NCBI GenBank assembly: GCA_016931965.1
Contig: JAFGDT010000079.1
Location: 124,001-188,000 of the forward strand
Length of the DNA stretch: 64,000 nucleotides
Direction of reading: 5' to 3'
Source of the DNA: a bacterium
GTDB lineage: Bacteria > Zhuqueibacterota > QNDG01 > DSAB01
The position numbers and the translations under genes are program-made. The notes below the pieces were generated by a model. It had not been told where the DNA came from. It saw nothing but the letters and a program-made list of their open reading frames with translations, and did no database searches. Shown here one piece after another: positions 1 through 64,000 of the stretch (the first letter of the stretch is position 1; each line of letters opens with the position of its first letter).

Positions 1-304
1 TGGAAATAATCTGTAGGCCCTCTTTTTCCTGCGGCATGATGTGGCGATTCTCCGGATCAATCCAGGGCATGTCGGTTATGCCGACCATTTTAGGAACGTT
101 GGGTCCGGTAATATCGGCATCCAATAAACCGACTTTGTACTGATCTAAAACGAGTGCATAGGCCAGGTTCACCGATACGGTTGTTTTTCCGACGCCTCCT
201 TTTCCGCTGAAGACGACGATGCGGTGTTTGATCTGATCTAAAGTATCTTTGATTTTTTGATTTTGTTCTTCAATGAGTTTGGCTTTGTCTTTGTTTGGTT
301 CCAT
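1..304 (-). CDS. Mrp/NBP35-family P-loop ATPase, N-terminal part (partial)
   Basis: The gene starts at an ATG at 304 and runs off the left edge, so only about 101 residues are visible. It has the deviant Walker A motif GKGGVGKTT near residue 35, followed by SVNLAYAL and the [14 protein letters not shown] segment, which is diagnostic of the Mrp/ApbC/NBP35 branch of the MinD superfamily. Known members bind and transfer Fe-S clusters in the cytoplasm using ATP. A DUF59 (MIP18-like) gene lies directly upstream; DUF59 is often fused to or encoded next to Mrp, which supports a shared Fe-S role. The C-terminal CxxC cluster-binding motif, if present, lies outside the window. Confidence 0.9.
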
Positions 305-373
305 ACATATCCTCAAGTTTCTTTATCAAATTCCATTTGGATTTTCTCTACCAACTATTTTTAATTTTGTTAT

Positions 374-676
374 TCAGGACCCTTTCCAATACATTGCTTC
401 TATTTCTAAAAATTTTTGTGTTTCTTTTTTATTCATTACCGTCGTTTCTATCTTTACTTTGATTCCCAGTTTCTCTAAAGGTGCTTTTACGCTCATGATA
501 ATATACTCTTTTATCGGAATATTAGCAAAAGGAAATGCCAGGGTTACACTCACCTTATCACCTTTGATTGTTATGTCTTTGATTATTCCAAGGTCAGCAA
601 GGGTGCGATCGATGGCTGCATGCTTTATGTTTGTGATGATTTTACGAATTTTGTCTTCTGAAACCATTTTTGCCAT
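374..676 (-). CDS. DUF59/MIP18-family iron-sulfur assembly protein
   Basis: This 100-residue protein has the DUF59 layout: an N-terminal helical segment (MVSEDKIRKIITNIKHA) leading into DRTLADLGIIKDITI, then the strand KVSVTLAFPFANIP. Proteins of this family (SufT, PaaD, MIP18) help to load or mature Fe-S clusters. An AGGAG lies 10 nt before the chosen ATG; a second Met three codons later is possible. Its start overlaps the 3' end of the upstream MTH1187-type gene by 35 nt, and the Mrp-family gene follows 70 nt downstream, so the three are probably co-transcribed. The usual conserved Cys of DUF59 is not evident, so the function is inferred mainly from fold and context. Confidence 0.8.
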   Translation of the reverse strand: MAKMVSEDKIRKIITNIKHAAIDRTLADLGIIKDITIKGDKVSVTLAFPFANIPIKEYIIMSVKAPLEKLGIKVKIETTVMNKKETQKFLEIEAMYWKGS

Positions 677-980
677 TTGTTATTTTCTCCTCTACAGATT
701 GGATCTTACCGTTCATCGTCAAATTTTTATCGGTTCTGTCGTCAATTTTAATCGTGGTGACGACTCTTTTGACTTTATCGCAAAAAGCGGCATGGTGCAT
801 TTTGCCCGCAATTTCCAACAGTTTCTCTACGGTATCTGCCTCAACGATTGTGCCCATGGAAACCAATGTATATTTGATATTTTTTTCATTTTTCAATATT
901 CCTACAGCTTCTGCGACATATTGACTGACCGAGGGTGTTTGGGTTCCCAAGGGTATGATGCTGATTTCCATCAATGGCAT
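642..980 (-). CDS. MTH1187/YkoF-family thiamine-binding-like protein (DUF77)
   Basis: The first 95 residues fit the MTH1187 family: a beta-alpha-beta start (MEISIIPLG), SVSQYVAEAVGIL, the conserved YTLVSMGTIVEAD and late KRVVTTIKIDDR segments. Family members are small cytoplasmic ferredoxin-like-fold proteins reported to bind thiamine or related ligands; the physiological role is unclear. A strong GGAGG lies immediately before the ATG at 980. The last residues (about 97-112) are read from DNA that overlaps the start of the DUF59 gene and look non-conserved. Confidence 0.8.
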   Translation of the reverse strand: MPLMEISIIPLGTQTPSVSQYVAEAVGILKNEKNIKYTLVSMGTIVEADTVEKLLEIAGKMHHAAFCDKVKRVVTTIKIDDRTDKNLTMNGKIQSVEEKITNGKNGFRRQNS

Positions 981-1039
981 GAAATCCTCCCTTTTTCAAT
1001 TCAGAAAACACGACTTTTAAGATGTATTATACGCCTTTT

Positions 1040-1249
1040 TTAACCCAGAGGACAGGTTCCAGTCGGACAGCTTGAATCTGATCCTCTCGACTTTCCACTT
1101 CCCCCGGAAATACTGAATGGGGATAGGGATTTTTGAATATTTTTGCTGTTGCACTTTTTGCATTTCTGTTCTTCTGGTTGGGCGGTAACGCCCACCAACA
1201 GATCAAATTTCTCGCCGCATTCATTACAAATGTATGTGTAAATCGGCAT
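1040..1249 (-). CDS. FmdB-family zinc-ribbon protein
   Basis: This 69-residue protein begins MPIYTYICNECGEKFDLLVG and has a second CKKC pair, the CxxC-x(n)-CxxC zinc ribbon of the FmdB/putative regulatory family. The tail has two more Cys (SSCPTGTCPLG), a common C-terminal variation. The ATG at 1249 is preceded by an AAGGAGGAACC ribosome binding site. The exact role of the family is unknown; it often sits in operons for metal or C1 metabolism. A second FmdB-like gene lies at 7021-7275 in the same locus. Confidence 0.85.
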   Translation of the reverse strand: MPIYTYICNECGEKFDLLVGVTAQPEEQKCKKCNSKNIQKSLSPFSISGGSGKSRGSDSSCPTGTCPLG

Positions 1250-1274
1250 GGGGTTCCTCCTTGCTTAAAATAAA

Positions 1275-2075
1275 TTACATTTTTTTCAAACCAACATCCA
1301 GGCTTCCGTCAGGAAGCATCCAGTCCGGATGATCATGGCCTTGTTCTTCCATTTCGTACCGGACGCAACTTTCCCAATCGCCCCTGCAGTATAGTTCAAT
1401 CCATTTTCTTTCCAGGTGCCCCGCTTCGTAATACCATTTCATCGGACATAGAGGAAACCATTTGCAGTCATCCGAAAAGATCTGCAGTTTTTTGTATTTT
1501 TTCATTGTTTCAGATTCAAAAGAGGGATTGTAGAGAAGCGATGCTGGATGGGGCAGGGGAACAATTTTCTGGTTGTTTGCGATAATTGGTTTGCCGTAAA
1601 TATTTATAAAATCGGTTCGTGCTGGAGGAGGATCAGTGTGGTATTTTGTTAAAACATATCGTGTTGCATAATAACCTAAGGGTACGATCCATTCGGAATG
1701 AATGATCGCTATTTCTTCATCCAAAAATGGGCTGCAAGATTCTATTTCATCCATTTTCGGTCTGCGGTTTTTGGGCAGCATACATTTGATCAAATTGGTC
1801 ATATAAATCGATTTTCTGTCCATTCCAGATGCTTTAAGCAGTTTATCCAACATGTTACCAGAGGGGCCAATAAACATTCGATTTTCAGCATCTTCTTTTT
1901 CCCCAGGAGAAAGCGCAATGAGCATGAAACGCGCATCCAAATTGCCTTCGCCCATCAGTACATGCGTTCGGCTGGTTGAAAGCCTGCATTTTTCGCAATT
2001 CTTGATACGGAGATTAAAACTTACAATTGCATTCTCCTTTTTTGAAGTTGTATATGATTCAATTTGCTGTTCCAT
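1275..2075 (-). CDS. Family 4 uracil-DNA glycosylase with C-terminal Cys-rich extension
   Basis: This protein removes uracil from DNA in base-excision repair. The catalytic half (about residues 20-190) shows the 4Fe-4S cysteines CEKC near residue 27 and the pair in NLIKCMLPKNRRP...ESCSPFL, the family 4 active-site segment FIGPSGNMLDKLL, and the late LPHPASLL motif. The last 70 residues form a separate Cys-rich module (CPMKWYYE...LYCRGDWESC...HPDWMLPDGS) that I recall from UDGs of several anaerobic bacteria and which also occurs as a small stand-alone protein. Total length of 266 exceeds the usual 190-230 because of it. The start ATG at 2075 has no clear Shine-Dalgarno. Confidence 0.85.
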   Translation of the reverse strand: MEQQIESYTTSKKENAIVSFNLRIKNCEKCRLSTSRTHVLMGEGNLDARFMLIALSPGEKEDAENRMFIGPSGNMLDKLLKASGMDRKSIYMTNLIKCMLPKNRRPKMDEIESCSPFLDEEIAIIHSEWIVPLGYYATRYVLTKYHTDPPPARTDFINIYGKPIIANNQKIVPLPHPASLLYNPSFESETMKKYKKLQIFSDDCKWFPLCPMKWYYEAGHLERKWIELYCRGDWESCVRYEMEEQGHDHPDWMLPDGSLDVGLKKM

Positions 2076-2101
2076 ATTCTTGAAATTGGATGTCTCTGTC
2101 C

Positions 2102-2452
2102 TTAAACAGGTTTGCCAAATTCCCGATCCAATATCTCAACGATTTGATCCCTGGTTTGAATACTGGTGGTTGCAGCAACGACCTTTTCCTTTTTGAAATA
2201 GACGGTAAATGGCAAACCCATAAAATTGGCACATTCTGGCAGATTTTTAATAAAGGTTGCAACAGGAATATCAAAGTCCATGTCTCTAAAGGCAACATGA
2301 GTATATTGTGATTGTAATGATTCCATTTCGAAATATACAGGAATGCACATGGGGCCCATGCGACCACAGCAAATCACGACGTTCTCGTTTTTTTCAAGCA
2401 CCTCTTTCATTTCTGATTGATTTTCCAAATGTTTCAAACGGGTTGTGAGCAT
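2102..2452 (-). CDS. Thioredoxin-fold protein with CCGRMGPMC active site
   Basis: The 116-residue sequence follows a thioredoxin topology: an N-terminal helix, a strand ending in VVICCGRMGPMCIPVYFEM, a VAFRDMDFD strand, then GLPFTVYFKKEKVV with the cis-proline loop. The redox site is not CxxC; the cysteines are spaced C-x6-C (plus an extra Cys), a variant I associate with thioredoxin-like proteins near NifX/Mrp loci in anaerobes. The ATG at 2452 has a good AAGGAG ribosome binding site. It may act as a redox or cluster-delivery partner of the metallocluster proteins encoded to the right, but that is inferred from context only. Confidence 0.75.
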   Translation of the reverse strand: MLTTRLKHLENQSEMKEVLEKNENVVICCGRMGPMCIPVYFEMESLQSQYTHVAFRDMDFDIPVATFIKNLPECANFMGLPFTVYFKKEKVVAATTSIQTRDQIVEILDREFGKPV

Positions 2453-2596
2453 GACGGGTCTCCTTTATTGGGTGTCGTTCTTAATCTTTAAGAAAGATGT
2501 TGTGTCGGTCGGTTTCATTGCTGTTTTTAAACTCATGGACATATTGAATGAATCTGTTTGAATTGTTTATGTTTGATGATCGTTCTGCTCTTTTGG

Positions 2597-3154
2597 TTAT
2601 GCTTTTCTGAAGTTCAGTATTGTTCCGAGTTCTAAATGATCATCGTGGATCAATTTGACTGTAAATGTTTTTTCTATCGAAAAACCGCTATTTAAAATCT
2701 CCTGTTTTATTTCGTCAATGCTGATGACATCCGTATGGGTTTCGAGATGCGTTGGATAGACCGAAATCAATCCGTGCTTTTTTGTTGTCCTGTGAACCTC
2801 GTTGTATAATTTTTTTCTGTTTTTTTTATTGCTTGTGTTTTCTTTGCCAACAAGGTGGATGACGTCGTAAAGCAACACCGTGTCCACAGAATCGTTTTCA
2901 AGACCCGTTGTCACATCTTTTGATTGTTTCATGATTCTTACATTGACCAGATCTTCCTTTTTCAATCTTTCGTTCAATTGATCCAACTTCTCTGAATTGA
3001 TATCTATAGCATATATCCTGCCTTTGTTTCCCACTATTTTTGCGGCGGGGATGGTGTAATTACCGCTTCCACAGCCAAAATCTAAAACGATTTGACCCGG
3101 CCTGATTCCCAGTTTCTTTAACAATTTCAGACCGAATTCATTTTTATTCAACAT
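2597..3154 (-). CDS. Class I SAM-dependent methyltransferase
   Basis: The protein shows a Rossmann-type SAM-binding start: VLDFGCGSGNYTIPAA (motif I, about residues 23-39), IYAIDINSEKLDQL (acidic motif II), and DTVLLYDVIHLV (post-motif). It is 185 residues long with no extra domain. It starts 3 nt after the stop of the upstream radical SAM gene, so the two are translationally linked. The substrate cannot be predicted; the fold resembles UbiE/ArsM-like small-molecule methyltransferases. Confidence 0.85.
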   Translation of the reverse strand: MLNKNEFGLKLLKKLGIRPGQIVLDFGCGSGNYTIPAAKIVGNKGRIYAIDINSEKLDQLNERLKKEDLVNVRIMKQSKDVTTGLENDSVDTVLLYDVIHLVGKENTSNKKNRKKLYNEVHRTTKKHGLISVYPTHLETHTDVISIDEIKQEILNSGFSIEKTFTVKLIHDDHLELGTILNFRKA

Positions 3155-3157
3155 GGA

Positions 3158-4168
3158 TCATTCCATTCGCAGTCCAAGGATATCATGATCTCTGGGAGCG
3201 TACAATTTTCTGGCATAAAATGTTTTTCCCTGAAACGTTTTTTTGACCATTATCCCCTTTTCGATCAATTGATCTATAACGGACCAGTTTGTTTCCGCCC
3301 TATTCAGAAGTTCAGAAACCGCCTCTTCCCGCATGGGATGAACCGCTGTGATACTTAAAAGATCTTTCTCCGCATATCCTGTAAATGCAAACGCGTTTCC
3401 TTCGTATCCGATGAGATACTCGACCGTGTGATTCTGGGCACTCATGATTTCGTATGCCCTTATCAGTGTGTCTTCATCGGGAGGCTGAACTTGTTTTTCA
3501 GCCGGCGGTCTGATGGGAATCGAGAGATAAGAGACGTTTGCCGGAATTCGCTGCATCCATTTGGCCAATGATCTGATTTGATTCTCGTTATCATTCAAAC
3601 CGCGGACCAGCATGGTTTCCGTAACCAGATTGCCTCTATAGTGTTTGGCGAATTCGACGATGCCATCTAAAATTGTCTGAAGTTCGAGAGATCGGTGAGG
3701 CCGGTTGATTTTGCGCCAAATTGCTTCATTGACCGAATCGATTTTCAGTGAAACCCAATCAGCTTTGTTTAAATATTCTTTGACCTGATCGTGCCAGATC
3801 AGGGAACTGTTTGTAATCACGGCGATTTTCTTGTCCGTTAGAGACCGAAGCCTCTCGATTTCCTCACCCAGATGGATGTCCAGTGTGGGCTCCCCGTCCG
3901 GAACGAAAGTCAGATAATCAATCGATTCTCCTGATTGATGAGCTGATTCCATTTTCTCAAAAACAGCCTCTCGAATTTTTTCTGGATCGTAGAAAGGTCT
4001 GAGTCTGGTTTCCATCTTTGGTGTAAGTCCCAGCTGGCAGTAGACACAAGAATAGGTGCATGCTTTTGGCGGAATGTTGTTGATTCCGAGACTCCGACCC
4101 AGCCGTCTGGACGGTACCGGACCAAAGGCGATCATCTGGAGTTTCATTTTTTTATTATCGTTACTCAT
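3158..4168 (-). CDS. Radical SAM protein, COG0731 (TYW1-like) group
   Basis: An N-terminal GPVPSRRLGRSLGINN leads into the radical SAM 4Fe-4S motif CTYSCVYC near residue 37-44. A DGEPTLD (GEPT-like) segment and VSLKIDSVNEAIWRKINRPH follow, typical of the COG0731 group of small radical SAM enzymes related to tRNA wybutosine synthesis enzymes. The C-terminal third (about 250-336) looks like a winged-helix segment (AVSELLNRAETNWSVIDQLIEKGIMVKK). The substrate is unknown. Members of this group are commonly encoded with NifX/Mrp-type ATPases in anaerobes, as here. A later Met at residue 8 is an alternative start. Confidence 0.8.
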   Translation of the reverse strand: MSNDNKKMKLQMIAFGPVPSRRLGRSLGINNIPPKACTYSCVYCQLGLTPKMETRLRPFYDPEKIREAVFEKMESAHQSGESIDYLTFVPDGEPTLDIHLGEEIERLRSLTDKKIAVITNSSLIWHDQVKEYLNKADWVSLKIDSVNEAIWRKINRPHRSLELQTILDGIVEFAKHYRGNLVTETMLVRGLNDNENQIRSLAKWMQRIPANVSYLSIPIRPPAEKQVQPPDEDTLIRAYEIMSAQNHTVEYLIGYEGNAFAFTGYAEKDLLSITAVHPMREEAVSELLNRAETNWSVIDQLIEKGIMVKKTFQGKTFYARKLYAPRDHDILGLRME

Positions 4169-4182
4169 TTTAAAACGGGTTC

Positions 4183-4530
4183 TTATTTGATCTTGTTTTG
4201 TTTGTTGACAAACACAATTTTTGGTTTCATTTGTTCTGTTTCAGAATCATCGATAAAAGCATAGGAAAGAATACACAGCTTATCTCCGATTTCACCCAGT
4301 CTGGCGGCCGGACCGTATAATGCAATTGTACCGGAATGGGATTCTTCTTCAATGATGTAAGTTTCGAACCGCTGGCCGTTGTTAAAATTCAGAACCTGCA
4401 CTTTTTCGCCTGCGATCATATCACTTTGTTTCAGAATCACCTTGTCGATACCAATGCTGCCGGAGTAATGAAGCTCCTTTTTCGTTAAAACGGCGTTCAT
4501 TATTTTTGATTTTAAAATGTGTCGAAGCAT
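4183..4530 (-). CDS. panD: Aspartate 1-decarboxylase
   Basis: PanD makes beta-alanine from aspartate for pantothenate and CoA synthesis. The sequence has MLRHILKSKIMNAVLTKKELHY followed by SGSIGID; the family self-cleaves between the Gly and Ser here to give a pyruvoyl group. NNGQRFETYII and the later GPAARLGEIGDKLCILSYAF are also typical. I start at the ATG at 4530 because GAGGG lies 9-13 nt upstream and the family begins here; an ATG nine codons earlier is unlikely. The 115-residue length is normal. No other pantothenate gene is nearby. Confidence 0.93.
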   Translation of the reverse strand: MLRHILKSKIMNAVLTKKELHYSGSIGIDKVILKQSDMIAGEKVQVLNFNNGQRFETYIIEEESHSGTIALYGPAARLGEIGDKLCILSYAFIDDSETEQMKPKIVFVNKQNKIK

Positions 4531-4566
4531 GTTGCTTTTTCCCTCACAATCTTCCAAGTTATATCA

Positions 4567-5178
4567 TTAAACATGATTAAATTTAATAAGATCAAAGTGA
4601 ACTCTGGGTACGCCCACCACAAGGCGATCTCTACTAATTTTTGCATATTTCCGTGAATCCACACAACCGAAAGAAAACGTGATTCTGTTTTCTAAAAGTG
4701 TTTTTACAGCGATTCCACCACAAACGGACATCATGCTGGATAGGGAAACATCTAAATGATGACCAGTTTTGCTGTGATAGAGGTTGATTAAATCCATCAC
4801 ATCTTCTGGCATTAACCGAGCCATAATGAGATCCGGTTCCCCCTCCATATTCAATCCAATGTATTCGAAAGAATCTTGAAAACGTGGCATTTGAGGAAGC
4901 ATAGATTGGATGATCTCCTCGGAAAGCTCGGTTTTCTCCCGGCAGTGTTCCAGAAGAAGGGATTGATTCTTCCATCCGAATGCATATTGTGCTCCGGGAC
5001 AGTTGATGCTTTCTTTATCCAGGATCACGGGATGTAATATGGCTTCCCGGGTGGCTTCACAGAATCGTACGCCTTGCAGTCTTTTCGCTGATTCGAGATC
5101 GGGCTTTTCTCTAAAAAATTTAATTTTTATCCATTGACTTTTTATATTGTCGGCAAACGTCCGATGTATGTTTTTCAT
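4567..5178 (-). CDS. DUF169 domain protein
   Basis: The 203-residue protein matches the DUF169 pattern: VRFCEATREAI near residue 37, ESINCPGAQYAFGW near 57-70, EYIGLNMEGEPDLIMARLMPEDVMDLINLYH, and the SMMSVCGGIAVKTLLENRITFSFGCVDSRKY segment. Several conserved cysteines suggest a metal or cofactor site, but no biochemical role is established. AGAGG precedes the ATG at 5178. It ends 36 nt before panD. An imperfect palindrome lies just upstream of the start, so it may head its own transcript. Confidence 0.85.
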   Translation of the reverse strand: MKNIHRTFADNIKSQWIKIKFFREKPDLESAKRLQGVRFCEATREAILHPVILDKESINCPGAQYAFGWKNQSLLLEHCREKTELSEEIIQSMLPQMPRFQDSFEYIGLNMEGEPDLIMARLMPEDVMDLINLYHSKTGHHLDVSLSSMMSVCGGIAVKTLLENRITFSFGCVDSRKYAKISRDRLVVGVPRVHFDLIKFNHV

Positions 5179-5192
5179 TGAGTTTTTCCTCT

Positions 5193-5212
5193 ATACCATT
5201 TAAAATTGGTAT
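5193..5212. promoter_or_regulatory. Imperfect 20-bp inverted repeat before the DUF169 gene
   Basis: The arms ATACCA and TGGTAT flank an A/T-rich centre, 8 of 10 positions pairing. It sits 15-34 nt upstream of the DUF169 start codon, within the 154-nt gap after the small Cys-rich DUF5320-type gene. It could be an operator or chance; no matching copy was noticed elsewhere. Confidence 0.3.
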
Positions 5213-5332
5213 CTTATTCTGGCATTTCAGGTTTTTTGTTGTATAGATTTGATTAAAAGTCACAAGTCTATTGGTGCTACCATTGGCAAAAAAACCGGCA
5301 TATCCATGTTCAAATCGATTTTATTTTTTGTG

Positions 5333-5560
5333 TTATCCCCGCACCATGGGCTGTCCGCATTCAGGGCATTTTGTTTGTGTGCAGGGCGTGCCCGGCTGGT
5401 GCGCTGTTCGCGCTCCACATGCGGGGCATACGCACTGGCCGCCCGGTCCTGAGCCTGGTCTTTGTCCACCAACTTTACCACTGCCCTGTCCTCTCCGACC
5501 CATGCCTCTTCCTGTTCCCGGACCCTGTCCGAAAGGTCCTGTGCCGTCTCCTCTTGGCAT
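5333..5560 (-). CDS. DUF5320-type Gly-rich protein with C-terminal zinc-ribbon-like Cys
   Basis: The 75-residue protein starts with the DUF5320 signature MPRGDGTGPFGQGPGTGRG, continues as a Gly/Arg-rich tract, and ends with CVCPACGAR...PCTQTKCPECGQPM, two CxxC pairs that should form a zinc ribbon or bind another metal. GGAGG lies before the ATG. The stop of the upstream NifX-like gene is 1 nt away, so the two are translated as a pair. Function is unknown; this N-terminal motif is repeatedly found beside NifX-family proteins in anaerobes. Confidence 0.85.
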   Translation of the reverse strand: MPRGDGTGPFGQGPGTGRGMGRRGQGSGKVGGQRPGSGPGGQCVCPACGARTAHQPGTPCTQTKCPECGQPMVRG

Positions 5561-5561
5561 A

Positions 5562-5936
5562 TCAATTTCCTCCTTTTATTCCGAAATGGGATTCTACATT
5601 TGGTCCTTCAGCAGCCGTTAAATTGCCTTCTTTGTACTTTTCGATGACCTCTTGAACCGTTCCCGAAACCCCGGTGATTACCTCGATGCCGGCAGCGCGT
5701 AAAGTCTGATAGGCATTGGGACCGGCATTCCCTGTAAGCACCGCTTTGACTTCTTTTTCGGCCATCAATTGTCCCGACTGCACGCCGGCACCGCCTGCGG
5801 CTTGGACCTGGGCGTTATCGATCGATTCAAATTTCATGGTTTCCGTATCCACTAAGATGAAATAGGCGCATCGCCCGAATCTCGGATCCACCTGCGAATC
5901 GAGTGTATTGCCCTGTGAAGTGATGCATATTTTCAT
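5562..5936 (-). CDS. NifX/NifB-family dinitrogenase iron-molybdenum cluster-binding protein
   Basis: A single NifX/ORP-fold domain of 124 residues: MKICITSQGNTLDSQVDPRFGR at the start, CAYFILVDTET, then GAGVQSGQLMAEKEVKAVLTGNAGPNAYQTLRAAGIEVITG. Relatives bind FeMo-co precursors or, in the Orange Protein, a Mo/Cu-S cluster. There are no nitrogenase structural genes in the window, so a role in nitrogenase maturation is not implied. A strong GGAGG precedes the ATG at 5936. It is the second of two adjacent paralogues in the operon. Confidence 0.92.
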   Translation of the reverse strand: MKICITSQGNTLDSQVDPRFGRCAYFILVDTETMKFESIDNAQVQAAGGAGVQSGQLMAEKEVKAVLTGNAGPNAYQTLRAAGIEVITGVSGTVQEVIEKYKEGNLTAAEGPNVESHFGIKGGN

Positions 5937-5948
5937 GATTTTCCTCCT

Positions 5949-6344
5949 TTATATTTCCTGTTCATTTTCTTCGTGATCGCATTCGGTCTTATCGATGCCG
6001 TATCCTTTCCCAAGTCCCGGCTTGCAGAGGGATTCGCCTCCTTCAAGAGTTCCGTTCAGGATGAGGCTGATGACCTCCTCAATTTTTCCCGTGACTCCCA
6101 CAATCGGTTGAATGCCGAATTGATCGAAAAGCCCCGCAGCACGTCCTCCCATACCGCCTGCAATTATACACTCCACACCCATGTCATGGAAAAATTGCGG
6201 CAGATATCCCGGATGATGGCCGGGATTTTGAATCTCTTCGCCTTTAATCACTTTCCCATCTTGGATCTCCAAAACTGTAAAAGTTGGGCATCGCCCGAAA
6301 TGGGCGGAAACCTGTTTGCCATCGGTAGAGATAGCTATTTTCAT
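5949..6344 (-). CDS. NifX/NifB-family iron-molybdenum cluster-binding protein, second paralogue
   Basis: The first 105 residues form the NifX-like domain: MKIAISTDGKQVSAHFGRCPTF, EEIQNPGHHPGYLPQFFHDMGVECIIAGGMGGRAAGLFDQFGIQPIVGVTG. The IxNPGHxPG stretch is the usual form in stand-alone NifX-like proteins of anaerobes. A charged tail with a Cys and two His-rich-like residues (KTECDHEENEQEI) follows. AAAGGAG precedes the ATG. It lies 12 nt upstream of its paralogue at 5562-5936, suggesting a pair of cluster carriers, possibly forming a heterodimer (inference). Confidence 0.92.
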   Translation of the reverse strand: MKIAISTDGKQVSAHFGRCPTFTVLEIQDGKVIKGEEIQNPGHHPGYLPQFFHDMGVECIIAGGMGGRAAGLFDQFGIQPIVGVTGKIEEVISLILNGTLEGGESLCKPGLGKGYGIDKTECDHEENEQEI

Positions 6345-6467
6345 ACGAAACTCCTTTTCATCGGTTATTTTTTTGATTCAAATGATTCTCTCTTTTTATA
6401 TTCACGCCGTGTCTGCAATTTTCATCGTAGTGATCTAAAAGTTAAGCGATTCGTTGATATCCTGTTT

Positions 6468-6923
6468 TCACACAATTAGATTAATGGCGCCGACCGGGCA
6501 TTCGGATACGCAAATTCCGCATCCTGTGCATTTTGATTGATCAATCTGCATGGTGTTATTTTTCGGGGTAATAGCCCTTCGGGGACAGATCGATGCACAT
6601 CGTCCGCAACCGGTACAGAGAGTGTCGTCAATACGTGCAAAGAGTGATCTTGGATTTTGCTCTATTTCCCGGATTCGTCTGTTGATCTCTTCGAGTTGTG
6701 ATTGGACTGACTCTGCTCTGTGCTTCAGTTGGGTTAGTTCATCCGATGGATGCAGATTTTCAATTGGCGATTGGTTGGACACGCTCCGGTCCGCTTTATG
6801 TTGGGTCTGGACCCACGACTTCATCCATCCAAACAGGTCTCTGCCCATTGTTGCATTTTGGCCTCTTCCGGTTATCATCCCCCTTCGCCTGCCAAAACCA
6901 CCCTGTCCTCGTCCTCCGGGCAT
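6468..6923 (-). CDS. DUF5320-like Gly-rich N-terminus fused to a 2x[4Fe-4S] ferredoxin
   Basis: Residues 1-30 are Gly/Arg-rich (MPGGRGQGGFGRRRG), related to the DUF5320 N-terminus. Residues about 63-90 are a predicted coiled coil (ELTQLKHRAESVQSQLEEI). Residues 98-151 carry two ferredoxin motifs, CTGCGRCASICP and CTGCGICVSECP, each able to hold a [4Fe-4S] cluster. The AAGGAG before the ATG is strong. A cytoplasmic electron carrier tied to the NifX-like proteins downstream is the simplest idea. The fusion links the otherwise mysterious Gly-rich module physically to Fe-S electron transfer. Confidence 0.88.
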   Translation of the reverse strand: MPGGRGQGGFGRRRGMITGRGQNATMGRDLFGWMKSWVQTQHKADRSVSNQSPIENLHPSDELTQLKHRAESVQSQLEEINRRIREIEQNPRSLFARIDDTLCTGCGRCASICPRRAITPKNNTMQIDQSKCTGCGICVSECPVGAINLIV

Positions 6924-7020
6924 ATGATCATCTCCTTTTGACCGTTATCGACATGAATCGTTTTCAGATATGTCGATTCAGATTCTTCCTTCTTTTTCCG
7001 GGATCAGTTTCAATTTATTT

Positions 7021-7275
7021 TTATTTCCCGCAGCATCGTTTTGGATCTGAGCAAGGATTGGTCAAACCGCAGCAGGAGTCGGGATTTTGAGTCGTTTTTT
7101 TATAGTCTGTGGCATAAAAACCAGATCCCTTGAATATCACACCGGCTCCGCCTGTAATCAATCTTCTCACTTGGCCAGAACATTCTGGACAAACTTGAAC
7201 TGGTTTGTCGGTCATTTTTTGTGAGCGCGTAAAGTGATGCCCGCACGACGTACACTCATATTCATAGGTCGGCAT
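7021..7275 (-). CDS. FmdB-family zinc-ribbon protein
   Basis: MPTYEYECTSCGHHFTRSQK with a second CPEC pair and the family hallmark GVIFKGSGFYATDYKK identify a full FmdB-type protein of 84 residues. It ends in a second Cys-rich patch (DSCCGLTNPCSDPKRCCGK), which may bind another metal ion. AGGAGG lies before the ATG. It sits between the ferredoxin fusion and the DUF5320 genes; a 15-bp hairpin lies just upstream. Confidence 0.88.
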   Translation of the reverse strand: MPTYEYECTSCGHHFTRSQKMTDKPVQVCPECSGQVRRLITGGAGVIFKGSGFYATDYKKTTQNPDSCCGLTNPCSDPKRCCGK

Positions 7276-7300
7276 AATCGTTTCTCCTCCTGGATCTTTT

Positions 7301-7336
7301 TAAGACTCCGGGGCTTGCCACAGCCCCGGAGTCTTA
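7301..7336. other. Perfect 15-bp intercistronic stem-loop
   Basis: Arms at 7301-7315 (TAAGACTCCGGGGCT) and 7322-7336 are exact reverse complements around a 6-nt loop. It falls between the end of a DUF5320 gene and the start of the FmdB gene, both minus strand. In the direction of transcription the stem is followed by an A-rich, not T-rich, run, so it is not a classical terminator. It could stabilise an upstream mRNA segment or act as a partial terminator. Confidence 0.7.
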
Positions 7337-7341
7337 TCAGA

Positions 7342-7689
7342 TTATTTAGATCCTTTCTTGGCTTCGGTTTCCAGTTCGGTAAGACGTTTCTGGATTTGTT
7401 CCAATTGATCTTCTAAAGACTTTGCCTGATTCCGGAGAAGTTCAGTCTCCTCTTCAGGTGTGTAGGATGGTCCGTATGGGACGGCTCCGTAAGGTGCAAT
7501 CCCGTAGGGTGCCGGGGGAAGATAACCCCAGCGTCGCCATCCAAAACCCCGTCCTCTACCGAAACCTCCACCGAATCTTCCACCGTAGGGATTCATGAAT
7601 CCCGGTACCGGGTAACCGGCACAGTAACCGGCCGCCCTTCCTGTCATTGGACCCATTCCTGCAGGTCCTGTTCCATCTCCTCTTGGCAT
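7342..7689 (-). CDS. DUF5320 Gly-rich protein with C-terminal coiled coil
   Basis: The 115-residue protein begins MPRGDGTGPAGMGPMTGRA, followed by AGYCAGYPVPG, then a Gly/Phe/Arg/Tyr/Pro-rich tract, and a C-terminal heptad-like helix (about 80-112: EETELLRNQAKSLEDQLEQI). The single conserved Cys in the AGYCAGYP box is a plausible ligand. GGAGG precedes the ATG. The N-terminal 27 residues are almost identical to those of the next gene upstream (7734-8003), so the two arose by duplication. No function is known for the family. Confidence 0.88.
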   Translation of the reverse strand: MPRGDGTGPAGMGPMTGRAAGYCAGYPVPGFMNPYGGRFGGGFGRGRGFGWRRWGYLPPAPYGIAPYGAVPYGPSYTPEEETELLRNQAKSLEDQLEQIQKRLTELETEAKKGSK

Positions 7690-7733
7690 AATTTACCTCC
7701 ATTTTTATTGATTGTATATTTGAACATTTGTTG

Positions 7734-8003
7734 TTACCAGCACCATCTTCTTCGACCACCACCACGGCTGCGACCGAATCCAAAAAACCTTCTGCTACCC
7801 CAAAATGGCACGGGATAAGGGGGATAAGCATTCCATCCTGTATAAGGTCCAGCAGACCAAGCCATTGGATAAGGGGTTGTCCAGTATGGCCAGCCGCCGT
7901 ATGGATTCATATACCCCGGCATTGGATAGCCGGCACAGTAGCCGGCCGCCCTTCCTGTCATTGGACCCATTCCCGCGGGTCCTGTTCCGTCTCCTCTTGG
8001 CAT
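7734..8003 (-). CDS. DUF5320 Gly-rich protein, duplicate copy
   Basis: This 89-residue copy has the same MPRGDGTGPAGMGPMTGRA and AGYCAGYPMPGYMNPYGG box as its neighbour, but the rest is Trp/Tyr/Pro-rich (GGWPYWTTPYPMAWSAG) and it lacks the C-terminal coiled coil, ending in GGGRRRWCW. Its ATG and GGAGG ribosome binding site lie inside the 3' end of the NifU-like gene, a 46-nt overlap implying translational coupling. The function is unknown. Confidence 0.85.
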   Translation of the reverse strand: MPRGDGTGPAGMGPMTGRAAGYCAGYPMPGYMNPYGGWPYWTTPYPMAWSAGPYTGWNAYPPYPVPFWGSRRFFGFGRSRGGGRRRWCW

Positions 8004-8449
8004 TGTGAACCTCCTTTTTTTATGGTTACAACTTGAATATCATCCAATGCTTTTTGAAGGGCCTGGATGGCCAAAACTGCGCAATGCATATGAGAAACAG
8101 GCAGACCATCCAGAAAAAATAGAATGTCCTGTGGCGTTATTTTTGATGCCTCATATGGTGTTTTGCCTTTTACCATCTCTGTGACTGCACAACCACATGC
8201 GACGCCGGTGCCGCACCCTTCAGAAAGAAAAGTTGCGTTTGAAATTATCCCTTTCTTGAGTTTTATCCAAATCATCAATTCATCACCACAATTACCTTTG
8301 ACATGTCCCTTACCGTCGGGACTCGTCATTTCTCCAATATTGACAGGTTCATAGGCATAGGTCAGCACTTTGTCAGAATAGGGCTCTGAACTCTCGCCCA
8401 TCAGATAATTTTGAACGTTTTGAAATATTTTTTCAATTTCATTTTTCAT
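7958..8449 (-). CDS. NifU-like iron-sulfur cluster scaffold protein
   Basis: The core (residues about 35-140) is a NifU/IscU-type domain: GHVKGNCGDELMIWIKLKKG, NATFLSEGCGTGVACGCAVTEMVKGK, and HMHCAVLAIQALQKAL. The three scaffold cysteines are visible as GNCGD, EGCGT and MHCA. The fold assembles [2Fe-2S] or [4Fe-4S] clusters for transfer. The last 15 residues are read out of phase from the start of the DUF5320 gene and may be a non-conserved tail. No Shine-Dalgarno is obvious at the ATG at 8449. Co-location with two Mrp-like ATPases suggests scaffold and carriers in one pathway. Confidence 0.88.
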   Translation of the reverse strand: MKNEIEKIFQNVQNYLMGESSEPYSDKVLTYAYEPVNIGEMTSPDGKGHVKGNCGDELMIWIKLKKGIISNATFLSEGCGTGVACGCAVTEMVKGKTPYEASKITPQDILFFLDGLPVSHMHCAVLAIQALQKALDDIQVVTIKKGGSQCQEETEQDPREWVQ

Positions 8450-8481
8450 TGACTATCCATTTGAGTCAATGGTTGAATCAT

Positions 8482-8835
8482 TTACCAACCGTGTCTTCGT
8501 CCTCTCCCGTGATGTCGAAATCCCTGTCCAGGCATGAAGTCGGGGTGCAGGGTCACTTCGCCCCCTTCGATTTGTATCGCTTTTCCGTGAACCAAAGCAT
8601 CGGCCACCTTGCGTCTGGCCTCTTCCACAATGCGTCCGAAAGTCGCTCTTGATACATTCATTTGATCGGCTGCCTCTTCCTGACTAAGACCTTCTAAATC
8701 GGCAAGTTTCAAGGCTTCCAGTTCATCCACTTCAAGACGGACTTGACTGAGAAAACGAAGCGGGACACCCTGGGGTTTGAAATAGGAAACGCCAGGATGA
8801 CCACTGATCCATCGAAGTTTTTTAGGGCGCGGCAT
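8482..8835 (-). CDS. DUF134-family DNA-binding protein (probable regulator of the locus)
   Basis: MPRPKKLRWISGHPGVSYFKPQGVPL opens the family; VRLEVDELEALKLADLEGLSQEEAADQMNVSRATFGRIVEEAR is a sigma-70 region 4-like helix-turn-helix (residues about 35-75). The tail is Gly/Arg/His-rich with several His (GFRHHGRGRRHGW), which may bind metal. DUF134 genes are regularly found next to NifX/Mrp clusters. As the only DNA-binding protein in the operon it is the best candidate to bind the palindrome at 10624-10651 (inference). AGGAG precedes the ATG. Confidence 0.9.
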   Translation of the reverse strand: MPRPKKLRWISGHPGVSYFKPQGVPLRFLSQVRLEVDELEALKLADLEGLSQEEAADQMNVSRATFGRIVEEARRKVADALVHGKAIQIEGGEVTLHPDFMPGQGFRHHGRGRRHGW

Positions 8836-8842
8836 ATGTCTC

Positions 8843-9712
8843 CTATTGATTTGAATACAATCTGTTGTGAATTTGATGACTGATCGATTGAATTTCTTGG
8901 GTTACGGGTCCGTTGTCGACCTCCACCACAGGATTCCCTTCTACCATGGCTTTTGTAACGATTCTATCGTAGGGAATTCGACCCAGAACTTCAATGTTGC
9001 AATTTTTACATACGGATTCAATCTGTTGACTCATTTCCCGATTTAAATCCGCTTTGTTGATAATAACAGAACTCGAGATTTGAAAATGACTTGTCAGACC
9101 CAGTACCCGTTCCATATCATGAATCCCCGAAACAGTCGGTTCCGTAACGATCACGACCAGAGAAGCCCCGGTTATGGAACTGATGACCGGACAGCCGATA
9201 CCCGGAGAGCCATCGATCAAAATGAGATCCAGCCCCTTTTTTTCAGCCAGTTGTTTTGCTTCTTTTCTGATCAGGGTGACCAATTTGCCTGAATTTGCCT
9301 CGGCAATGCCCAGTCTGGCGTGTACCATCGGTCCGAATCGTGTTTCAGAGAGATACCATTCTCCGCAGTGACGATCCTCGAGTCGGATGGCTCCAGTCGG
9401 ACAAAAAAATGCACAGGTGCCGCACCCTTCACAGTCGATTTTACTGACACTGAAATCATTCCGGATGGCATTAAATTCACAGACTTCGATACACTTTTTG
9501 CATTCATTACAGAGATTCATATCGATATTTGGGAGTTTGCCGCTATAAAAGGGGTTCGTTTGTTTGGTCAATGGCTGCATGAGAAGATGCAAATCTGCCG
9601 CATCCACGTCACAATCTGCAATGATCGTATTCTTCCAAAGCGCTGCCAACGACGCTGTGATGGTGGTTTTTCCGGTTCCTCCTTTTCCGCTGATGATGAC
9701 GATCTCTTTCAT
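8843..9712 (-). CDS. MinD-superfamily ATPase with inserted ferredoxin domain
   Basis: Residues 1-20 hold the deviant Walker A GKGGTGKTT; TIIADCDVDAADLHLL follows. An inserted dicluster ferredoxin (about 65-115) has CNECKKCIEVCEFNAI and CEGCGTCAFFCPTGAI. The switch LILIDGSPGIGCPVISSITGA and VVIVTEPTVSGIHDMERVL complete the P-loop fold. The same architecture occurs as the paired ATPases of Orange Protein loci of sulfate reducers. Its ATG overlaps the stop of the upstream paralogue by 4 nt (ATGA), so the pair is coupled and probably forms a heterodimer. Confidence 0.92.
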   Translation of the reverse strand: MKEIVIISGKGGTGKTTITASLAALWKNTIIADCDVDAADLHLLMQPLTKQTNPFYSGKLPNIDMNLCNECKKCIEVCEFNAIRNDFSVSKIDCEGCGTCAFFCPTGAIRLEDRHCGEWYLSETRFGPMVHARLGIAEANSGKLVTLIRKEAKQLAEKKGLDLILIDGSPGIGCPVISSITGASLVVIVTEPTVSGIHDMERVLGLTSHFQISSSVIINKADLNREMSQQIESVCKNCNIEVLGRIPYDRIVTKAMVEGNPVVEVDNGPVTQEIQSISHQIHNRLYSNQ

Positions 9713-10593
9713 GCAATCACCTTGGCGCTTGACGCTATTGTTTGATGGATTTTATTCATCAAATTCTGGAATTTGTTTTTATATTCAGGCTTTAAATCGA
9801 TCATCAATTTTCCTATGGCATACCCTTCTGCGATTTCACGCTCATCGGGGATCTCTAAGAGAATGGGGATATTTTCCTTATGACAGTAATGCCAGACCTG
9901 CCGGTCTCCGGTCGTTGAACGGTTAACGATAATGCCGAATGGTATTTCCAGTATCCTGACCATACCGACGGCCAGTTTCAAATCGTGCAATCCGAATGGT
10001 GTCGGTTCTGTCACCAGAACAACAAAATCAACATTCTTAATCGCTTCGATCACGGGGCACGATGTGCCGGGCGGTGCATCGATGATGGATAAATCCGACA
10101 CCTTTTTTGACAAGCCAGCTTTTTTGACTGCTTGAATCAAAGGTGGTGCCATCGCCTCGCCAATCTTCAGTGTGCCATAAATGCAGCGTACGGATTCAGA
10201 AAATCCCATCGATACAGTGCCGATTGCTTTCTTGTCGTCTTCAATGGCTTCCACCGGACAGATGCGTTTGCAACCCAGACAGCTGTGGCAGAGTTCGGGG
10301 AAAACGAGCACTTTGTCTTTTATGGTAACAATTGCTCCAAACTGACAGAGCTCCGAACATTTTCCGCAGTGTGTGCATCTGTCCAAGTCAACGCGGGGGA
10401 TAAAGATATCGACCGGTTCTTCTTCTCTGATTTCCGGATTGAGAAACAGATGCGCATTGGGCTCTTCCACATCGCAATCCATCAGTGTGACTGTTTGGCC
10501 TGTGACAGTTTTGGCCAGATTTGTGGCCACTGTGGTTTTCCCTGTTCCCCCTTTCCCGCTTGCGATGGCGATTATGATCTTTTTAAATTCCAT
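9709..10593 (-). CDS. MinD-superfamily ATPase with inserted ferredoxin domain, promoter-proximal copy
   Basis: The first gene of the operon, 294 residues. Walker A GKGGTGKTTVATNLA lies near residue 15, MDCDVEEPNAHLFL near 38, and two cluster motifs, CTHCGKCSELCQFGAI and CHSCLGCKRICPVEAI, at about 72-118. LSIIDAPPGTSCPVIEAI and VVLVTEPTPFGLHDL follow. It differs from its downstream paralogue in lacking the shorter insert spacing, as usual for the two subunits in ORP-type loci. The palindromic operator and a near-consensus promoter lie 30-85 nt upstream. Confidence 0.92.
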   Translation of the reverse strand: MEFKKIIIAIASGKGGTGKTTVATNLAKTVTGQTVTLMDCDVEEPNAHLFLNPEIREEEPVDIFIPRVDLDRCTHCGKCSELCQFGAIVTIKDKVLVFPELCHSCLGCKRICPVEAIEDDKKAIGTVSMGFSESVRCIYGTLKIGEAMAPPLIQAVKKAGLSKKVSDLSIIDAPPGTSCPVIEAIKNVDFVVLVTEPTPFGLHDLKLAVGMVRILEIPFGIIVNRSTTGDRQVWHYCHKENIPILLEIPDEREIAEGYAIGKLMIDLKPEYKNKFQNLMNKIHQTIASSAKVIA

Positions 10594-10623
10594 TCAGATT
10601 TTTGAATCCTCTATTCTCGGGGT

Positions 10624-10651
10624 TTAGTTATGAGCATATGCTCATAACTAA
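10624..10651. promoter_or_regulatory. Perfect 28-bp palindrome (operator) at the metallocluster operon promoter
   Basis: The two 14-nt arms, TTAGTTATGAGCAT and ATGCTCATAACTAA, are exact reverse complements with no spacer. It covers the expected transcription start and touches the -10 box of the minus-strand promoter, the classic place for a repressor site or a start-site regulator. DUF134 protein is the obvious candidate ligand. Confidence 0.85.
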
Positions 10652-10678
10652 TGTAATAAAAAAAGTGTCGCTTGTCAA
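10650..10678 (-). promoter_or_regulatory. Sigma-70-type promoter of the metallocluster operon
   Basis: On the minus strand a consensus -35 TTGACA (10673-10678) is followed after exactly 17 nt by TACATT (10650-10655). Transcription should start near 10643, inside the palindrome, leaving a leader of about 50 nt before the ATG at 10593. Confidence 0.75.
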
Positions 10679-10695
10679 GAGAAATATCGTAATAA

Positions 10696-10727
10696 GCTGA
10701 TCAGTTTTCATCAATTGAATGATCAGC
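10696..10727 (-). terminator. Inverted repeat after the tsaD-VWA operon, possible terminator
   Basis: GCTGATCA (10696-10703) and TGATCAGC (10720-10727) pair across a 16-nt loop, 15 nt past the stop of the VWA gene in its reading direction. The following run is only weakly T-rich (TTATT), so termination is plausible but not certain. Confidence 0.35.
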
Positions 10728-10741
10728 AGAGTATTCATTTG

Positions 10742-12922
10742 TTATAGCATTCCCTTTCTTTTTCGAATCAGCCACTCTGAAGAAAGCAGGAGGATCATTA
10801 AAATGAGTGTTATGGGTAAGTTATACAGTTCGATCTCTTTTGTTGAGTGTACAATTTGAGGTGTCAATTGTATTGATTGAATAAATGAAGCCAGACTGTC
10901 CGGAGGGCCTGATTTTCCCCCCGTGACCCTTGATAAATTTTCCATCAGATTGGGATTGGCCGTTGTGATTTCGAATTCAGGATTGTAAGATGAGATAGAG
11001 AATTCCAGTTGATCCCTGCCCAAAATTTGTCCTTCAAGCAATGCTTCTCCAGCAATCGTATAGACACCGCTCTCGAACACCCGAAATGTTTCTCTATACC
11101 GGCCTCCGCCGATGTCATTGAGTTGAAATCTTTGCTGGTTTGAAGGAGCCTGCACATGGATTTCCACAATGGCCCTTTCGACTGGATAAAATGTCTCGTC
11201 ATAAATTTGGGCAGATAAGGTGATTTCTTCTCCGGCATGGAATATTTGCTTGTTTGTCGAAAGCTGTATACGTTTCTCATCCTCTTCCGTAACCAGCCAG
11301 CGCATCGCATTGCTGATAAATCCTGCCAATCCTTCATTCGATCCACCCATATTCCACATGATCAGATCCCACCTGTAAAAACTGTATCCCAGAAAGAGGA
11401 GTGATTTTTTCTCTCCGATGCTTTGTGCAAAGAGCATGGGGATTTCTTCATTCGAGGAGGAACCTATCGCACTTTCAGGAATACCAGTCATTAAAAGCTC
11501 GGAACCGCCTTTACCCACAAAATTTGACCAGCATGAATAAATGGGGGGCAGCTGTGTCCAAACTTGCAGATTGTCGTTCTGGTTGTCTTTAATTCTTAAA
11601 ACGGGATGGATTCTGCCTCTCATTGTGGGCTGTGGAAGAACACGCCTTTCGGTCACTTTTTGTGGAAGATAAATGGGAATGATTGATTCAAGCTCATTCC
11701 ATTTCTGGAAATCCACATTTTTGCCTGCCATCAGCAAAAAGGGCTTTTGGCTCTGTTGCAAAATGTCTTTCATGTTTATCCATGCGGAAACAGGGGTTGA
11801 TAAGTGGGGAAAATCCAGAAGAATAATTACATCGGTTGATTGAATTTCATTTTCAGGGGGAAATGATCCTTCGTAAAAATTGGCTTCTGATTTCCAGGTT
11901 CGGAATATAGGCAAGAGATCTGTATCATTCAGAAGAATACGTTTCAAGAAAGCCAGATCAGGACTGGGAGATCCCGCCAAAACAAGCACATTCAATTTAT
12001 TTTTAATAACCCGCACATAGAATTCTCTATGGTTGTTTTCGTCAGTGAATTCGTTTTCCAGTCTGGTAATATCGACAGCATACTTTTGAAATCCTGGATT
12101 TTGAGGAGTGAAATAAAGGAACTGTGAAATTTCGAAACCATCAGAGGGAACAATCAGTGATCGTTCGTCGATGATGTTTTCCTCCTTTCGAAGGCGTACG
12201 GTGATAGGTTCCCCGGCAAATCCGGGTCCCTTTATAAACACTTCAACCGGGATCCGGTTGCCCACATAAGTGACTTCATTGGATCTAACCTGCGTAATCT
12301 GCAGATCCTTTCTCTCCTGCTGGGTCCCCATTGTAATTGTATAGACGGGAAATTTTAATTCTTCACCTACACTGACAGGATTTTCTCCCGCATTGTGTCT
12401 GCCGTCACTCAAGAGAAAAAGAGCGGTCAAGCCTGTAGCATCCGTCAGATCATTGATCATTTTTAATGGCTGGGCCATATCTGTTGCAGAGCCATTGAAG
12501 GCTATCGAATCGGGAATCGATTCGAGTGTGATCACGTTGTCTGAAAAACAGTAGATCCGTAATGAGGCACTATCTTCAAGTTTTTTCAATGCAGGTGATC
12601 GGATCAGTTTTTGTAAATCTTGTCCCCGCGTTATTTTATCTTCAACAATGTTCATTGATTGAGATGTGTCTATCAGCACTCCAACAGTGGGTTTTTTGAC
12701 ATACTGTGTTGTCCATATGAGAACCGTCCCAAAAATAGCGGATAAACCCAAAAGGAGTGAACCGATTCGAAGAATGATGAGGATCAGACGGTATAAGCCA
12801 GAAACTGGCGGTATGGTGTAACGGTATATCCAGTAAGTGAACAGGAACATCGAGAGGACAGCCATGACAAAGAAGATGGGAGACCAGGTCAACGATAAGT
12901 CTATGTTGATAGGCTGAGTCAT
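10742..12922 (-). CDS. VWA-like membrane protein of unknown function
   Basis: A 726-residue membrane protein. Two N-terminal membrane segments (about 14-34 and 42-70) are followed by a VWA-like domain beginning GVLIDTSQSMN (residue 81), which keeps the DxSxS MIDAS pattern. TALFLLSDGRHNAGENPV is also VWA-like. A central region (about 310-470) resembles the glutamine-amidotransferase-like fold seen in similar proteins (LNVLVLAGSPSPDLAFLKRIL). A beta-rich domain and one C-terminal membrane segment (about 702-719) ending RKRKG complete it. Such proteins resemble the Bat/VWA-DUF families of Bacteroidetes and relatives; the job is unknown. It follows tsaD directly. Confidence 0.75.
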   Translation of the reverse strand: MTQPINIDLSLTWSPIFFVMAVLSMFLFTYWIYRYTIPPVSGLYRLILIILRIGSLLLGLSAIFGTVLIWTTQYVKKPTVGVLIDTSQSMNIVEDKITRGQDLQKLIRSPALKKLEDSASLRIYCFSDNVITLESIPDSIAFNGSATDMAQPLKMINDLTDATGLTALFLLSDGRHNAGENPVSVGEELKFPVYTITMGTQQERKDLQITQVRSNEVTYVGNRIPVEVFIKGPGFAGEPITVRLRKEENIIDERSLIVPSDGFEISQFLYFTPQNPGFQKYAVDITRLENEFTDENNHREFYVRVIKNKLNVLVLAGSPSPDLAFLKRILLNDTDLLPIFRTWKSEANFYEGSFPPENEIQSTDVIILLDFPHLSTPVSAWINMKDILQQSQKPFLLMAGKNVDFQKWNELESIIPIYLPQKVTERRVLPQPTMRGRIHPVLRIKDNQNDNLQVWTQLPPIYSCWSNFVGKGGSELLMTGIPESAIGSSSNEEIPMLFAQSIGEKKSLLFLGYSFYRWDLIMWNMGGSNEGLAGFISNAMRWLVTEEDEKRIQLSTNKQIFHAGEEITLSAQIYDETFYPVERAIVEIHVQAPSNQQRFQLNDIGGGRYRETFRVFESGVYTIAGEALLEGQILGRDQLEFSISSYNPEFEITTANPNLMENLSRVTGGKSGPPDSLASFIQSIQLTPQIVHSTKEIELYNLPITLILMILLLSSEWLIRKRKGML

Positions 12923-12923
12923 A

Positions 12924-13919
12924 TTATAGATTGAGTGATGGTGCAGGGGATAATGTCAAAGAGGATGTAATTCTTCGTTGGAGATAATCGTGTCCTACGC
13001 AGGCAATCATACCCGCGTTGTCTGTGCAATGCACGGGCAGCGGCCAGGCAATGGTCATATTCTCTTCTTTTGCATACAGGATAAGCTGTTTTTGAAGCGA
13101 TTTGTTTACAGCAACGCCTCCAGCCAGACAGATCTTTTGCATCCCACATTTTTTAGCTGCGAGAATGCTTTTTTGGGTTAATATGTCGATTACGGCATCC
13201 TGAAAACAGAGAGCGATATCAGAAAGATGTTCCTTTGTTTTCTTTGGTCCGATCATGATGGTGTGATTCAATACGGCGGTTTTCAAACCGCTGAAACTGA
13301 AATCAAGACTTCCCTCTTCTAAAAAAGCCCTCGGGAAACGCACATAATTTGGATTTCCCTTTTTGGCTAATTTCTCAATGGCCGGTCCACCAGGGAATCC
13401 AATGCCAAGAAGTTTACCGATCTTATCGTAAGCTTCTCCTGCTGCGTCATCACGTGTGCGTCCCAACACTTTGTATTTGCGCCAGTCTTTTACAAGGACA
13501 AGTTGTGTATGACCTCCCGATGCGATGAGGACAATAAATGGAGGATCGATTTCAGGGTGATCTAAACGGTTAGCCCAGACATGACCTTCCAGATGGTTTA
13601 TACCTATAAACGGAATCCGAAGAGACAGTGCCAATCCTTTTGCGACACTCAGGCCGACTAGCAGTGAACCCGCCAGGCCCGGTCCATAGGTTACGGCTAT
13701 GCCCTGAAGGTTCTGTAATTGTAGATCGGTTTGGTTTAATGTTTCTTTTATCACAGACATGATCAATTGAATGTGTGAACGCGAGGCCAGTTCAGGAACG
13801 ATTCCACCAAAGCGTTGATGAATCAGCTGGGTTGAAATAATGTTTGATCGGAGAGATTGACCATCAAAAATGGCTGCACTGGTATCGTCACAGGAAGTTT
13901 CAATACCCAATACAATCAT
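12924..13919 (-). CDS. tsaD: tRNA N6-adenosine threonylcarbamoyltransferase
   Basis: TsaD transfers the threonylcarbamoyl group to A37 of ANN-decoding tRNAs, working with TsaB, TsaC and TsaE. MIVLGIETSCDDTSAAIF opens the protein. The metal-binding HxExH is seen as HLEGH near residue 109, and ASGGHTQLVLV follows. DDAAGEAYDKIGKLLGIGFPGGPAIEKLA and CLAGGVAVNKSLQ are also diagnostic. Length (331) is normal. Its start overlaps the stop of the ybbR gene by 4 nt. Confidence 0.96.
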   Translation of the reverse strand: MIVLGIETSCDDTSAAIFDGQSLRSNIISTQLIHQRFGGIVPELASRSHIQLIMSVIKETLNQTDLQLQNLQGIAVTYGPGLAGSLLVGLSVAKGLALSLRIPFIGINHLEGHVWANRLDHPEIDPPFIVLIASGGHTQLVLVKDWRKYKVLGRTRDDAAGEAYDKIGKLLGIGFPGGPAIEKLAKKGNPNYVRFPRAFLEEGSLDFSFSGLKTAVLNHTIMIGPKKTKEHLSDIALCFQDAVIDILTQKSILAAKKCGMQKICLAGGVAVNKSLQKQLILYAKEENMTIAWPLPVHCTDNAGMIACVGHDYLQRRITSSLTLSPAPSLNL

Positions 13920-14854
13920 CGTTCAACAATCAATTCAAAGAATGGCGGTTTCACATCAGAAAAACTAATATCTGGAGGGACCTGAACTATGGCAGGAATC
14001 TGCGTTCTTTCATATCGATTTCGACTGAGATAGTTAATTCTTGCGATAATATCCTCTTTATCTACATTGGATAAGACTTTCACTCCTCCTTGAAGCCGAA
14101 GTGAGAGGGTAGAAGGGACAACAATCACATTCACATTCTGCGGAGCATTGGTCACTTGAATCGGGATATCTGAGATGATTCTTTCACCTATGCGCTGGAT
14201 ATCCGCAGTGAAATGAACCTTATTCAATGAATAATGTACGGTTTCAAAAGAAGGAGGAATAAGGTCAATTTTTTCTTGAATTTCTTTGATTACATTTCTG
14301 TATTCTTTTTCCTCCGTATCAATTTGATCAACGGAATTGACGAGTGATTCGGGTCCCCAAATATTGATCGAATCGGGATCAATAATCACAGAACCGACAT
14401 GGATGTAACCGTCTAATGGGATTAATGCTATATTGGGATGTATGGGCACTTTTTTTTCTGCTAATCGGTCCAGTGTTATCCGAACTGAATCGGGTTCGAC
14501 GATATTTAAAGGCACAACATCTGTTGGAATGCCCGTAATCATATTTACCGTTATAGGTATGGTGGCAGTCTGTTTGGTTTCATCTAAATCAATTTCAATG
14601 TATTTATTTCTAAAGCCGAGATTGATAAGTTCCTTGCCTGATCCACCAAAATTGACTTGAACATTTGATGGAACTGGATCTTTGAGAATCATTTCAGCCG
14701 GTTGATTAATAAGATTAAGAGATACATTGAGTGTATGTTCATAATATTTATCGGTTGCTATAAAAAACCAGAGAATCAGTGCGCAAATGAGAGAAAGACA
14801 TTTTATTTTGAAATGATTAAACCATTTATGACGATATATCAATGTGCTTTTCAT
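13916..14854 (-). CDS. YbbR-like (CdaR-type) membrane-anchored protein
   Basis: One N-terminal membrane segment (about residues 18-34, LSLICALILWFFIATD) anchors a chain of YbbR beta-domains. Repeats are visible as TLNVSLNLINQPAEMIL, TIPITVNMITGIPTD.. and IPIQVTNAPQNVNVIVVPSTLSLRLQGG, each with the PxxVxVxxxG pattern. In Firmicutes CdaR controls the diadenylate cyclase CdaA; no cdaA is visible here, the neighbour being tsaD. The protein is probably periplasmic and may serve another partner. Confidence 0.82.
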   Translation of the reverse strand: MKSTLIYRHKWFNHFKIKCLSLICALILWFFIATDKYYEHTLNVSLNLINQPAEMILKDPVPSNVQVNFGGSGKELINLGFRNKYIEIDLDETKQTATIPITVNMITGIPTDVVPLNIVEPDSVRITLDRLAEKKVPIHPNIALIPLDGYIHVGSVIIDPDSINIWGPESLVNSVDQIDTEEKEYRNVIKEIQEKIDLIPPSFETVHYSLNKVHFTADIQRIGERIISDIPIQVTNAPQNVNVIVVPSTLSLRLQGGVKVLSNVDKEDIIARINYLSRNRYERTQIPAIVQVPPDISFSDVKPPFFELIVER

Positions 14855-14929
14855 TTTAAATCCAAAACATGGAGAGGTAGATCTGTAATCCCTATCGGTC
14901 TGTTTCTATTCCCAAGTCATTCAAATAGT

Positions 14930-15121
14930 CTATTTTTGAGATTGTCCAATTGATCGGCCAAAACTGATTTCTCCGTTATCGATTCGGATGTTGAAACCAC
15001 ATTCAGGATTTGTACAAACCCATGCTTTGTATCGGATAGCAGCCCCTTCTCGGCCGTAATCTGAAAGAGGAACCAGAACACCCGTGTTGCATTTATGACA
15101 ATTTGGGTAACGCTCTTCCAT
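14930..15121 (-). CDS. Small zinc-ribbon protein
   Basis: A 63-residue protein with CHKC near residue 8 and CTNPEC near residue 36, a CxxC-x(n)-CxxxC metal site. It is intact, with an AGGGAGG site before the ATG, and lies between rplI and ybbR on the same strand. I do not recognise a family; it may be a small accessory nucleic-acid-binding protein. Length and Cys spacing argue for a real gene. Confidence 0.65.
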   Translation of the reverse strand: MEERYPNCHKCNTGVLVPLSDYGREGAAIRYKAWVCTNPECGFNIRIDNGEISFGRSIGQSQK

Positions 15122-15182
15122 TTGTGTCCTCCCTTTTTACCCCTCACCCCACAAAGGGATATACTTGTTTTTCATAATCCCA

Positions 15183-15626
15183 TTATTCTTTAACCACCCA
15201 AACTCGGATTTTGCCTTCTACATCCATATACAGCTTTAAAGATACCGTATAAATACCAAGTGCTTTTATCGGTTCATCCAATTGTATCTTTTTTTTATCA
15301 ATGTCGTATCCCTTTTCCTTGAGCAGATCGGCAATTGTTTGGGCAGTAACCGAACCGAATACTTTGTCTTCCTCTCCAACGGTTACGGTGGCAGTTAGAG
15401 ATACTTTTTCCAATTCTTTGGATAGTGCTTCAGCATTGCGCCGCTCTTTGTTTTGTCGATGGTTCAGCAGTTTGCGTTCTTCTTTAAAGATTTTGATGTT
15501 TCTTGCATTGGCTAAGACTGCGATACCTTTCGGAATAAGTAAATGACGTGCATAACCACTTTTTACCGTGACAATATCCCCCGTCTTTCCCAATGATTCA
15601 TAATCCTGACATAAAATAACTTTCAT
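15183..15626 (-). CDS. rplI: Large ribosomal subunit protein bL9
   Basis: MKVILCQDYESLGKTGDIVTVKSGYARHLLIPKGIAVLA is the diagnostic bL9 N-terminal domain; the long connecting helix and a C-terminal domain (LKEKGYDIDKKKIQLDEPIKALGIYTV) follow. The start is the ATG at 15626, preceded by GAGGAAAGC; an upstream in-frame extension would read non-conserved sequence from the rpsR region. It is 147 residues. It ends the rpsF-ssb-rpsR-rplI operon. Confidence 0.96.
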   Translation of the reverse strand: MKVILCQDYESLGKTGDIVTVKSGYARHLLIPKGIAVLANARNIKIFKEERKLLNHRQNKERRNAEALSKELEKVSLTATVTVGEEDKVFGSVTAQTIADLLKEKGYDIDKKKIQLDEPIKALGIYTVSLKLYMDVEGKIRVWVVKE

Positions 15627-15649
15627 GCTTTCCTCAACCGAATTGATTT

Positions 15650-15877
15650 CTATCGGGCATAATCGGACACAAAAGGAATCAGTGCAAGATGACGCGCTCT
15701 TTTTATGGCTTTGACCAACTGTCGCTGATGTCGAGCACAATTGCCGGACGTCCGTCTTGGAATTATTTTACCTACGTCGGTTGTAAATTTTGTGAGTTTT
15801 TTTGGATCTTTATAATCCACATAAAGAATATGGTTTTCACAAAATCGGCAAATACGCTTTTTCCGCGGTTTGATCAC
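15650..15877 (-). CDS. rpsR: Small ribosomal subunit protein bS18
   Basis: A 75-residue bS18: [15 protein letters not shown], then the conserved [43 protein letters not shown]. The start codon is GTG with AGGAGGAACAG before it. It binds 16S rRNA next to bS6, encoded two genes upstream. The extra N-terminal CxxC pair is found in zinc-binding (C+) forms of S18. Confidence 0.96.
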
Positions 15878-15917
15878 CTGTTCCTCCTTTTCTTATAACG
15901 ATTAACGCTTTTTATTA

Positions 15918-16430
15918 TCATTCGATATCCTGATATCCGAAATCATACTCTCCTTTTAAAGGATTCGATTCATCCGATTCTTCAAAATCTATTAATTGTC
16001 TTTTTTTGTTGGAATCTGTTTCAATGGCTATGGATTTCACCTCATTGGTCGGTTCAGCGTCTGCTTTCTTATCTGCCAGTTCATCTTTTTTGTTAAGAAA
16101 TTGGACACGTCTTGCTTTAATTTCAACAAGATTTCGATTGCGTCCTTCTTCGGTGCGTAAATTGCGACTCTGAAGTTCACCCTCAATAATAACGGCACAT
16201 CCTTTTCGTAAATTATCGGCGCAATTTTCCGCTAATTTATGCCATGCAACGACACCCACATAACAAACACTGTCCCGCCATTGACCATTATTGTCCTTAA
16301 ATTTGCGATTGGAAGCCAACCAAAAATTGGTAACGGATGTTCCGTTGGTTGTCCTTCGAAAAGAAGGATCTCGTGTTAAATTGCCTGCAATGAGGACATA
16401 ATTTAAATCAGGCATCCGAAGATTAAACAT
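15918..16430 (-). CDS. ssb: Single-stranded DNA-binding protein
   Basis: The OB fold is clear: LNYVLIAGNLTRDPSFRRTTNGTSVTNFWLASNRKF, the DSVCYVGVVAWHKLAENCADNLRKG strand-helix, and VIIEGELQSRN. A charged linker and acidic tail follow (about 115-170), ending in YQDIE rather than the usual DDDIPF type but still acidic. I start at the ATG at 16430, 10 nt after GAGG; a TTG three codons earlier is too close to that site. It lies between rpsF and rpsR, as in many bacteria. Confidence 0.94.
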   Translation of the reverse strand: MFNLRMPDLNYVLIAGNLTRDPSFRRTTNGTSVTNFWLASNRKFKDNNGQWRDSVCYVGVVAWHKLAENCADNLRKGCAVIIEGELQSRNLRTEEGRNRNLVEIKARRVQFLNKKDELADKKADAEPTNEVKSIAIETDSNKKRQLIDFEESDESNPLKGEYDFGYQDIE

Positions 16431-16468
16431 TATATTCAAGCCTCTTTCAATTATTTCTGATGAATCCT

Positions 16469-16921
16469 TTAAACTTGAGAATTACTTTGATTGTTGCTAT
16501 CAAACTCTTTTTCACTCTCTAAAGATGGTTTTAATGCTTCTAATGATTCAGAAGATGGTTCATCATTCTTTTGTGTTTCCTTTGTGATTTTTTTTGTTTT
16601 CAGTTGCTGTTTCATTTCTTTTTGAATTGCGGCTTTTGGTACCAGTATAGTAAGATAACGAAGAATGGAATCATCTAATTTGAATTCTCTTTCCAGTTCA
16701 CGTATCATGGATCCCGCTGCTTCAAATCGGATGTACACATAATAACCATATTGTTTTTTGGCGATTTCGTATGCCAATCGATGTTTACCCCATCTGTCTA
16801 CGGATTTGACCTTTCCTCCTTTATCCTCGATAAATTTTGTATATTTTTCAATGGTTTTATTGATTTGTTCATCCTCTAAATGCACATTCACAATAAATGT
16901 TGTTTCATACTGTTTAAGCAT
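16469..16921 (-). CDS. rpsF: Small ribosomal subunit protein bS6 with long acidic tail
   Basis: The first about 95 residues are bS6: MLKQYETTFIVNVHLEDEQINKTIEKYTKFI, VDRWGKHRLAYEIAKKQYGYYVYIRFEA, and ILRYLTILVPK. Residues about 97-150 form a charged, Ser/Glu/Lys-rich tail of low complexity. GGGAGG lies 6 nt before the ATG. S6 pairs with S18 on the ribosome. A structured leader upstream may give autoregulation by the S6:S18 pair. Confidence 0.95.
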   Translation of the reverse strand: MLKQYETTFIVNVHLEDEQINKTIEKYTKFIEDKGGKVKSVDRWGKHRLAYEIAKKQYGYYVYIRFEAAGSMIRELEREFKLDDSILRYLTILVPKAAIQKEMKQQLKTKKITKETQKNDEPSSESLEALKPSLESEKEFDSNNQSNSQV

Positions 16922-16981
16922 GCATTGCCTCCCTCTGGTCTATGGTCCTCGCGCTTTTGCGGGAGAACAGGGACCTCTTTG
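16922..16981 (-). promoter_or_regulatory. Possible S6:S18 leader element before rpsF
   Basis: The 60-nt gap upstream of rpsF can fold with GGTCC/GGACC as outer stem and CGC/GCG next to an AAAA loop, with a TCTCCCG strand in between. In many bacteria the S6:S18 dimer binds a hairpin with an exposed CCG here and represses the operon. Placement fits; the match to the consensus structure is my reading only. Confidence 0.35.
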
Positions 16982-17539
16982 TTATCCATTATAATAATTC
17001 ATTGTCCAATCGATTCCCCTTAGGACAAAATCAATAATCCCCTGACTGCCTTTTTTGATCATTTCATTGACTTGGGATATTTCGGTTGACAGAAATGGAG
17101 ATAATACATAATTTTTCATATTCATTTCCTTATTATACCCAATGCCTAATCTCATTCTCGGAAATTCATCGGTTCCCAAAGTATTGATAATGGACGCCAA
17201 ACCATTATGTCCCCCTGCACTTCCTTTTTCTCTTATACGAAGCTTTCCCAAAGGGAGATTACAGTCATCACACAATACGAGTAATTGTGATAGTTCCGTT
17301 TCTTGTTCTGAACATATTTTTTTAACAGCCTGGCCAATTCTATTCATATATGTTGTCGGTTTAGCGATAAACACATCTTGAGAACCAAAAGTTGTTTGGA
17401 TATAAAGATAAGGGCCATTTCCTTTTTTAAATTCTATATTCCAATTCAATGCCAAATTTTCCACTATCCTGAAACCCAAATTGTGCCTTGTTTTTTGGTA
17501 CTTTTTTCCTGGATTGCCAAGACCTATCACCAAAAACAT
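16982..17539 (-). CDS. pth: Peptidyl-tRNA hydrolase
   Basis: FLVIGLGNPGKKYQKTRHNLGFRIVENLA carries the catalytic His (RHNLGF) and NPG motif; FIAKPTTYMNRIGQAV, LLVLCDDCNLPLGKLRIREKGSAGGHNGLASI and FPRMRLGIGY follow. Pth frees tRNA from stalled peptidyl-tRNA. Start chosen at ATG 17539 with TGAGGGG 9 nt before it; an in-frame ATG 13 codons upstream is not supported. It is 185 residues. It lies just downstream of rplY. Confidence 0.95.
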   Translation of the reverse strand: MFLVIGLGNPGKKYQKTRHNLGFRIVENLALNWNIEFKKGNGPYLYIQTTFGSQDVFIAKPTTYMNRIGQAVKKICSEQETELSQLLVLCDDCNLPLGKLRIREKGSAGGHNGLASIINTLGTDEFPRMRLGIGYNKEMNMKNYVLSPFLSTEISQVNEMIKKGSQGIIDFVLRGIDWTMNYYNG

Positions 17540-17580
17540 CCATACTTTCCCCTCATGACTGACTGCCATCAAATCCATTT

Positions 17581-18252
17581 TTATTTTTTCTGAGGTTCGG
17601 CTTTCTCTTCTTCCTTTTCCTCTTTTTCTTCTTTTCCTTCCTTTGTTATTTCCTCAGCCTCAGCTTCAATCTCTTCCTTTTCTTCTTCGACGACTTCTTC
17701 TACCAGTACTTTTGGATGAATCACATTCGCCAAAGCGTGATGTATGTCAGTAATGAATTTTATTTTGTCAACGGAAATGTCTTCCAGCTTAATCACATCA
17801 CCAATTTTCAATCCAGACACGTCCACTTCAATGTGTTCGGGAATTTCCAAGGGAAGTCCCTCAACTTCAACTTCCCGTAGGAGATGTTCCAAGATTCCCC
17901 CTTCCTTTACACCGATGGGGTTACCCGTTAGAACAACAGGAATGCTGATACGAATTTTCTCTGTTAATTTTATTCCCATGATATCGACGTGTATCGCTTT
18001 GTCAGTCACCACATCTCGTTGCACTTCTCGTAAAATTGATTTTTCTTTTTTCCCATCGGGGAAAATTACATTTAAAACATTCACTTCACTGTGAAGAAGA
18101 CGTGATAGTTCTTTTTCGTTTACAATCAGAGGTACTGTGTCTTTACCGTGTGCATAAAAAATTGCGGGTACTTTCCCGCTCCTCCGAATGGATTTGGCTA
18201 TATAATGACCTGTTTTTTCTCTATATTCAACATGTAAATCAGCTTCTGCCAT
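17581..18252 (-). CDS. rplY: Large ribosomal subunit protein bL25 (CTC form)
   Basis: The N-terminal 5S rRNA-binding domain has YREKTGHYIAKSIRRSGKVPAIFYAHGKDTVPLIVNEKEL; the longer C-terminal TL5 domain (about 95-185) makes this the CTC/general-stress form. It ends in a Glu/Lys-rich tail of about 35 residues. GGAGAAG precedes the ATG. It lies between prs and pth, a conserved order. Confidence 0.94.
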   Translation of the reverse strand: MAEADLHVEYREKTGHYIAKSIRRSGKVPAIFYAHGKDTVPLIVNEKELSRLLHSEVNVLNVIFPDGKKEKSILREVQRDVVTDKAIHVDIMGIKLTEKIRISIPVVLTGNPIGVKEGGILEHLLREVEVEGLPLEIPEHIEVDVSGLKIGDVIKLEDISVDKIKFITDIHHALANVIHPKVLVEEVVEEEKEEIEAEAEEITKEGKEEKEEKEEEKAEPQKK

Positions 18253-18284
18253 ATTGCTTCTCCATATTATTGATCAAATCCTTG

Positions 18285-19211
18285 TTAAATATTGAATAAT
18301 GAACTAATCGATTCTTCATTATGAATTCTTCTTATGGCTTCCCCAAAAAGCGGTGCAGAGGTCAATACATCAATCTTGTCGGATTTCTTTTCTTCGGGTA
18401 GATACAATGTATCACTGATAATAATTTTTGATAATGCTGAACGGTTTAAATTCGAGACAGCATTGTTCGAAAGAATTGGGTGTGTACATGCAGCAATCAC
18501 CTTTTTTGCACCTGATTGATAAAGAAGATCAGCAGCACTGCACAGTGTACCAGCTGTATCAATAATATCATCAACGAGGATGACTTCTTTACCCTGTACA
18601 TTTCCAATCAATGTAACTGCTTCAATTTTATTTGGACCGGATCTTTTTTTATCAACAATGGCCAATTCTGTATTGATTCGATTAGCATAAGCACGTGCCC
18701 GTTTTGTGCTGCCAATATCAGGAGCTACAACCACAGGATTTTGGAGTTTCATTTTTAAAATATGATCCACAAAGATGGCTGAAGAATAGAGGTGATCGAA
18801 TGGGATATCAAAAAATCCCTGTATGGACGCTGAGTGAAGATCCATGGTTAAAACGCGATTTGCACCTGCCGTGGAGATCATATTGGCGATCAATTTGGCT
18901 GATAGAGCCACTCGGGGCTGGTCTTTTCTGTCCTGTCGCGCATATCCGAAATAGGGGATGACAGCCGTAATCCTTTTGGCTGATGCCCGAGATGCTGCAT
19001 CAATCATGAGTAACAATTCCACCAAATTATCACCTGGCGGGCATGTGGGTTGAATGATGAATAAATCAATACCTCTTATATTTTCGTTATACTTAACAGC
19101 GATTTCTCCATCATTGAATTGTCTAATTTCTGCATTTCCCAATGGAATTTTTAAATATTGTGCAATCTTTTCGGCAAGTGGCCGGTTGGCTGTTCCTGAA
19201 AATACTTTCAT
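18285..19211 (-). CDS. prs: Ribose-phosphate pyrophosphokinase
   Basis: Prs makes PRPP from ribose 5-phosphate and ATP for nucleotide, His and Trp synthesis. The protein (308 residues) has FSGTANRPLAEKIA, FNDGEIAVKYNENIRG, FIIQPTCPPGDNLVELLLMIDA, YFGYARQDRKDQPR (catalytic flexible region) and the PRPP site VDDIIDTAGTLC. No clear Shine-Dalgarno is present at the ATG. It is followed by rplY at 32 nt and preceded by tRNA-Gln. Confidence 0.96.
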   Translation of the reverse strand: MKVFSGTANRPLAEKIAQYLKIPLGNAEIRQFNDGEIAVKYNENIRGIDLFIIQPTCPPGDNLVELLLMIDAASRASAKRITAVIPYFGYARQDRKDQPRVALSAKLIANMISTAGANRVLTMDLHSASIQGFFDIPFDHLYSSAIFVDHILKMKLQNPVVVAPDIGSTKRARAYANRINTELAIVDKKRSGPNKIEAVTLIGNVQGKEVILVDDIIDTAGTLCSAADLLYQSGAKKVIAACTHPILSNNAVSNLNRSALSKIIISDTLYLPEEKKSDKIDVLTSAPLFGEAIRRIHNEESISSLFNI

Positions 19212-19300
19212 GATATTTTACATGTCATTATTTATTATGAATGGATGTAACAGTTGATTTCATAAAAAATTTTTACCCTTTACTGAATTGTGACTGAATG

Positions 19301-19372
19301 CTGGGGCGGGAGGATTCGAACCTCCGAATGCAGGGTCCAAAACCCTGTGTCTTTCCGCTTGACGACGCCCCA
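19301..19372 (-). tRNA. tRNA-Gln (anticodon TTG)
   Basis: On the minus strand the 7-bp acceptor stem TGGGGCG pairs with CGCCCCA. The anticodon stem CAGGG/CCCTG encloses TTTTGGA, giving anticodon TTG (Gln, CAA). The T arm GGAGG-TTCGAAT-CCTCC is canonical. The discriminator is G and CCA is not encoded. It lies between spoVG and prs, on the same strand. Confidence 0.95.
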
Positions 19373-19409
19373 ATAATGGATTATTAAATAAGGAAAAAGA
19401 ACGAATCTG

Positions 19410-19736
19410 CTACTCATATTCAACTCCCAGTTCTCCCTGACGAATTTCCAATTTTGATGTCGAACTGTTTTCCCTTTGTATTTGTTTGACTTTTTCCCAG
19501 TATTTATTCAGAATAATTTTTTCCATCTTTATTCGAAAATCGTGTTTTATGGGATGTGCAATGTCAATATAATCTCCGTTCTTTTGCTTCCGACTGGGCA
19601 TTGCAATAAAGTATTTATTCATCCCACGTATAATTTTTAAATCTCTTACCAAAAAAAGATCTTCCAAAACGATATTTGCAAAGCCTTTAAGTTTACCCTC
19701 GTTCCTTAAACTAATGTTGACTTCGGTGATGTTCAT
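19410..19736 (-). CDS. spoVG: SpoVG-family regulator
   Basis: MNITEVNISLRNEGKLKGFANIVLEDLFLVRDLKIIRG then NKYFIAMPSRKQKNGDYIDIAHPI match the SpoVG family, with its C-terminal helix RIKMEKIILNKYWEKVKQ. In Bacillus and Borrelia, SpoVG binds nucleic acids and modulates gene expression. I start at the second Met (19736): AAAGGAG is 7 nt from it but almost touches the first Met. The gene is 108 residues and lies directly downstream of ispE, as in Firmicutes (there purR-yabJ-spoVG). Confidence 0.93.
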   Translation of the reverse strand: MNITEVNISLRNEGKLKGFANIVLEDLFLVRDLKIIRGMNKYFIAMPSRKQKNGDYIDIAHPIKHDFRIKMEKIILNKYWEKVKQIQRENSSTSKLEIRQGELGVEYE

Positions 19737-19767
19737 TCTCATACTCCTTTACTCATCTAACCGCTCC

Positions 19768-20664
19768 TTAACATTTCTGTTCAACACCCATGTTTTTATC
19801 TGTAGGATAGGGTAAAATCGGTTTGCAGAGGTAAGTGGTTAAACCTTTTTGAATGGAAAAGAACGTTTTTGCTAACACCGCCGTTTTTTGCTGGAAAAAT
19901 AGTCCATAGATGGATGAACCGCTTCCCGACATGCCAGCATAAAAGGCATCCCTTTGGTACATTAATTCTTTGATTTCTCTTAGAATGGGATGCCTTCGGA
20001 AAACCACACTCTCAAGCTCATTTTGAAAATTATCTTTTAAAGTGTGGGGACTAAACCTTTCCAAAATCGACATCAATTTAGTAAATTTTTCCTCTTTTGT
20101 CAAGGCAATTTTGGATTGTTTATATGCCCAAGATGTTGAGACTCCGAAGGTTGGACAGGCCAATACAATCCAATAGTCTGTTGTCCAATTAAGAGGTGTC
20201 AATAGGTCACCACGCCCTTGTCCAAAAACCGTTCCCCCCTTCAGAAAAAATGGTACATCCGAGCCGATATTTACCGCCATTGCATTCAATTCATCTTTGT
20301 CCAGCGGGTCGTTCCAGAGATGGTTTGCTGCCTGTAAAGTGGCTGCCGCATTGCTGCTTCCTCCTCCCAGGCCTCCACCCATGGGTATATTTTTCTCTAT
20401 ATGGATTTCGAGTCCTTCTTGAATATCGATTTTTTCTTGAAATAACTGAAAGGCTTTAAAAACAAGATTATTTTTATCTAATGGCATACTGGGATTTGTT
20501 GAAGTGATACGTATATCTGTGGAACGCTTTTGAAAAGTGATTACATCATGGAGATCAATCTGTTGATAAACCGTGGTAATATTGTGATATCCATCTTTTC
20601 TATGACTGAGGATCCATAATCCAATATTTATCTTAGCGAAAGAGCGAAATGAGAGAGATTTCAT
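19768..20664 (-). CDS. ispE: 4-diphosphocytidyl-2-C-methyl-D-erythritol kinase
   Basis: IspE phosphorylates CDP-ME in the MEP isoprenoid pathway. The GHMP-kinase ATP loop is PMGGGLGGGSSNAAATL (about residue 100-116 of the 298-residue form). RSFAKINIGLWILSHRKDGYHNI opens the family, and AGMSGSGSSIYGLF closes it. The start is placed at ATG 20664; 35 more upstream codons are hydrophobic and lie in the promoter region. It heads the minus-strand run towards spoVG and prs. Confidence 0.94.
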   Translation of the reverse strand: MKSLSFRSFAKINIGLWILSHRKDGYHNITTVYQQIDLHDVITFQKRSTDIRITSTNPSMPLDKNNLVFKAFQLFQEKIDIQEGLEIHIEKNIPMGGGLGGGSSNAAATLQAANHLWNDPLDKDELNAMAVNIGSDVPFFLKGGTVFGQGRGDLLTPLNWTTDYWIVLACPTFGVSTSWAYKQSKIALTKEEKFTKLMSILERFSPHTLKDNFQNELESVVFRRHPILREIKELMYQRDAFYAGMSGSGSSIYGLFFQQKTAVLAKTFFSIQKGLTTYLCKPILPYPTDKNMGVEQKC

Positions 20665-20984
20665 CTCAGCTATCCAAAAATAAAACAGGTTGCTGTTGTT
20701 GTCTTGAATGAATGCAAGAATGTAAAATATGACATTGGATTGTATAAATATAAGCAATATTTTCGACAAAATAAAGATTTTTTTATATTTTTTAACGGTT
20801 GATCAAATGACTTCATATACTCTCTATTTGAAGGGGACATTTTGGGAACACAAAAATATCTCTGGTCGTGCGATAATCAAATGCAGATATGAATAAATGT
20901 TTCAATTGTTCAAATGAAAACATATTGCTTTTCACTTGTTGTATGTCTATATTTATTGTAATTGTAATAAAACAACTATTGAGA
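20665..20984. promoter_or_regulatory. Divergent promoter region between ispE and lpxH
   Basis: This 320-nt gap separates two genes read apart. On the minus strand TTGTCG (20764-20769) and TATACA (20741-20746), 17 nt apart, make a plausible promoter for ispE with a leader of about 75 nt. I see no clear promoter for lpxH and no RNA gene. The sequence is AT-rich. Confidence 0.45.
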
Positions 20985-21725
20985 ATGAAACCGACTTATT
21001 TTATATCTGATGCACATTTAGGGGGAAAAAACCATTCGGCTGAGGAACAACAGGAGAAATTACTCCTGGATTTCCTGGGATATGTTGGTCAACAAGGAGA
21101 GACACTTTTTATCCTTGGCGATCTTTTCGATTTCTGGTTTGAATACAGGTCTGTCATTCCCCGTCGATATTTTAAGGTTCTTTTTGCACTTAAAGCATTA
21201 ATTGACCAAGAAGTGGAGATCCATTATATCACTGGGAATCATGATTTCTGGATGGATACGTTTTTTCCAGAGGATTTGCATATCCAGATTCATGATAAGC
21301 CCTTGGATATTCAAATAGAGGGTAAACGTTTCCATATCGCTCATGGTGATGGTTTGGCCAAACGGGATGTCAAATATCGCATGTTCAAAAAGATACTGCG
21401 CCATCCTTTTCATATCCGTTTGTATCGGATTCTTCATCCGGATTTGGGATTTGCTTTTGCTGATTTCTGTTCCCGATTGAGTCGCAATCATCGAAAAATC
21501 GAGGACAGAGATGCGGAATACATCAATTATGCGAAAATCCGTTTTCAGGAAGGTTTTGACGGTGTCATACTGGGTCATACACATTCACCACAAGAATATC
21601 GAGAATCGAACAAAACCTATATCAATACGGGTGATTGGATGAGTCATTTTACTTATGGAAAACTGGAAAAAGGACGGTTAAGCCTTGAACACTGGCCTCT
21701 AAAAAATATATCCTTATATCCATAG
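20985..21725 (+). CDS. lpxH: UDP-2,3-diacylglucosamine diphosphatase
   Basis: LpxH cleaves UDP-diacylglucosamine to lipid X in lipid A synthesis. The metallophosphoesterase motifs are all present: YFISDAHLGG, GDLFDFWFEY, YITGNHDFWMD, HIAHGDGL and VILGHTHSP. It is 246 residues from the ATG at 20985, where the family begins; an upstream extension is hydrophobic and poorly supported. It shows that the organism makes lipid A. Confidence 0.93.
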   Translation: MKPTYFISDAHLGGKNHSAEEQQEKLLLDFLGYVGQQGETLFILGDLFDFWFEYRSVIPRRYFKVLFALKALIDQEVEIHYITGNHDFWMDTFFPEDLHIQIHDKPLDIQIEGKRFHIAHGDGLAKRDVKYRMFKKILRHPFHIRLYRILHPDLGFAFADFCSRLSRNHRKIEDRDAEYINYAKIRFQEGFDGVILGHTHSPQEYRESNKTYINTGDWMSHFTYGKLEKGRLSLEHWPLKNISLYP

Positions 21726-21803
21726 ATAAGTGATTGTAAGGAGAGACTTTTTTATGTCGGACAATCGAAAAATGATGAAGATCATCTTTTTTGGGAGTAA
21801 CCA

Positions 21804-24014
21804 ATGAAACGAAAAAGGCGCCAGGAGTCCTTTCCTGCAAAAGTGATTTTTAAAAAAACAACTGTCTTCGCACGTCATCCCTGGATACGATATCCAATCT
21901 GGGTATTTTCGATCCTCTTTTTAATGGGAGTAATATCAATTTTCATCCTCAGCAGAAACTTGCCTTCACTGGATGAACTGGAACAGGCTGGAGATCCCCT
22001 GTTGGTGAGTCGTATCTATTCGGCAGACGGCATCGTTTTGGATGAATTGTATGCCCAGAAACGTATCAAGGTGCCCCTGGATCGGATGCCGGAACATTTA
22101 AGACAGGCTGTGCTTGCCTACGAAGATCGAAAGTTTTATGATCACTGGGGAGTCGATTTACGGCGTATCATGATTCTGACTTTTCAAAATGTTACAAGTT
22201 TAAGCATACAAGGAGGAGCAAGCACACTCACACAACAGCTTGCAAGGAAACTTTATCTTACACCAAAACAGTCATACATCAGGAAGTTGCGTGAACAACT
22301 TACCGCTCTACAGATTGAGCGAACTTATTCGAAGGATGAAATCCTTGAGATGTATTTAAACCAGATGGAATATGGCCGTGGTGCCCATGGGGTTCAAGCT
22401 GCTTCTCAAGCCTGGTTTGGCAAGAATGTGGAAGATATCACTATTGAAGAATCGGCGCTTTTAATCGGACTTCTCCAAAGGCCCTATGGATATTATTCCC
22501 CTGACCGGGATTCTGTGGCTGCTGTAGCACGAAGGAATATTATATTAAGGAGCATGATTGATGGTGGTTTTTTATCAACCACAGCTTACGATTCCCTCGG
22601 TCAGCTGGAACTCAGCGTAATCGACAGGGACGACAGTGAACAGCCCATTGCTCCCTATTTTTGTGAATATATTCGTCAATTGATGCAAGAGGAATTTGGT
22701 TACAGTCTCTATACGGACGGTCTTTCCATTTATACCACGCTGGATACGCGTATTCAGGCCTGTGCAGACAGTGCTATCAATGGTTTTCTCCCCGGCTTTG
22801 AGAAAGGAATCAGAGACAGGATGATTGCACAGAAAACTTATCTCGAATGGCTCGATCCTCCTCTGGAAGATCCAGAAGAAATTGCTGCTTTTGTGGCAGA
22901 TTCGGTTAAGGTGGATTCTCTCATCAACGAGAAGGCCACGGTACAAACCGCATTGGTCTCTCTGGATCCAACCAATGGACATATTCTTGCCTGGGTGGGT
23001 GGCCGTGATTTTAATGTTTCTAAGTTCAATCGGGTGAATCAAATGCAAAGACAACCCGGTTCTGCTTTTAAACCTTTTGGTTACACGGCGGCAATCGATA
23101 ACGGATGGACAACGATTACGGAAATACTCAATCAACCGGTTGTTCTAACCATGGTGGATGGATCGGAATGGCGACCTCCGAACTACGATGGCAGCACCGG
23201 AGGATTGACAACATTGCGGGAGGGACTGTATAGATCACTCAATATGGTCGCCGCTCGATTGGTTCAGGAGCTTATCACACCTCAGATGCTGGTTCATTAT
23301 ACAGAGCAATTTGGTTTGACGACTGAAATTCATCCTTTCGATGCGACGATACTGGGTTCGGATGTGGTGATCCCTCTCGAAATCACTTCAGCTTACAGCG
23401 TTTTTGCCAACAGAGGCGTTCGTGCAGAACCCATCGCCATTCTCCGCATCGAAGATAGAGATGGGAACGTCATCCATGAAGCGGTGCCGAGACAACGTGA
23501 GGTGATCAGCGAACAGACTGCTTATGTCATGACCGATATGCTTCAATCGGTCCTCAATGAAGCAAGAGGAACCGGACATTCGGCAAGATTGGCATACCAT
23601 TTTTACCGGCCGGCAGGAGGAAAAACCGGTACGACCAATGATTTTCGAAATGCTTGGTTCATCGGGTTCACGCCGCAGATTGCGACCGGTGTCTGGATCG
23701 GATTTGATGATGAACGGATCACGCTTGGAGAGGGCAAATCAGGTGCTGTAGCGGCGCTGCCGATATGGGCACCTTTCATGAAAATGGCTCACGATACACT
23801 CCGTCTTCCTCTAAAAGAGTTCGTTCAGCCCCCGGGTGTGGTTCGTGTAAAAATTTGCAGTGAAAGTAAGAAAATTGCCACTGTTTCGTGCCCGAAAGTC
23901 TGGGATGAGATTTTTAAGGAAGATACGGTTCCAACAGATCCATGCGAGATGCATCTGTCATCCATAAGGGAAGAAGAACACCGTAATACCGGAAACAATC
24001 GTGTGGTTTTTTAA
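21804..24014 (+). CDS. Class A penicillin-binding protein (PBP1A-type)
   Basis: A bifunctional peptidoglycan synthase of 736 residues. The N-terminal membrane segment is at about 33-52. The GT51 transglycosylase shows YEDRKFYDHWGVDLRRI and GGASTLTQQLARKLYL. The transpeptidase has SAFK (SxxK, in QPGSAFKPFGYTAA), SLN (RSLNMVAARLV) and KTGT (GGKTGTTNDFRNAWF). The last about 40 residues are a short Cys-containing tail (KICSESKKIATVSCPKVWDEIF). GGGAG precedes the ATG. It follows lpxH at 78 nt. Confidence 0.94.
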   Translation: MKRKRRQESFPAKVIFKKTTVFARHPWIRYPIWVFSILFLMGVISIFILSRNLPSLDELEQAGDPLLVSRIYSADGIVLDELYAQKRIKVPLDRMPEHLRQAVLAYEDRKFYDHWGVDLRRIMILTFQNVTSLSIQGGASTLTQQLARKLYLTPKQSYIRKLREQLTALQIERTYSKDEILEMYLNQMEYGRGAHGVQAASQAWFGKNVEDITIEESALLIGLLQRPYGYYSPDRDSVAAVARRNIILRSMIDGGFLSTTAYDSLGQLELSVIDRDDSEQPIAPYFCEYIRQLMQEEFGYSLYTDGLSIYTTLDTRIQACADSAINGFLPGFEKGIRDRMIAQKTYLEWLDPPLEDPEEIAAFVADSVKVDSLINEKATVQTALVSLDPTNGHILAWVGGRDFNVSKFNRVNQMQRQPGSAFKPFGYTAAIDNGWTTITEILNQPVVLTMVDGSEWRPPNYDGSTGGLTTLREGLYRSLNMVAARLVQELITPQMLVHYTEQFGLTTEIHPFDATILGSDVVIPLEITSAYSVFANRGVRAEPIAILRIEDRDGNVIHEAVPRQREVISEQTAYVMTDMLQSVLNEARGTGHSARLAYHFYRPAGGKTGTTNDFRNAWFIGFTPQIATGVWIGFDDERITLGEGKSGAVAALPIWAPFMKMAHDTLRLPLKEFVQPPGVVRVKICSESKKIATVSCPKVWDEIFKEDTVPTDPCEMHLSSIREEEHRNTGNNRVVF

Positions 24015-24129
24015 TCACTTTTTCATTTTATTCGGTTGTATTTTTTAATATCAACTTCTTTTTGTGTGCATAGGAGATGGGATTCGATATTGTGGTACGG
24101 AGGTTATTTTCATATTTAACGAGAAGGAA

Positions 24130-24999
24130 TTATCCGGAAGATTTGATTTGTACGACCATACCACACCATTCTCCCCTGATTTTTAATTCGATGAGTTGAA
24201 ATCTGTTGGCTGTGAGATCATTTCCCATTTGCGTTCGTTCCTCCTGCAAAATACCTGAGAGTATGAATCGACTATGATCGTCAGAATATCGTTTCAGTTT
24301 GGGCAGAAGTGATGTCAGGGTAGTCCGATTGATATTGGCAACCAAGAGATTGAAAGTCTGAAAGGGAAGCTTTCCAACAGGATGGTGATGTATCTCTACA
24401 CAGTTTTCCACATGGTTTAAACGGATATTTTCTCTGGCATTCTCAATCGCATTTTCTTCAGTATCCAAAGCAAGCACTTTATTGGCTCCCAGCTTGGCGG
24501 CTGCAATGGACAAAATCCCTGATCCGGTGCCGATGTCCAGGACGTTCTCTTTCGGTTTGAGATAACATTCCAAAAGCTCCAAACAGAGCTGTGTTGTTGC
24601 GTGATGGCCGGTCCCGAATGCCATTTTTGGATTGATTTCGATGATGATCTGTCCACGGGAGGGTTTCAATTTTGACCAAGGTGGTTTGACAATCATGCGC
24701 TCCGTGATTTGAATGGGTTTGAAAAAGGATCTCCATCGATGATTCCAGTCTTCTGTGGGGATGATCCTGAAAGTAGGCGTGCCTACGTTTAATCCCAGAG
24801 CAGTAAGGTTCATCAAGTACGTATTAAAATGTTGATGGAATTCTTCGGTGCAGTTATGTTCAGAAAAGTAGGCCTTGATCAGACCCTTTTTTTCTTCACA
24901 TCCAGTACATCCGTTTTCAAAAAGAAAATTTTCTATCGCTTCGAAAGATTCGAATGATGAGGGGATGGACCATTCGAGCCAAAAGGTTGGTTTATTCAT
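24130..24999 (-). CDS. prmA: Ribosomal protein L11 methyltransferase
   Basis: PrmA trimethylates ribosomal protein L11. An N-terminal substrate-recognition domain (about 1-105) with the conserved EDWNHRWRSFFKPIQI leads into IIIEINPKMAFGTGHHATTQLCLELLE and the SAM site VLDIGTGSGILSIAAAKLGA. DLVVANI is here NLLVANINR. The length of 289 is normal. Its 5' end overlaps the upstream M28 peptidase gene by 8 nt. Confidence 0.93.
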   Translation of the reverse strand: MNKPTFWLEWSIPSSFESFEAIENFLFENGCTGCEEKKGLIKAYFSEHNCTEEFHQHFNTYLMNLTALGLNVGTPTFRIIPTEDWNHRWRSFFKPIQITERMIVKPPWSKLKPSRGQIIIEINPKMAFGTGHHATTQLCLELLECYLKPKENVLDIGTGSGILSIAAAKLGANKVLALDTEENAIENARENIRLNHVENCVEIHHHPVGKLPFQTFNLLVANINRTTLTSLLPKLKRYSDDHSRFILSGILQEERTQMGNDLTANRFQLIELKIRGEWCGMVVQIKSSG

Positions 25000-25909
25000 A
25001 AATCAGATGGACAAGCAGTGTCCCGATGATGTTCAGGCTTTCGGGACTGCATTTGTCTTCGGTGTCCTGCAGCGTGTGCCAGTAAGGATAGTCAAAATCA
25101 ATGATGTCGATCGCTGGAATACCCACGCGAAGGAGCTCCAGGTGGTCATCGATCATCTGGTATCCTAGCGATCGGTCAAACACGTCAAGACCCAATTCTT
25201 CGGCTTTGGACCAGACTTTGTTGACGATTTCGGGAGCGTATCTCTGAGAATTTCTTTCAATCGGGATGTGCAGATCATTATCACCGATCATATCGAGTAG
25301 AATAGCATAACGGGGCAGATAAGCGGCCTGTTTTTGCTGAGCAAAGTAACGGGAACCCAGACACCATGATTCCGCGTTGTTTGAAGTTCCAGAATCTTCA
25401 CCATCGAACAAGACGATATCCACACCGATTGCTGGAGGAAATGCCCTCAGTATTTGGGCCATTTCCAAAAGGACAGCGACACCGGATGCCCCGTCGTTTG
25501 CCCCGATTATGGGTTTGTCCCGGTTCTCAGGATCCGGGTCACGGTCGGCCCAGGGTCTTGTATCCCAATGGGCACAGAGCAGAAGTCGATCTCCCTGATC
25601 ACCGAAGGAAGCGATCACATTGGTCATTGTTATGGTTTTGTTCATCCCAGAAAGGGTGTGTATAAATGGCTGTTGAATAACGCGATCCGTGGTTTCTTTC
25701 AGTTCTCGAACCAGAAATTCGAGACAATTTTTATGACCCACTGAACCGGGATATCGAGGACCGAACTGGCATTGGATTTTGAGATAATCAAAAGCTTTTA
25801 CCTCATCAAATGTTGGGATTTGACTCTGGGCACAGCCGTTCCCACCCAAAATGATGATGAGAATCAGAGAGAATTGAATTTTAATGAATCCGCGCATGGC
25901 CGTTATCAT
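24992..25909 (-). CDS. M28-family zinc peptidase, lipoprotein
   Basis: A signal peptide ends in a lipobox-like GGNGCAQ near residue 26-28, so it is likely a periplasmic lipoprotein. The M28 metal ligands are visible in CAHWDTRPWADRD, GANDGASGVAVLLEMA, LFDGEDSG and LDMIGDNDL, plus YPYWHTLQDTEDKC. This branch resembles the glutaminyl-cyclase-like members, so the activity (peptidase or cyclase) is open. I use ATG 25909; ATG 25897 is also possible. Confidence 0.85.
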   Translation of the reverse strand: MITAMRGFIKIQFSLILIIILGGNGCAQSQIPTFDEVKAFDYLKIQCQFGPRYPGSVGHKNCLEFLVRELKETTDRVIQQPFIHTLSGMNKTITMTNVIASFGDQGDRLLLCAHWDTRPWADRDPDPENRDKPIIGANDGASGVAVLLEMAQILRAFPPAIGVDIVLFDGEDSGTSNNAESWCLGSRYFAQQKQAAYLPRYAILLDMIGDNDLHIPIERNSQRYAPEIVNKVWSKAEELGLDVFDRSLGYQMIDDHLELLRVGIPAIDIIDFDYPYWHTLQDTEDKCSPESLNIIGTLLVHLIYE

Positions 25910-26092
25910 AAAAGCTAAGGTTAAATTTTTAAATAATATACCAAATAATCCATGTATTGTCAATTACAATTCAAGAGGCGGCGATGACAATGATAGAGGA
26001 ATGATGGTCTCAACATTTTTAATCTTGTTGAAGAATAATCGTTGAAAAGTTCATGATTTGTTTTTACATTCAGTTGATTTAGATTATAAAGT

Positions 26093-26980
26093 ATGGGTAT
26101 GAGGGCGATCATGTTTTTATCTATCCGGTATTTTTTTGTCACATTTTTTTTGCTTCGTTTCGCGTCTTCGCTTTCACAGGTGATTTTGAATGAAATCATG
26201 TTTGATCCGGTTGCCGATGAACCCGAATGGATAGAACTCCATAATCCGACTGACCATCAGATTGACCTCCAAGGCTGGAGAATAGCCGATGCGGATACCT
26301 CGCGAAAAATCATCATCGCTGACACTGTGGCGATCTTTCCCCTTTCCGGATTTGTCGTGGTGTCGGAGGATTCCTCCATTTTAAATCGATTTCCCTTTCT
26401 GCAGGATCAAGTCTATGTTCCCAAAGCATTTCCCCGTTTGAATAATGATTTTGATACTGTTTTTCTTTTCGATTCTTCTGGTATTCTGATTGAATACGTT
26501 GCATATGGAAATAATCAGTGTGGAGGGAATGGCATCTCCATCGAACGCATTTCTCCCAGGGTGTCTGCTGATGATCCAACTAATTGGAGTCCTTGTGTTT
26601 CGATTGAAGGGGCTACTCCAGGAGGTCAGAACAGTGTTTGGACGTCCACCATTTTACCAAATGCGACCCTGTCTGTTTGCCCAAATCCTTTTTCTCCTGA
26701 TAATGATGGTTTTGAAGACGTCACTGAAATCACCTATCATCTTCCTGTGAAGATTGCCCATGTCAATCTTCACATTTATGATGTTCACGGCAGGCGGATC
26801 CGTACATTCATGGGCGGAACGATGTCAGGTTCTCAGGGATCAATATACTGGGATGGCCGTGATGATCAGGGTCGTGAATCCAGTATGGGTATTTATATTA
26901 TTTTTCTGGAAGCGCTGGAGAGTATGGCAGGAGAGGTTTTGACTGTAAAAAGGACGGTTGTTTTAGGTGGAAAATTATAA
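26093..26980 (+). CDS. Secreted protein with lamin-tail domain and FlgD-like C-terminus
   Basis: A signal peptide (about 1-28, hydrophobic run IRYFFVTFFLLRFASS) precedes VILNEIMFDPVADEPEWIELHNPTDHQIDLQGWRI, a typical lamin-tail domain start. The rest of the domain runs to about residue 150. Residues about 195-290 form a FlgD/type-IX-like Ig fold: LSVCPNPFSPDNDGFEDVTEI, VNLHIYDVHGRRIRTF, GSIYWDGRDDQGRESSMGIYIIFL. This pairing is common in secreted proteins of FCB bacteria, where the C-terminus can act as a sorting domain (inference). No Shine-Dalgarno is clear. Confidence 0.8.
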   Translation: MGMRAIMFLSIRYFFVTFFLLRFASSLSQVILNEIMFDPVADEPEWIELHNPTDHQIDLQGWRIADADTSRKIIIADTVAIFPLSGFVVVSEDSSILNRFPFLQDQVYVPKAFPRLNNDFDTVFLFDSSGILIEYVAYGNNQCGGNGISIERISPRVSADDPTNWSPCVSIEGATPGGQNSVWTSTILPNATLSVCPNPFSPDNDGFEDVTEITYHLPVKIAHVNLHIYDVHGRRIRTFMGGTMSGSQGSIYWDGRDDQGRESSMGIYIIFLEALESMAGEVLTVKRTVVLGGKL

Positions 26981-26981
26981 A

Positions 26982-27161
26982 ATGAAAAAGTTTGATCGAT
27001 ATTCTATTCGCGGTGTTGTGATAACGCTTATTGCTTTTTTAGGAATAGGATATGAGATGATGATTTCTCAGTCAAAGGAAATTTTCGTGATTATTCTCTA
27101 TACGGTGGTTGTATTCATCGGCTTTTTATTGTTATTTATCATAGAAGAGCCAAAAACTTGA
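26982..27161 (+). CDS. Small two-segment membrane protein
   Basis: A 59-residue protein starting MKKFDRYSIRG with two likely membrane helices (about 8-25 and 35-53) and a charged end (EEPKT). The ATG at 26982 has AGGTGG 12 nt upstream and lies 2 nt after the stop of the lamin-tail gene. I do not recognise a family. Confidence 0.55.
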   Translation: MKKFDRYSIRGVVITLIAFLGIGYEMMISQSKEIFVIILYTVVVFIGFLLLFIIEEPKT

Positions 27162-27162
27162 G

Positions 27163-27447
27163 TTGTCCACATTTTTCACACAAAGTGCACTCCAGGTAAT
27201 TCCGGAATATCGGACATTATGAATTGATCATACACAATGATTCATGAGATTGGATTGTTGAGATGATTTTTTTATATTTCGTGGTATCCATTGTTATAGT
27301 ATATTGTTTATATTGATGTTTATGGAATAGTTGATTGAATGTTGCCGTGAATTGTTCCTAGAATAAACATCCACGTGACCTGGGCAAACATCATACAGTG
27401 TTTATCCCTCATCCTCAAAACCGATCGTTCTTCACAACTTATCCACA
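27163..27447. other. Candidate chromosomal replication origin region (DnaA-box-like cluster)
   Basis: All sites are on the plus strand. TTGTCCACA (27163-27171) directly abuts TTTTTCACA (27172-27180); TTCTTCACA (27428-27436) lies 2 nt from a perfect TTATCCACA (27439-27447); a weaker TCATACACA is at 27228-27236. Between them 27263-27330 is very A/T-rich and could unwind. It lies in a 712-nt gene-poor stretch. To the left most genes read left; to the right all read right for 20 kb, as expected around an origin. No dnaA or dnaN is in the window, so it stays a candidate. Confidence 0.45.
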
Positions 27448-27613
27448 CGATAATCACATACGAAAAAGAGCCTTAAGATGATGACATTTATTTTTTTGGG
27501 TATGGTAAGGAAAGATTTCTTGTTATGGAAAACGACGTTTTTCAACAGGCATATGATTCACATCGGATAAAAAGGATGACCTGATTGATCCTGCGCCGGT
27601 CTCGATTACATAA

Positions 27614-27772
27614 TGGGTTTCAAGTCCATTACCACTGAACTTGAAGATTCTGGATTACGTGGTCTTACTCCAGCACTATTTAGATCATGTTGCAGATGTC
27701 CGTATCAAGATAGGGACCATAACAGAGGCGGTAAACCAGAAAAGGGGAATCTATTTTAATCAATTCGTATAA
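27614..27772 (+). pseudogene. Possible gene relic in the rpsU upstream region
   Basis: A 53-codon open frame without a good start or ribosome binding site encodes a protein-like stretch including DYVVLLQHYLDHVADVRIK and IGTITEAVNQKRG. Composition looks more like real protein than a random frame, but I cannot assign a family. It may be the 3' end of a decayed gene. The rest of 27448-27780 shows nothing I can name. Confidence 0.2.
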
Positions 27773-27798
27773 ATTGTTATGAATCATATAAAAAAAGC

Positions 27799-27827
27799 TT
27801 GATTATCTGCATCTCTTTTGATATATT
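27799..27827 (+). promoter_or_regulatory. Sigma-70-type promoter for the rpsU operon
   Basis: TTGATT (27799-27804) and TATATT (27822-27827) are separated by exactly 17 nt, giving a start near 27834 and a leader of about 40 nt before rpsU. Confidence 0.65.
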
Positions 27828-27873
27828 GAAAATCATAAAAAATGATTTTTCGAAAGGAGGTATCTATTATTTT

Positions 27874-28071
27874 ATGCCAGCAGTGAAGATTCGAGAAAAT
27901 GAGAATTTTGAAAGGGCTTTCAGACGGTTTACAAAACAATGTGAAAAAGCTGGTCTTATGTCGGATATTAAAAGGCATCAACATTACGAGAAACCCAGTG
28001 AGAAAAAAAAGCGAAAGTTAGCAGCTGCGAAACGAAAACAGCGTAAACTGCGGATCATGTTCGGGAATTAA
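27874..28071 (+). CDS. rpsU: Small ribosomal subunit protein bS21
   Basis: MPAVKIRENENFERAFRRFTKQCEKAGLMSDIKRHQHYEKPSEKKKRK is a canonical bS21, 65 residues. I start at ATG 27874, 13 nt after an AAAGGAGG site; upstream in-frame codons read from the promoter. It heads the rpsU-yqeY-cvpA-mutS2-dnaG group, a variant of the classical rpsU-dnaG-rpoD macromolecular synthesis operon without rpoD. Confidence 0.95.
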   Translation: MPAVKIRENENFERAFRRFTKQCEKAGLMSDIKRHQHYEKPSEKKKRKLAAAKRKQRKLRIMFGN

Positions 28072-28109
28072 TAGTTCGAATGATACAATTTAAAAGATAG
28101 AGCAGGTCA

Positions 28110-28553
28110 ATGGGAATTCAGGAAACACTGATTCGTGATATGAAATCGTCTATGAAATCGAAGGATAAAGTGGCCCTAGAAACAATCCGAATGTTACGTG
28201 CGCAGATTAAAAATGAATCCCTTAAAAGGGGTCAAGAACTATCCGATGATGATGTCATCAAAGTGTTAATCAAAGAGGCAAAAAAACGGAAGGAAGCCTT
28301 GGACCTGTATCAAAAAGGCGGAAGAGAAGACCTGGCAGATAAAGAAACCTATGAATTGAAGATTATTGATTCCTATCTCCCGAAAAGGTTAACGCAACAG
28401 GAATTGGAAAAAATCGTTGATCAAACCATTCGAGAAGCAAAGGGCGAATCTTTGAGAGATATGGGAAAAGTCATGCAAATCATCATGCCACAGGTTACGG
28501 GCAGAGCCGATGGAAAAACCATTCAGGAACTGGTGAAAAAGAAATTGGGTTGA
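28110..28553 (+). CDS. GatB/YqeY domain protein
   Basis: A 147-residue YqeY-type protein: RDMKSSMKSKDKVALETIRMLRAQIKNESLKRG, DDDVIKVLIKEAKKRKEALDLYQKGGREDLADKE, then IIDSYLPKRLTQQELEKIV and MGKVMQIIMPQVTGRADGKTIQELVKKKLG. The domain matches the tail of the GatB amidotransferase subunit, which contacts tRNA; the stand-alone protein's role is not settled. It lies 38 nt after rpsU and is closed by a terminator hairpin. Confidence 0.92.
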   Translation: MGIQETLIRDMKSSMKSKDKVALETIRMLRAQIKNESLKRGQELSDDDVIKVLIKEAKKRKEALDLYQKGGREDLADKETYELKIIDSYLPKRLTQQELEKIVDQTIREAKGESLRDMGKVMQIIMPQVTGRADGKTIQELVKKKLG

Positions 28554-28602
28554 TTATCCATTTCAATTCGATATTGTCCCATTAACAATTAAACAATAAT
28601 CG

Positions 28603-28640
28603 GTCCGACAGAAATAATAAATCTGTCGGACATTTTTTTT
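28603..28640 (+). terminator. Rho-independent terminator after yqeY
   Basis: GTCCGACAGA (28603-28612) pairs perfectly with TCTGTCGGAC (28622-28631) across a 9-nt loop and is followed by an A and eight T. It is a strong intrinsic terminator separating rpsU-yqeY from cvpA-mutS2-dnaG. Confidence 0.88.
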
Positions 28641-28818
28641 ATCATTTCAGAATGACAAACCGTGTATACATGCCGGTATAAAATCATGAGGTGTTCAATG
28701 ACATCTGTTTCTTGTCCTAATACAGACAAAATGGCTGAGAGAACCCAATACATGCCTTGACTTTTAGCCATTTGAAATGTACATTTAAAAATAGATTTCC
28801 ACTTCATATTGGACTCAA

Positions 28819-29439
28819 ATGAATACGATTGACCTGATGATTCTGATCATTGTGGGGTTTTTTTGTGTCAAAGGATTTTTCCGCGGCATGATCCTAGAAA
28901 TCTTTACATTGATTGGATTACTCATTGCCTATGTCATTGCATTACGAGAGATGAGTACTGTAGCCCATTTCGTGAATCGGATCATTTCCGTTCCTTTGAT
29001 CATTGGAAACAGTCTGGGGTTTTTGCTGATTTTTGTTTTCATTCTACTCTTGTTTCGATGGATAGCCATCGTGATTCGTCGTGTCGTCAAGTGGAGTTTT
29101 TTGGGTTGGGTGGACAGAGGAGGTGGGATGGCTTTAGGTATTTTTAAAGGTACATTCATAACCAGTTTGCTTGCACTTTTGATCTCACTGATACCCCTTT
29201 CTGAAAAGGCGGAAAATATGCAAAAACAATCCCTTCTGTTTCATCCCATACGGTCAGTCGCACCGGCCGTGTTTAACTTTTTGAAATCGACTTTTCCTAA
29301 AACAAAGAATTTTTACGAGGAAGTCAGGGAGGGATTCTCCAGCACATCGAGTCGACTCATCGATCAAATTGTTACAGACCAATTCAATTCATTACTTGAA
29401 GAAACCGAGGACGGTGATAGTAAACAGGGAAATCAATAG
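28819..29439 (+). CDS. CvpA-family membrane protein
   Basis: MNTIDLMILIIVGFFCVKGFFRGM is the family opening (IDxxxLxxxxxxxxxGxxxG). About four membrane helices (2-18, 25-45, 62-84, 100-125) follow, then a soluble tail of about 75 residues. E. coli CvpA is linked to colicin V production and envelope stability. It lies directly upstream of mutS2, a common bacterial order. Confidence 0.85.
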   Translation: MNTIDLMILIIVGFFCVKGFFRGMILEIFTLIGLLIAYVIALREMSTVAHFVNRIISVPLIIGNSLGFLLIFVFILLLFRWIAIVIRRVVKWSFLGWVDRGGGMALGIFKGTFITSLLALLISLIPLSEKAENMQKQSLLFHPIRSVAPAVFNFLKSTFPKTKNFYEEVREGFSSTSSRLIDQIVTDQFNSLLEETEDGDSKQGNQ

Positions 29440-31771
29440 TGTTCAGGTACTCGAACTCGATACGATATTGAAAAAGATATCCGAGTTCGCCATTTCAGCC
29501 GTTGGCAAAGAACGGATAGAAAATATATCGCCTTACTCTGAATTCCCGGAATTGGAAAAGGAATTGGTGCGCATCAATGAAATGACCGCGATTTTCAATT
29601 CGAGTGATATTTTCCCCCTTCAATCTTTTCCCGATATCGGGCTTCAAATGAAACAGGTAGAGCCTGAAGGCGCGTTCTTGGAACCCAAGGAATTGATTGT
29701 GTTGAAATGCTTTTTGGCGATGATTCGGGAAATGGTTACATTTTTTTCTCATAAGCGTGAAGTCTATCCTCTGCTTTGGTTGATTGGAAAAGGACTGATC
29801 TCCCTGCACTCTTTAGAAAAGGAAATTGATCGAATTATCGATTCATCCGGAGAAGTGAAAGACCATGCTTCAAAAGCCCTTTTCAAAATTCGCCAGGAGA
29901 TACAACACAAATCCTTAAATGTTAGGCGACGTTTAAAGACCATTTTAAATGCCATGACTTCCAAAGGATATACAAGTGAAAATGATCTTATGCTCCGTGA
30001 TGGCAGACTGGTTATTCCCATGAAGGAAACACAGTCGCATCGCCTCAAAGGCCTTGTTGTCGATCAATCGGCAAGCGGAGCAACCCTCTTTGTCGAACCA
30101 TTGGAAGTGCTTGAACTCAATCATGATCTGAGTCGTCTTCGGGTTCAAGAGAAGAAAGAGATTGAGCGCATACTGAAAATGCTTTGCGATCGTATTCGTG
30201 AATATAGAACCGATATCGAGAATGATTTCAGCATCGCCGTCGAGCTGGATTGTCTCATGGCAAAGGCTAAATTCTCTCTACACATGCATTGTAAGGCTGC
30301 ACAGATCAACCGAGGAGGCCACCTGGAGCTGAAGCAAGCCAGACATCCTATCCTCCTATTGAGAGAAAACCAAGAACAGGTTGTCCCTCTTTCGATCCAG
30401 TTGGGTGGGAATCTGAAAACCCTTGTCATTACCGGGCCGAATGCCGGTGGGAAAACAGTCACCCTGAAGACGGTGGGTCTGCTTTCTCTCATGCATCAAT
30501 GCGGACTCCATGTCCCGGCAGAAGAAGGCACTTCAATCCCTCTATTTTCTCATATTTTTGCCGATATTGGAGATCGTCAATCCATTGAACAGGATCTTTC
30601 CACATTCTCTTCTCATATTATGAATATTCACCATATCTTGAAAAAGACTGATCAAAACAGTCTTGTTCTATTGGATGAAATCGGTTCGGCCACAGATCCT
30701 TCAGAGGGGGCATCGCTTGCGTCGGCGATTTTAAAAAATCTGACAGAGAAGAATTGTCTTACGATCGCTACGACCCACATAGGTATATTAAAGGTCTTTG
30801 CCCATGAAGAGACGGGCATGGGGAACGGATCCATGGTTTTCGATCAAAAAACACTGCAACCGACTTATCAATTCCAGATGGGTGTTCCGGGATCGTCTTA
30901 TGCATTTGAGATTGCAGAACGGCTGGGACTCCCCTCACAGATGATTCAGGATGCAAGGAAACGGGTTGGAGAAGAGCGGGGGAAACTCGATCGTTTGATT
31001 CTCCATTTGGAAGAGGAATTGCAGCGGGTGCGACGTCTTCTCGGAGAAGCAGAAATCAAAGAGAGTAAACTTTCAGCATTGGTGAAACTCTACCAGGAAC
31101 AGATCCATTCCATTGAAAAAGAGAGTGAAGTGAGGAAAAATGAGATTTTAAAGGAGGCAGAAGCGATCTTAAAGGATGCCAATGTCATCGTAGAGAAAAC
31201 CGTACGGGAGATACGGGAGAGTCAAGCTCAGCGTGAGACGATTCTTGAAGCCAAAAATAAATTGAAAAATCACAGGAAGAAAATCAAGGACCTTGTCTCG
31301 CAAAAAAGTGATAAACAAATTGATCAAATTATCCAGGGTGACTGGGTTGTGTGGAAAGGACACAAAGGGGCAGGGAAAGTGATATCCGAGGCTGACAAAT
31401 CGGGACGGATCTCTGTGCAATGGGGAAATGTGAAACTTCGGGTGCAAATGCGGGATTTGAAACTGATTGATCGACCTGATGAAAAAAGAAGCCTGACAGG
31501 GATGACGACATACTCCATTGAGCGTGAAACAAAACAAGAAATTGATCTACGAGGCATGCGGGTGGACGAGGTTGTTGCAGCAGTAGAAAAATATTTAGAG
31601 GATGCCACGATGGGTGGGTTCTCACAGATCAGGATTATTCATGGCAAGGGTACGGGAGCACTCCGGAAAGAAGTGAATCGTTTATTAAAAAACCATCGGC
31701 TGGTGAAACATCACCGTTTGGGCAATTGGAATGAAGGGGATACCGGCGTTACCATTGTGGAGTTAAAGTGA
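29414..31771 (+). CDS. mutS2: Endonuclease MutS2
   Basis: MutS2 acts on stalled-ribosome collisions and on recombination intermediates. The ATPase has GPNAGGKTVTLKTVGLL, then DIGDRQSIEQDLSTFSSHI and LVLLDEIGSATDPSEGASL (Walker B). A long coiled region (about 500-620) and a C-terminal Smr nuclease domain, IDLRGMRVDEVVAAV ... RIIHGKGTGALRKEV, complete the usual layout. The start is uncertain: I place it at a GTG at 29414, overlapping cvpA by 26 nt, because homology begins near VLELDTILKKISEF; no start has an ideal ribosome binding site. Confidence 0.93.
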   Translation: MIVNREINSVQVLELDTILKKISEFAISAVGKERIENISPYSEFPELEKELVRINEMTAIFNSSDIFPLQSFPDIGLQMKQVEPEGAFLEPKELIVLKCFLAMIREMVTFFSHKREVYPLLWLIGKGLISLHSLEKEIDRIIDSSGEVKDHASKALFKIRQEIQHKSLNVRRRLKTILNAMTSKGYTSENDLMLRDGRLVIPMKETQSHRLKGLVVDQSASGATLFVEPLEVLELNHDLSRLRVQEKKEIERILKMLCDRIREYRTDIENDFSIAVELDCLMAKAKFSLHMHCKAAQINRGGHLELKQARHPILLLRENQEQVVPLSIQLGGNLKTLVITGPNAGGKTVTLKTVGLLSLMHQCGLHVPAEEGTSIPLFSHIFADIGDRQSIEQDLSTFSSHIMNIHHILKKTDQNSLVLLDEIGSATDPSEGASLASAILKNLTEKNCLTIATTHIGILKVFAHEETGMGNGSMVFDQKTLQPTYQFQMGVPGSSYAFEIAERLGLPSQMIQDARKRVGEERGKLDRLILHLEEELQRVRRLLGEAEIKESKLSALVKLYQEQIHSIEKESEVRKNEILKEAEAILKDANVIVEKTVREIRESQAQRETILEAKNKLKNHRKKIKDLVSQKSDKQIDQIIQGDWVVWKGHKGAGKVISEADKSGRISVQWGNVKLRVQMRDLKLIDRPDEKRSLTGMTTYSIERETKQEIDLRGMRVDEVVAAVEKYLEDATMGGFSQIRIIHGKGTGALRKEVNRLLKNHRLVKHHRLGNWNEGDTGVTIVELK

Positions 31772-33576
31772 AAATAACTGAAGATAAAATCCAGGAAATT
31801 CGGGAGGCAACGGATATTGTTGAACTCATTTCGCAATACGCGACGTTAAAGAAAAAGGGAAAATCGTTTATGGGACTTTGCCCTTTTCATACAGAAAAAA
31901 CGCCTTCTTTTAGCGTCGATCCCATTCGAGGATTCTATCATTGTTTTGGTTGTGGCGCAGGGGGAAATGTCTTCACCTTCATCATGCAGATGGAGCGTGT
32001 CAGTTTTCCTGAAGCGGTACGTTCCCTGGCAGAAAAGGCTGGAATTCAAATACCGGTTTATCAGAAGGATGATCAACAATTAAAAGAAATAGAGACACTT
32101 TATCGATCGAATCAGTTTGCAGTCGAGTTTTTTCAAAGGTGTCTTCATCATACAACTGAAGGGAAAAGGGCTTTAACCTATTTATTAAAACGACATTTTA
32201 TTTATGTAACAATTCAAAAATTTCAAATAGGATATGCTCCGGATTCCTGGGACCAGCTATTAAAGGAAGCTGGGAAAGCTTCGATCCGTCCTAAAAGTCT
32301 TCAAAATGCAGGATTGGTTATTGTAAAGAATGAAGGAGAAGGATATTATGATCGTTTCAGAGGACGGCTAATGTTTCCCATTTTGAATCCATCAGGCCGC
32401 GTGATCGGTTTCGGAGGAAGAAAATTAAATGAAGGAGAGCCAGGTCCCAAATATATCAATACACCTGAGACGCAAATTTATCAGAAGAGTCGGGTTTTGT
32501 ATGGATTGCATCAATCGATTTCCGGTATTCGAAGAGAAAACAGGGTATTGCTGGTGGAGGGGTATACCGATTTGATGCGGTTGCATCAATGTGGACTGGA
32601 TTTCGGGGTTGCCACATCAGGAACTGCTTTGACCGAGGATCAAGCCAGGATGCTTGTCCGCTATACAAAAAATGCAATCATGGTTTTTGACAGCGATTTG
32701 GCGGGATTCAATGCCGCTCTGAGGGGCATCGATATCCTTGTCGGAACCGGCCTCCATGTTCAAATCATCACGCTGCCCAATGGATATGATCCGGATGGTT
32801 TTCTTCGGGATCAAGGATGTGAAGCCCTGGAAGGACTTTTAAAATCTGCCTTGAATTTTGTTGATTTTCAAATCGGTCGGTTACTTGAAACCGGTCAGTT
32901 GCAGACGCACAGTCAGAAGGCGGAAGCCATCAGAACGATTTTAACGACAGTGGCAAAGATAAGCGATCCATTGGAACGTAACTTCATTATCAAGGATGTG
33001 GCCGAAAAATTAGATACAGAAGAGCCGCTTCTTGTTCAGCAATTGCAGCAAATTCAGAAAGGGGAAAAGATCCGTTTATCTGAATCGGACACCAGGAAGC
33101 AATCGGCTTATTGTATTGCCGAAGAAGGGATATTGAACCTTTTACTTGAGGATCTTGACCGTTGGGGGAAACGGATATTTCAATTTATTGAACCCAGATA
33201 TTTTGAGAAACGAGAGTTTCGGATCCTGATGGACATGATCTATGAAGGATACCTGCGTGGAGATCCGCTGGAACCAAAAGCTTTGCTCGATCATTTCAGT
33301 GAAGATCAGATGGTTGCACAGCAGCTTGCGCGATTGCTGTCTGAGAAAATGGATCCAGATGTGGATCGGTTTCAATTCGGTTTAGACTGTGTATTAAAAC
33401 TACGAGAGAATGAAATGGATCAAATGGTTGATGAAATTAAAGAGAAAATGCGGTCTGCTCAGTCTAAAGGAGAAGATGTCTCACAATACAGTAAAATATG
33501 GATGGAAAATAGAAAAAAATGGCAACTACAGAGAAATGCGATAATGGAAGCATGGAAAAAAGATGTTGAAATTTGA
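31768..33576 (+). CDS. dnaG: DNA primase
   Basis: DnaG makes RNA primers at replication forks. The zinc site CPFHTEKTPSFSV...HCFGCGAGG lies at about residues 38-66, RNA-polymerase core FPILNPSGRVIGFGGRKL follows, and TOPRIM motifs VLLVEGYTDLM and IMVFDSDLAG appear at about 260 and 310. The C-terminal helicase-interaction part is divergent. It starts with GTG overlapping the mutS2 stop by 4 nt. 602 residues is typical. Confidence 0.96.
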   Translation: MKITEDKIQEIREATDIVELISQYATLKKKGKSFMGLCPFHTEKTPSFSVDPIRGFYHCFGCGAGGNVFTFIMQMERVSFPEAVRSLAEKAGIQIPVYQKDDQQLKEIETLYRSNQFAVEFFQRCLHHTTEGKRALTYLLKRHFIYVTIQKFQIGYAPDSWDQLLKEAGKASIRPKSLQNAGLVIVKNEGEGYYDRFRGRLMFPILNPSGRVIGFGGRKLNEGEPGPKYINTPETQIYQKSRVLYGLHQSISGIRRENRVLLVEGYTDLMRLHQCGLDFGVATSGTALTEDQARMLVRYTKNAIMVFDSDLAGFNAALRGIDILVGTGLHVQIITLPNGYDPDGFLRDQGCEALEGLLKSALNFVDFQIGRLLETGQLQTHSQKAEAIRTILTTVAKISDPLERNFIIKDVAEKLDTEEPLLVQQLQQIQKGEKIRLSESDTRKQSAYCIAEEGILNLLLEDLDRWGKRIFQFIEPRYFEKREFRILMDMIYEGYLRGDPLEPKALLDHFSEDQMVAQQLARLLSEKMDPDVDRFQFGLDCVLKLRENEMDQMVDEIKEKMRSAQSKGEDVSQYSKIWMENRKKWQLQRNAIMEAWKKDVEI

Positions 33577-33600
33577 AGAAAAAATCATTATACTCATGAC

Positions 33601-33674
33601 GGGCCCATAGCTCAGTTGGTCAGAGCGGCGGACTCATAATCCGTTGGTCGGAGGTTCGAGTCCTCCTGGGCCCA
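33601..33674 (+). tRNA. tRNA with CAT anticodon (elongator Met or Ile2)
   Basis: The acceptor stem GGGCCCA pairs with TGGGCCC, the D arm GCTC/GAGC is intact, the anticodon stem GCGGA/TCCGT holds loop CTCATAA (anticodon CAT), and the T arm is GGAGG-TTCGAGT-CCTCC. Discriminator A; the next bases are CCC, so CCA is not encoded. The strong C/G acceptor and CTCATAA loop fit elongator Met or lysidine-modified Ile2; without TilS identity elements I cannot choose. It is not an initiator, which would have an unpaired first position and three G:C pairs in the anticodon stem. Confidence 0.93.
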
Positions 33675-33781
33675 CCCATGTTCTTTAAGGAGGATGGATT
33701 CACAATTGGAGAGGCTGAAATACCTGTATCTAGGGCAAATATATTCTTATTCGATTGCAACAATAAGAAGGGAGTCCGTAC

Positions 33782-33812
33782 AAAAGTGCACTTTATCAAG
33801 GTGCACTTTTTT
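33782..33812 (+). terminator. Rho-independent terminator after the CAT tRNA
   Basis: AAAAGTGCAC (33782-33791) and GTGCACTTTT (33801-33810) pair perfectly over a 9-nt loop, ending in a run of six T. It terminates the tRNA transcript before the zinc-ribbon gene. Confidence 0.8.
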
Positions 33813-33853
33813 ATATTTGAATTGAGTCAGTCGTATTTGAAGAGGAGGATCTA

Positions 33854-34579
33854 TTGCAACAAGTTTTAATACATCTTATCAAACTGCAAGAACTTGATTC
33901 ACAATTGAAGCAGTTGGAAAGCTTAAAGGGAGATCTTCCCAATCAAGTCAGCCGTTTAAGTGAGAAACTTTTAGATAGTGAAAATGGTTTGAAAGAGGAT
34001 GAGGAAAAACTGAAGGTTTATCAGAAGGAACGGGCAATGGCGGAAATGGAAATCAAGGCTTTGGAGGGCAATCAGACCAAATATCAAACCCAGCTTTTTA
34101 ATGTCAAAACGAATCGAGAGTATGATGCGGTGACTCAGGAAATTGAAAATGTCAAAGTTGAAATTGGCAAAAAAGAGAGCCGATTACTTGAACTTATGGA
34201 TGCTGAAGAAGAGACAAAAAGTACGATAAAAACGGTTCAAGAAGAAATTGAAAAATTAAGAAAACAGTTTGACGAAAAAAGCACGGAGCTTAAAAAACGG
34301 TTGGCGAATACAGAGAAGGATGAGGCAGCTCTTCATGATCAGAGAGAAAAAGTGTTGCGCAAACTTGAAAAAAGAATCGTGGCAACTTATGATCGGATCC
34401 GGAAGGCAAAAAATGGTTTTGCAGTGGTGCCGGTCATCCGGAATGCCTGTGGAGGGTGTTTTAAAACATTGCCTCCTCAGCGTATTTTTGAAATACGCCA
34501 GATGAACCGTCTTTTTCTTTGTGAGGTATGTGGACGCATCCTGGTGTGGGATGAAAAAAAATCGGAGGGTCTGGAGTGA
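33854..34579 (+). CDS. Coiled-coil protein with C-terminal C4 zinc ribbon
   Basis: The 241-residue protein is mostly coiled coil (about 1-185, with LKQLESLKGDLPNQVSRLSEKL, TQEIENVKVEIGKKESRLLEL) and ends in a C4 zinc ribbon NACGGCFKTLPPQ...LCEVCGRILVW (C x2 C near 197, C x2 C near 218). This is the CT398/zf-RING_7 family, linked to sigma-54 and RNA polymerase partners in Chlamydia; function elsewhere is unclear. The start is TTG with GGAGG 6 nt upstream. Its stop overlaps the rnhA start. Confidence 0.85.
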   Translation: MQQVLIHLIKLQELDSQLKQLESLKGDLPNQVSRLSEKLLDSENGLKEDEEKLKVYQKERAMAEMEIKALEGNQTKYQTQLFNVKTNREYDAVTQEIENVKVEIGKKESRLLELMDAEEETKSTIKTVQEEIEKLRKQFDEKSTELKKRLANTEKDEAALHDQREKVLRKLEKRIVATYDRIRKAKNGFAVVPVIRNACGGCFKTLPPQRIFEIRQMNRLFLCEVCGRILVWDEKKSEGLE

Positions 34580-34992
34580 AATTCAGAGCCTATATCGATG
34601 GGTCATCCATAGGGAATCCTGGGGAAGCGGGTTACGGAGTGGTTTTGGAAGACGAGAAAGGAGATATTTTAAAGGAATTCGGACAATATATCGGACGGGC
34701 AACAAACAATGTGGCTGAATATCGCGGATTGTTGGCCTGTTTGGATTGGGTTCAACAATACGGGAGTTGTTCCCTGGTCATCCATTCGGACAGTCAACTT
34801 CTTGTGAATCAGATGAAAGGCATTTATCGTGTTCGGAAACCTCATCTCGCAACACTGCATCACAAAGCATTGAGTATGATCAAGAATGGTCATATCCATT
34901 TGGATATTCGTTATATCCCACGAAAAAAGAATCGCAAAGCGGATGAACTGGCTCGCCGTGCTGTGTTGTTAAAGTCGGAGATTTTGATATAG
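34576..34992 (+). CDS. Ribonuclease H-like protein (RNase HI type)
   Basis: RNase HI cuts RNA in RNA:DNA hybrids. The DEDD residues are visible: D8 (AYIDGSS), E48 (NNVAEYRG), D72 (IHSDSQLL) and D123 (RKADELAR). It is a 138-residue single domain. The start is GTG overlapping the previous stop by 4 nt. It could be the cell's RNase HI or the related YpdQ/YpeP-type protein; active-site completeness favours an active nuclease. Confidence 0.9.
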   Translation: MKFRAYIDGSSIGNPGEAGYGVVLEDEKGDILKEFGQYIGRATNNVAEYRGLLACLDWVQQYGSCSLVIHSDSQLLVNQMKGIYRVRKPHLATLHHKALSMIKNGHIHLDIRYIPRKKNRKADELARRAVLLKSEILI

Positions 34993-35028
34993 CATAGAAA
35001 TAAATTTATTTTGCAGAAAGGTGTCACA

Positions 35029-35419
35029 CGTCCTCAGGGACAGAGTGGGTAATCGCTCTGTTCTGATCTTTATCAGAACGGGGAGGAAAGTCCGAACTCC
35101 GCAGGGCGAGGTGCTCCGGAGAGCGGAGGCGTCCCGGTGATTCGGGACGACGGAAAGTGTCACAGAAAAAAAACCGCCCGTATGGTACGGGTAAGGGTGA
35201 AAAGGCGAGGTAAGAGCTCACCGGTTTGGTGGCGACATCAAACGACTGATAAACCCCACCTGGAGCAAGGCCAAATAAATGAGGAGTTTTCTCTGAAACA
35301 GAGAAAACGCGAGGTGGCCCGTCTCGATAGACTCAAGGGTAGGCCGCACCAGATAAATGATTACCATTCCGATGAAATCGGAATACAGAATTCGGCTTAT
35401 AGCTCTGTCCGTGAGGACG
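35029..35419 (+). ncRNA. rnpB: RNase P RNA (class A)
   Basis: The catalytic RNA that trims tRNA 5' ends. The conserved cores are clear: GGGGAGGAAAGTCCGAACTC near 35080-35099, the GACGGAAAGTGTCACAG and AAGGGTGAAAAGGCGAGGTA blocks, AGAGCTCACCGG and GCAAGGCCAAATA, and GGTAGGCCGCACCAGATAAATG near 35338-35359 ending in the CGGCTTATAGCTCTG block. P1 is unusually long: CGTCCTCA plus GGACAGAG at the 5' end pairs with CTCTGTCC plus TGAGGACG at the 3' end. It lies between rnhA and recJ; short reading frames inside it are not genes. Confidence 0.95.
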
Positions 35420-35444
35420 ATTTTGAAGAAAGAGGGGTATTGTG

Positions 35445-37136
35445 ATGCAGTGGGTTGTTTCGGAACAACCTGACCGAGATGAAGTGAACAATCTTACGTC
35501 AACGCTTGGTGTGCCTAAAATTGTGACGCGATTGTTGCTCAGCCGGGGTATTAAAACAGTCGAAGAAGCAAGACGTTTTTTCAAACCGGATTGGGAAGAT
35601 CTTTACGATCCATTTCTTATGCAAGATATGGATCGGGCCGTCGATCGGATTATGTTGGCTTTGAATAAAAAACAACGGTTTTTTATCTATGGGGATTATG
35701 ATGTTGATGGCATCACGGGTGTGAGTCTCCTAACCCTTTTTTTTCGGGAATTGGGGGATGAAGTATTCTACTATATTCCAGACCGTTTGCGTGAGGGATA
35801 TGGATTATCAAAATCCGGGATTCAATATGCAGCCAAGTTGGGTGCAGATTTAATCATTTCTGTTGATTGTGGTATTACTGCATGTCATGAAGTGGACTAC
35901 GCAAACGAAATGGGGATTGATGTAATTATCAGTGATCATCATGAACCTTCAAGTAGACTGCCAAAAGCCGTTGCGATTCTGAATCCCAAAAGAAAGAATT
36001 GTCCCTATCCATTTAAGGAACTGGCTGGAGTGGGTGTTGCATTTAAATTGGTACAGGCCGTCATTCGAAAACTTTCTCTGGATGAGGAAATTGTCAGACA
36101 ATATGTGGATTTGGTTGCCCTGGGCAGCGCTGCTGATATTGTTCCTCTGATCGATGAAAATCGGCTGCTGGTGAAAAAAGGCTTGGAGAAAATCAACAAA
36201 CTGGACAGGTTGGGCATTCGTACGCTTGTTGAGAGTTCGGGATTGGGAGGAAAGAAAATCGGTACAGGTCAAGTTGTTTTTATACTGGCTCCACGAATCA
36301 ATGCGGTTGGACGTCTGGGAAATGCTGAAAGGGCGGTTCGTTTGATGATAACGGATTCAGAGCAGCAGGCTGTAAATATTGCCAACATATTGGAATCTGA
36401 AAATCGAAGTCGAAAGGATATCGATGAGAGAACCTTTAAGGAAGCCCTAGAAATGATTGAAACCGAATTTGATGATCAGAATGACCGTGCAGTGGTTCTC
36501 ATGCGGGAAGGATGGCATCCAGGGATCATTGGAATCGTTGCGTCACGCATTGTGGAACATATTCACCGTCCAACAGTGATGATTGCTATCGGAAATGAGG
36601 TTGGAAAAGGATCTGCCAGAAGTATTGCGAATTTTGATATTTATTCGGCTCTCAAAACGTGTGAAAAACATCTTATTGATTTTGGTGGTCACAAACATGC
36701 GGCAGGGTTGACGATTCAAGTCGATCAAATCGAACCATTTCGAGAGGCTTTTAAAAAGGCGGCTTCAGAGGAATTAAAGGATGAGGATCTTATTAAAAAG
36801 TTATGGATTGATGAAAAAATAGAACTCTCCGATATCTCAGATAAAATGATCCGACTTCTCAATCAGTTTGCCCCTTTTGGTCCCAAAAATATGAGGCCTG
36901 TTTTTCTCTCCCAAAATCTCCAAATTGTGGGAAATCCAAAAATCGTCGGTAAAAATCATTTAAAATTTATGGTCAGACAAAATGGAGAGATTTTTGATGC
37001 CATTGGATTTAATTTGGGACCTCTTCACTATCGCCTCTCACCTGGAGAAGGCAATTTGGACATGATCTATGTTGTCGAGGAGAATTACTGGAATGGGAAA
37101 TTAAAAACACAGCTTCGTGTAAAGGATTTAAAATAA
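35445..37136 (+). CDS. recJ: Single-stranded-DNA-specific exonuclease RecJ
   Basis: RecJ digests single-stranded DNA 5' to 3' in repair. DHH motifs are present: YGDYDVDGITGVSLL (about 85-99), ISVDCGITA, ISDHHEPS, and LNPKRKNCPYPFKELAGVGVAFKL; the DHHA1 part shows GSARSIANFDIYSAL and GGHKHAAGLTI. It is 563 residues. I start at ATG 35445, 7 nt after AGAGGGG; a GTG one codon earlier is too close. It follows rnpB by 25 nt. Confidence 0.95.
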   Translation: MQWVVSEQPDRDEVNNLTSTLGVPKIVTRLLLSRGIKTVEEARRFFKPDWEDLYDPFLMQDMDRAVDRIMLALNKKQRFFIYGDYDVDGITGVSLLTLFFRELGDEVFYYIPDRLREGYGLSKSGIQYAAKLGADLIISVDCGITACHEVDYANEMGIDVIISDHHEPSSRLPKAVAILNPKRKNCPYPFKELAGVGVAFKLVQAVIRKLSLDEEIVRQYVDLVALGSAADIVPLIDENRLLVKKGLEKINKLDRLGIRTLVESSGLGGKKIGTGQVVFILAPRINAVGRLGNAERAVRLMITDSEQQAVNIANILESENRSRKDIDERTFKEALEMIETEFDDQNDRAVVLMREGWHPGIIGIVASRIVEHIHRPTVMIAIGNEVGKGSARSIANFDIYSALKTCEKHLIDFGGHKHAAGLTIQVDQIEPFREAFKKAASEELKDEDLIKKLWIDEKIELSDISDKMIRLLNQFAPFGPKNMRPVFLSQNLQIVGNPKIVGKNHLKFMVRQNGEIFDAIGFNLGPLHYRLSPGEGNLDMIYVVEENYWNGKLKTQLRVKDLK

Positions 37137-37266
37137 AAGTGTGTTGTATGAAACTGGAATGGGCGAAATCGTATGAAACCGTTTTGGTGGACAGTGTATA
37201 GAATGTTTACCAACAAACCATTCATATCAATGATGATCATCGGTTTATCGTGTTAGAGGAGTTACT

Positions 37267-38187
37267 ATGGCATTTGATGAAAATTCAAAGATCTGGAAAA
37301 ATGGAGAATTTATCAATTGGAAGGATGCTACGGTCCATGTGGCTTCACATGTGATTCATTACGGGAGCAGTGTTTTTGAGGGAGCCCGCTGTTACAAAAC
37401 CAAAAAAGGATCCGCCATTTTCAGAATTACGGATCATAATCAAAGGCTTTTAAATTCGGCGAAAATTTATCGAATGGAAATTCCCTACAGTCTTGAGGAA
37501 TTGAATGAAGCGTGTAGGGAGGTTGTTCGAGTCAATGGTTATGAAGAAGCCTATTTGAGACCAATTGCTTATCGCGGTTACGGTACTCTCGGCGTGGATC
37601 CCACAAGTTGTCCTGTTGAAGTGGCTATTCTCACATGGAAATGGGGAACTTATTTGGGTGTTGAAGCTTTAGAAAATGGTGTGGATGTAAAAATTGCAAC
37701 ATGGAATCGATTTGCTCCGAACACAATGCCTACTTTGGCGAAAGCCGGTGCCAATTACATGAATTCTCAACTCATCAAATTGGAAGCAAAAACGGATGGC
37801 TATTCGGAGGGCATTGCATTAACCAACAGAGGAACCATCTCGGAAGGCAGTGGTGAGAATCTTTTTGTCATTAGCAAAGGCAAGATTATTACGCCTCCTT
37901 CGGTGGATGCGATCCTTCCGGGAATCACAAGAGATTCAGCCATTCAAATAGCCCATGAGTTGGGATACGAGGTAATTGAACAGACCATTCCTCGAGAGAT
38001 GCTCTATATTGCCGACGAGCTTTTTTTCACAGGCACAGCTGCTGAAGTCACTCCTGTTCGATCAGTCGATCGCATTCAAATAGGAAAAGGTAAACGGGGG
38101 CCCATTACAGAGAAAATCCAGAAGCGATTTTTTGATATTCTTTCTGGAGAAACGGAAGATCAGTACGGATGGTTGGATTATATTTAA
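37267..38187 (+). CDS. ilvE: Branched-chain amino acid aminotransferase
   Basis: A PLP class IV transaminase for Leu, Ile and Val. [43 protein letters not shown] (the catalytic lysine lies in this segment), [16 protein letters not shown], and [16 protein letters not shown] are characteristic. It is 306 residues. AGAGGAG precedes the ATG. No other branched-chain biosynthesis gene is in the window. Confidence 0.94.
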
Positions 38188-38247
38188 TTTCATTGTAATG
38201 TGCTCATTGAAAATAAAAAGTACTGACGATAATAGGGATCCAAATCG

Positions 38248-38994
38248 ATGAAAAAGAGGAGGAAAGCCCGGGAATTTGTATTACAGGGATTGTATGCATT
38301 GGAAATATCCGGTAATCCCCCTGATGTGATCCTCGAGGAGATGTCCTCGAAAAGTGAAGATCAGGAAGTGATCGGTTTTGCAACGGAACTTTTCATGGAA
38401 GCAATAAAACAAAAAGCCACTTTAGATAAAGAAGTGGCTTTGATTGTTGAGAATTGGGAGTTTGAACGTATTGCCCTGATAGACCGTTTAATACTGCGGT
38501 TTGCGCTTTGTGAATTGCTTCAATTTCAAGATATACCTCCCAAGGTCACGATTAATGAGGCAATTGAGCTTGCCAAAATGTACAGCACATCGCAGAGTGG
38601 CCGATTCATTAATGGTATTTTAGATACACTGTATAAAAAATTAAAAACAGAAAAAAGAATTATTAAAGAAGGGAGAGGGTTAATCGATACCAGTGAAATG
38701 CATGTAAAGGAGAATGATATGGGTCAGATTAAGATCGAACACAATCCGGGTCAACAGCGTTTAAAAGAATTGGGCGTAGAAAGCTGGCCTGTCTGGACAA
38801 AAGAGACATCCACGTTCCCTTGGTCCTATGATGTCCAAGAGACTTGTTATTTTTTGGAGGGAGAAGTCAGTGTTACACCTGACGGTGAAAAGCCTGTCGA
38901 GATGGGTGAGGGTGATCTCGTTATATTCCCGTCAGGTCTATCCTGTACTTGGGAAATCCGTAAAGATGTGAGAAAACACTACAAATTTGGATAG
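38248..38994 (+). CDS. nusB: NusB antitermination factor fused in frame to a cupin
   Basis: Residues 1-137 are NusB: RRKAREFVLQGLYALEISG, LIVENWEFERIALIDRLILRFALCELL, IPPKVTINEAIELAKMYSTSQSGRFINGILD. NusB joins the Nus antitermination complex with S10. The frame continues without a stop through a 20-residue linker into an 91-residue cupin (158-248): FPWSYDVQETCYFLEGEVSV, EMGEGDLVIFPSGLSCTWEI, a DUF861/ureidoglycine-type fold that elsewhere is an independent protein. An AAGGAG lies exactly 6 nt before Met158, so the cupin may also be made on its own. Confidence 0.9.
   Translation: MKKRRKAREFVLQGLYALEISGNPPDVILEEMSSKSEDQEVIGFATELFMEAIKQKATLDKEVALIVENWEFERIALIDRLILRFALCELLQFQDIPPKVTINEAIELAKMYSTSQSGRFINGILDTLYKKLKTEKRIIKEGRGLIDTSEMHVKENDMGQIKIEHNPGQQRLKELGVESWPVWTKETSTFPWSYDVQETCYFLEGEVSVTPDGEKPVEMGEGDLVIFPSGLSCTWEIRKDVRKHYKFG
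38707..38721 (+). promoter_or_regulatory. Internal ribosome binding site and start codon within nusB-cupin
   Basis: AAGGAG (38707-38712), a 6-nt spacer and ATG (38719-38721) are in frame with nusB. It is at least as good as any ribosome binding site in the window and exactly at the family start of the cupin. Confidence 0.6.
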
Positions 38995-39085
38995 ATGAGA
39001 ATTTGAAATCAACATTTGTTTAAAAAATGGAAAAAATATTGAAATTACACCCTTTTGAAAGGTAACTACTCCTGTGGAGTTTTTT

Positions 39086-42000
39086 ATGTTTAGTAAAGTG
39101 ATTGAAAAAATATTTGGCAGCAAACATCAGCGTGATATTCAGCGGTTAACGCCCGTTGTTGAGGAGATCAACCGGATCTTCATTACCCTTCAGGATATTT
39201 CCGATGAAGAATTGAAAAATAAAACGAGTGAATTTAAAAAAAGGATCCAAGAAAAAATAGGGGATATTCAAAAAGAAATAGAGGAACTCAACAACAAACT
39301 TCGGATCGTTACAGAAGGCGAAAATATTGATTATGAGTCGATCAGGCAGCAGATAGAGGATCTGGGAAAGAAAGAAAAAGAGGGCACAGAGGAAGTTCTC
39401 TGGGAAATTCTCCCCGAGGCTTATGCCGTGGTCAAGGAGACATGCCGGCGGTTTTGTGGAAAATCGATTAAAGTCGTGGAGCATGACCTTGTCTGGGATA
39501 TGGTTCCATTTGATGTACAATTAATCGGTGCGATCGTTTTACATGAGGGGAAAATTGCCGAGATGGCCACCGGCGAAGGGAAAACGCTTGTCGCTACAAT
39601 GCCGCTGTATCTCAATGCCCTGGTCGGAAAAGGTACCCATCTGGTCACGGTGAATGATTATTTGGCCCGCCGTGACTGTGAATGGATGGGTGAAATCTAT
39701 ACATTTTTAGGTCTTTCTGTGGCTTATATTACCAATGAAATGGATCCGCCCACGAGAAAACAAGCTTATCTTGCTGATATCACCTACGGCACCAACAATG
39801 AATTCGGCTTTGATTATCTTCGAGATAACATGGCCATTTCTCCTGAGGGTCTGGTTCAGCGGGGTCATTATTATGCCATTATCGATGAGGTCGATTCTGT
39901 ATTGATCGATGAAGCCAGAACACCGTTAATCATATCCGGACCTGTGGGCGAATCGAAAAATCGATTCGCAGAAATGAAACCTCGGGTTGAACAATTGGTG
40001 CGCAACCAGACCATACTGGTCAATCGCTTTATTGCCGATGGAGAGCGTTTGTTACAAGAAGGAAAAGAGTATGAGGGAGGTATTAAACTCCTGCAGGCAC
40101 AGAGAGGATCTCCAAAGAACAAGCGTCTCATCAAACTCCTTCATGAACCGGGTATACAGAAATTGATTCGCCGTGTCGAATCGGATTACATGCGTGATAA
40201 AAGGCTTCATGAGTTGGACAATGATCTCTATTATGCTATGGAGGAGAAGGCCCACACAGTCGATTTGACAGAGAAAGGACGTGAATCCATTTCTCCGGGG
40301 AATCCTGAAATGTTTGTCCTCCCGGATTTGGCTACAACAATTTCAGAGTTAGAAGGTGCTGAAGGGTTGTCCGCTTCAACACGAGAAAGAAAGAAAGAAG
40401 AACTCCAGGCCGATTATGCCGAAAAAAGTGAAAAATTGCACAATATCAGTCAGCTTCTCAGAGCCTATTCTCTCTTCGAGAAGGATGTGGAATATGTCGT
40501 CACCGAAGATGGTAAAGTCATGATCGTTGATGAATTTACCGGACGTCTGATGCCCGGCCGACGGTATTCTGATGGGCTACATCAGGCGCTTGAAGCCAAG
40601 GAAAACGTCACGATCGAACGGGAGACTCAGACACTGGCGACCATTACATTACAGAATTTTTTCCGCTTGTACAACAAGTTGGCAGGAATGACTGGAACGG
40701 CAGAAACAGAGGCCAGCGAATTCTGGGAAATCTATCATCTGGATGTTGTGGTTGTGCCAACCAATGAACCGATTCGGCGGCTGGATCATGATGATGTTGT
40801 CTATCGAACCCGGCGGGAAAAGTACAATGCCATCATTGAGGAAATTGAACAATACCATGAGCAAGGGTTGCCTGTGTTGGTGGGAACCGTCTCTGTTGAA
40901 GTGTCGGAGACACTGTCCCGGATGCTGAGACGGCGGAATATACGCCATTCGGTTTTAAATGCGAAACACCACCGACAGGAGGCAGAAATTGTCACGAGCG
41001 CCGGAGAACCCGGCATGGTCACCATTGCTACCAATATGGCTGGCCGGGGAACCGATATTAAATTGGGGAAGGGCGTTATTCGATTTTTTGATGAAGGTGT
41101 TCAGGAATTGGCGGCACTTGCCATGGAGGAACAAAAGCGTGGAAGAGATATATTTATCCATGAAGCACCTCAGGAAGTTGTCAAGAATCTTTTAACCACA
41201 TTTCAAGAAAAAAAGACACCTTGTCATGTTGTAGCTCATGAAAAGGGGAAATGGGAAATCCTTTCTGGAGCTGGTCAATTTGAAACGAATCAAGTGATCA
41301 TTATTCCCAAAACGATAGGTGGCCCAACAGATGCGCGGGTTGTGAGAGACAACACTGTGCATATTAAAGCACGGAATTTTTGTGAAGGAGGACTTCACAT
41401 TGTCGGCACGGAGCGGCATGAAGCCAGGCGCATTGATCGGCAATTGCGGGGTCGATCCGGAAGACAGGGAGATCCGGGATCGTCGCGTTTTTATCTTTCA
41501 TTGGAAGATGACCTGATGAGACTCTTTGGATCCGAGCGTATTGCTGGTGTCATGGATCGTCTGGGTATAGAAGAAGGGGAAGTGATTACGCATCCAATGA
41601 TTACAAAATCGATCGAACGGGCGCAAAAAAGGGTTGAGATGCGGAATTTTGAAATTAGAAAGCATCTTTTGGAATATGATAATGTCATGAACAAACAGCG
41701 TGAAGTGATCTATACGCGTCGCAGACGGGCCCTGGAGGGAGAAAATCTCCATGAAGAGATTCTTGAGATGATCGACGATTTTTGTGAGGACGTTGTTGAA
41801 GATTTTACCTCCCCTGGAGAATATAGCGACGCGTGGGATTGGGATGGTCTCCGCGAAGCATTGCTTAAAACCATGCTCATACCATTACCGCTTACCGATG
41901 AAGAATGTGCCATTATCCGGCAGGAAGAATTAAAGGAACGGTTGATTCAAATGGCACATGAACTGTACCGAAAGAAACGCCATTTACTTGGCAATGAACT

Positions 42001-42469
42001 GATGGGTCAACTCGAGCGGTTTGCGACTTTGAAGACCATTGATGAAAGATGGAAAGAACATCTCTATGAAATGGATCAATTGAAAGAGGGAATCGGTCTC
42101 CGGGCATACGGACAAAAAGATCCACTTATCGAATACAAACAGGAGGGATTTCAGACATTTACAGAGATGTTGGGTCGCATCAATGAAGAAGTATTGGAAA
42201 TCGTTTTTAAAGCCCAAATTCAAATTGAGAGAGGTCCGAAAGACTGGCAGCCCGAAAGGATAAGGGAACCTGCCGAAATGGCTACCGTTCATGAAACAAC
42301 TACTGGAATGGGTTTTGCAGGACAATCGGAGGAAGCCAAAGAAAGCGAAAAACCAACTGTTGGGAAGCGTCAACCGATTCGGGTTGAAAAAAAGGTGGGT
42401 CGCAATGAACCCTGTCCATGCGGAAGCGGGAAAAAATATAAACATTGTCATGGAAAAAACAATTTATAA
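39086..42469 (+). CDS. secA: Preprotein translocase ATPase SecA (long FCB-type)
   Basis: SecA drives protein export through SecYEG. Motor motifs: MATGEGKTLVATMPLYLNAL (Walker A), GTNNEFGFDYLRDNM, IIDEVDSVLIDEARTPLIISG, and GRGTDIKLGKGV; the end carries the zinc motif GRNEPCPCGSGKKYKHCHGK. At 1,127 residues it is about 250 longer than E. coli SecA. Extra residues (about 290-470, with LLQAQRGSPKNKRLIKLL, LYYAMEEKAHTVDLTEKG and LRAYSLFEKDVEYVV) match the insertion typical of Bacteroidetes SecA. ATG 39086 follows GGAG; a GTG four codons earlier is possible. Confidence 0.96.
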   Translation: MFSKVIEKIFGSKHQRDIQRLTPVVEEINRIFITLQDISDEELKNKTSEFKKRIQEKIGDIQKEIEELNNKLRIVTEGENIDYESIRQQIEDLGKKEKEGTEEVLWEILPEAYAVVKETCRRFCGKSIKVVEHDLVWDMVPFDVQLIGAIVLHEGKIAEMATGEGKTLVATMPLYLNALVGKGTHLVTVNDYLARRDCEWMGEIYTFLGLSVAYITNEMDPPTRKQAYLADITYGTNNEFGFDYLRDNMAISPEGLVQRGHYYAIIDEVDSVLIDEARTPLIISGPVGESKNRFAEMKPRVEQLVRNQTILVNRFIADGERLLQEGKEYEGGIKLLQAQRGSPKNKRLIKLLHEPGIQKLIRRVESDYMRDKRLHELDNDLYYAMEEKAHTVDLTEKGRESISPGNPEMFVLPDLATTISELEGAEGLSASTRERKKEELQADYAEKSEKLHNISQLLRAYSLFEKDVEYVVTEDGKVMIVDEFTGRLMPGRRYSDGLHQALEAKENVTIERETQTLATITLQNFFRLYNKLAGMTGTAETEASEFWEIYHLDVVVVPTNEPIRRLDHDDVVYRTRREKYNAIIEEIEQYHEQGLPVLVGTVSVEVSETLSRMLRRRNIRHSVLNAKHHRQEAEIVTSAGEPGMVTIATNMAGRGTDIKLGKGVIRFFDEGVQELAALAMEEQKRGRDIFIHEAPQEVVKNLLTTFQEKKTPCHVVAHEKGKWEILSGAGQFETNQVIIIPKTIGGPTDARVVRDNTVHIKARNFCEGGLHIVGTERHEARRIDRQLRGRSGRQGDPGSSRFYLSLEDDLMRLFGSERIAGVMDRLGIEEGEVITHPMITKSIERAQKRVEMRNFEIRKHLLEYDNVMNKQREVIYTRRRRALEGENLHEEILEMIDDFCEDVVEDFTSPGEYSDAWDWDGLREALLKTMLIPLPLTDEECAIIRQEELKERLIQMAHELYRKKRHLLGNELMGQLERFATLKTIDERWKEHLYEMDQLKEGIGLRAYGQKDPLIEYKQEGFQTFTEMLGRINEEVLEIVFKAQIQIERGPKDWQPERIREPAEMATVHETTTGMGFAGQSEEAKESEKPTVGKRQPIRVEKKVGRNEPCPCGSGKKYKHCHGKNNL

Positions 42470-42495
42470 AGTCATTTCTGTATAGGAAATATCGC

Positions 42496-44706
42496 ATGGC
42501 CAAGTCGCTTGTTATTGTTGAATCTGATGCGAAATCGAAAACCATTAACCGATTTTTAGGAAAAGATTATATTGTCAAAGCATCCGTCGGGCATATCAAA
42601 AACCTTCCGAAGAACCGGCTGGGTGTTGATGTGGAAAATGGATTTGAACCCGAGTATATCACCATTCGTGGTAAAGGAAAAGTGTTGCGTGAACTCAAAC
42701 GGTTGGCAACAACGTCCGAGCGCGTTTTGTTGGCCACTGATCCAGACAGAGAAGGAGAAGCCATCGCTTATCACCTTGCCGATGAAATGTATTCCAATAA
42801 TAATGATATCCAGAGGGTTCTTTTTTACGAAATCACTGAAAAAGCGATTCAGGAAGCCATCCATCAATCCAGGTCTATTGATTATAGAAAAGTCGATGCT
42901 CAAAAAGCAAGAAGGGTCATGGACAGACTGGTCGGTTATCAGGTCAGCCCTATTCTCTGGAAAACCATCTATATGGGTCTTTCTGCGGGTCGTGTTCAAT
43001 CCGTAGCCCTTCGTCTTGTCTGTGAAAGAGAAGCGGAAATATCACAGTTTGTATCTCAGGAATATTGGAGCATAGAAGCCCTCTTCAATACCAGAGAAGA
43101 CAACGTTTTTCGTTCTAAACTGGTGAAAATTGGCGGGGAGAATGTGAATATCCCCAATGAAGAAGAGGTACAAAAACATGTTCATGTTCTAAAAGAATTG
43201 GAATACATTGTTTCCGAATCCAAAACAAAAGAGATCGTGAGAAATCCTTTCCCTCCCTACAACACCAGTACACTCCAGCAGGATTGTTCTCGTCGGTTCG
43301 GTATGACCACAAAACGGATTATGGCTATAGCTCAGCAACTTTATGAAGGTGTGGATCTCCCAGAAGGACGCGTAGGACTCATCACTTATATGCGTACCGA
43401 TTCCACCCGACTGGCCAATACGGCCGTTCAGGATGTCCGTCAATATATTGCTGATCATTATGGTCTGGAATATGTTCCGCAGAAACCCCGTTTGTATCGA
43501 AACAAGAAAACTGCCCAGGATGCGCATGAAGCCATTCGTCCGACTTCGATATTGCGTCCACCCCAAAAAGTTGCATCCTATCTCAAACCCGAGCAAAAAA
43601 AGATCTATACAATAATCTGGAATCGTTTTGTTGCATGTCAAATGGTTTCTGCGCGCCTTTTACAATCTACATTGGATATTACGGCCGGTATCTATCTTTT
43701 TCGAACGACTGCCACTGTGGTTCGATTCAAGGGATTCATGCAGGTTTATGCTGTCGATGACGAAAAACATGATGATTTACCGTTTCCTGAAAACTTAAAA
43801 AAAGGAAACCGTGTTTTTTTGCAAAAACTTGATCCTCAACAACATTTTACGAAACCTCCTCCTCGATATACTGAAAGCAGTCTGGTGAAGGAGATGGATA
43901 GCCAAGGCATCGGGAGGCCCTCTACCTATGCTTTGATTATTTCCACGCTTCTCGGAAGAAAATATATCGAAAAAGAGGCAAGGAGTCTCAAAGCTACAGA
44001 ACTGGGTATGGCCGTGAATAAGATTCTTGTTCAGCAGTTTCCTGATATTTTTAATGTAGGATTTACGGCCCGTATGGAGGAAGAGTTGGATCAAATCGAA
44101 TCCGGAGAGAAAAACAGACCGCAAGTTCTTGAAGATTTTTATCGTCCCTTCAATTTGGCAGTTAAACGAACGATGGAAAAAAAGGAAGAGATTAAGGAAT
44201 CTCTTCAAGAAGATCAGAATGAGCAGTGTCCCAAGTGCGGCCGTGAATTGGTTGTCAAATGGGGAAGGAATGGTCGGTTTATTGCTTGTACCGGGTATCC
44301 AGAATGCAAGTATACACAACCATTGGAACCGCAGGAAACGATTGAAACAGATGAAGTCTGTCCACAATGCGGATCAAAACTGGCAATCCGAACGGGTCGA
44401 TACGGAAGATTTTTGGCTTGTTCAAACTATCCTAAATGCAAATATACAAAAGCCTATTCAACGGGCGTTCCATGTCCTCAAGAGGGTTGTACCGGACAAA
44501 TCGTCGAAAGAAAGAGTCGCAGGGGCAAAACATTTTTTGGGTGTTCCAATTATCCTGCTTGTCGCTTTGCTACCTGGTATCGACCTGTATCTGTTGTATG
44601 CCAAAAATGTGGTCATTCATACCTGGAGGAGAAATCCAGTAAGACCAAAGGGGATTATATGCAATGCCCACAATGTAAGTCGATCGTTCGTCAAAGTGAA
44701 TCTTAA
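42496..44706 (+). CDS. topA: DNA topoisomerase I
   Basis: TopA relaxes negatively supercoiled DNA. TOPRIM opens with SLVIVESDAKSKTINRFLG and has LLATDPDREGEAIAYHLAD; the active-site Tyr is in RVGLITYMRTDSTRLA. Four C-terminal topoisomerase zinc fingers start near residues 590 (CPKCGRELVV), 635 (CPQCGSKLAIR), 675 (CPQEGCTGQIV) and 715 (CQKCGHSYLEE). It is 736 residues from ATG 42496, where the family begins. It follows secA by 26 nt. Confidence 0.96.
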   Translation: MAKSLVIVESDAKSKTINRFLGKDYIVKASVGHIKNLPKNRLGVDVENGFEPEYITIRGKGKVLRELKRLATTSERVLLATDPDREGEAIAYHLADEMYSNNNDIQRVLFYEITEKAIQEAIHQSRSIDYRKVDAQKARRVMDRLVGYQVSPILWKTIYMGLSAGRVQSVALRLVCEREAEISQFVSQEYWSIEALFNTREDNVFRSKLVKIGGENVNIPNEEEVQKHVHVLKELEYIVSESKTKEIVRNPFPPYNTSTLQQDCSRRFGMTTKRIMAIAQQLYEGVDLPEGRVGLITYMRTDSTRLANTAVQDVRQYIADHYGLEYVPQKPRLYRNKKTAQDAHEAIRPTSILRPPQKVASYLKPEQKKIYTIIWNRFVACQMVSARLLQSTLDITAGIYLFRTTATVVRFKGFMQVYAVDDEKHDDLPFPENLKKGNRVFLQKLDPQQHFTKPPPRYTESSLVKEMDSQGIGRPSTYALIISTLLGRKYIEKEARSLKATELGMAVNKILVQQFPDIFNVGFTARMEEELDQIESGEKNRPQVLEDFYRPFNLAVKRTMEKKEEIKESLQEDQNEQCPKCGRELVVKWGRNGRFIACTGYPECKYTQPLEPQETIETDEVCPQCGSKLAIRTGRYGRFLACSNYPKCKYTKAYSTGVPCPQEGCTGQIVERKSRRGKTFFGCSNYPACRFATWYRPVSVVCQKCGHSYLEEKSSKTKGDYMQCPQCKSIVRQSES

Positions 44707-44716
44707 AAATCCATGA

Positions 44717-45631
44717 ATGAAGTCAATGATAGCAGTCCTTGAACGTTTTATTCAATATCTTTCATCACAGAGACAATACTCTTCTCATACCGTTCAGGCT
44801 TATCGAACAGATCTAGAACAATTTTTTGAATTTATGAAGCAGAGAATCGGACCGCATGAACAGCCATGTCCCGAAAATGTATCGAAAGAGGATATACGTA
44901 TCTTCATCAGTGGACTTGTGCGGCACGGCATGAGCAGTCGTTCAGTGGCCCGTAAACTGGCATCTCTGAAGGCGCTTTTTCGATATCTGTTACGGACCGG
45001 AACCGTCAAAAGCAATCCTACAGCTACATTAAATGGACCCAAATTGGAAAAACACTTACCTGAATTTCTTCGAGTAGAAGAAATCAGGGATGCATTGGCC
45101 AGCATCGATCAGAAATCGGTAACCGGACTTCGGGACAGAGCCATCCTTGAATTATTCTATGGAACAGGGATGCGTCTCTCAGAACTGATCCATCTCCATG
45201 TAGAGGATATCAATTTGTCGGGCGGGACTGTGCGTGTATATGGAAAAGGAGGAAAAGAGAGAATCCTTCCTGTCGGTCGAAATACTGGCAAAAAAATCAA
45301 AGCCTATCTATTGCGGAGAAGGGAGTTGCGTCCCAAAGCGGGAAACCGCGCCATTTTTTTAAATCGTCAGGGGGGACAAATGTCGTCGAGAGGTGTTCAA
45401 CTCATCGTACATAAATGGCTGAAACAGGTTTCAGAGAAAAAGCAGTTGGGTCCTCATGTGATTCGACATACATTTGCCACACATCTGTTGGATAGAGGAG
45501 CCGATCTGGAAGCCGTGAAAGAATTACTCGGACATGCAAGTCTTTCGACCACACAAGTTTACACACATTTAACCACGGACCGTATCAAGAAAATATATCG
45601 TCAAGCTCATCCGAGAGCGGAGGCGTTTTAG
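44717..45631 (+). CDS. Tyrosine recombinase XerC/XerD
   Basis: A chromosome-dimer-resolving recombinase of 304 residues. The N-terminal SAM-like domain (about 1-100: YLSSQRQYSSHTVQAYRTDL, RSVARKLASLKALFRYL) precedes the catalytic domain, whose residues are all visible: R in GTGMRLSEL, K in YGKGGKERILPV, HxxR in HVIRHTFATHLL, H in LLGHASLSTT and Y in QVYTHL. Its place after topA is like the codY-clp-xerC-topA order in Firmicutes. I cannot tell XerC from XerD by eye. Confidence 0.93.
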   Translation: MKSMIAVLERFIQYLSSQRQYSSHTVQAYRTDLEQFFEFMKQRIGPHEQPCPENVSKEDIRIFISGLVRHGMSSRSVARKLASLKALFRYLLRTGTVKSNPTATLNGPKLEKHLPEFLRVEEIRDALASIDQKSVTGLRDRAILELFYGTGMRLSELIHLHVEDINLSGGTVRVYGKGGKERILPVGRNTGKKIKAYLLRRRELRPKAGNRAIFLNRQGGQMSSRGVQLIVHKWLKQVSEKKQLGPHVIRHTFATHLLDRGADLEAVKELLGHASLSTTQVYTHLTTDRIKKIYRQAHPRAEAF

Positions 45632-45667
45632 TATCGATTAATATTATTTATATCGAAGGAGTTGAAA

Positions 45668-46024
45668 ATGCGAATAAACATTACTGCACGTCGGTTTAAA
45701 TTGTCAGATCAGTTAAAAGTTGAGGCGGAAAATGAAGTGTTGCGTTTAAAAAAATATTTTGATGGTATTATTCATGCAGAAGTCATTTTAAGCTGGGAAA
45801 AAATGGATCGCTTGGCAGAAGTGAATCTATTTGTCTATGGTACCGTTTTAACAGCCCATGAGCGTTCTTCAGATATGCATAAATCCATTGTCGGCGCTGT
45901 TGACAAAATGGAAAGACAACTGAAGAAATACAAGGAACGGATACGGGGATTTGAACATGAATCCATGGCCAATTCCCAATTGTCCGATCTGAATCATCAT
46001 TTGAAGGGGGAAATACCCAATTGA
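45668..46024 (+). CDS. hpf: Ribosome hibernation-promoting factor (short form)
   Basis: MRINITARRFKLSDQLKVEAENEVLRLKKYFDGIIHAEVIL is a YfiA/HPF N-terminal domain, with LTAHERSSDMHKSIVGAVDKMERQLKKYKERI following. At 118 residues it is the short form that blocks the ribosome decoding region, often needing a second factor for 100S dimers. ATG 45668 follows GGAG; a TTG two codons earlier is unlikely. The hprK start overlaps its stop, a conserved pairing. Confidence 0.93.
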   Translation: MRINITARRFKLSDQLKVEAENEVLRLKKYFDGIIHAEVILSWEKMDRLAEVNLFVYGTVLTAHERSSDMHKSIVGAVDKMERQLKKYKERIRGFEHESMANSQLSDLNHHLKGEIPN

Positions 46025-47013
46025 GTCAAAAAACAAAAAAAAGGACATCGATTTCTGTCGAAACACTCTTTTTAGAAAACAAAAAGAGCCTTAAGCTCAA
46101 ACTAATCTCGAGGGATAGCAGTTTTCAAAAACAAATCTCTGAAAAAGATCTCCATCGACCAGGCCTTGCCCTGGCCGGATTTGTCGATTTATTTACTTAT
46201 CGGCGGATTCAAGTATGCGGCAATACGGAGATGACCTATTTGAGAAAGCTCTCTGTAGCCCAAAGAGAAAAAACGCTTAAAAAAGTATTGGTTTTTGATA
46301 TCCCCTGTATCATTGTCACCAGTAACAACAAGATATTTCCGGAATTTATTCGTCTGGCAGACGAACATCAAGTTAGTATTTTTCGTACGCCATTTGCTAC
46401 AACGCGTGTATTTCAGTTGCTTGGGGATTATTTGGATGAAAAATTCGCTCCGAAAATATTTATACATGGAACTCTGGTTGATGTTTACGGAATTGGGGTT
46501 CTCATCACAGGAAGAAGCGCAATAGGGAAGAGTGAAATCGCTCTGGATCTTGTTTCAAGGGGTCACCGTTTGGTGGCTGATGATGTGGTGACCGTCATCC
46601 GTCGTGCAGGAGATGTCCTCATCGGGAGAGGAAATGACACGCTCAAGTATCATATGGAAATTCGGGGATTGGGCGTGATCAATATTCAGCCGATTTTTGG
46701 TATTCGAGGTATCCGCAGACAAAAGAGGGTGGAAGTTCAGCTTGAATTGGTTGATTGGGACAAGTCTGAGAAATACGAGAGGTTGGGTTTGGAAGAAATT
46801 ACGACCGAAATATTGGGAGTTAAAATTCCTTTGGTTCGTTTGCCTGTCTATCCGGGGAAAAATATTTCTGTGATTGCTGAAGTAAGTGCATTAAATCAAT
46901 TATTAAAAATTTATGGTCACAATACAGCAAAAAAGTTCCAGAAAGAGTTGACTCAACAAATTCTGGGAAAGCTTGAAATGGAAGAGCGTCATCCGGATCA
47001 TAATTTTGAATGA
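46021..47013 (+). CDS. hprK: HPr kinase/phosphorylase
   Basis: HprK phosphorylates HPr on Ser in carbon control. Walker A GRSAIGKSEIALDLVSRGHRLVADDVV (near 162-188) and the signature YHMEIRGLGVINIQPIFG (near 214) are diagnostic, as is VPVxPG-like VYPGKNISVIAEVSALNQLL. It is 330 residues; the start is TTG overlapping hpf. In FCB and spirochaete-like bacteria HprK often works without a full PTS; no PTS gene is visible here, the next gene being mlaD-like. Confidence 0.94.
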   Translation: MSQKTKKRTSISVETLFLENKKSLKLKLISRDSSFQKQISEKDLHRPGLALAGFVDLFTYRRIQVCGNTEMTYLRKLSVAQREKTLKKVLVFDIPCIIVTSNNKIFPEFIRLADEHQVSIFRTPFATTRVFQLLGDYLDEKFAPKIFIHGTLVDVYGIGVLITGRSAIGKSEIALDLVSRGHRLVADDVVTVIRRAGDVLIGRGNDTLKYHMEIRGLGVINIQPIFGIRGIRRQKRVEVQLELVDWDKSEKYERLGLEEITTEILGVKIPLVRLPVYPGKNISVIAEVSALNQLLKIYGHNTAKKFQKELTQQILGKLEMEERHPDHNFE

Positions 47014-47061
47014 CCATTCTATATCCTCATTCTTACGAATAATATATAGGAAGGATGCGTA

Positions 47062-47898
47062 ATGGCTGAAAAAAGAATTGAGGTAACGGTGGGTGTTGTT
47101 GTAATGGTAGCACTGTTCATTTTTATCTTGGGCATTATTTGGGGAAAAGATATCGACATTTTTTCGCGTCGCCGGACACTTGTTGTTCGTTTTGATAATG
47201 TGTATGGTCTGGAAAGGAGTGATCCGGTTCTTGTTCGGGGCATCAAACAGGGTGAAGTCGATCGGATTGTCTTAAAACCCGAACATGTGGAAGTCCATTT
47301 ATGGATTAGGCAGAATGTGAACCTTTCAGATGATTTGACCGTGACAATAGAAAATCGTGAGTTAATCGGCGGCAAGCAGATAGCGGTTGATCCTGGAAAG
47401 AGCGGCCGGCCAGTCGATTTTAATCATATTTACACAGGAAAAATGAGCGGGGATTTGGGTATATTGTTGAGTAAAACGGCAGACGTGTTGGATTGTGTCG
47501 ATTATGTTTTGGATGAGCTGAAAGTCATGCTGGAAGAGGATCATTTTGAAAAGGTGTTGTTCAATATCGAAGAGGCAACGAATCAACTCAAAGGATTGGT
47601 TGCTGAAAATCGTCAAGGATTAAAGGCCAGTGTGCAACGGGTTGAACAGATAACACAGGATTTTCAAAAGGATTCTACTCTACAACACATCAGGAATGTT
47701 GTCATGCAATTGGATAGCACTGTCTTTCTTATTAAAAAAGTTGCTGTTCAAATTGAGAATGAAGAGGGCATGTTCGGTAAATTGCTTCATGACGGGCAAT
47801 TGTATGACCAGTTGCTCGAAACCTCCGCCCATCTGGATTCATTAATCACAGAAATCAAAGCCAATCCAAAACGGTTTGTTCATTTTTCTCTGTTTTAA
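47062..47898 (+). CDS. MlaD/MCE-domain lipid-transport protein
   Basis: One N-terminal membrane segment (about 8-28, TVGVVVMVALFIFILGIIW) precedes an MCE domain: LVVRFDNVYGLERSDPVLVRGIKQGEVDRIVL (about 38-70) and GSLIGGKQIAVDPGKSG-like ENRELIGGKQIAVDPG. A coiled region follows to residue 278. Such proteins ride on lipid ABC transporters to move phospholipids between membranes. No MlaE/MlaF is adjacent, so its partners must be elsewhere. Confidence 0.87.
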   Translation: MAEKRIEVTVGVVVMVALFIFILGIIWGKDIDIFSRRRTLVVRFDNVYGLERSDPVLVRGIKQGEVDRIVLKPEHVEVHLWIRQNVNLSDDLTVTIENRELIGGKQIAVDPGKSGRPVDFNHIYTGKMSGDLGILLSKTADVLDCVDYVLDELKVMLEEDHFEKVLFNIEEATNQLKGLVAENRQGLKASVQRVEQITQDFQKDSTLQHIRNVVMQLDSTVFLIKKVAVQIENEEGMFGKLLHDGQLYDQLLETSAHLDSLITEIKANPKRFVHFSLF

Positions 47899-47919
47899 TG
47901 GGTAATTGACAACAGAAAT

Positions 47920-49020
47920 TCAATTCCCCAAACAGGTTCCCACTTTTTTCGCCACGTCAAGGAGGAGGTGGTCTGTTTCGACAAGCCGCGTTTTTCCTCC
48001 TATTTCACTCAATGGGACTGTTGTTATATCGGCACCGTGAACCGCCACCATGATGCCACTGATCCCTTTTTGACACAATTCTGCGGCTTTGACTCCTAAC
48101 CGGGTCGCCAGTATGCGATCAAAAGGAGTGGGAGTCCCTCCACGCTGCAAGTGTCCCAATATCGTCACACGGGTTTCCAATTTCGTTTTTGTTTCGATTT
48201 CTTCAGCCAGTCGGTGACTGATCCCTCCCAGCCGGACCGGATCGGTACTCTCTTTCACCATTCGTTTGATGATCTGTTTCCCACCGATCGGTTTTGCTCC
48301 CTCCGATATCACGATGATGCTGAAACGGCGTCCTTTCTTGCTTCGTTTGAGTATCGTTTCACAGATTGATTCTATGTGATAGGGTATTTCCGGAATGAGA
48401 ATCACATCTCCACCTCCTGCAATTCCAGATTCCAGTGCCAGCCATCCTGCATAACGGCCCATCACCTCAACAATCATGACACGGTGATGTGACATCGCCG
48501 TGGTATGGATTCTGTCAATGGCTTCGGTAGCGATGGTCATCGCTGAGTTGAAACCGAATGTGATGTCGGTTCCCCAGATATCATTATCTATCGTTTTGGG
48601 AACACCCACAACATGAACGCCTTTTTGACTGAGCTGATTTGCAATGGCCATGGTGCCGTCTCCTCCGATACAGACAAGAGAATCCAGACCCATTTCATGG
48701 ATATAATCGATCGCCTGATCCGATACATCGGCAAATATGATGTGATCGTTTTCTTTATCGATTGGCCATCGAAAAGGATTGGTACGATTTGAAGTGCCCA
48801 GAATGGTGCCTCCCTGAGTGAGAATACCCGAAACTTTATTCCAGGTCAGGGGAATGGTGCTTCTCGATATCAGTCCCTCATAGCCATCCTCAAAACCGAT
48901 CACTTCAATATTGTATTGACCGATGCTTGATTTGACGACACCCCGAATGACGGCATTCAATCCGGGACAGTCTCCACCTCCGGTAAGCAAACCGATTCGT
49001 TTTCTTTTTTGTGAAACCAT
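47920..49020 (-). CDS. pfkA: 6-phosphofructokinase, mixed ATP/PPi signature
   Basis: PFK makes fructose 1,6-bisphosphate. GLLTGGGDCPGLNAVIRG opens the protein; CIGGDGTMAIANQL carries the GGDGT of ATP-type enzymes, whereas GVPKTIDNDIWGTD has Lys (not Gly) at a position used by PPi-type enzymes. FGFNSAMTIATEAIDRI, VMGRYAGWLALESGIAGG and GHLQRGGTPTPFDRI are conserved. It is 366 residues from ATG 49020 with GGAG 8 nt upstream. Phosphate donor cannot be settled by eye. It faces mlaD tail to tail. Confidence 0.93.
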   Translation of the reverse strand: MVSQKRKRIGLLTGGGDCPGLNAVIRGVVKSSIGQYNIEVIGFEDGYEGLISRSTIPLTWNKVSGILTQGGTILGTSNRTNPFRWPIDKENDHIIFADVSDQAIDYIHEMGLDSLVCIGGDGTMAIANQLSQKGVHVVGVPKTIDNDIWGTDITFGFNSAMTIATEAIDRIHTTAMSHHRVMIVEVMGRYAGWLALESGIAGGGDVILIPEIPYHIESICETILKRSKKGRRFSIIVISEGAKPIGGKQIIKRMVKESTDPVRLGGISHRLAEEIETKTKLETRVTILGHLQRGGTPTPFDRILATRLGVKAAELCQKGISGIMVAVHGADITTVPLSEIGGKTRLVETDHLLLDVAKKVGTCLGN

Positions 49021-49184
49021 GGTTCGCACTCCTATCGTCGTTTTTAGAATATAAAGGCTTCATGCCATAAAGTCAAGGCAGTCGTTTTTTAATGATGGTT
49101 TTATGAATTCTACATTGACTTTTTTCATGAAATTGGTTACTTTTTCAGGCGAAATAAATCGTTCAAATAGGATTGTCATCTTTT

Positions 49185-49571
49185 ATGATCTATGGCACAG
49201 GTATCGATTTCGTTGAAGTCGAGAGGATAAAAAACATCATCGATAAACATGGGGATCGATTTTTAAGGATCATTTTTACCGATTCCGAAATCGAGAAAGG
49301 GAACAGCGGATCGAGTAGTGGCAGGCAATCTCAATATTTTGCCAGCCGGTTTGCTGCAAAAGAAGCCCTGCTGAAAGCGATAGGGACGGGTTTGAGAAAG
49401 GGATTTCACTGGAAAGACATTGAAGTTGTCAATAATCCAATGGGCAAACCCCATTTTGTTCTTCGAAAAAATACACTCGAAGTCATTCAAAAAAACAACA
49501 TTTCCAATATTCAGCTGTCCATTTCGCATACGCAAAATCACGCAGCCGCTGTTGTCGTATTGGAAATGTAA
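49185..49571 (+). CDS. acpS: Holo-[acyl-carrier-protein] synthase
   Basis: AcpS adds phosphopantetheine to ACP. MIYGTGIDFVEVERIKNII, FASRFAAKEALLKAIGTGL and LSISHTQNHAAAVVV are the family motifs (D8 and E near 56 bind Mg). It is 128 residues from ATG 49185; a TTG four codons earlier sits on the AGGA site and is unlikely. Confidence 0.93.
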   Translation: MIYGTGIDFVEVERIKNIIDKHGDRFLRIIFTDSEIEKGNSGSSSGRQSQYFASRFAAKEALLKAIGTGLRKGFHWKDIEVVNNPMGKPHFVLRKNTLEVIQKNNISNIQLSISHTQNHAAAVVVLEM

Positions 49572-49639
49572 AAATAGATCCATGCTGTATTGATGCTTGA
49601 AATCGTCCTTTTAAAAAGATAGAAATTGGGAGACCTATT

Positions 49640-50287
49640 TTGAATGCACCACAAGAAATTTTGGAACAGATCGCCGAGAAACTGATCGAAGGAGATGCGA
49701 ACAGTGTCGCCGCACTCACTCGAAATGCGATTGATCAGCATATCGAAGCAAGTGATGTTTTGAATAAGGGTTTGTTGAGCGGGATGGATGTGGTGGGTAA
49801 ACGGTTTAAAAAGAATGAATTTTTTATTCCAGAAGTAATGATTGCCGCCAAGGCGATGAAATCGGGGATGGAAATCATCAAGCCGCTCCTGGCCGCGGCC
49901 AAAATCAAAGCCAGGGGGAAGGTGGTTCTCTGCACGGTGAAGGGAGATCTTCACGATATCGGAAAAAATATTGTATCGATGATGCTGGAGGGGGCGGGGT
50001 ATGACATTGTTGATCTCGGAGCGGATGTAACCAAAGAGGTCATTTTGGAACAGATCAAAGCCCATCAGCCGGATGTTTTGGGGTTGTCCGCCTTGTTGAC
50101 GACAACGATGGGTTATATGAAAGAGGTTATTGAAGCTTTGGATCGGGCGAATCTACGGCAACAGATTAAAGTAATCATCGGAGGTGCGCCTGTCACCCAG
50201 ACCTACAGCGAAGAGATCCACGCCGACGGTTACGGCCCCGATGCCGTTTCTGCCGTCGATCAGGTGAATCGTCTATTAGGTCTTTGA
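49640..50287 (+). CDS. Corrinoid (B12-binding) methyl-carrier protein
   Basis: The 215-residue protein has a helical cap (about 1-85) and a Rossmann B12 domain with the base-off motif DLHDIGKN (D103-N110, His105 as lower cobalt ligand), then DIVDLGADVTKEVILEQ, LGLSALLTTTMGYMKEVIEAL, and VIIGGAPVTQTYSEEIHADGYGPDA. It is the methyl carrier of a corrinoid methyltransferase system. No methyltransferase subunit or activator is adjacent. The homocysteine methyltransferase at 60.8-62.7 kb lacks a B12 domain and might be a partner (inference). It starts at TTG. Confidence 0.92.
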   Translation: MNAPQEILEQIAEKLIEGDANSVAALTRNAIDQHIEASDVLNKGLLSGMDVVGKRFKKNEFFIPEVMIAAKAMKSGMEIIKPLLAAAKIKARGKVVLCTVKGDLHDIGKNIVSMMLEGAGYDIVDLGADVTKEVILEQIKAHQPDVLGLSALLTTTMGYMKEVIEALDRANLRQQIKVIIGGAPVTQTYSEEIHADGYGPDAVSAVDQVNRLLGL

Positions 50288-50403
50288 AGCGAGTTTTTCT
50301 GCACACGGGATGGATTTTATCGGATGGCTGAGTACTCTTTTTTTATGCACAGGGGTATAGATCCAGTGAAACCGGAAGTTTCTACTTTAAGTAAGAATGG
50401 TAT

Positions 50404-51108
50404 TTAACTGCTAATTCTTTTTATTTCTTCTATAATTTCGTCTATAATTTCAACATTGTATATTTTCTTTTTCTTCCCTGTTGATTTAACTGAAAAAATA
50501 AAAAATACTTTACCACCAAATTCAGCAGTAAATCTTTCATGATTCTTCCTATGCATTTCAATCCATTGGTATTTGTTAAGAGATTGACCTGATGAAATTG
50601 GTTTAATCTGCAGACCAATATATTGTTGATTCACTTGAATATAAAAATCTATGTTATAGCTTCTATCCCATTTATCAGGAGCTGGTTCAATTTTAACATT
50701 AAGTATAGATCCTAATTGACCATAAATAGTATCTATTTCTGATTGATAACCTTCATAGGTCCTGTTTAATACCAAATTATATGCATAATCAATACATTCT
50801 TCTTCTTGGATAGAATCTAATTCATTCTGAACAACTTCAGATAATTTGATATATAAAGTTTCTCCCAGACCTCGGATATATTCACGAGTGATTTTTAAAC
50901 CGTTCTTTTTCTTTTGTCTCGCATTACTGAAATAAAAATTTTCCCATTCTTCAAATGATTTTGGCGCACAGGCTCTTATTAATTCTGATGTAGGACCTAC
51001 ACTATGGGCCTTGTTCAAACCCCATCTATTCATGCCATAATTTAAAAGTGTCTCTTTTTTAAATTTTAAATTTTTCCCATCACAACCGGATATCCACTCT
51101 TTATCCAT
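50404..51108 (-). CDS. MjaI-family type II restriction endonuclease
   Basis: The 234-residue protein matches my recollection of the MjaI family: RWGLNKAHSVGPTSELIRACAPKS, FEEWENFYFSNARQ, ITREYIRGLGETLYIKLSEVV and YNIDFYI...YIGLQIKPI, where D and QxK could be a PD-(D/E)xK-type site. MjaI cuts CTAG; the specificity here is inferred. It overlaps the upstream methyltransferase gene by 8 nt, as expected for a type II pair. The DNA is far richer in A/T than its surroundings. Confidence 0.78.
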   Translation of the reverse strand: MDKEWISGCDGKNLKFKKETLLNYGMNRWGLNKAHSVGPTSELIRACAPKSFEEWENFYFSNARQKKKNGLKITREYIRGLGETLYIKLSEVVQNELDSIQEEECIDYAYNLVLNRTYEGYQSEIDTIYGQLGSILNVKIEPAPDKWDRSYNIDFYIQVNQQYIGLQIKPISSGQSLNKYQWIEMHRKNHERFTAEFGGKVFFIFSVKSTGKKKKIYNVEIIDEIIEEIKRISS

Positions 51109-52396
51109 TGCTTTTTTCCATTTTTATGAATTTGTCTTTATATTTATAACTCGATTTTTCATCTACATTTACAAAACCATTTTTTATTAGATGTGCATTA
51201 ATAAATGTTTTGTTCTTCAGATAAACATAACATAATAGATTGTTCTCTTCATCATGTTTTTTACTGTCATATTTTAAAAAGATTTTTTGATTTTTTAGTT
51301 TCTTCTGTAAAAAATCGATGGCACTTCCATTTGTATTTCTTTTTTCCCTTATGCCAATAAGTCTAATTCTTAAGCCATTGTTTAGCTCTAATACTTCTGG
51401 ACTAATTATTTCTTTAACGCTAAAATATTCCTCTCTCTGACTTGAATTATTATCTAATTTAGAACCAAACTGTAGTTTTTTAGGGTCTATTTTTTTATCA
51501 AATGCATGTGGATCTTTGAATATATAGGGAAGTTTTTTTATTTTTTCATTGAAATCGATGTTTAGTTTCTTTTGAACAATGTATTCAATTTTTGAATTAG
51601 ATATTTCTAATTGATTATTTTCAATCTTGTTTTTTATTAATGGAATAAATTCAGAATTGATTTCGTAGCCTACTGAATTTCGTTGTAATCGTTTTGCCGC
51701 TAATGATGTTGTTCCACTACCTAAAAAGGGATCTAATACAGTGTCACCAACGAAAGAAAACATTTTAATCAATCTATAAGGTAATTGTTCAGGGAACATT
51801 GCAATGTGCCCATCTTGTCTTGCACCACCAAAGTTCCAATGACCGGAAAAATATTCTTTCCATTCTTCTTTAGTCATTTTTGACAATTCTTTAAGCCTTG
51901 TATTGGGCCTTGATGGTTTGCCAAGCTTTTTAAATAATAAAATAAATTCGTAGTCTATAGATAAAATTCCATTCCTTGGCGAAGGGAAGCTACCCATAAT
52001 ACTAGCGCCGCCTGTTGTATTTGTAGTAGTTTTCTTTTGCCAAATAATTGCACCCATATAATCAAAGCCTATGCTTTCACAAAACTTGATAATTTCAGTT
52101 CTTATTGGTATTACTTTATATCTACCATAATAGACAGAGCGTGCAAATTGATCGCCAATATTGATGCATAATCTACAACCATTAGCTAATACTCTGTTAC
52201 ATTCATTCCAGACCAAATTTAAATTGTTAATATAGCTTTCATAGCTATCATCGAAGCCAATTTGTTTTTTATTTCCGTAATCTTTTAATTGCCAGTATGG
52301 GGGTGATGTAATAATAAGATGTACTGAATGGTCTAAAACTTCCGACATACATCTGCTATCGCCATTTATTATTCGATGTTTTATTTCAATATTCAT
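51101..52396 (-). CDS. Type II N4-cytosine DNA methyltransferase with SNase-like C-terminus
   Basis: The enzyme protects host DNA from the linked nuclease. TSPPYW (30-35) is motif IV of N4-cytosine methyltransferases and LDPFLGSGTTSLAAKRL (221-237) is motif I, so it has the beta order IV..I. Residues about 325-428 are an extra module: VLELNNGLRIRLIGI, AIDFLQKKLKNQKIFLKYD, LLCYVYLKNKTFINAHLIKNGFVNVD, matching the staphylococcal-nuclease OB fold. The Arg of YGR is replaced (ENNLLCYVY), so this part probably binds rather than cuts nucleic acid. A 7-bp inverted repeat abuts the start. Confidence 0.88.
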   Translation of the reverse strand: MNIEIKHRIINGDSRCMSEVLDHSVHLIITSPPYWQLKDYGNKKQIGFDDSYESYINNLNLVWNECNRVLANGCRLCINIGDQFARSVYYGRYKVIPIRTEIIKFCESIGFDYMGAIIWQKKTTTNTTGGASIMGSFPSPRNGILSIDYEFILLFKKLGKPSRPNTRLKELSKMTKEEWKEYFSGHWNFGGARQDGHIAMFPEQLPYRLIKMFSFVGDTVLDPFLGSGTTSLAAKRLQRNSVGYEINSEFIPLIKNKIENNQLEISNSKIEYIVQKKLNIDFNEKIKKLPYIFKDPHAFDKKIDPKKLQFGSKLDNNSSQREEYFSVKEIISPEVLELNNGLRIRLIGIREKRNTNGSAIDFLQKKLKNQKIFLKYDSKKHDEENNLLCYVYLKNKTFINAHLIKNGFVNVDEKSSYKYKDKFIKMEKSNG

Positions 52397-52413
52397 CTAT
52401 GAGCAACTCATAG
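52397..52413 (-). promoter_or_regulatory. Inverted repeat touching the methyltransferase start codon
   Basis: CTATGAG and CTCATAG, 7-nt perfect arms around CAA, lie immediately upstream of the ATG at 52396. On the mRNA this is a hairpin replacing the usual ribosome binding site. It could be an operator for autoregulation or a translational control element of the R-M operon. Confidence 0.5.
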
Positions 52414-52915
52414 GATGGATAAAAGATATTATTTACAGTTAAATATAACAAAGATTGCAAAATATATCAATACTTAATCGCTCAGGATTTCCTAATTCTG
52501 TGTGTCTTATTATAGTGCTCCTGCCCCAAATTTCTTTATATCCGTTCTTCTATTGTTTTTCCTGAATTACATGGACTTTGAAATCCAATTGTTATTAGCT
52601 TCGGGTAAGGATGCCTGAGTTGATCAACCAATAGTTATTGAGATGTTGTATTTTGTTTATTTTTTATATGCTTTTTTTATGTGCAATTCTTAATATGAGA
52701 ACGCTATCTGCATCAAGGATGGTATATATAACCCAATAATCTCCAATAAGAACCGAAATTATCAAGATATTTTTTTATATCACAGCGGCTGACTATTAGC
52801 TATTTGTTCTTGTTTTTATGACGTTATGGTTTTTAATATGAATCCCCTCGATCGTTCAAGGGCTATGCCCCTGGTCGATCGGTTTTAAATACTAGATGTT
52901 CCTGATGTCCACGGG
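52414..52915. other. Gene-poor AT-rich stretch beside the R-M island
   Basis: About 500 nt with no intact gene. It contains a decayed RelE-like fragment (next entry) and, at about 52848-52887, a GC-rich hairpin built on CGATCG arms that ends in TTTT on the plus strand. No tRNA or direct repeats were found that would mark an insertion site. Confidence 0.5.
52664..52747 (-). pseudogene. RelE/ParE-type toxin, C-terminal remnant
   Basis: The last 27 codons before a TAA read IGDYWVIYTILDADSVLIL then RIAHKKSI, the end of RelE toxins (family pattern RIGDYRVIYxI...VxRIGHRxxxY). The preceding sequence, in this frame, is broken and no antitoxin gene is visible. It is a decayed toxin-antitoxin locus, fitting an island of mobile defence genes. 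Confidence 0.5.
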
Positions 52916-53953
52916 TCAATAGAAAGAAATCCAATCCGTAACGATTTGAAAGGCTTCGGCCCGGTGCGATAGGTGTTGTTCTTCTCCGTTTTCCATAACG
53001 GTCTCACTGAACCAGTGGTCACTGCCGGGCAATACATGGTAGGTCAAATTGGTCTTGCCCAGCCGGATGAACTCGAGTTTAACATAGTCTGCCTGCAGTA
53101 TGGGGCTGTTCCGGTCATTTGAGCCGTTGACAAACAGAATGGGGATGTCCAGTTTTACGAGGTCTTCCAGAGGAATATAGTCACAAAAACTGCCCCACCG
53201 TTTGTAGGGATGACCGTCGTACCATTTGTCGGTGTTGTCCGGGTCGCTGTAAATTTTCTCGTATATGGCAAACAAGCTGTCCACTGCTGCCTGCGCTTCG
53301 TCATGTGTCATTATGCCCATGGCGGCATCCATTCTTCTGTTGATGATACTCGAATAAAACTGGTTCAGACCGGTGCTGATGACACTCACCAGGTGGGTGA
53401 TCTTGTCGTTTTCTGCGGCGAGCCTGGTGACGATGATGCCACCCTCGGAATATCCGATGGCAATGATTTTATCTTCTGAAATATGCAGCATGTTGCAAAG
53501 GGTGTCAATGACGACCGAACTGGCCTGGATCTCCCATTCCATCCCGCATTTTTCGATGTATTCATCCGAAGGCTGATAGTCTTCCAGGTTCTGCAGTGGA
53601 TTGATTTCTTCGACCCGCATGGTATCGCAGAAGGGTGTTCCCGGTCTTCCGATAAAAGCGACATGGTAATCATCTGAATAGGCATAGATCTGGTCCGGGG
53701 GGACGGTTCCAATTTTCAAAGCACTTTCTTCGGTCTGTACAACCAGCATGGTGGGCAACCCTCTGCAACCGCTGTAGAGAAACAAAAGGGGTTTTTCCTC
53801 ATCGATGCCCTTCGCTGTCACGTAAAAGTTGATCTCTCCGAGTTGGGCATTGTCGATGTGAAAAGCTTTTAGCCCCCAGTCTTCGGGCGCAATGCCCTGA
53901 GCAAACAGATTCTGCATGATGATAAAGGGAATCAGGATCATCATTTTTTTCAT
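52916..53953 (-). CDS. Secreted alpha/beta-hydrolase-fold protein
   Basis: A signal peptide (1-19, MKKMMILIPFIIMQNLFAQ) precedes a hydrolase fold of about 325 residues. The nucleophile elbow is AIGYSEGGIIV (Ser near 168), the acid NGSNDRNSP (Asp near 279) and the His GSDHWFSE (near 311), a complete triad. LFLYSGCRGLPTMLV may hold the oxyanion hole. The substrate is unknown; ester or peptide bonds are likely. It is alone on the minus strand next to the TPM genes. Confidence 0.8.
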   Translation of the reverse strand: MKKMMILIPFIIMQNLFAQGIAPEDWGLKAFHIDNAQLGEINFYVTAKGIDEEKPLLFLYSGCRGLPTMLVVQTEESALKIGTVPPDQIYAYSDDYHVAFIGRPGTPFCDTMRVEEINPLQNLEDYQPSDEYIEKCGMEWEIQASSVVIDTLCNMLHISEDKIIAIGYSEGGIIVTRLAAENDKITHLVSVISTGLNQFYSSIINRRMDAAMGIMTHDEAQAAVDSLFAIYEKIYSDPDNTDKWYDGHPYKRWGSFCDYIPLEDLVKLDIPILFVNGSNDRNSPILQADYVKLEFIRLGKTNLTYHVLPGSDHWFSETVMENGEEQHLSHRAEAFQIVTDWISFY

Positions 53954-54088
53954 TTGTGACCACCTTTCTGTTTCTATCCTGTAGGTGCAGCCTCGGAGCG
54001 ATCGGATTGTGTGTCATGTGTTTTAACCAGATTGCCGGGCTGCTCTACCGTGTAAAATATGGATATCCATTCAATTGCCATTCTCACC

Positions 54089-55051
54089 CTACCATCTGCC
54101 GGATGCGCCTCCTCCGCCTGATGATCCACCTCCTCCGGAAAAACTGGAACTGGAAAATCCCGACCTCCCGGAGCTCCAGGATCCGCCGGAACCTCCTGAA
54201 GAAATTCTGAAACCGCCTATAGAGGCTCTTCCCTTTGTGCGCAGATCTTTTTTGGCTTTTTTATACCATTCCGTATTTTTTATAAACAGTTTGGTTGCTG
54301 GAAAAGCAATCAGATAGGTGATCAGGCAGATAAAGGCACCTCCAGAGCCCAGTACAATGATTGGAAACATGGCCCAGAAAGGAATCAGGAAAAAGTAAAG
54401 AAACCAGCCGACACCCGGCGTGAAAATACCAATCGCAGTAAAAAGTCCAATAATGCCGAAAATAAAAGCGCCAATGAGAATGCGCTCCCGGATTGGAAGA
54501 TCCGGCCCTTCAAATTGAAGGATGCCCGATTCTCCCTCTGAATCCATTTCGCCTATAGAATCCGGAAGCCCGCCACTTTCCAGTACATTGATCACGGCCA
54601 GTGCACCCTCTGTGATCCCACCGTCATAATCTCCATCTTGAAATCGGGGGGTCATGATGGATCGAATAATCTGACCCGCTGTCCCGTCTGTGAGTGTTCC
54701 CTCAAGCCCGTATCCCACCTCAATGCGCATACGCCGGTCATTGGGAACAACGACAATCAGAATACCATTGTCCTTGCCCTGCTGGCCAAGTTTCCATGCT
54801 TCGAAAACCTCGACAGCATATTCTTCAATACTCTCACCCTGGATCGTGGGCACGGTCAGGATGGCGATCTGGTTCCCGGTACGGTCCTCGTGAGCTTTCA
54901 GGGTTTCTGTCAGCGATTGCCTTACGGATGGGGACAATATTTGCGCATTATCAGTCACCCGTCCGGTCAGATAGGGGATGTCCGCTCCCGTAAGTATTAA
55001 ACCCATCAGAAGCATTGTTGGCAGTAAAAAGAATCTTGATACTTTTTTCAT
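54089..55051 (-). CDS. TPM-domain protein with signal peptide (YgcG-like)
   Basis: Signal peptide at 1-24, then a TPM domain (about 25-150): IPYLTGRVTDNAQILSPSVRQSLTETLKAHEDRTGNQIAILTVPTI, VGYGLEGTLTDGTAGQIIRSIMTPRFQDGDYDGGI. Two or three membrane helices (about 190-250) follow, and a Gly/Ser-rich tail SSSSFSGGGGSSGGGGASGRW, the usual ending of YgcG-type proteins. TPM is linked to periplasmic or thylakoid maintenance; the activity is not settled. Its start overlaps the next TPM gene by 4 nt. Confidence 0.88.
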   Translation of the reverse strand: MKKVSRFFLLPTMLLMGLILTGADIPYLTGRVTDNAQILSPSVRQSLTETLKAHEDRTGNQIAILTVPTIQGESIEEYAVEVFEAWKLGQQGKDNGILIVVVPNDRRMRIEVGYGLEGTLTDGTAGQIIRSIMTPRFQDGDYDGGITEGALAVINVLESGGLPDSIGEMDSEGESGILQFEGPDLPIRERILIGAFIFGIIGLFTAIGIFTPGVGWFLYFFLIPFWAMFPIIVLGSGGAFICLITYLIAFPATKLFIKNTEWYKKAKKDLRTKGRASIGGFRISSGGSGGSWSSGRSGFSSSSFSGGGGSSGGGGASGRW

Positions 55052-55695
55052 ACGCCCTTCTCCTCAATCAAATCGTCGGGCAGTTCATTTTCACCCCCTT
55101 CTGGCCCGGCGGTTCCCAGAATGCGGGATAACCGCTCCAGACCGTTTTCGAATGCCTTTCCGATCTCTTTTCGTTTCAAAAAGGGCGTCATTGCCGCAAT
55201 GACGCTCTGTATGTCTTCTTCTTTTAATTGATTCTCCAATCCCCTGTCCGGCAGAATAACAATCCTGCGTTCGAACAGACTGACCAGCATCAGAATGCCC
55301 GTTCGATGATTCGTGGCGAAGAGCTCCCGCGAGAGAAACAGAGAATCTGCGTATTGTCTTACTTCCATCTCAGCGCGGTCGGCGGATAGAAATTGTCTGG
55401 CGAATGAAGGAATGATGACGGTTAGAAGCGCAAAGAGGATGCCGCATACCAGAGTGCTTGCCACTGCAACAAGCACCGTCACTTGCGGATACCAATCGTG
55501 AAAAGAAAGATTCAGAACAAAAAACAGCAGACCGGCAATGGATGCGCCCAGAGCAAAAACTTTCCAGGGCAATTCCGCATAGGAATCACTGCGCTGGATA
55601 ACAGCCAGTACGATCTGGGTCTTTGTCTTTTTTTCTGTTTCAGCGATCAGGTCATTAAGACGGCCACGGTCGTGATCTGATAGTGTTTGTTTCAT
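55048..55695 (-). CDS. TPM-domain membrane protein, second type
   Basis: The 215-residue partner of YgcG-like TPM proteins. N-terminal DRGRLNDLIAETEKKTKTQIVLAVIQRSDSYAELPWK, two membrane helices (about 42-65 and 72-95), then AEMEVRQYADSLFLSREL and GILMLVSLFERRIVILPDRGLENQL. It is a paired, inner-membrane TPM protein; both genes are translationally coupled and likely form one complex. Confidence 0.85.
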   Translation of the reverse strand: MKQTLSDHDRGRLNDLIAETEKKTKTQIVLAVIQRSDSYAELPWKVFALGASIAGLLFFVLNLSFHDWYPQVTVLVAVASTLVCGILFALLTVIIPSFARQFLSADRAEMEVRQYADSLFLSRELFATNHRTGILMLVSLFERRIVILPDRGLENQLKEEDIQSVIAAMTPFLKRKEIGKAFENGLERLSRILGTAGPEGGENELPDDLIEEKGV

Positions 55696-55709
55696 GTGAG
55701 ATACCCTGA

Positions 55710-57800
55710 TTAAAGGTTATTTAATTTGGCGATGGCTTCTTCAGCCGCTTTTAACAAGGGTTCCACGGAAATGGATTCTCCCACAGCGGCCTGCATCCAG
55801 GCGTCGGGAATGATCGAACCCAACGTGCACATCCGCTCCATCTCCGTTCCCAGATTTTTATCTTTGAGATACTGTTCGATCTGAAAAGAGATGATGAATC
55901 CCAGAGGATAATCGGGAAGATAGAGCCCATAAGCAATCATGTGGGAATAGACACCGAGAAGGATCACGTCCTCAACACCAAAAACGGGTGCATAGTATCT
56001 GTTCCAGACATCCTTCGCGATCTGAATGACCGCTTCTTTCAGCTCGGATGGGGTGGCTTCCGGATGGTCATACATCCAGTGCCAGACCTGCATGTCCACG
56101 AGCGACACGCCGCCGATTTCATAAGTCGACCAGAGTATATCCAGTGTCTCCAGATATTCTTCTTCAGGATTTTGGGTCTTCACGTTTAAAAGGTCCAGAT
56201 CCCGGGCCTGGAAAATAAATGCAAACGCTTCTGTAAAAGCTGTGTTGGGAACCCCTCTCAACAGCGTGTGATCAATGCGGTTGAGCGAGAAGACCTGTTC
56301 GCAGTTGTGACCCAGTTCATGCATGGCAATGTTATACCCTTTGTAGTTCATCCCATCAGACGGAACCCGTGTGCGGAGGTGGGCATTGTCCACCCGCCGT
56401 CCGGCGGACATAGCATGGCCAGCACCCCTTGCGGGGTCCACGGAAATTTTCGAAGCCAGAAATGCGGCATTCTCCTGCGAGAATCCCACTTTTTGAAGGA
56501 TGTTGGGCAGATCACTCTGGAATACCCCGACCGAGGGATATTTGTCTGAAACGATTTGATCGAGCCGGGATTCATCCAAACCGCCCTGTGATTTGAACCC
56601 GTTGTACCAGATGTCAAACGGACGAAGAGGCCGCCCCAGTCTTTTTTCGATCAGTCTCGCCGTCTGTTCGATTACGGGCGAAGAAAGGACGGTTTGAAAA
56701 AGCGCTTCGACTGTCTCTTCCGGGATTTCTCTGTCATGCTGAAACGTGCGATCCATTTTTGTCGGCATGGTCGGATAATAGGGATCGGATAATTTCTCGG
56801 CCCGAAATATGTTGAACAGGTGCGCATACCGCTGGTCGGGTTCACGGGAACCATCGATGGAAGCTGGACCGGCCATTTTCTCTACATCGTCTGCTGTTGA
56901 AGCGGCCACTCCGTTGGTCGCGAGATTCCAGTCAACAGCCGGGTTGTTGATGACCACCTGCGGAATTTCCTGCTGAATAATATTCTCCATGATCTGTTGA
57001 ATCGTCTCCTGCCTGACAAGCCCATCGGCTTTGGCGTACTGAGCCTTAAGTTCATCCCGAAGGCCCCAATGGCTGATCAGTATCAATCCGGGAGGGAATA
57101 ACCGCTGCCCGTTTTCATCGATTACATGGTGCATGTAAATATTGTAATTGTTGATATAATTCTCTGTGGAGACGTAAGCCCGGTTGATTTCCTGTTCCAC
57201 TTCAGACGGCACACGGACATAAAAGTTTTCAACCAGACGGGCCTGAGCCCACTCTTCCCGGGACCAGGATAGTCCCCGTTCAAGGCGCTCTTCGAGCGTG
57301 TACAACGGGAAATTGAGCAGGGCGACAAAAGCAATTTTGTTTTTGAAAAAATCTTCAGTCACATGGGCGGTGGGTGCGTATTCCGCAAACAGCATATCCA
57401 CAGGCAACATTGGACCGATGTCAAGGTGCATCGGCTCACTGAGCTCACGATAGACTTCCTGCAGATGCCCGAGTACACTTTCAAAATTGTGTTCATACTG
57501 GTCAACCGTTTTTTGGAGCATTTCCGGATCGGCGATATAATACTCTTTACAAAAATTTGAAAAGGATTCTATATTGCCATCTTCCTCACGCCAAAACCGG
57601 GCAACCTGTCTGACGCCCCGTTCGATACGTGTGCGTTCGCTTTCACCGTGAATAGATATCAATTCATTGATTACAGATTCTGATTGTGATTCATTGATAA
57701 ACATCATCTGACCGCCTCCCTCTCTTTGAATGCCCAATAAATTCATAACCAGTAACGATAGACAAATACTCATCAATGTGATGCTTTTGGTTTTCATCAT
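55710..57800 (-). CDS. Putative secreted zinc metallopeptidase
   Basis: A signal peptide (about 1-24, ITLMSICLSLLVMNLLG) precedes a 670-residue body. Residues 494-498 are HELGH with Glu524 (TEAFAFIFQ) 30 residues on, the gluzincin pattern of M3/M32-like peptidases. The surrounding YNIAMHELGHNCEQVFS and SLVDMQVWHWMYDHP support a helical oligopeptidase-like fold. It resembles uncharacterised FCB proteins; the substrate is unknown. GH97 lies upstream on the same strand. Confidence 0.75.
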   Translation of the reverse strand: MMKTKSITLMSICLSLLVMNLLGIQREGGGQMMFINESQSESVINELISIHGESERTRIERGVRQVARFWREEDGNIESFSNFCKEYYIADPEMLQKTVDQYEHNFESVLGHLQEVYRELSEPMHLDIGPMLPVDMLFAEYAPTAHVTEDFFKNKIAFVALLNFPLYTLEERLERGLSWSREEWAQARLVENFYVRVPSEVEQEINRAYVSTENYINNYNIYMHHVIDENGQRLFPPGLILISHWGLRDELKAQYAKADGLVRQETIQQIMENIIQQEIPQVVINNPAVDWNLATNGVAASTADDVEKMAGPASIDGSREPDQRYAHLFNIFRAEKLSDPYYPTMPTKMDRTFQHDREIPEETVEALFQTVLSSPVIEQTARLIEKRLGRPLRPFDIWYNGFKSQGGLDESRLDQIVSDKYPSVGVFQSDLPNILQKVGFSQENAAFLASKISVDPARGAGHAMSAGRRVDNAHLRTRVPSDGMNYKGYNIAMHELGHNCEQVFSLNRIDHTLLRGVPNTAFTEAFAFIFQARDLDLLNVKTQNPEEEYLETLDILWSTYEIGGVSLVDMQVWHWMYDHPEATPSELKEAVIQIAKDVWNRYYAPVFGVEDVILLGVYSHMIAYGLYLPDYPLGFIISFQIEQYLKDKNLGTEMERMCTLGSIIPDAWMQAAVGESISVEPLLKAAEEAIAKLNNL

Positions 57801-57821
57801 TTGGTCTCCTTTATCATTGGT

Positions 57822-59804
57822 TTATTGTATGGGAGTCAACCTTGCTACATATCCACCCCCGGGGATTAGCGGGACAGTCAGAATATCAGAAGGTTGAACA
57901 GTCGAATTCCGATAGATAATGGCCTTTGGGTACAATTCTATATTTGGATGGTCCATAAAGATATCTGTGGTATACTCACCTTCTTTGAGAAAATTAAGAG
58001 GGATAGAAAGTTCTCTTGCCGTCCAATCGGTCATTGAGCCAATAAACCATTCTTTCCCATATTTTCTCGCTATTGTAATGTAATCTCCAACCCGACCATT
58101 CAATACAATCGTCGTATCCCAGGTTGTAGGCACAGCTCTGAGAAAATCGATATATAGCCTGCTTCGGTTGCTGTCAGGTGTGTCCACAACCATCTGCAAT
58201 GGAGATTCATAGATCACATACATAGCCAGCTGATGACATTGTGTACCCATTGCCTGCGGAGGACGGGATCGGTAGTCGAATTGATCTGCAGTCACTGTGC
58301 GGAAACAGCCCGGTGTGAAATCCATCGGTCCGGCCAGCATCCGTGTGAATGGGATCATCAGTTCATGCTCAGGGTCACAGAGTCTGGATGTCTTGGCATA
58401 TTCAAGTCCCAAGACGGCTTCCTGGGTAATCAGATTGGGGTATGTTCTTTGGATGCCCGTCGGTTTACAGAATCCGTGGAGATTGACCAACAGATGGTGC
58501 TGGCTTGCTTTTTGAATGACATCATGGATAAAATTCACCATTTCCTGGTCATCGTGATTAATATAGTTGATCTGTACTCCCGATACACCCCATTTTTGAT
58601 ACAGGGGGAAGGCATAATCCATCTGATCTTGAACACATTCCCAGAACAGAGAGAGGATAATGCCTACGCCTTCTTTTTTCGCTTCATTCAAGATAGCGGG
58701 CAGATTCAATTCAGGAATGGGTATGGTGATGTCTTCATTCCGGTCTTGACTATTTCCGTACCAATTCGCATCAATTTGCAGATATTCAAATCCATTTTCG
58801 CGAGCGAATTCAAGATAATAGAGCATCGTTTCTGTATTGATTCCGCCCTCAAAATCAACATTACCTACCCAGTAATCGGACCATCCGGGCCAGACACATT
58901 TGCCCGGCCGAATCCATGACGGATCATCAATCACACACGTGTCATTCAATGTGAATATAAAGTTTGATTCGATGAGATCGCCGGGCTCTTCACCGATAAG
59001 AATGACCCGCCAGGGTGTTTGAAATGGGGTAGATCCGATGACTTTGATGTCAGGAGCGTCACGTCTGGGTGAAAGGGTACTCTCCAGTGCGTAAGGTGAA
59101 TTTTGCGCTTTTGTGAGATACATTCCCGCATAATTTTCAAGATCGGCTTCTGTAATAGCCATCCATACGCCACTGTTTGTATCGATCAATAACGGTAAAC
59201 CGATGATGGTTTGTTGTGATATTTTGCTGATGGTCATTGGTTGTATGTTGGATTCATAAGCTGTATTAAAAGCATTTAAGGGGAGAACATAGGCCAGATA
59301 ATCCTCAGCACAATCAAAAAGGGAATTCTCATTCGTGATTTGAAACGCATTCATTTCTGCCTGTTGTTGAAAAACATAGCGAAAAGCGATACCTTCATTG
59401 GAAACCCGAAAGATAATTTGAAACAATCGAAAGGGAATGTCTTTTTCCTGCATATAGAATGTGATTTCATTGTAATTGTTACGAATTCTCTTTTGGGTGC
59501 CATAGAAGGGGGTGATCCATTCATTTTTTTGTGTTCTTTTTATATTGTAGATTCTAAAGTTGGAATCCAATGGATCGGCATTCTTGAATTCAATTTCCAA
59601 AGGAGAATCTTGGATGATGGATGTGGTTTTATAACAGACATTATAGTAAAACCGTTCTTCTTCCAACAGTGAATTCAGCCTTGTATGTAAACTACAAAAA
59701 ACAACAATTTTGCCATCAGGAGAAGTGATCATTTCATCCGCAATACAAACATTTATCAATGTATGAAACCATAAAAAAAGAATGAGCCATTTTCTGTTCA
59801 ACAA
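57822..59804 (-). CDS. Glycoside hydrolase family 97 protein
   Basis: GH97 enzymes are alpha-glucosidases or alpha-galactosidases. A signal peptide (about 1-22) leads to an N-terminal beta-supersandwich (to about 290), then the barrel: WPGWSDYWVGNVDFEGGI, GFEYLQIDANWYG, GVQINYINHDDQEMVNFIHD, NLHGFCKPTGIQRTYPNLITQEAVLGLE, and a late WTARELSIPLNFL domain. The position that is the Asp nucleophile in retaining members (GVKxDF..xDDQ) is Asn413 here. The start is TTG, 10 nt after AGGAG. 660 residues is typical. Confidence 0.88.
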   Translation of the reverse strand: MLNRKWLILFLWFHTLINVCIADEMITSPDGKIVVFCSLHTRLNSLLEEERFYYNVCYKTTSIIQDSPLEIEFKNADPLDSNFRIYNIKRTQKNEWITPFYGTQKRIRNNYNEITFYMQEKDIPFRLFQIIFRVSNEGIAFRYVFQQQAEMNAFQITNENSLFDCAEDYLAYVLPLNAFNTAYESNIQPMTISKISQQTIIGLPLLIDTNSGVWMAITEADLENYAGMYLTKAQNSPYALESTLSPRRDAPDIKVIGSTPFQTPWRVILIGEEPGDLIESNFIFTLNDTCVIDDPSWIRPGKCVWPGWSDYWVGNVDFEGGINTETMLYYLEFARENGFEYLQIDANWYGNSQDRNEDITIPIPELNLPAILNEAKKEGVGIILSLFWECVQDQMDYAFPLYQKWGVSGVQINYINHDDQEMVNFIHDVIQKASQHHLLVNLHGFCKPTGIQRTYPNLITQEAVLGLEYAKTSRLCDPEHELMIPFTRMLAGPMDFTPGCFRTVTADQFDYRSRPPQAMGTQCHQLAMYVIYESPLQMVVDTPDSNRSRLYIDFLRAVPTTWDTTIVLNGRVGDYITIARKYGKEWFIGSMTDWTARELSIPLNFLKEGEYTTDIFMDHPNIELYPKAIIYRNSTVQPSDILTVPLIPGGGYVARLTPIQ

Positions 59805-60081
59805 AAGTCAGACACTCCTGATAGGTTGCTTTTTATTTTCGTTTATTGATAGCACGGGATGTTTCAACAAATGGGTTGAACCAATTTATTCAATGAATCT
59901 TTATGAGTGATATTATTTTCCCTTGATTATTTCATAAAAATACGTTTTCTTAGAGACATTGATTATAATATAATAAGTTTCTTTAGAGAAGGGAAATGTT
60001 TTTTACAAAGCAGTGCTTATTATTTGTATAAAAGGATGAATGATGATTAAACGATTTGTTCGGCTGTAAGGAGACTAAATC

Positions 60082-60828
60082 ATGGACAATAGAGTTAAAA
60101 TCGAGAATAAGGATATTGAAATTCTTGTTGCTGAAGACAGCCATACTCAGGCAGAATATCTAAAAAGAATACTTGAAAAATATAAATATAAAGTCACTGT
60201 GACCCACAATGGTGAAGAGGCGCTTGCATCCATTAAAAAACAAAAACCGGATATTTTAATTAGTGATGTAATGATGCCCGAACTCAATGGTTATGAACTC
60301 TGTCAAAAAATCAAAGAGAATGACAACCTGAGCGATATTCCTGTCATCCTTTTAACGACACTTTCAGAACCCCAAGATATCATTAAAGGATTGGAATGCG
60401 GAGCGGATCATTTTATTACGAAACCGTTTAATGAGGATTTTCTTTTATCACACATTCAATACATATTAATCAACAAAGTATTGCGAAAGAATTCCATGGC
60501 GGATATCGGGCTTGAAATTTACTTCGCAGGTCAAAAACATTTTTTAACATCAAATCGGATACAAATCCTTGATCTTTTGTTCTCAACATACGAAGCTGTG
60601 GTTCATAAAAACAATGAGCTTGAAAAGACCAACAGTGAGCTTAAAAAATCGTTGGATACGATTAAAACACTGAAGGGATTGATTCCTATTTGTGCCAATT
60701 GCAAAAAGATTCGGAATGATGAAGGATACTGGCAACAGCTTGAGGTTTACATTAAAGCCCATTCTCAGGCCGAATTTACACACGGTCTATGTCCCGAGTG
60801 TGAGAAAAAAATGTTTGGGAAAGAATAG
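60082..60828 (+). CDS. Response regulator with coiled coil and CxxC tail
   Basis: A REC domain (about 12-130): ILVAEDSHTQAEYLKRILE, ILISDVMMPELNGYELCQKI with Asp62 as phosphorylation site, and FITKPFNEDFLLSHI. A coiled coil (about 190-215) and a C-terminal module GLIPICANCKKIRNDEGYWQQLE...HGLCPECEKK follow; this last module is common at the end of PAS/GAF sensory proteins and probably binds metal. No DNA-binding domain is present. It stands alone without a kinase. Confidence 0.88.
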   Translation: MDNRVKIENKDIEILVAEDSHTQAEYLKRILEKYKYKVTVTHNGEEALASIKKQKPDILISDVMMPELNGYELCQKIKENDNLSDIPVILLTTLSEPQDIIKGLECGADHFITKPFNEDFLLSHIQYILINKVLRKNSMADIGLEIYFAGQKHFLTSNRIQILDLLFSTYEAVVHKNNELEKTNSELKKSLDTIKTLKGLIPICANCKKIRNDEGYWQQLEVYIKAHSQAEFTHGLCPECEKKMFGKE

Positions 60829-60842
60829 ATTTTATTCCATTT

Positions 60843-62675
60843 TTATATTATGTGTTGTGAACGCATCATGCTCACAATCCGGGCAGTGTCTGAGTAACAT
60901 GATTTTCCAAAGGGCATGATGATGTAAATTCCTTTTGCCTCTTTCGAGATGGTCTCAGCCAATTCAAATGCGTGATCCATACCCAACTTCCGCTGATCTT
61001 CTCTGTCTTCATATCGTGAAAATTCATGGATTACATTTTCTGGAACACTGATACCCGGAATGCGTCCGCCAGCGAGAAACGCGGCGTTTCTCAAGCTAAG
61101 CAAGGGCATCAGACCGGGGAAAAATCTCAATTCCATTTTACCCACTTGATCGTGCAATCTTTGAAAATCATCTATAGTAAATACAGGTTGTGAAAATACA
61201 AATTCAGCGCCAGCTTCTTTTTTCTTTTTTAACCAATCTATATGAGGGATTGTCGGCTTGCCTATCGCACAGCCCGCACAGAAATCGGGCGGATTTGCAA
61301 TTCGTTCGCCGCTGATGGTTTGACCACTGCGCAACGTTCTGACCAAACGGAGCAGTTCTACGGAACTTTTGAGATCGGAGACCCGGCTTGCCATATGTGC
61401 CAGGGAACCCAGTGATGGCGAATCCCCGGTAACCGCCAGAATACCCTGAAGGCCGAGATCCCAACAGCCGATGAGGGTTGAATGAATACTGAGCAAGTTC
61501 GTCTGCGTCACGGTTTTATGGAAAATGGATGGGACACCCGTCGTCTCCTGAAGACGAGAAGCCACAACCGATGCGTCTCTTCCGATCGTTGCCCCGGCGT
61601 TGTCGGGTACATTCAGTAGGTCGGCACCGGCTTGTACAATTTGTTTCGCATTGTTGCAAATCGTTAGGAGATCCAGTGTTTTATCCGCACGAATCTCAAC
61701 GCTGATCAGAAAAGTGTCTGAGTTCATCAGTTGCCGGATTGTGTTTGGCGTTTCGGTCTTTTCACGGATTTTCGTTGTTATTTCATAGGATTGTTTGACC
61801 GACTTCAAGCGTGGTTTGACAGAGACGCCGACCAGTTCTGAGGCAATCAAGCGAATATGTTCTGGGGTTGTACCGCAGCAACCACCAATCAGACTGGCAC
61901 CCTGTTCCACGAGTTGTTTGGCAATATTGAGAAACTCAACAGGCGGGAAGTCGTACGTTACATAACCTCTTACGATATTCGGATTGCCCGCATTGGGAGA
62001 TGAGGTCAATGGAAGGCTGGTCCTTTTTGACACATATCGAATCACTTCGACAATTTCATCAGGATGTCGGCAATTGGTGCCAAAAGCAGAAACCTTTGCT
62101 TCTTCCGCTGCAGATAGCAATGCATCCATTTTCGTTCTTCCAGTGGATCCGCGTCCCGTATTGCCCATTTGAAAGACAACGGGCAAACCTGCAGATGTAG
62201 CTGCTTTCAAGGCAGCCCGTGCTTCACGAAGGTTGACGAAAGTCTCCAATACGATTGCATCGGCTTCGGTGACGCTGTGGCATTGCTCTGCATAAGTATC
62301 GAGTAATTGTTGATCAGTATAGTCGTCATGTTTCAGGCCCAGGGAGAGCGGTCCGACCGATGCCCATACCAGGCAGTCATCTCCAGCTACCTCTCTGGCA
62401 AGATCGACCCCGGTTTTGTTGATTTTTTCACAGATGGATTCAGCATTCGCCTCCGAAAGCGTGATCGCGTTTGCGGCAAATGTGTTTGTCACCAATATGT
62501 TTGAACCCGCATTTTTATAGGCTTTATGAATGGCTTTTACAGATTCAGGTTTTTCGAGATTGAACAGCTCGACAAAAGGCAGCCGTGTGGTTTCCATTTT
62601 TCGGAGTTCAGTCCCCATGGCACCACTGCCGATTAAGATTGTTTCGGCTGGGAATAATGTTTTGGTACGGATCAT
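60843..62675 (-). CDS. Bifunctional homocysteine S-methyltransferase/methylenetetrahydrofolate reductase
   Basis: Residues 1-290 are the Zn-dependent homocysteine methyltransferase: LIGSGAMGTELRKM, TNTFAANAITL, and zinc ligands C202 (FGTNCRHP) and C266/C267 (LIGGCCGTTPEHI). Residues about 315-610 are a MetF-type reductase (VSVEIRADKTLDLL, DLGLQGILAVTGDSPSLG, EFVFSQPVFTID, GLMPLLS). This matches the YitJ/BhmT-MetF type. It has no B12 domain, so methyl transfer to Met either uses S-methyl donors or the separate corrinoid protein at 49.6 kb. Confidence 0.92.
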   Translation of the reverse strand: MIRTKTLFPAETILIGSGAMGTELRKMETTRLPFVELFNLEKPESVKAIHKAYKNAGSNILVTNTFAANAITLSEANAESICEKINKTGVDLAREVAGDDCLVWASVGPLSLGLKHDDYTDQQLLDTYAEQCHSVTEADAIVLETFVNLREARAALKAATSAGLPVVFQMGNTGRGSTGRTKMDALLSAAEEAKVSAFGTNCRHPDEIVEVIRYVSKRTSLPLTSSPNAGNPNIVRGYVTYDFPPVEFLNIAKQLVEQGASLIGGCCGTTPEHIRLIASELVGVSVKPRLKSVKQSYEITTKIREKTETPNTIRQLMNSDTFLISVEIRADKTLDLLTICNNAKQIVQAGADLLNVPDNAGATIGRDASVVASRLQETTGVPSIFHKTVTQTNLLSIHSTLIGCWDLGLQGILAVTGDSPSLGSLAHMASRVSDLKSSVELLRLVRTLRSGQTISGERIANPPDFCAGCAIGKPTIPHIDWLKKKKEAGAEFVFSQPVFTIDDFQRLHDQVGKMELRFFPGLMPLLSLRNAAFLAGGRIPGISVPENVIHEFSRYEDREDQRKLGMDHAFELAETISKEAKGIYIIMPFGKSCYSDTARIVSMMRSQHII

Positions 62676-62772
62676 ACCAATACCGTTATTTTCATCTTAT
62701 AAGTGCGCTTATCACCGTCATACTACCACAATGCCGAGTGTGATGTGAAGTTCAATGAGGGATCATGCAAGT

Positions 62773-63333
62773 TCACGTGGTCTTTTGGCATATAGGACCT
62801 TTCTTTGAGTTCAGTTTCTTCAATTTTTCATAAGCCTCTGAAAATTGGATCTGTGCTTTTTCCAAATAGGCAAAAACCTCATCGATATAGCCATCTGCAG
62901 AGGCAGACCAGACACGGTTCAAGTATCTTTCCCCTGCTGCAAAATCACTCATCACATCAGTATATGCCTGCAATCCATAGAGGTGGGAGATGCTTTCTCT
63001 GGCATTGACGAATGTACCGAGGTCTTCAGGAAAAAGCTGGTCAATGCGGTGCCGTATGTCACCGGGATGAATTGACCCTTTCTCTTCATTGAGTTTTTTC
63101 ATATTTTCAACAATTCGATTTAAGCTCAATTCTATACTTTTTATATTCGATGTCAATTTATCTTCCGTTTGTGATAAACGTTTTTTGTGTGTACGAACGA
63201 GTAAAATACCCACAATGCCTAAAACAACAGCTGCGATAAAGTAATCCCACTGCACAGTTTGCTCATCAAGCACGGCTATCAATGCGCCTGCCAGGAAACC
63301 AAATGATATCATTAAGTATCCAATTGTTCTCAT
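62773..63333 (-). CDS. Coiled-coil membrane protein of unknown function
   Basis: A 186-residue protein with two N-terminal membrane helices (about 5-22 and 30-47, GYLMISFGFLAGALIAV, YFIAAVVLGIVGILLV) and a soluble, helix-rich body (LTSNIKSIELSLNRIVENMKKLNEEKG; YLEKAQIQFSEAYEKLKKL). I do not recognise a family. It ends 20 nt upstream of nothing but follows the OPT transporter by 19 nt, so it is likely its partner gene. Confidence 0.65.
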   Translation of the reverse strand: MRTIGYLMISFGFLAGALIAVLDEQTVQWDYFIAAVVLGIVGILLVRTHKKRLSQTEDKLTSNIKSIELSLNRIVENMKKLNEEKGSIHPGDIRHRIDQLFPEDLGTFVNARESISHLYGLQAYTDVMSDFAAGERYLNRVWSASADGYIDEVFAYLEKAQIQFSEAYEKLKKLNSKKGPICQKTT

Positions 63334-63352
63334 GATTTGAACTCCTTTACCA

Positions 63353-64000
63353 TTATCCTGAACTGGAAATCACAAAATAGAGTGCAAAGCCGACGCCAAC
63401 CAAGGCTTCACCGACAATAAAACCGGCGGCGACGGGAATGCCCACCTCCTCACTGAATCGATGACCCAATTTCCAATCCGATAGCAATCTCAGAACTGTC
63501 CCAACACTGTATGTCAACACAATGTTGAATGGAAGGTAAAATCCCAGTCCTACCAGGATACCTAATCCCCCGATACCGGAAGCGCTGAGTATGGCTCCCA
63601 GCCCGGCACCGGCGACATATTTTTGAATGGGCACATCTCCCCCCAAAATACCGCTGATCATACTGGCCAGTGCCTGACCCTGCGGAGCCGGAAGTCGATC
63701 GCTCCCCAACTGATAGGCCCGGTGCAGGATAAAAATCAACGCCATCATCAGAATGGGACCCAACCAGGAGCCGAGAAACTGTCCGATCTGCTGTTTTCTT
63801 GGAGATGCTCCAACAAGGTAGCCGGTTTTCAGGTCTAGCATCAGATCGGTGGCCTGGGCCATCGCCACACAGGCGGCTGCACCCACCATGACAGATGAAA
63901 TGATGGCGGCTCTGTCTCCGATTCCGCTGCTGATAAAGATGAGAATCGTGATGGCAATCAGGGTCATACCGCTTAACGGTGACCAGTTGGTGCGACCGAT
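63353..64000 (-). CDS. OPT-family oligopeptide/metal transporter, C-terminal part (partial)
   Basis: The frame stays open to the right edge, so only about the last 215 residues are visible. It reads RTNWSPLSGMTLIAITILIF at the edge, then GDRAAIISSVMVGAAACVAMAQATDLMLDLKTGYLVGASPRKQQIGQFLGSWLG, GGDVPIQKYVAGAGLGAILSASG and SEEVGIPVAAGFIVGEALVGVG, all typical of OPT transporters. Five or six membrane helices can be counted. The substrate (oligopeptide or metal chelate) is unknown. Confidence 0.92.
   Translation of the reverse strand: MGRTNWSPLSGMTLIAITILIFISSGIGDRAAIISSVMVGAAACVAMAQATDLMLDLKTGYLVGASPRKQQIGQFLGSWLGPILMMALIFILHRAYQLGSDRLPAPQGQALASMISGILGGDVPIQKYVAGAGLGAILSASGIGGLGILVGLGFYLPFNIVLTYSVGTVLRLLSDWKLGHRFSEEVGIPVAAGFIVGEALVGVGFALYFVISSSG

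Follow-up and report, generated by a model that had tools for sequence, protein, structure and literature searches.

A palindrome at the promoter of an ORP-type metallocluster operon as the predicted operator of a DUF134 protein

The orp operons of D. vulgaris are driven by sigma-54 and controlled by the cognate regulator DVU2106 and IHF; DVU2106 binds to palindromic sites, and such a site overlaps the sigma-70 promoter from which DVU2106 itself is expressed, which creates a negative loop (PMC6345978, PMC3897727). In the window analyzed here, that is, the whole 64-kb stretch of bacterial DNA under study, an operon was found in which many genes of the ORP (orange protein) system known from D. 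vulgaris are present (PMC6345978). It satisfies the ORP criterion, having both the pair of MinD-like ATPases with two 4Fe-4S motifs and an orange-protein (NifX) gene. The MrpORP (Orp9) fusion is missing from this operon, in which the match of NifX to NF041136 is limited to the C-terminal part; an Mrp-type gene lies near the operons of relatives at two loci (L015 and L016).

The operon is preceded by a perfect palindrome, which we conclude is very likely (probability about 0.85) the operator of the DUF134 protein, the product of the third gene of that operon, with binding and repression being inferred in the absence of binding or expression data. What is new here is a predicted operator and regulon for DUF134, a family without a function in the literature searched. 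That the family is not known to have a defined operator, as the earlier note had said, held within this scope: in the open literature on DUF134/UPF0251/COG1342/PF02001, to which the search was confined (no subscription papers or regulon databases), neither an operator nor a regulon or function was found, and none of its relevant papers contains the motif string.

The palindrome, its promoter and the operon

The earlier note, made from the sequence alone, had described a perfect 28-bp palindrome without spacer that touches the −10 of a TTGACA-17-TACATT promoter, and had named the DUF134 protein as the only helix-turn-helix (HTH) protein of the operon. All three claims held, the first being refined to a conserved inner 20 bp, the second as a 2-nt overlap, and the third by a Pfam scan of the operon products. 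The existence of the site is shown: its two 14-nt arms (10624-10637 and 10638-10651) are 100% complementary, while the longest arm in 20 shuffles was 7-10 nt and the next-longest spacerless palindrome of the window has an arm of 8 nt. Across relatives, conservation is confined to the inner 20 bp and does not include the 4 outermost bp of either arm (TTAG/CTAA). The features of the locus are as follows.

10624-10651, no strand: perfect palindrome TTAGTTATGAGCAT/ATGCTCATAACTAA, from arm comparison, unique in the genome
10628-10647, no strand: conserved DUF134 operator (predicted), 20 bp, TTATGAGCATATGCTCATAA, core and TT/AA flanks kept across phyla
10673-10678, minus: −35 hexamer TTGACA, recurring in relatives 35 nt before the palindrome centre
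10650-10655, minus: −10 hexamer TACATT after a 17-nt spacer, its last 2 nt overlapped by the palindrome
9709-10593, minus: first gene of the operon, MinD/NBP35-like ATPase with two 4Fe-4S motifs, Orp3/Orp4-like (Pfam ParA/CbiA, Fer4)
8843-9712, minus: second MinD/NBP35-like ATPase with 4Fe-4S motifs (Pfam CbiA, Fer4)
8482-8835, minus: DUF134 protein, proposed autoregulator, sigma-region-4-like HTH with recognition-helix Arg68 (PF02001, E=1.5e-26)
7958-8449, minus: NifU_N/IscU-like scaffold (PF01592)
7734-8003, minus: DUF5320 protein (PF17253)
7342-7689, minus: DUF5320 protein (PF17253)
7021-7275, minus: FmdB-type zinc-ribbon protein (PF09723)
6468-6923, minus: double 4Fe-4S ferredoxin (Fer4), with a DUF5320-like N-terminus (resemblance by eye)
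5949-6344, minus: NifX/orange-protein-type protein (PF02579), matching the MrpORP C-terminal domain (NF041136 positions 265-365)
5562-5936, minus: NifX/orange-protein-type protein (PF02579)
4567-5178, minus: DUF169 protein (PF02596), probable operon member on the same strand; a DUF169-CoaE fusion follows a site copy at locus L079

The promoter, with 10/12 consensus matches, points on the minus strand into the MinD/DUF134/NifU/NifX operon. Its score alone is no better than chance, with 1.1 expected from shuffling the region, so that its support comes from the recurrence of the arrangement in relatives. The transcription start, which is inferred, would fall within the palindrome. A search for further genome copies, suggested in the earlier note, found no other good one: with up to 3 mismatches allowed, the 3.54-Mb genome contains a single copy of the 20-bp core, and a looser degenerate 20-mer gave one further site at 2 mismatches (C5:48812) and low-level 3-mismatch matches. 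The C5 site, the next best in the genome, was rejected as a second operator, as it fronts no related operon.

Neither HTH_5 (ArsR) nor a sigma-54 activator was detected among the operon proteins in the Pfam scans. A small DUF5320-like frame precedes the DUF169 gene in operon order. After the operon, a same-strand run (374-4557, minus) encodes panD, radical SAM, methyltransferase, UDG, thiamine-binding (MTH1187) and FeS-assembly (PF01883) proteins, and its membership of the operon is uncertain; upstream of the operon, a 726-aa protein (10742-12922, minus) has no Pfam match.

Conservation of the site and its linkage to DUF134 genes

In the phylum of the window, DUF134 was detected above the cut-off in just 4 of 82 genomes, all of which carry the 16-bp core (three exact, one with one mismatch), whereas among the 78 genomes without DUF134 the exact core was found in none and a one-mismatch core in 6; a reversed control pattern gave zero matches in the phylum genomes. 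The site lies directly upstream of duf134 in two of the relatives (G005 and G009), and in the third (G004) it precedes the MinD pair, as it does in the window. The earlier note had named the lack of the palindrome before orthologous operons as a refutation of the pairing; this was run and did not refute it, conservation being found in the window's own phylum and in many others.

By scanning 84,980 species genomes for the central 16 bp ATGAGCATATGCTCAT, at least 116 matches were obtained. An iterated profile search found DUF134 in 64 of the 116 matched stretches, reading away from the site in 62. In 57 of these 62, the frame either spans the site or opens no more than 135 nt from it, and in the other five it opens 398-858 nt downstream, with distances measured to the opening of the frame and not to start codons. 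At a single locus (L053), a DUF134 start is visible near the site and the sequence itself is masked. The conservation and linkage so shown extend to DUF134-site pairs in at least 15 named phyla; the site was found in Chloroflexota, Ignavibacteriota, Omnitrophota, Thermodesulfobacteriota, Zixiibacteriota, Bacteroidota, Spirochaetota, Myxococcota, Verrucomicrobiota, Caldisericota, Sumerlaeota, Aminicenantota, Acidobacteriota, Bacillota, Planctomycetota, Bdellovibrionota and Kiritimatiellota.

Forty genomes with a site not beside DUF134 were tested, of which 18 have DUF134 elsewhere or further away and 22 have none above the cut-off. The unlinked sites of the 18 mostly precede NifX (L021, L044, L085, L104, L110), DUF5320 (L039, L077, L092, L109, L122), ferredoxin or MinD genes, including a ferredoxin-MinD pair (L117) and a PocR-domain protein before MinD (L082). 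The matches in the other 22 are partly chance occurrences in coding DNA and partly a Bacillales class of apparent operators for an ArsR regulator or for cation exporters nearby.

Several loci carry further features. Genes with ARMT1-like phosphatase domains (L020:3927-4982, L100:5174-6043), a DUF364/DUF4213 gene for putative heavy-metal chelation (L080:5518-6249) and the DUF169-CoaE fusion (L079:1862-3346) lie behind sites and are possible new regulon members. In two Dehalococcoidia-type loci (L077, L085), a Fur-like gene was seen by eye to be divergent from the NifX/DUF5320 side of the site. One genome (G909; L298, L335-L338) has five exact 20-bp operator copies, at least four of them about 80-95 nt from a contig end, which suggests that the operator possibly sits there at the edge of a repeated element.

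Starting instead from the gene, we examined 127 DUF134 loci obtained from Pfam PF02001 searches, and in the 300 nt upstream the motif was often found within 4 mismatches and the reversed control never. With a symmetric profile from whose training the tested group was left out, and with a threshold at the 1% shuffle level, sites within 300 nt were identified in 19/29 Thermodesulfobacteriota, 7/15 Chloroflexota, 12/21 of a trans set and 7/29 Bacillota loci. For Bacteroidota the count was 4/29 within 300 nt and 15/29 within 1.5 kb; in the window's own phylum it was 2/4, the other two carrying the site further upstream at the operon head. Only 1 of 127 downstream control stretches scored. As the loci were the best Pfam matches, these fractions are not family-wide frequencies, and in Bacillota and Bacteroidota many DUF134 genes lack a recognisable site in this 300-nt range. 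The family itself is common and conserved in bacteria and archaea: in one Bacillota group, 135 of 200 sampled genomes have it above the cut-off, and it is present in control archaea too. Symmetric covariation between the arms showed a weak excess only (e.g. 6 vs 2.5 expected at arm position 5), too weak to be kept as evidence for a dimer, and was dropped.

The position of the site at promoters was also shown. Upstream of the DUF134-adjacent sites and the window site, exact TTGACA was found 32 times, compared with 1.1 in shuffles (maximum 4), and the distance from its end to the palindrome centre clusters at 10-12 nt and 33-38 nt, with 35 nt in the window. The shorter class places the site in the −35/−10 spacer and the longer class over −10/+1.

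The DUF134 protein and residue 68

The window DUF134 scored 93.2 bits against a PF02001 gathering cut-off of 27, and its MPRP start and SRxTFxRIL recognition helix are those conserved in the family; Pfam also detected Sigma70_r4_2 in it. An AlphaFold2 model (pLDDT 82, pTM 0.71) predicted a recognition helix at residues 63-83 and a disordered tail at 101-117. With Foldseek, the HTH matched sigma region 4 structures, among them region 4 of sigma-E on −35 DNA (2h27), and the DNA-binding domain of DeoR on its operator (7bhy), at an rmsd of 0.7-1.0 over 39-51 columns and with E-values of only about 0.07-0.1; no solved DUF134 structure was found. The C-termini of site-adjacent DUF134s vary, showing CxxC pairs (zinc-ribbon-like), Cys/His/Arg-rich tails or a complete NifX domain. 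Fusion to a complete NifX (Nitro_FeMo-Co) domain was identified by Pfam at three loci (L114:2288-3013, L118:3732-4466, L128:4393-5226), by eye at two more (L046, L047), and in part at another (L109).

Residue 68 (window numbering) is Arg in 122, Asn in 4 and Ala in 1 of the 127 gene-first DUF134s, and the operators of all four Asn68 proteins carry T/T, not G/G, at arm position 3. A motif-first search for the T/T operator in 395 genomes, with 2 mismatches allowed, gave 33 distinct intact DUF134s directly downstream, in which T/T sites went with Asn68 in 9/9 cases and other sites with Arg68 in 24/24. In the combined set, likewise of 127 proteins, all 10 Asn68 proteins have T/T sites and none of the 117 Arg68 proteins does. 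This covariation is shown as a pattern. About 60 Arg68 proteins of the combined set had been picked for an exact site, and in the tree the change of residue and operator occurred only twice, once on supported branches. Because of this biased Arg68 sampling and the one or two evolutionary events, we regard the covariation as a strong lead and not as independent statistical proof. A stricter rule, by which Arg68 proteins would always have G at arm position 3 of one or both half-sites, was rejected, since two Arg68 proteins (L325, L326) have T/A sites without that G; only the link between T/T and Asn68 stands.

Alternative readings, proposed mechanism and known systems

That the DUF134 protein and the palindrome form a protein-site pair, as the earlier note had proposed, is supported by the linkage and the residue-68 covariation, with direct binding being inferred; its further claim that a bound protein would block or shape initiation fits the promoter position, the choice between repression and activation again being inferred. 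Activation by DUF134, e.g. by contacting polymerase or remodelling the promoter, could be argued from the sites of the spacer class, which lie where MerR-type activators act, and from the window −10, which is only TACATT. We consider it unlikely, as in the other class, to which the window belongs, the site lies over −10/+1, a position from which activators seldom work, the near-consensus −35 and 17-nt spacing suggest promoters needing no help, and one protein working from both positions fits occlusion best. The palindrome might instead act in RNA as a terminator or leader hairpin, perfect inverted repeats being able to form hairpins. Against this, neither a T-run nor a terminator-like site was found, the tested leader folds no better than shuffles, the copies of other species that sit in the −35/−10 spacer are untranscribed, and the predicted start inside the palindrome means that a transcript would carry only part of it; the spacer copies and the leader without unusual folding point to a DNA site, and this explanation appears very improbable. 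Chance, for which the single genome copy might speak, is practically ruled out by the 14-nt arm set against the shuffles and by conservation across phyla at DUF134 promoters.

A different regulator, such as a metal sensor of the ArsR/SmtB family, might bind the palindrome with DUF134 as a mere passenger, and in Bacillales (L054, L062, L112, L123) the identical 16-bp core does stand before genes for ArsR proteins and cation-diffusion exporters. However, the ArsR-type flanks are AT, whereas the DUF134-adjacent flanks are mostly TT or TA (TT/AA in the window); those Bacillales genomes have no DUF134 above the cut-off; the window operon contains no ArsR gene; the exact site is absent from the 78 DUF134-less genomes of the phylum; and the operator variation tracks a DUF134 residue. 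We therefore hold this rival to be highly unlikely.

At the four Bacillales loci and two more (L125, L135), all in genomes without DUF134, the core with mostly AT flanks is an apparent ArsR-family operator, in several cases beside cation-diffusion exporters. It is likely, as an inference from sequence alone, that one core is used convergently by two unrelated regulator families, DUF134 and ArsR. In two Bacillaceae loci with neither DUF134 nor an adjacent ArsR gene (L060, L094), the core fronts a flavoprotein monooxygenase-like gene, and the palindrome arm of the latter is 22 nt.

In the preferred reading, autorepression by DUF134, a dimer (inferred) would read the two inverted half-sites TTATGAGCAT via its sigma-region-4-like HTH, with Arg68 probably recognising the G of ATG. 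Since the site covers the −10/start here and the −35/−10 spacer elsewhere, binding would most simply block RNA polymerase, so that DUF134 would repress its own ORP-type Fe-S/metallocluster operon; occlusion is inferred as the simplest mechanism common to both positions, with activation not excluded. In some other bacteria DUF134 may also act on unlinked NifX, DUF5320, ferredoxin and MinD promoters. The variable C-termini, including the NifX fusions, and the ORP-type regulon suggest by inference metallocluster or metal sensing: release would probably be set by metallocluster or metal status, with the variable C-terminus or a partner NifX protein as the sensor. That the ligand is a metallocluster is possible and no more than a guess. 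A bolder reading, which we regard as slightly more likely to fail than to hold, is that the widespread DUF134 family consists of stand-alone, sigma-region-4-like repressors whose signal is the assembly state of an orange-protein/NifX metallocluster. They would detect it directly in the NifX fusions and via a partner in other cases, and through one 20-bp operator code shared by at least 15 phyla would govern a conserved anaerobic metallocluster regulon. The operator, the predicted contact residue Arg68 and the target list make DUF134 a testable regulator, and they offer a way into the orange-protein/NifX metallocluster system of anaerobes, which is poorly understood.

Among known systems, DeoR (7bhy) and sigma-E region 4 (2h27) resemble the DUF134 HTH, yet DUF134 is neither a full-length DeoR homologue nor a sigma factor, and its palindrome and flanking domains differ from theirs. 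The ArsR/SmtB operators of Bacillales share the 16-bp core ATGAGCATATGCTCAT at an autoregulated metal-linked promoter, and differ from the DUF134 case in their AT flanks and unrelated winged-helix protein. With the orp operons of D. vulgaris, the window operon has in common the paired Orp3/Orp4-type Fe-S MinD-like ATPases and the NifX/orange-protein proteins; unlike them, it has a sigma-70-type promoter with a palindrome and the local regulator DUF134, without sigma-54/DVU2106-type control. The orange-protein regulation studied so far (Desulfovibrio, sigma-54) is apparently not the general rule.
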